A stretch of 5,411 nt of DNA from the NCBI GenBank assembly GCA_902465145.1, contig CABQMD010000078.1, positions 1 to 5,411 of the forward strand, given 5' to 3'. Made by a program: the position numbers and the translations under genes. Below the pieces are notes generated by a model. The model ran no database searches and was not told the origin of the DNA. It was given only the letters and a program-made list of their open reading frames with translations. This stretch comes from an uncultured Succinatimonas sp. GTDB lineage: Bacteria; Pseudomonadota; Gammaproteobacteria; Enterobacterales; Succinivibrionaceae. Positions 1 through 5,411 of this stretch are shown here, piece after piece; the stretch's first letter is position 1; every line of letters starts with the position of its first letter.

Positions 1-736
1 CATCCGGCCGATACGCCCCGGGTTTCCGGTAACCGCACGAACTTTCGATTTTGCCGGTGACAAAAAGCCCATGTTTAAGTTGCATACCGACAATCACGGT
101 CCTTTGCGCGGTTACGGAGCCTGCGTAAGCTCAATTCTTTTGAAAAAACAGTTGCGTGCACTCATGCAGGCAGATCCTTCAAAAAAGATCCGCATCGTAT
201 TTCCTCTGGTTACAAGATTGTCAGAGGCTTTATACCTTAAAAAACTGGCTTCAGACTGCCATACGGAGCTTGAAAACGAACATAAATCTCACTCTGACTA
301 CGAACTGGCGCTAATGATTGAAACTCCCGCAGCCGTGCTTTCGGCAGAAGCGTTTGCCGGAGAATTTTCCATGTTCATAATCGGAACAAGTTCTCTTGCT
401 GAATACGCATGTGCGCCGCGACCTGACGATTCATCTTTTACCCCGCCTCTGGCAAAATTAATCGTAACTGCCGCCAAAGCTGCTTATAACTCAGGCATTC
501 CCATAGGCGTTGCAGGACGTTTTGCAGGACGGGCTGAGCTCATGGCCTTCTTTTGGCATATAGGGGTTTCCTACGTATCTGTGGACTGTTATGAAATAGC
601 CAGCCTCAGAACCGCGGTTGAAAGACTGGATCTTGGCAGTAAAAAACCTTTTTTTGACGAAACGTTATATGACAAGGTTATGAATATCTTCCGCGGTCAG
701 GAAATATCTGCTCTTATCAACAATCTGAATGCGTAA
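1..736 (+). CDS. ptsI: PTS Enzyme I-like protein, C-terminal PEP-binding part, catalytically degenerate (5' partial)
   Basis: The frame is open from base 2, without a stop, to TAA at 734-736, so the gene begins outside the window; the ATG at 71 is internal. The 244 visible residues match the C-terminal PEP-binding barrel of Enzyme I, which normally takes phosphate from PEP and passes it to HPr in the cytoplasm. Recognisable blocks are RTFDFAGDK (E. coli RTMDIGGDK), MIETPAA, IIGTSSLAEY (SIGTNDLTQY) and GVAGRFAGR (GMCGELAGD). Arg332 (38-40), Lys340 (62-64) and Glu431 (320-322) are kept. Arg358 is Gly (116-118), Asn454-Asp455 are Ser-Ser (389-394), Arg465 is Pro (422-424), Cys502 is Ala (512-514) and Glu504 is Arg (518-520). 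PEP turnover is therefore unlikely (inference). A crr-like gene follows 21 nt later, the usual ptsI-crr order, which favours a PtsI origin over the nitrogen-type PtsP. The phosphohistidine (His189) and HPr lie outside the window. Family assignment is confident; activity is doubtful. Confidence 0.88.
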   Translation, partial: IRPIRPGFPVTARTFDFAGDKKPMFKLHTDNHGPLRGYGACVSSILLKKQLRALMQADPSKKIRIVFPLVTRLSEALYLKKLASDCHTELENEHKSHSDYELALMIETPAAVLSAEAFAGEFSMFIIGTSSLAEYACAPRPDDSSFTPPLAKLIVTAAKAAYNSGIPIGVAGRFAGRAELMAFFWHIGVSYVSVDCYEIASLRTAVERLDLGSKKPFFDETLYDKVMNIFRGQEISALINNLNA

Positions 737-748
737 AACCTTATAATC

Positions 749-752
749 GGAG
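749..752 (+). promoter_or_regulatory. Ribosome binding site of the crr-like gene
   Basis: GGAG lies 5 nt before the ATG at 758, inside the 21-nt gap after the EI-like stop codon. It supports that start and suggests the degenerate EIIA protein is still translated, probably from a transcript shared with the EI-like gene. Confidence 0.7.
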
Positions 753-757
753 TTGCC

Positions 758-1309
758 ATGTCTTTTTTTAAAAAACTTTTAAATCGCATAGGAGGCAATG
801 CCACACCTTTAGTCTCCGATGCTGATCTTGAATTGTGTGCTCCTGTATCAGGAACTCTTATTCCTATCGACGAAGTCCCGGATCCGGTGATCTGCGAACG
901 CATTGCAGGCGACGGCTGTGCTTTCATTCCAGAAAGCGATTGCATGGTCTCACCTTGTGACGGAGTGATCACCAGGTTGCTGTCGTCAAACACGGCTTTC
1001 GTTGTACGCGCTTCCTGCGGAACGGAAATTTATGTACGGTTCGGCATAGGTACCGGTAACTTTCAAGGAAACGGTTTTAGTTCTTTAAAAAAAGCAGGCG
1101 ATCAGGTTACAAAAGGAGAAAAAATTATAGCCATCGATCTTGAGCAATGTTCAGATTTACTAAAATCAACGGTTACCTCAATGATCGCCATAAAAAGCAG
1201 TTCCGATATTGAAAGGGTTGCCAGTGTAGGAGGGAAAGTGCAGGCAGGATCAACTCCCTGCATGTGGGTATTTCTCAAGCCGAAGGATCACGTAACTGCT
1301 TCGACGTAA
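758..1309 (+). CDS. crr: EIIA-Glc (Crr)-like protein lacking both active-site histidines
   Basis: This complete 183-residue protein belongs to the glucose-type EIIA family (E. coli Crr is 169 residues). EIIA-Glc normally takes phosphate from HPr at His90, passes it to EIIB-Glc, and controls adenylate cyclase and sugar permeases through its phosphorylation state. Family blocks are in order: APVSGTLIPIDEVPDPV (residues 28-44; E. coli APLSGEIVNIEDVPDVV), GDG, SPCDGVI, SSNTAF (76-81), IYVRFGIGT (91-99) and a late KSTVTSM segment. In the alignment His75 of NHAF is Thr79 (codon 992-994) and His90 of VHFGIDT is Arg94 (codon 1037-1039), with the same 15-residue spacing as in E. coli; Asp94 of that motif is Gly98. 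It cannot be phosphorylated in the usual way. The N-terminus MSFFKKLLNRIGG keeps the short amphipathic, lysine-containing character of the E. coli membrane-binding helix. The frame is intact and has a good ribosome binding site, so a simple frameshifted pseudogene is not seen. A retained binding or regulatory role, or recent loss of function, are both possible. Confidence 0.88.
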   Translation: MSFFKKLLNRIGGNATPLVSDADLELCAPVSGTLIPIDEVPDPVICERIAGDGCAFIPESDCMVSPCDGVITRLLSSNTAFVVRASCGTEIYVRFGIGTGNFQGNGFSSLKKAGDQVTKGEKIIAIDLEQCSDLLKSTVTSMIAIKSSSDIERVASVGGKVQAGSTPCMWVFLKPKDHVTAST

Positions 1310-1370
1310 TTTTTATTTATCAATTAGTTATAAGTAGAACGTTCAACACATGCGGTGATCATCGTCACTT

Positions 1371-2126
1371 TTACACATGATATTTCAGCCTGAAATATAT
1401 GCGCCAAATACAAATTGCCGCCAGCATGACGATACAAAGATATTGTGACAAAGAAAAATATCCCCATACTCCGCGCTCAGGATCACCGCGCAGAAATTCA
1501 GTCATAAAACGCAAAATTGCGTATGACGATACATAAAAAAACAAAGCATTAAACTTTTTTGACAAACGGTAAAGGATCAAAGCAATTACGAACAAACACA
1601 AAGCGTTTAACAGCTGAACTGGGAAACAGGCAATATGATCAGCAAAGCCGTACTCAGGAAAAATTACCGCAAAAGCTCCTTCATAAGGAATACCGTAGCA
1701 GCAACCTGCCAAAAAGCAACCGATGCGTCCGAATCCCTGTGACAACGGCAATACAAAAAGCGCGTTCTGAAGTAAAGGTCGCAGATTTATACAATGCAGT
1801 CTTGCTCCTGCAAAAACGAACATTGCTCCTAGCAGCAATCCTCCCCATACCACAAATCCGGCAGGGGCCGTCAGACTGAAAGGATAGTCAGCATCTAATA
1901 ATAAAGAAAAACGGAGATCATCAATAAAAGGCAACAGGTAGAGAATTTTTGCTCCGAGAATACCGCCTGCCATTCCGTACCCTGAAACGATCAAAAATCC
2001 GTCGGCATCATAACCAAGCTTTTTCAACCGAATATAACCGCAGGTAAAAGAAAACAAAGCCCCAAAAGCTATGCACAAACCGTAAGAAGCCAGTCTTAAA
2101 GAGCCCAATTCAATAAAAGGGATCAA
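1371..2126 (-). CDS. Lgt-family membrane protein (divergent prolipoprotein diacylglyceryl transferase paralogue)
   Basis: This 251-residue polytopic membrane protein has the Lgt architecture. Canonical Lgt moves diacylglycerol from phosphatidylglycerol to the lipobox cysteine of prolipoproteins in the inner membrane. Family features are an N-terminal LASYGL (residues 12-17), GFGRIGCF (131-138), FPVQL (168-172) and ILRFMTEFLR (204-213), giving equivalents of Tyr26 (Tyr15), Arg143 (Arg134), Gly154 (Gly145), Arg239 (Arg206) and Glu243 (Glu210). The signature GRLGNFINGELWG reads GRIGCFLAGCCYG here, so Asn146 and Glu151 are both Cys, and the His103 position is Trp94. The start is TTG at 2126-2124: it directly follows an in-frame TAA AAA and gives the normal Lgt N-terminus. 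No Shine-Dalgarno sequence is visible, and the upstream gene stops 6 nt before, so translational coupling is likely. The usual symbol lgt is withheld because catalytic positions differ and a canonical copy may exist elsewhere. Fold assignment is firm; the reaction is uncertain. Confidence 0.8.
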   Translation of the reverse strand: MIPFIELGSLRLASYGLCIAFGALFSFTCGYIRLKKLGYDADGFLIVSGYGMAGGILGAKILYLLPFIDDLRFSLLLDADYPFSLTAPAGFVVWGGLLLGAMFVFAGARLHCINLRPLLQNALFVLPLSQGFGRIGCFLAGCCYGIPYEGAFAVIFPEYGFADHIACFPVQLLNALCLFVIALILYRLSKKFNALFFYVSSYAILRFMTEFLRGDPERGVWGYFSLSQYLCIVMLAAICIWRIYFRLKYHV

Positions 2127-2132
2127 TTTTTA

Positions 2133-2405
2133 TCAGGCCGCAGCACCGGCAGCGGCGGCTCCGAGTCCTATCGCACCTATGCAGGCTATGCAAGCTACAA
2201 ATAATACGGCATTGATAAGCAAACCTACAATGGAAATGATAAGTCCGGCTGTAGCCATACTTTTCTGCTCAGGATCTTTACGCCCCAATGCTCCGAAAAT
2301 TATACCTACCAGTCCCAAAATAATTCCGAGCGCGCCTAATCCGCTTGCTGAAAATACGGCCATCACCAATGTGATCACGCCGCATATCAAAGAAGCTATA
2401 CCCAT
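2133..2405 (-). CDS. Small hydrophobic membrane protein, DUF4190-like
   Basis: This 90-residue protein begins at ATG (2405-2403), with GGAG 8 nt upstream, and ends at TGA. Two Gly/Ala/Ile/Leu-rich hydrophobic stretches (about residues 3-18 and 21-41) are followed by a short charged loop GRKDPEQKS (41-49). A third long hydrophobic stretch (about 53-82) runs into an alanine-rich tail. The pattern of IASLICGVITL, a G-rich ILGLVGIIFGALGRK helix, then a basic loop and ATAGLIISIVGLL resembles the DUF4190 group of small membrane proteins of unknown function; I rest this on pattern only. The Lgt-family gene follows 6 nt downstream, so the two are almost certainly one operon and may act together at the inner membrane. 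No catalytic residues are apparent. It could also be assigned to a neighbouring small-membrane-protein family. Confidence 0.75.
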   Translation of the reverse strand: MGIASLICGVITLVMAVFSASGLGALGIILGLVGIIFGALGRKDPEQKSMATAGLIISIVGLLINAVLFVACIACIGAIGLGAAAAGAAA

Positions 2406-2413
2406 TTAAAATT

Positions 2414-2417
2414 CTCC
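2414..2417 (-). promoter_or_regulatory. Ribosome binding site of the small membrane protein gene
   Basis: On the minus strand GGAG stands 8 nt before the ATG at 2405, within an AT-rich leader. It supports that start and serves the two-gene unit, whose second gene has no visible site of its own. Confidence 0.6.
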
Positions 2418-2456
2418 GTATTAAGCTGAAAAATATTACAAAATTATTTTATCCAT

Positions 2457-2482
2457 AAAAAACCCCGGATCATGCCGGGGTT
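2457..2482 (-). terminator. Rho-independent terminator of the pntAB operon
   Basis: Read on the minus strand, an 8-bp perfect stem AACCCCGG / CCGGGGTT encloses a 6-nt loop and is followed directly by TTTT. It lies 27 nt beyond the pntB stop codon and 51 nt before the next minus-strand gene, so it should end pntAB transcription and insulate the small membrane protein-Lgt unit. On the plus strand the hairpin is not followed by a T-run, so it acts in one direction. Confidence 0.9.
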
Positions 2483-2509
2483 CTGCTTAAAAACTACTTG
2501 AGCAATGCC

Positions 2510-3949
2510 TTAAAGCAGAGCGTCGATTTCTTCAACGGTCTTCTTGGCATCGCCGAAGCACATGGAGGTGTTGTCCTTGAAGAACAGCGGATTCTGAACA
2601 CCGGCATAACCAGGATTCATGGAACGCTTGAACACCACCACATTATGAGCCTTCCAAACGGTCAGAACAGGCATACCTGCAATAGGGCTTGAAGGATCCT
2701 CTGCTGCTGCAGGGTTGACGGTATCATTGGCACCAATCACGAGTACGGTATCGGTGTTTTCGAAATCGTCATTGATCTCGTCCATTTCCAAAACGATGTC
2801 ATAAGGTACTTTGGCTTCTGCCAACAGTACGTTCATATGACCGGGCAGACGACCTGCAACGGGATGAATGGCAAAACGAACTTCAATACCGCGAGCCTGC
2901 AATCTCTCGACCAAAGTAGCAACTGCATTCTGAGCCTGTGCCACAGCCATGCCGTAGCCCGGGGCAATGATCACGGAAGAAGAATTCTTCAAAAGTTCGG
3001 CAACGTCAGCTACCTTCATCTCGTGGTATTCACCGTAGTCCTTGTCTTCTTTGGCAGCAGGAGCATTGCCGAAGCCGCCTGCAATCACGGAAATGAAGGA
3101 GCGGTTCATGGCTTTGCACATGATGTAGGAAAGGATGGCACCAGAGGAGCCGACGAGAGCACCGGTCACGATGAGCAGATCGTTATCAAGCATGAATCCT
3201 GAAGCCGCGGCAGCCCATCCTGAATAAGAATTCAACATGGAAATAACCACAGGCATATCAGCACCGCCGATGGCAACTACCAAGTTGACACCGAAAGCCA
3301 AGGCGATCACGGTCATGATGAAAAGCGGAGCTGCGGAAGCTTCGACACCGCCGTTTAAGAACCAGATCATAAGCAGGAAGCATACGATGATGGCTCCCAA
3401 GTTGATCCAATGGTTGGCAGGCAGCACCAAAGGAGCTGACTTGAAGATGCGCAGTTTATAAGTACCGTTCAATTTGCCGTAGGCAATGATGGAACCGGTA
3501 AAGGTTACGGCACCGATGAACACGCCGATGAAAATTTCACCAAGATGGATACCGAGTTCACCGGTCTCTTCCATGTGAACGGCATTGGTGATGCCGGCAG
3601 CCACGTCAAAGACACCGTCAAGTTCCAAGAAAGTGTTGAAACCTACGAGTACAGCGCACAAACCGACGAAAGAGTGCAGGCAGGCAATGAGTTCAGGCAT
3701 CTGAGTCATCTGAACCTTACGTGCGGCGAAAAGACCGACCACTGCACCTATCAGCATGGCGACGATAATGATGCAAACTGCACCGGCTCCGTCAGCCTTG
3801 GTAAAGGTAGCCAAAAGAGCAATAGCCATACCGGCTACACCGGAATAACAACCGAGTTTGGCAGTTTCCTGCTTGGACAAACCGGCCAAAGCCAGAATAA
3901 ACAGCAGTGCCGAGAATATATAGGCAATATAGGTTAAGCCTTCAGACAT
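2510..3949 (-). CDS. pntB: NAD(P) transhydrogenase subunit beta
   Basis: PntB is the inner-membrane subunit that couples proton flow to hydride transfer from NADH to NADP+, together with PntA. The 479-residue protein is slightly longer than E. coli PntB (462) and nearly collinear with it. The N-terminal two thirds is the membrane domain: [14 protein letters not shown] holds the proton-pathway histidine (His92, E. coli His91), and GGADMPVV holds Asp231 (E. coli Asp213) before the conserved [10 protein letters not shown] helix. A variable linker at about 292-312 leads to the NADP(H) domain with [10 protein letters not shown] (331-340), [12 protein letters not shown] (362-373), EINDDF (391-396), [10 protein letters not shown] (406-415) and [10 protein letters not shown] (441-450). 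All expected motifs are intact. The ATG at 3949 is supported by AGGAG 7 nt upstream. It follows pntA by 18 nt and ends before a strong terminator, so it is the last gene of the operon. Confidence 0.97.
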
Positions 3950-3956
3950 TTTATTT

Positions 3957-3961
3957 CTCCT
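3957..3961 (-). promoter_or_regulatory. Ribosome binding site of pntB
   Basis: AGGAG on the minus strand, 7 nt before the pntB ATG, lies in the 18-nt gap after the pntA stop codon. It fixes the pntB start and shows separate initiation of the second subunit rather than an overlapping start. Confidence 0.8.
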
Positions 3962-3967
3962 ATCCCC

Positions 3968-5411
3968 TTATTTGCCCTGCTTTCTGAACATGCCCAACAT
4001 ACGACGGGTCACTGCGAAACCGCCGAAAATGTTTACTGACACGATCACGGTACCGATAAAGGCAAGAATTGCGGCAACTACTGAGCCGCCGGAGGTATGA
4101 ACCTGCTCCATGGCACCGACCACGATAATACCAGAAATGGCATTGGTAACCGACATCAAAGGAGTATGCAAAGAGTGAGTGACGTTCCAAACTACATAGT
4201 AGCCTACAACCACTGCAAGCACGAACACGGTAAAGTGCGGCAGGAATGCAGTAGGAGCAAACGCACCGATCAGGATGAAGCACAACACTGCCAATGCAGC
4301 ACAACCCCATTTGAGAACCGGTGATACTTTGTGAACTTCAACCTTGGGAGCTTCAGCAGGTTTCTGGGCTGCAGGAGCTGCAGAAACACTGATCTTCGGA
4401 GGCGGGAAGGTAACCTCGCCGTCGCGGGTCACGGTCATATTGCGGATCACGACGTCGTCAAAGTTGAGATCAACTTTGCCGTCCTTGTTCTTGCACAGAA
4501 GTTTGGCCAGATTTACAAGGTTGGTGGAATATAGCTGAGATGACTGAGCAGGCAGACGTGAAGCAAGATCGGTATAACCTATAACCTTGACGCCGTTATC
4601 GGTAGTAATAACCTCACCAGGAACAGTAGCAGCGCAGTTACCGCCGCCGGCAGCAGCCATATCAACGATTACTGATCCTGACTTCATGGAAGCTACCATT
4701 TCCTTTGTAATTAACAAAGGAGATTTCTTACCGGGAATGGCTGCGGTGGTGATGATGATGTCAACGTCTTTGCACTGCTTAGCAAAGAGTTCCATCTCGG
4801 CTTTGATATAGCCTTCGCTCATGACCTTGGCATAACCGTCTGACGAGTCTTTTCCTTCCTCTTTATAATCAAGACGCAGGAATTCACCGCCCATGGATTT
4901 GATCTGATCTGCTACCACTTCACGAGTATCGAAAGCGCGTACTACGGCACCCAGTGAATGGGCAGTACCGATGGCGGCAAGACCTGCAACGCCGGCGCCG
5001 ATCACCAAAACTTTGGCAGGAGGTACCTTGCCTGCTGCGGTAACCTGACCGGTAAAGAACCTGCCGAAAGCATGGGCAGCTTCAACTACGGCACGATATC
5101 CTGAAATATTTGCGGTGGAAGACAGAGCGTCCATGGACTGAGCACGGGAAATTCTCGGCACCATATCCATGGCCATCACGGTAACTTTCTTGGCGTTGAG
5201 TTTTTCAACAAGTTCCTGATTCTGAGCCGGACGAATGAACGACACCAAAATTTGGCCTTCCTTCATGAATCCGATTTCATCGTCGTTCGGAGCGTTTACC
5301 TTGAAAATGATATCGCTTCCCCATACATCCTTAGGGGTAACGACTTTGGCGCCGGCTTCTTCGTAGGCGGCATCAGTGAAACTGGCATCAGCACCGGCTC
5401 CGCTTTGCACC
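3968..5411 (-). CDS. pntA: NAD(P) transhydrogenase subunit alpha (N-terminus outside window)
   Basis: PntA carries the NAD(H)-binding domain and the first membrane helices of the proton-translocating transhydrogenase. The frame is open to the right edge. The first full codon, GTG at 5410, reads as Val in VQSGAG (E. coli VESGAG, about residue 35) and is not a start, so roughly 34 N-terminal residues are missing; 480 are visible. Landmarks in visible numbering are [15 protein letters not shown] (84-98), FGRFFTGQ (115-122), the Rossmann loop GAGVAGLAA (138-146) with the nucleotide-selecting Asp161 in [11 protein letters not shown] (191-198), IPGKKSPLL (225-233) and the mobile loop [17 protein letters not shown] (278-294). 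An Ala/Pro-rich linker (about 343-357) joins this to C-terminal transmembrane helices beginning near 365, including the conserved [18 protein letters not shown] block (403-420). No key residue looks lost. It ends in TAA 18 nt before pntB; the promoter would lie beyond the right edge. Confidence 0.97.

Follow-up and report, generated by a model that had tools for sequence, protein, structure and literature searches.

A probable phosphotransfer-dead EI–EIIA pair in the Succinivibrionaceae

The window (the whole 5,411-nucleotide stretch of Succinatimonas DNA analyzed here) opens with a homolog of Enzyme I followed by a homolog of EIIAGlc, which we term EI' and EIIA'. We conclude that together they are very probably a pair, conserved in this family of bacteria from gut and rumen, that is dead in phosphotransfer and is not a pseudogene. 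Judged by synteny and trees, it most likely represents the old ptsI-crr locus of the Gammaproteobacteria. Its parts are given below, with residues numbered as in E. coli and the frames aligned to solved structures.

2–736, + strand: open frame of the C-terminal (PEP-binding) part of EI' (PF02896, E 8e-29); its 5' end lies beyond the window
116–118, + strand: Gly codon at the Enzyme I Arg358 position; Gly in 39/39 genomes
389–394, + strand: Ser-Ser codons at the Enzyme I Asn454-Asp455 position; Ser-Ser in 39/39 genomes
512–514, + strand: Ala codon at the position of the Enzyme I acid Cys502; Ala in 38 and Val in 1 of 39 genomes
749–752, + strand: GGAG, ribosome-binding-site-like, ahead of EIIA' and 5 nt before its ATG
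758–1309, + strand: EIIA', a His-less EIIAGlc homolog of 183 codons (PF00358, E 1.2e-30)
992–994, + strand: Thr codon at the EIIAGlc His75 position
1037–1039, + strand: Arg codon at the phosphoacceptor His90 position of EIIAGlc; no His in 40/40 loci
L001:1813–3510: complete EI' ortholog, in a locus with 98.6% DNA identity to the window

The original prediction had described adjacent open frames in ptsI-crr order, carrying the fold motifs and separated by a good ribosome-binding site, and each of these elements was found where it had been placed, with 21 bases between EI' and EIIA'. It had further proposed that both partners lost their key catalytic residues; this held for R358, N454, D455, and C502 of EI' and for His75 and His90 of EIIA' but not for His189 of EI', which is kept.

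Fixed substitutions and retained residues in EI'

Scanning genome contigs yielded 80 loci (L001–L080), and our reference set covers the 21 that ranked highest (L001–L021). All 21 are titled as Succinivibrionaceae genera except L004, which is titled Aeromonadales, and L001, a Succinatimonas MAG, matches the window over its whole length at 98.6%. Among 56 genomes of the family that we searched, 39 carry both EI' and EIIA'; residue counts take one locus from each of these 39 genomes plus one from G046, giving 40 loci.

The EI frame in the window keeps R332, K340, and E431 and carries the substitutions R358G, N454S, D455S, and C502A. The alignment across the 39 genomes showed the same residues throughout (G358, S454, and S455 in all, position 502 varying as listed above), with R465 in none and R296, R332, K340, and E431 in every one. 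The residues substituted in EI and EIIA have established roles in the binding of PEP and in phosphotransfer. The pattern, with three residues fixed in 39/39 and C502 lost in 39/39, is far beyond chance. The joint invariance of the four substituted positions was matched by only 30 of 20,000 random four-position sets. A protein search with an EI' profile returned 236 matches at E 1e-60 or better, and among the matches listed (the best 120 of 236) G358, S454, S455, and A502 were present together with His189 in 120/120; one of the listed relatives is named phosphotransferase system enzyme I in its source.

His189 was found in 38 of the 39 EI' sequences, the remaining one being cut short by a contig end; its codon lies outside the window and is present in L001. 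Because EI' keeps His189, not every catalytic residue has been lost, and some phosphate chemistry on EI' may remain. We took the N-domain positions D82, R126, M78, and E68 to be contacts for HPr. The first three are mostly replaced in EI' and remain in almost every row of the two groups of intact EI; at E68, EI' has a replacement too, and one intact group has Gln there. The fixed R296, R332, K340, and E431 suggest a pocket retained for a ligand, and that EI' senses a metabolite through this pocket is a guess.

The complete EI' in L001 is 565 aa long from the first start codon. It scored 170.9 bits with the Enzyme I model TIGR01417, under the cut-off of 341.7 bits, compared with 530.5 bits for an intact paralog (L126) and 376.1 bits for an EI of the sister group described below (L221). 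The mobile domain was still recognized (PF00391, E 7e-12). An AlphaFold model of EI' (pLDDT 78.7, pTM 0.55) matched full-length Enzyme I in Foldseek with a best E of 1.4e-34 and a TM of about 0.47, and its C-terminal domain alone reached a TM of up to 0.77 by target.

EIIA' keeps the fold and a candidate membrane helix

EIIA' has His90 in 0/40 loci and His75 in 1/40 (G026). Both the Pfam domain and the EIIAGlc fold were found: an AlphaFold model (pLDDT 76.5, pTM 0.74) matched E. coli IIAGlc (1f3g) in Foldseek with E 1.7e-14 and a TM of 0.87 by target. The window EIIA' scored 93.6 bits with TIGR00830, under the cut-off of 97.5, compared with 136.9 and 120.2 bits for two intact EIIAs (L146 and L150) and 136.9 bits for a sister-group EIIA (L221).

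The N terminus of the window EIIA' is the amphipathic stretch MSFFKKLLNRI, with a hydrophobic moment of 0.83 that about 1% of 300 shuffles reached, and most EIIA' members begin with an M(S/G)xFxxLF-like stretch. Only 11 of 34 EIIA' rows had a moment within the top 5% of their shuffles, L006 and L007 standing at 45%; the N terminus of E. coli EIIAGlc stands at 8%. In the model, residues 1–17 have low confidence (pLDDT <50). Short intact EIIAs of the family have no such N terminus, and the set that we labeled live2 has a similar one. In V. cholerae, EIIAGlc requires its N-terminal helix to work with integral membrane partners but not with cytoplasmic ones and not for phosphotransfer, and its membrane association is independent of phosphorylation state (PMC6123446). 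From its sequence and by this analogy, EIIA' is likely tethered to the membrane through a predicted N-terminal helix.

The cassette probably lies at the ancestral pts locus

The order at the cassette is ligA-zipA-cysZ-EI'-EIIA'-pntBA, with variable genes preceding pntB/pntA and pnt present in most loci; the order in E. coli is ligA-zipA-cysZ-cysK-ptsH-ptsI-crr. The shared ligA-zipA-cysZ surroundings therefore place the cassette where the pts genes probably stood ancestrally, with cysK and ptsH missing. The original prediction had proposed inspecting the gene upstream of EI' for an HPr homolog; that gene was cysZ in 35 of 39 loci, that is, wherever it was in view, and no ptsH was seen beside EI' among the loci with flanks in view. 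The EI' frames are open in all 39 genomes, two of them cut by contig ends.

In G046 the EI' gene is gone and EIIA' lies 13 bp behind cysZ (L305:4563–5949), so EIIA' can persist in the absence of EI'. G048 has no EI' and carries an intact EI, a short EIIA, and a weak further EIIA match; in the search of the 56 family genomes, EI' was also absent from seven others (G049–G055). An EIIAGlc gene in G054 and G055 (L307, L308) follows what looks like a thrABC operon, judged by visual inspection of the sequence, and the G055 protein has Asn at the His75 position; an HPr search of these two genomes gave no match.

The rest of the window holds genes on the minus strand. A divergent Lgt-like gene occupies 1371–2126 (PF01790, 115.8 bits; 141.6 bits with NF000778 versus a cut-off of 334); G001, the nearest genome, carries another lgt with a stronger match at a different place, and lgt matches numbered two each in G007, G008, and G011 and one in G004. 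It is followed by a small membrane protein of 90 aa (2133–2405) with weak likeness to DUF4190 (25 bits versus a cut-off of 35) and by the transhydrogenase genes pntB and pntA (2510–5410), which lie downstream of the cassette in most loci. A megablast search of phages gave no match to the window. In a plasmid collection, 259 records matched, and among the 20 matches listed, all fall inside the pnt genes.

Sister genomes, trees, and selection

A sister group of genomes seems to show intermediate stages in the loss of phosphate chemistry. Its EIs (G028, G030–G035) have lost the R358 segment in 7/7 and keep N454, D455, R465, and C502, and the EIIAs of eight sister genomes (these seven and G056) retain both His residues. 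An HPr gene adjoins EI in two of them (G028 and G056), with Val or Asp at His15. The sister EI lies between cysZ and pntB in G028, G030, and G033, as in the main group but with an L,D-transpeptidase gene placed behind cysZ, and the flanks in the other four genomes do not show this placement. In G056, the pts genes are inverted beside ligA-zipA-cysZ, and EI is split across three open frames. At L220, L221, and L222 an L,D-transpeptidase gene (PF03734) separates cysZ from the pts genes and is on the opposite strand.

In the EI tree, EI' (29 rows) forms one clade and sister EI (7 rows) another, the two join with SH-aLRT support of 99–100, and two intact EI groups are placed elsewhere. The 46 EIIA' rows, which include a few duplicates, form one clade with support of 100 in the EIIA tree. 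These were quick trees, and several rows, including some of the sister group, drew warnings for long branches and odd composition; we therefore used only the grouping.

NG86 dN/dS over seven between-genome pairs was 0.014–0.086 for EI' and 0.028–0.173 for EIIA', compared with 0.027–0.110 for intact EI (4 pairs) and 0.031–0.072 for intact EIIA (2 pairs); dS exceeded 2 and was saturated in some pairs. Such low ratios argue that the pair is maintained and is no pseudogene. The coordinated loss and joint retention of two adjacent partners, as originally proposed, is thus borne out across the group, with purifying selection on both genes. The signs of decay that the original prediction had named, frames broken in sister strains and a dN/dS near 1, were not found for the cassette.

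Intact PTS components are encoded elsewhere in the same genomes

The original prediction had read the loss as pointing to a lineage that had given up its sugar PTS, an idea that the genomes do not support. All 21 reference genomes carry a separate EI that is intact at the nine positions inspected (one ends before C502), and all have at least one HPr match. We read 20 HPrs, which come from 18 of the reference genomes (all but G013, G016, and G019), and each has His15. Twenty of the 21 also have a further EIIA match, and a both-His EIIA was among those read in 19; this reading left out G016 and some weak matches (e.g., in G006 and G014). In G017, only a His-less EIIA was found, and G007 has, in addition, a weak EIIA homolog (L159) lacking both His residues. 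In each of the two genomes checked, G001 and that of Succinivibrio dextrinosolvens (G007), one protein passes the fructose cut-offs TIGR01427, TIGR00848, and TIGR00829, which together cover the EIIA, EIIB, and EIIC domains, although these proteins reached no full-length equivalog cut-off in NCBIfam. Since PF02378 missed the fructose EIIC in both genomes, we did not read its absence as absence of EIIC. In G037 the matches lie on one 3.47-Mb contig, which brings together EI', EIIA', an intact EIIA, one His15-bearing HPr, and additional EI-type matches.

We considered whether all EIIAs of the family had lost their His residues and ruled this out, as 21 short and 15 live2 EIIA rows hold both. At the three loci that we scanned (L146, L149, L150), the short intact EIIA gene lies next to genes for a sugar-type ABC permease, a sugar isomerase-like protein, YhcH, or an FGGY kinase, which gives the impression that EIIA has been incorporated into sugar operons outside the PTS. 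In the main-group HPrs with His15 (L160–L182, L238–L267), the Ser46 position is taken by Gly, Arg, His, or Asn.

CysZ as a candidate partner

The gene upstream of EI' belongs to PF07264 (EI24/CysZ). It is codirectional with EI' in 35/35 loci with cysZ in view, and, taking first possible start codons, the two are separated by no more than 26 bases or overlap in 26/35; on the same footing, EI' and EIIA' are separated by less than 10 bases in 20/39. G046, which lacks EI', still has cysZ and EIIA' side by side. The cysZ-pts order is ancestral, however, so the adjacency may be inertia.

After removal of the pntA/pntB/ligA signal, distance residuals over 15 genomes gave correlations of 0.68 for EI'-cysZ and 0.55 for EIIA'-cysZ. 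In the same 15 genomes, the control EIIA'-zipA (0.43) about equaled EI'-EIIA' (0.44), and over 13 genomes these values were 0.36 and 0.59. With EIIA' giving much the same value against the zipA control, the correlation is nonspecific, and we rejected it as proof of EI'-EIIA' contact.

The sulfate-binding loop of CysZ, given as GLR(R) in its published description (PMC5967866), is altered in the cassette protein: Gly is lost in 36/36, Cys is present in 33/36, and one Arg is kept in 35/36, so that GIRR in E. coli has become mostly (E/Q)-C-R-x. The core motif QYxDYxxDNHK is largely kept. With one Arg and most of the core motif retained, CysZ may still move sulfate or another anion.

As a marker of sulfate activation we searched PF01507 alone, which we take to be the CysD/CysH family. 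It was missing in 21 of the 23 EIIA'-bearing genomes tested (G001–G021, G037, G046), most of them draft assemblies, and G037 is among the 21; the exceptions, G017 and G046, have a protein of ~590 codons with PF01507. The same search matched in 14/14 well-known genomes. CysZ thus seems to have no CysD/CysH-type assimilatory sulfate reduction to feed. PF01507 is also missing in the sister genomes G028 and G034, so its absence is not peculiar to the main group. From gene order, correlated rates, and this absence together, we infer that CysZ is possibly the partner of the pair, an assignment we hold loosely.

Proposed role and alternatives

With the EIIA phosphoacceptor and the PEP/Mg residues of EI gone, phosphotransfer through the pair is most unlikely, and regulation by contact alone is the simplest remaining role and a probable one. 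We tentatively favor, at somewhat short of even confidence, an account in which the old ptsI-crr locus turned into a conserved phosphotransfer-deficient contact pair with a CysZ-type channel as its most probable partner. Held at the membrane by its predicted N-terminal helix, EIIA' would attach to an integral membrane protein and control it; the likeliest such protein is the CysZ-type channel that the upstream gene encodes. EI' would sense a ligand or act as a scaffold and would not be a kinase. A fuller version is speculative and rather unlikely in all its parts: the whole EI and EIIAGlc branch would have become a phosphate-free module gating a repurposed CysZ, with a pseudo-EI that senses a PEP-like metabolite and signals through contact to a pseudo-EIIA anchored in the membrane on CysZ, in bacteria that operate another, working PTS.

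The strongest competitor, less likely than the favored account, makes EIIA' a permanent mimic of dephospho-EIIAGlc acting on sugar permeases, glycerol kinase, and adenylate cyclase, with EI' as passenger or modulator; inducer exclusion or cAMP control would then be always on. The retained EIIAGlc fold fits such a role, as do the targets, since an E. coli-type adenylate cyclase is present in 20/21 genomes and a glycerol kinase scores above its cut-off in 12/21, and in G001, G004, G006, G007, and G011 the strong second EIIA is short and lacks the N-terminal helix. However, F41 and F88 of EIIAGlc, presumably part of the partner-binding face, are changed (F41I and F88Y) in 46/46 EIIA' rows, and an always-on inhibitor would require another control.

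It is improbable that EI' has instead been neofunctionalized into a PEP-site enzyme of different chemistry with EIIA' as an accessory subunit. Such an enzyme could account for the new and invariant set of residues in the EI' pocket, and the barrel fold is common to lyases and aldolases (weak Foldseek matches), but N454, D455, R465, and the acid C502 are lost, and G046 keeps EIIA' without any EI'.

Slightly less probable still, EI' could be phosphorylated on His189 by HPr~P or an unknown donor and report that state. Its near-universal His189 and recognizable mobile domain speak for this; weighing against it are the absence of His90 from every EIIA', the predominant replacement in EI' of the HPr contacts D82, R126, and M78, and the lack of any ptsH seen beside EI'.

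Simple pseudogenization in progress, to which the several lost catalytic residues and the frame-broken EI beside cysZ in G056 might point, is very improbable, and we rejected it on the low dN/dS (0.01–0.17) and residue fixation, with open frames and the same substitutions in 39 genomes and one clade for each protein.

Comparison with known systems

The cassette resembles E. coli PtsI/Crr (ptsHI-crr) in its folds, gene order, and ligA-zipA-cysZ neighborhood. It differs in having neither ptsH nor cysK, in an EI' without R358, N454, D455, C502, and R465, and in an EIIA' without His90 and nearly always without His75; scores under the TIGR01417 and TIGR00830 cut-offs further set EI' and EIIA' apart from PtsI and Crr. 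Genes of this type can nevertheless get named ptsI and crr and pass as proof of a glucose PTS.

In PTS proteins, the roles of phosphate carrier and contact regulator coexist, and in E. coli the two are hard to separate. Nature seems to have split them here, with the phosphate chemistry lost and the fold pair kept by selection beside intact paralogs. A chemistry-dead yet maintained pair, together with intact paralogs and sister intermediates, makes a phosphorylation-independent function of EI and EIIA directly testable.

Most EIIA' share with V. cholerae EIIAGlc an M(S/G)xFxxLF-like N terminus (PMC6123446), but the V. cholerae protein is phosphorylated and EIIA' cannot be at His90. The upstream PF07264 gene, with its core motif largely kept, resembles the CysZ sulfate channel (PMC5967866) and departs from it in the binding loop.

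In the open-licence PMC literature, we found no description of an EI'-EIIA' pair. His-less regulatory PTS homologs are already known: Crh of Bacillus is an HPr paralog without the active-site His and with the kinase site at Ser46. Crh and the present pair are alike in that a PTS carrier fold has outlasted its phosphoacceptor His and serves, or on our reading would serve, in regulation; they differ in that Crh is a paralog of HPr, whereas here EI and EIIA changed together at the pts locus. What is new is that two consecutive PTS components were altered together at that locus, with intermediates in sister genomes.
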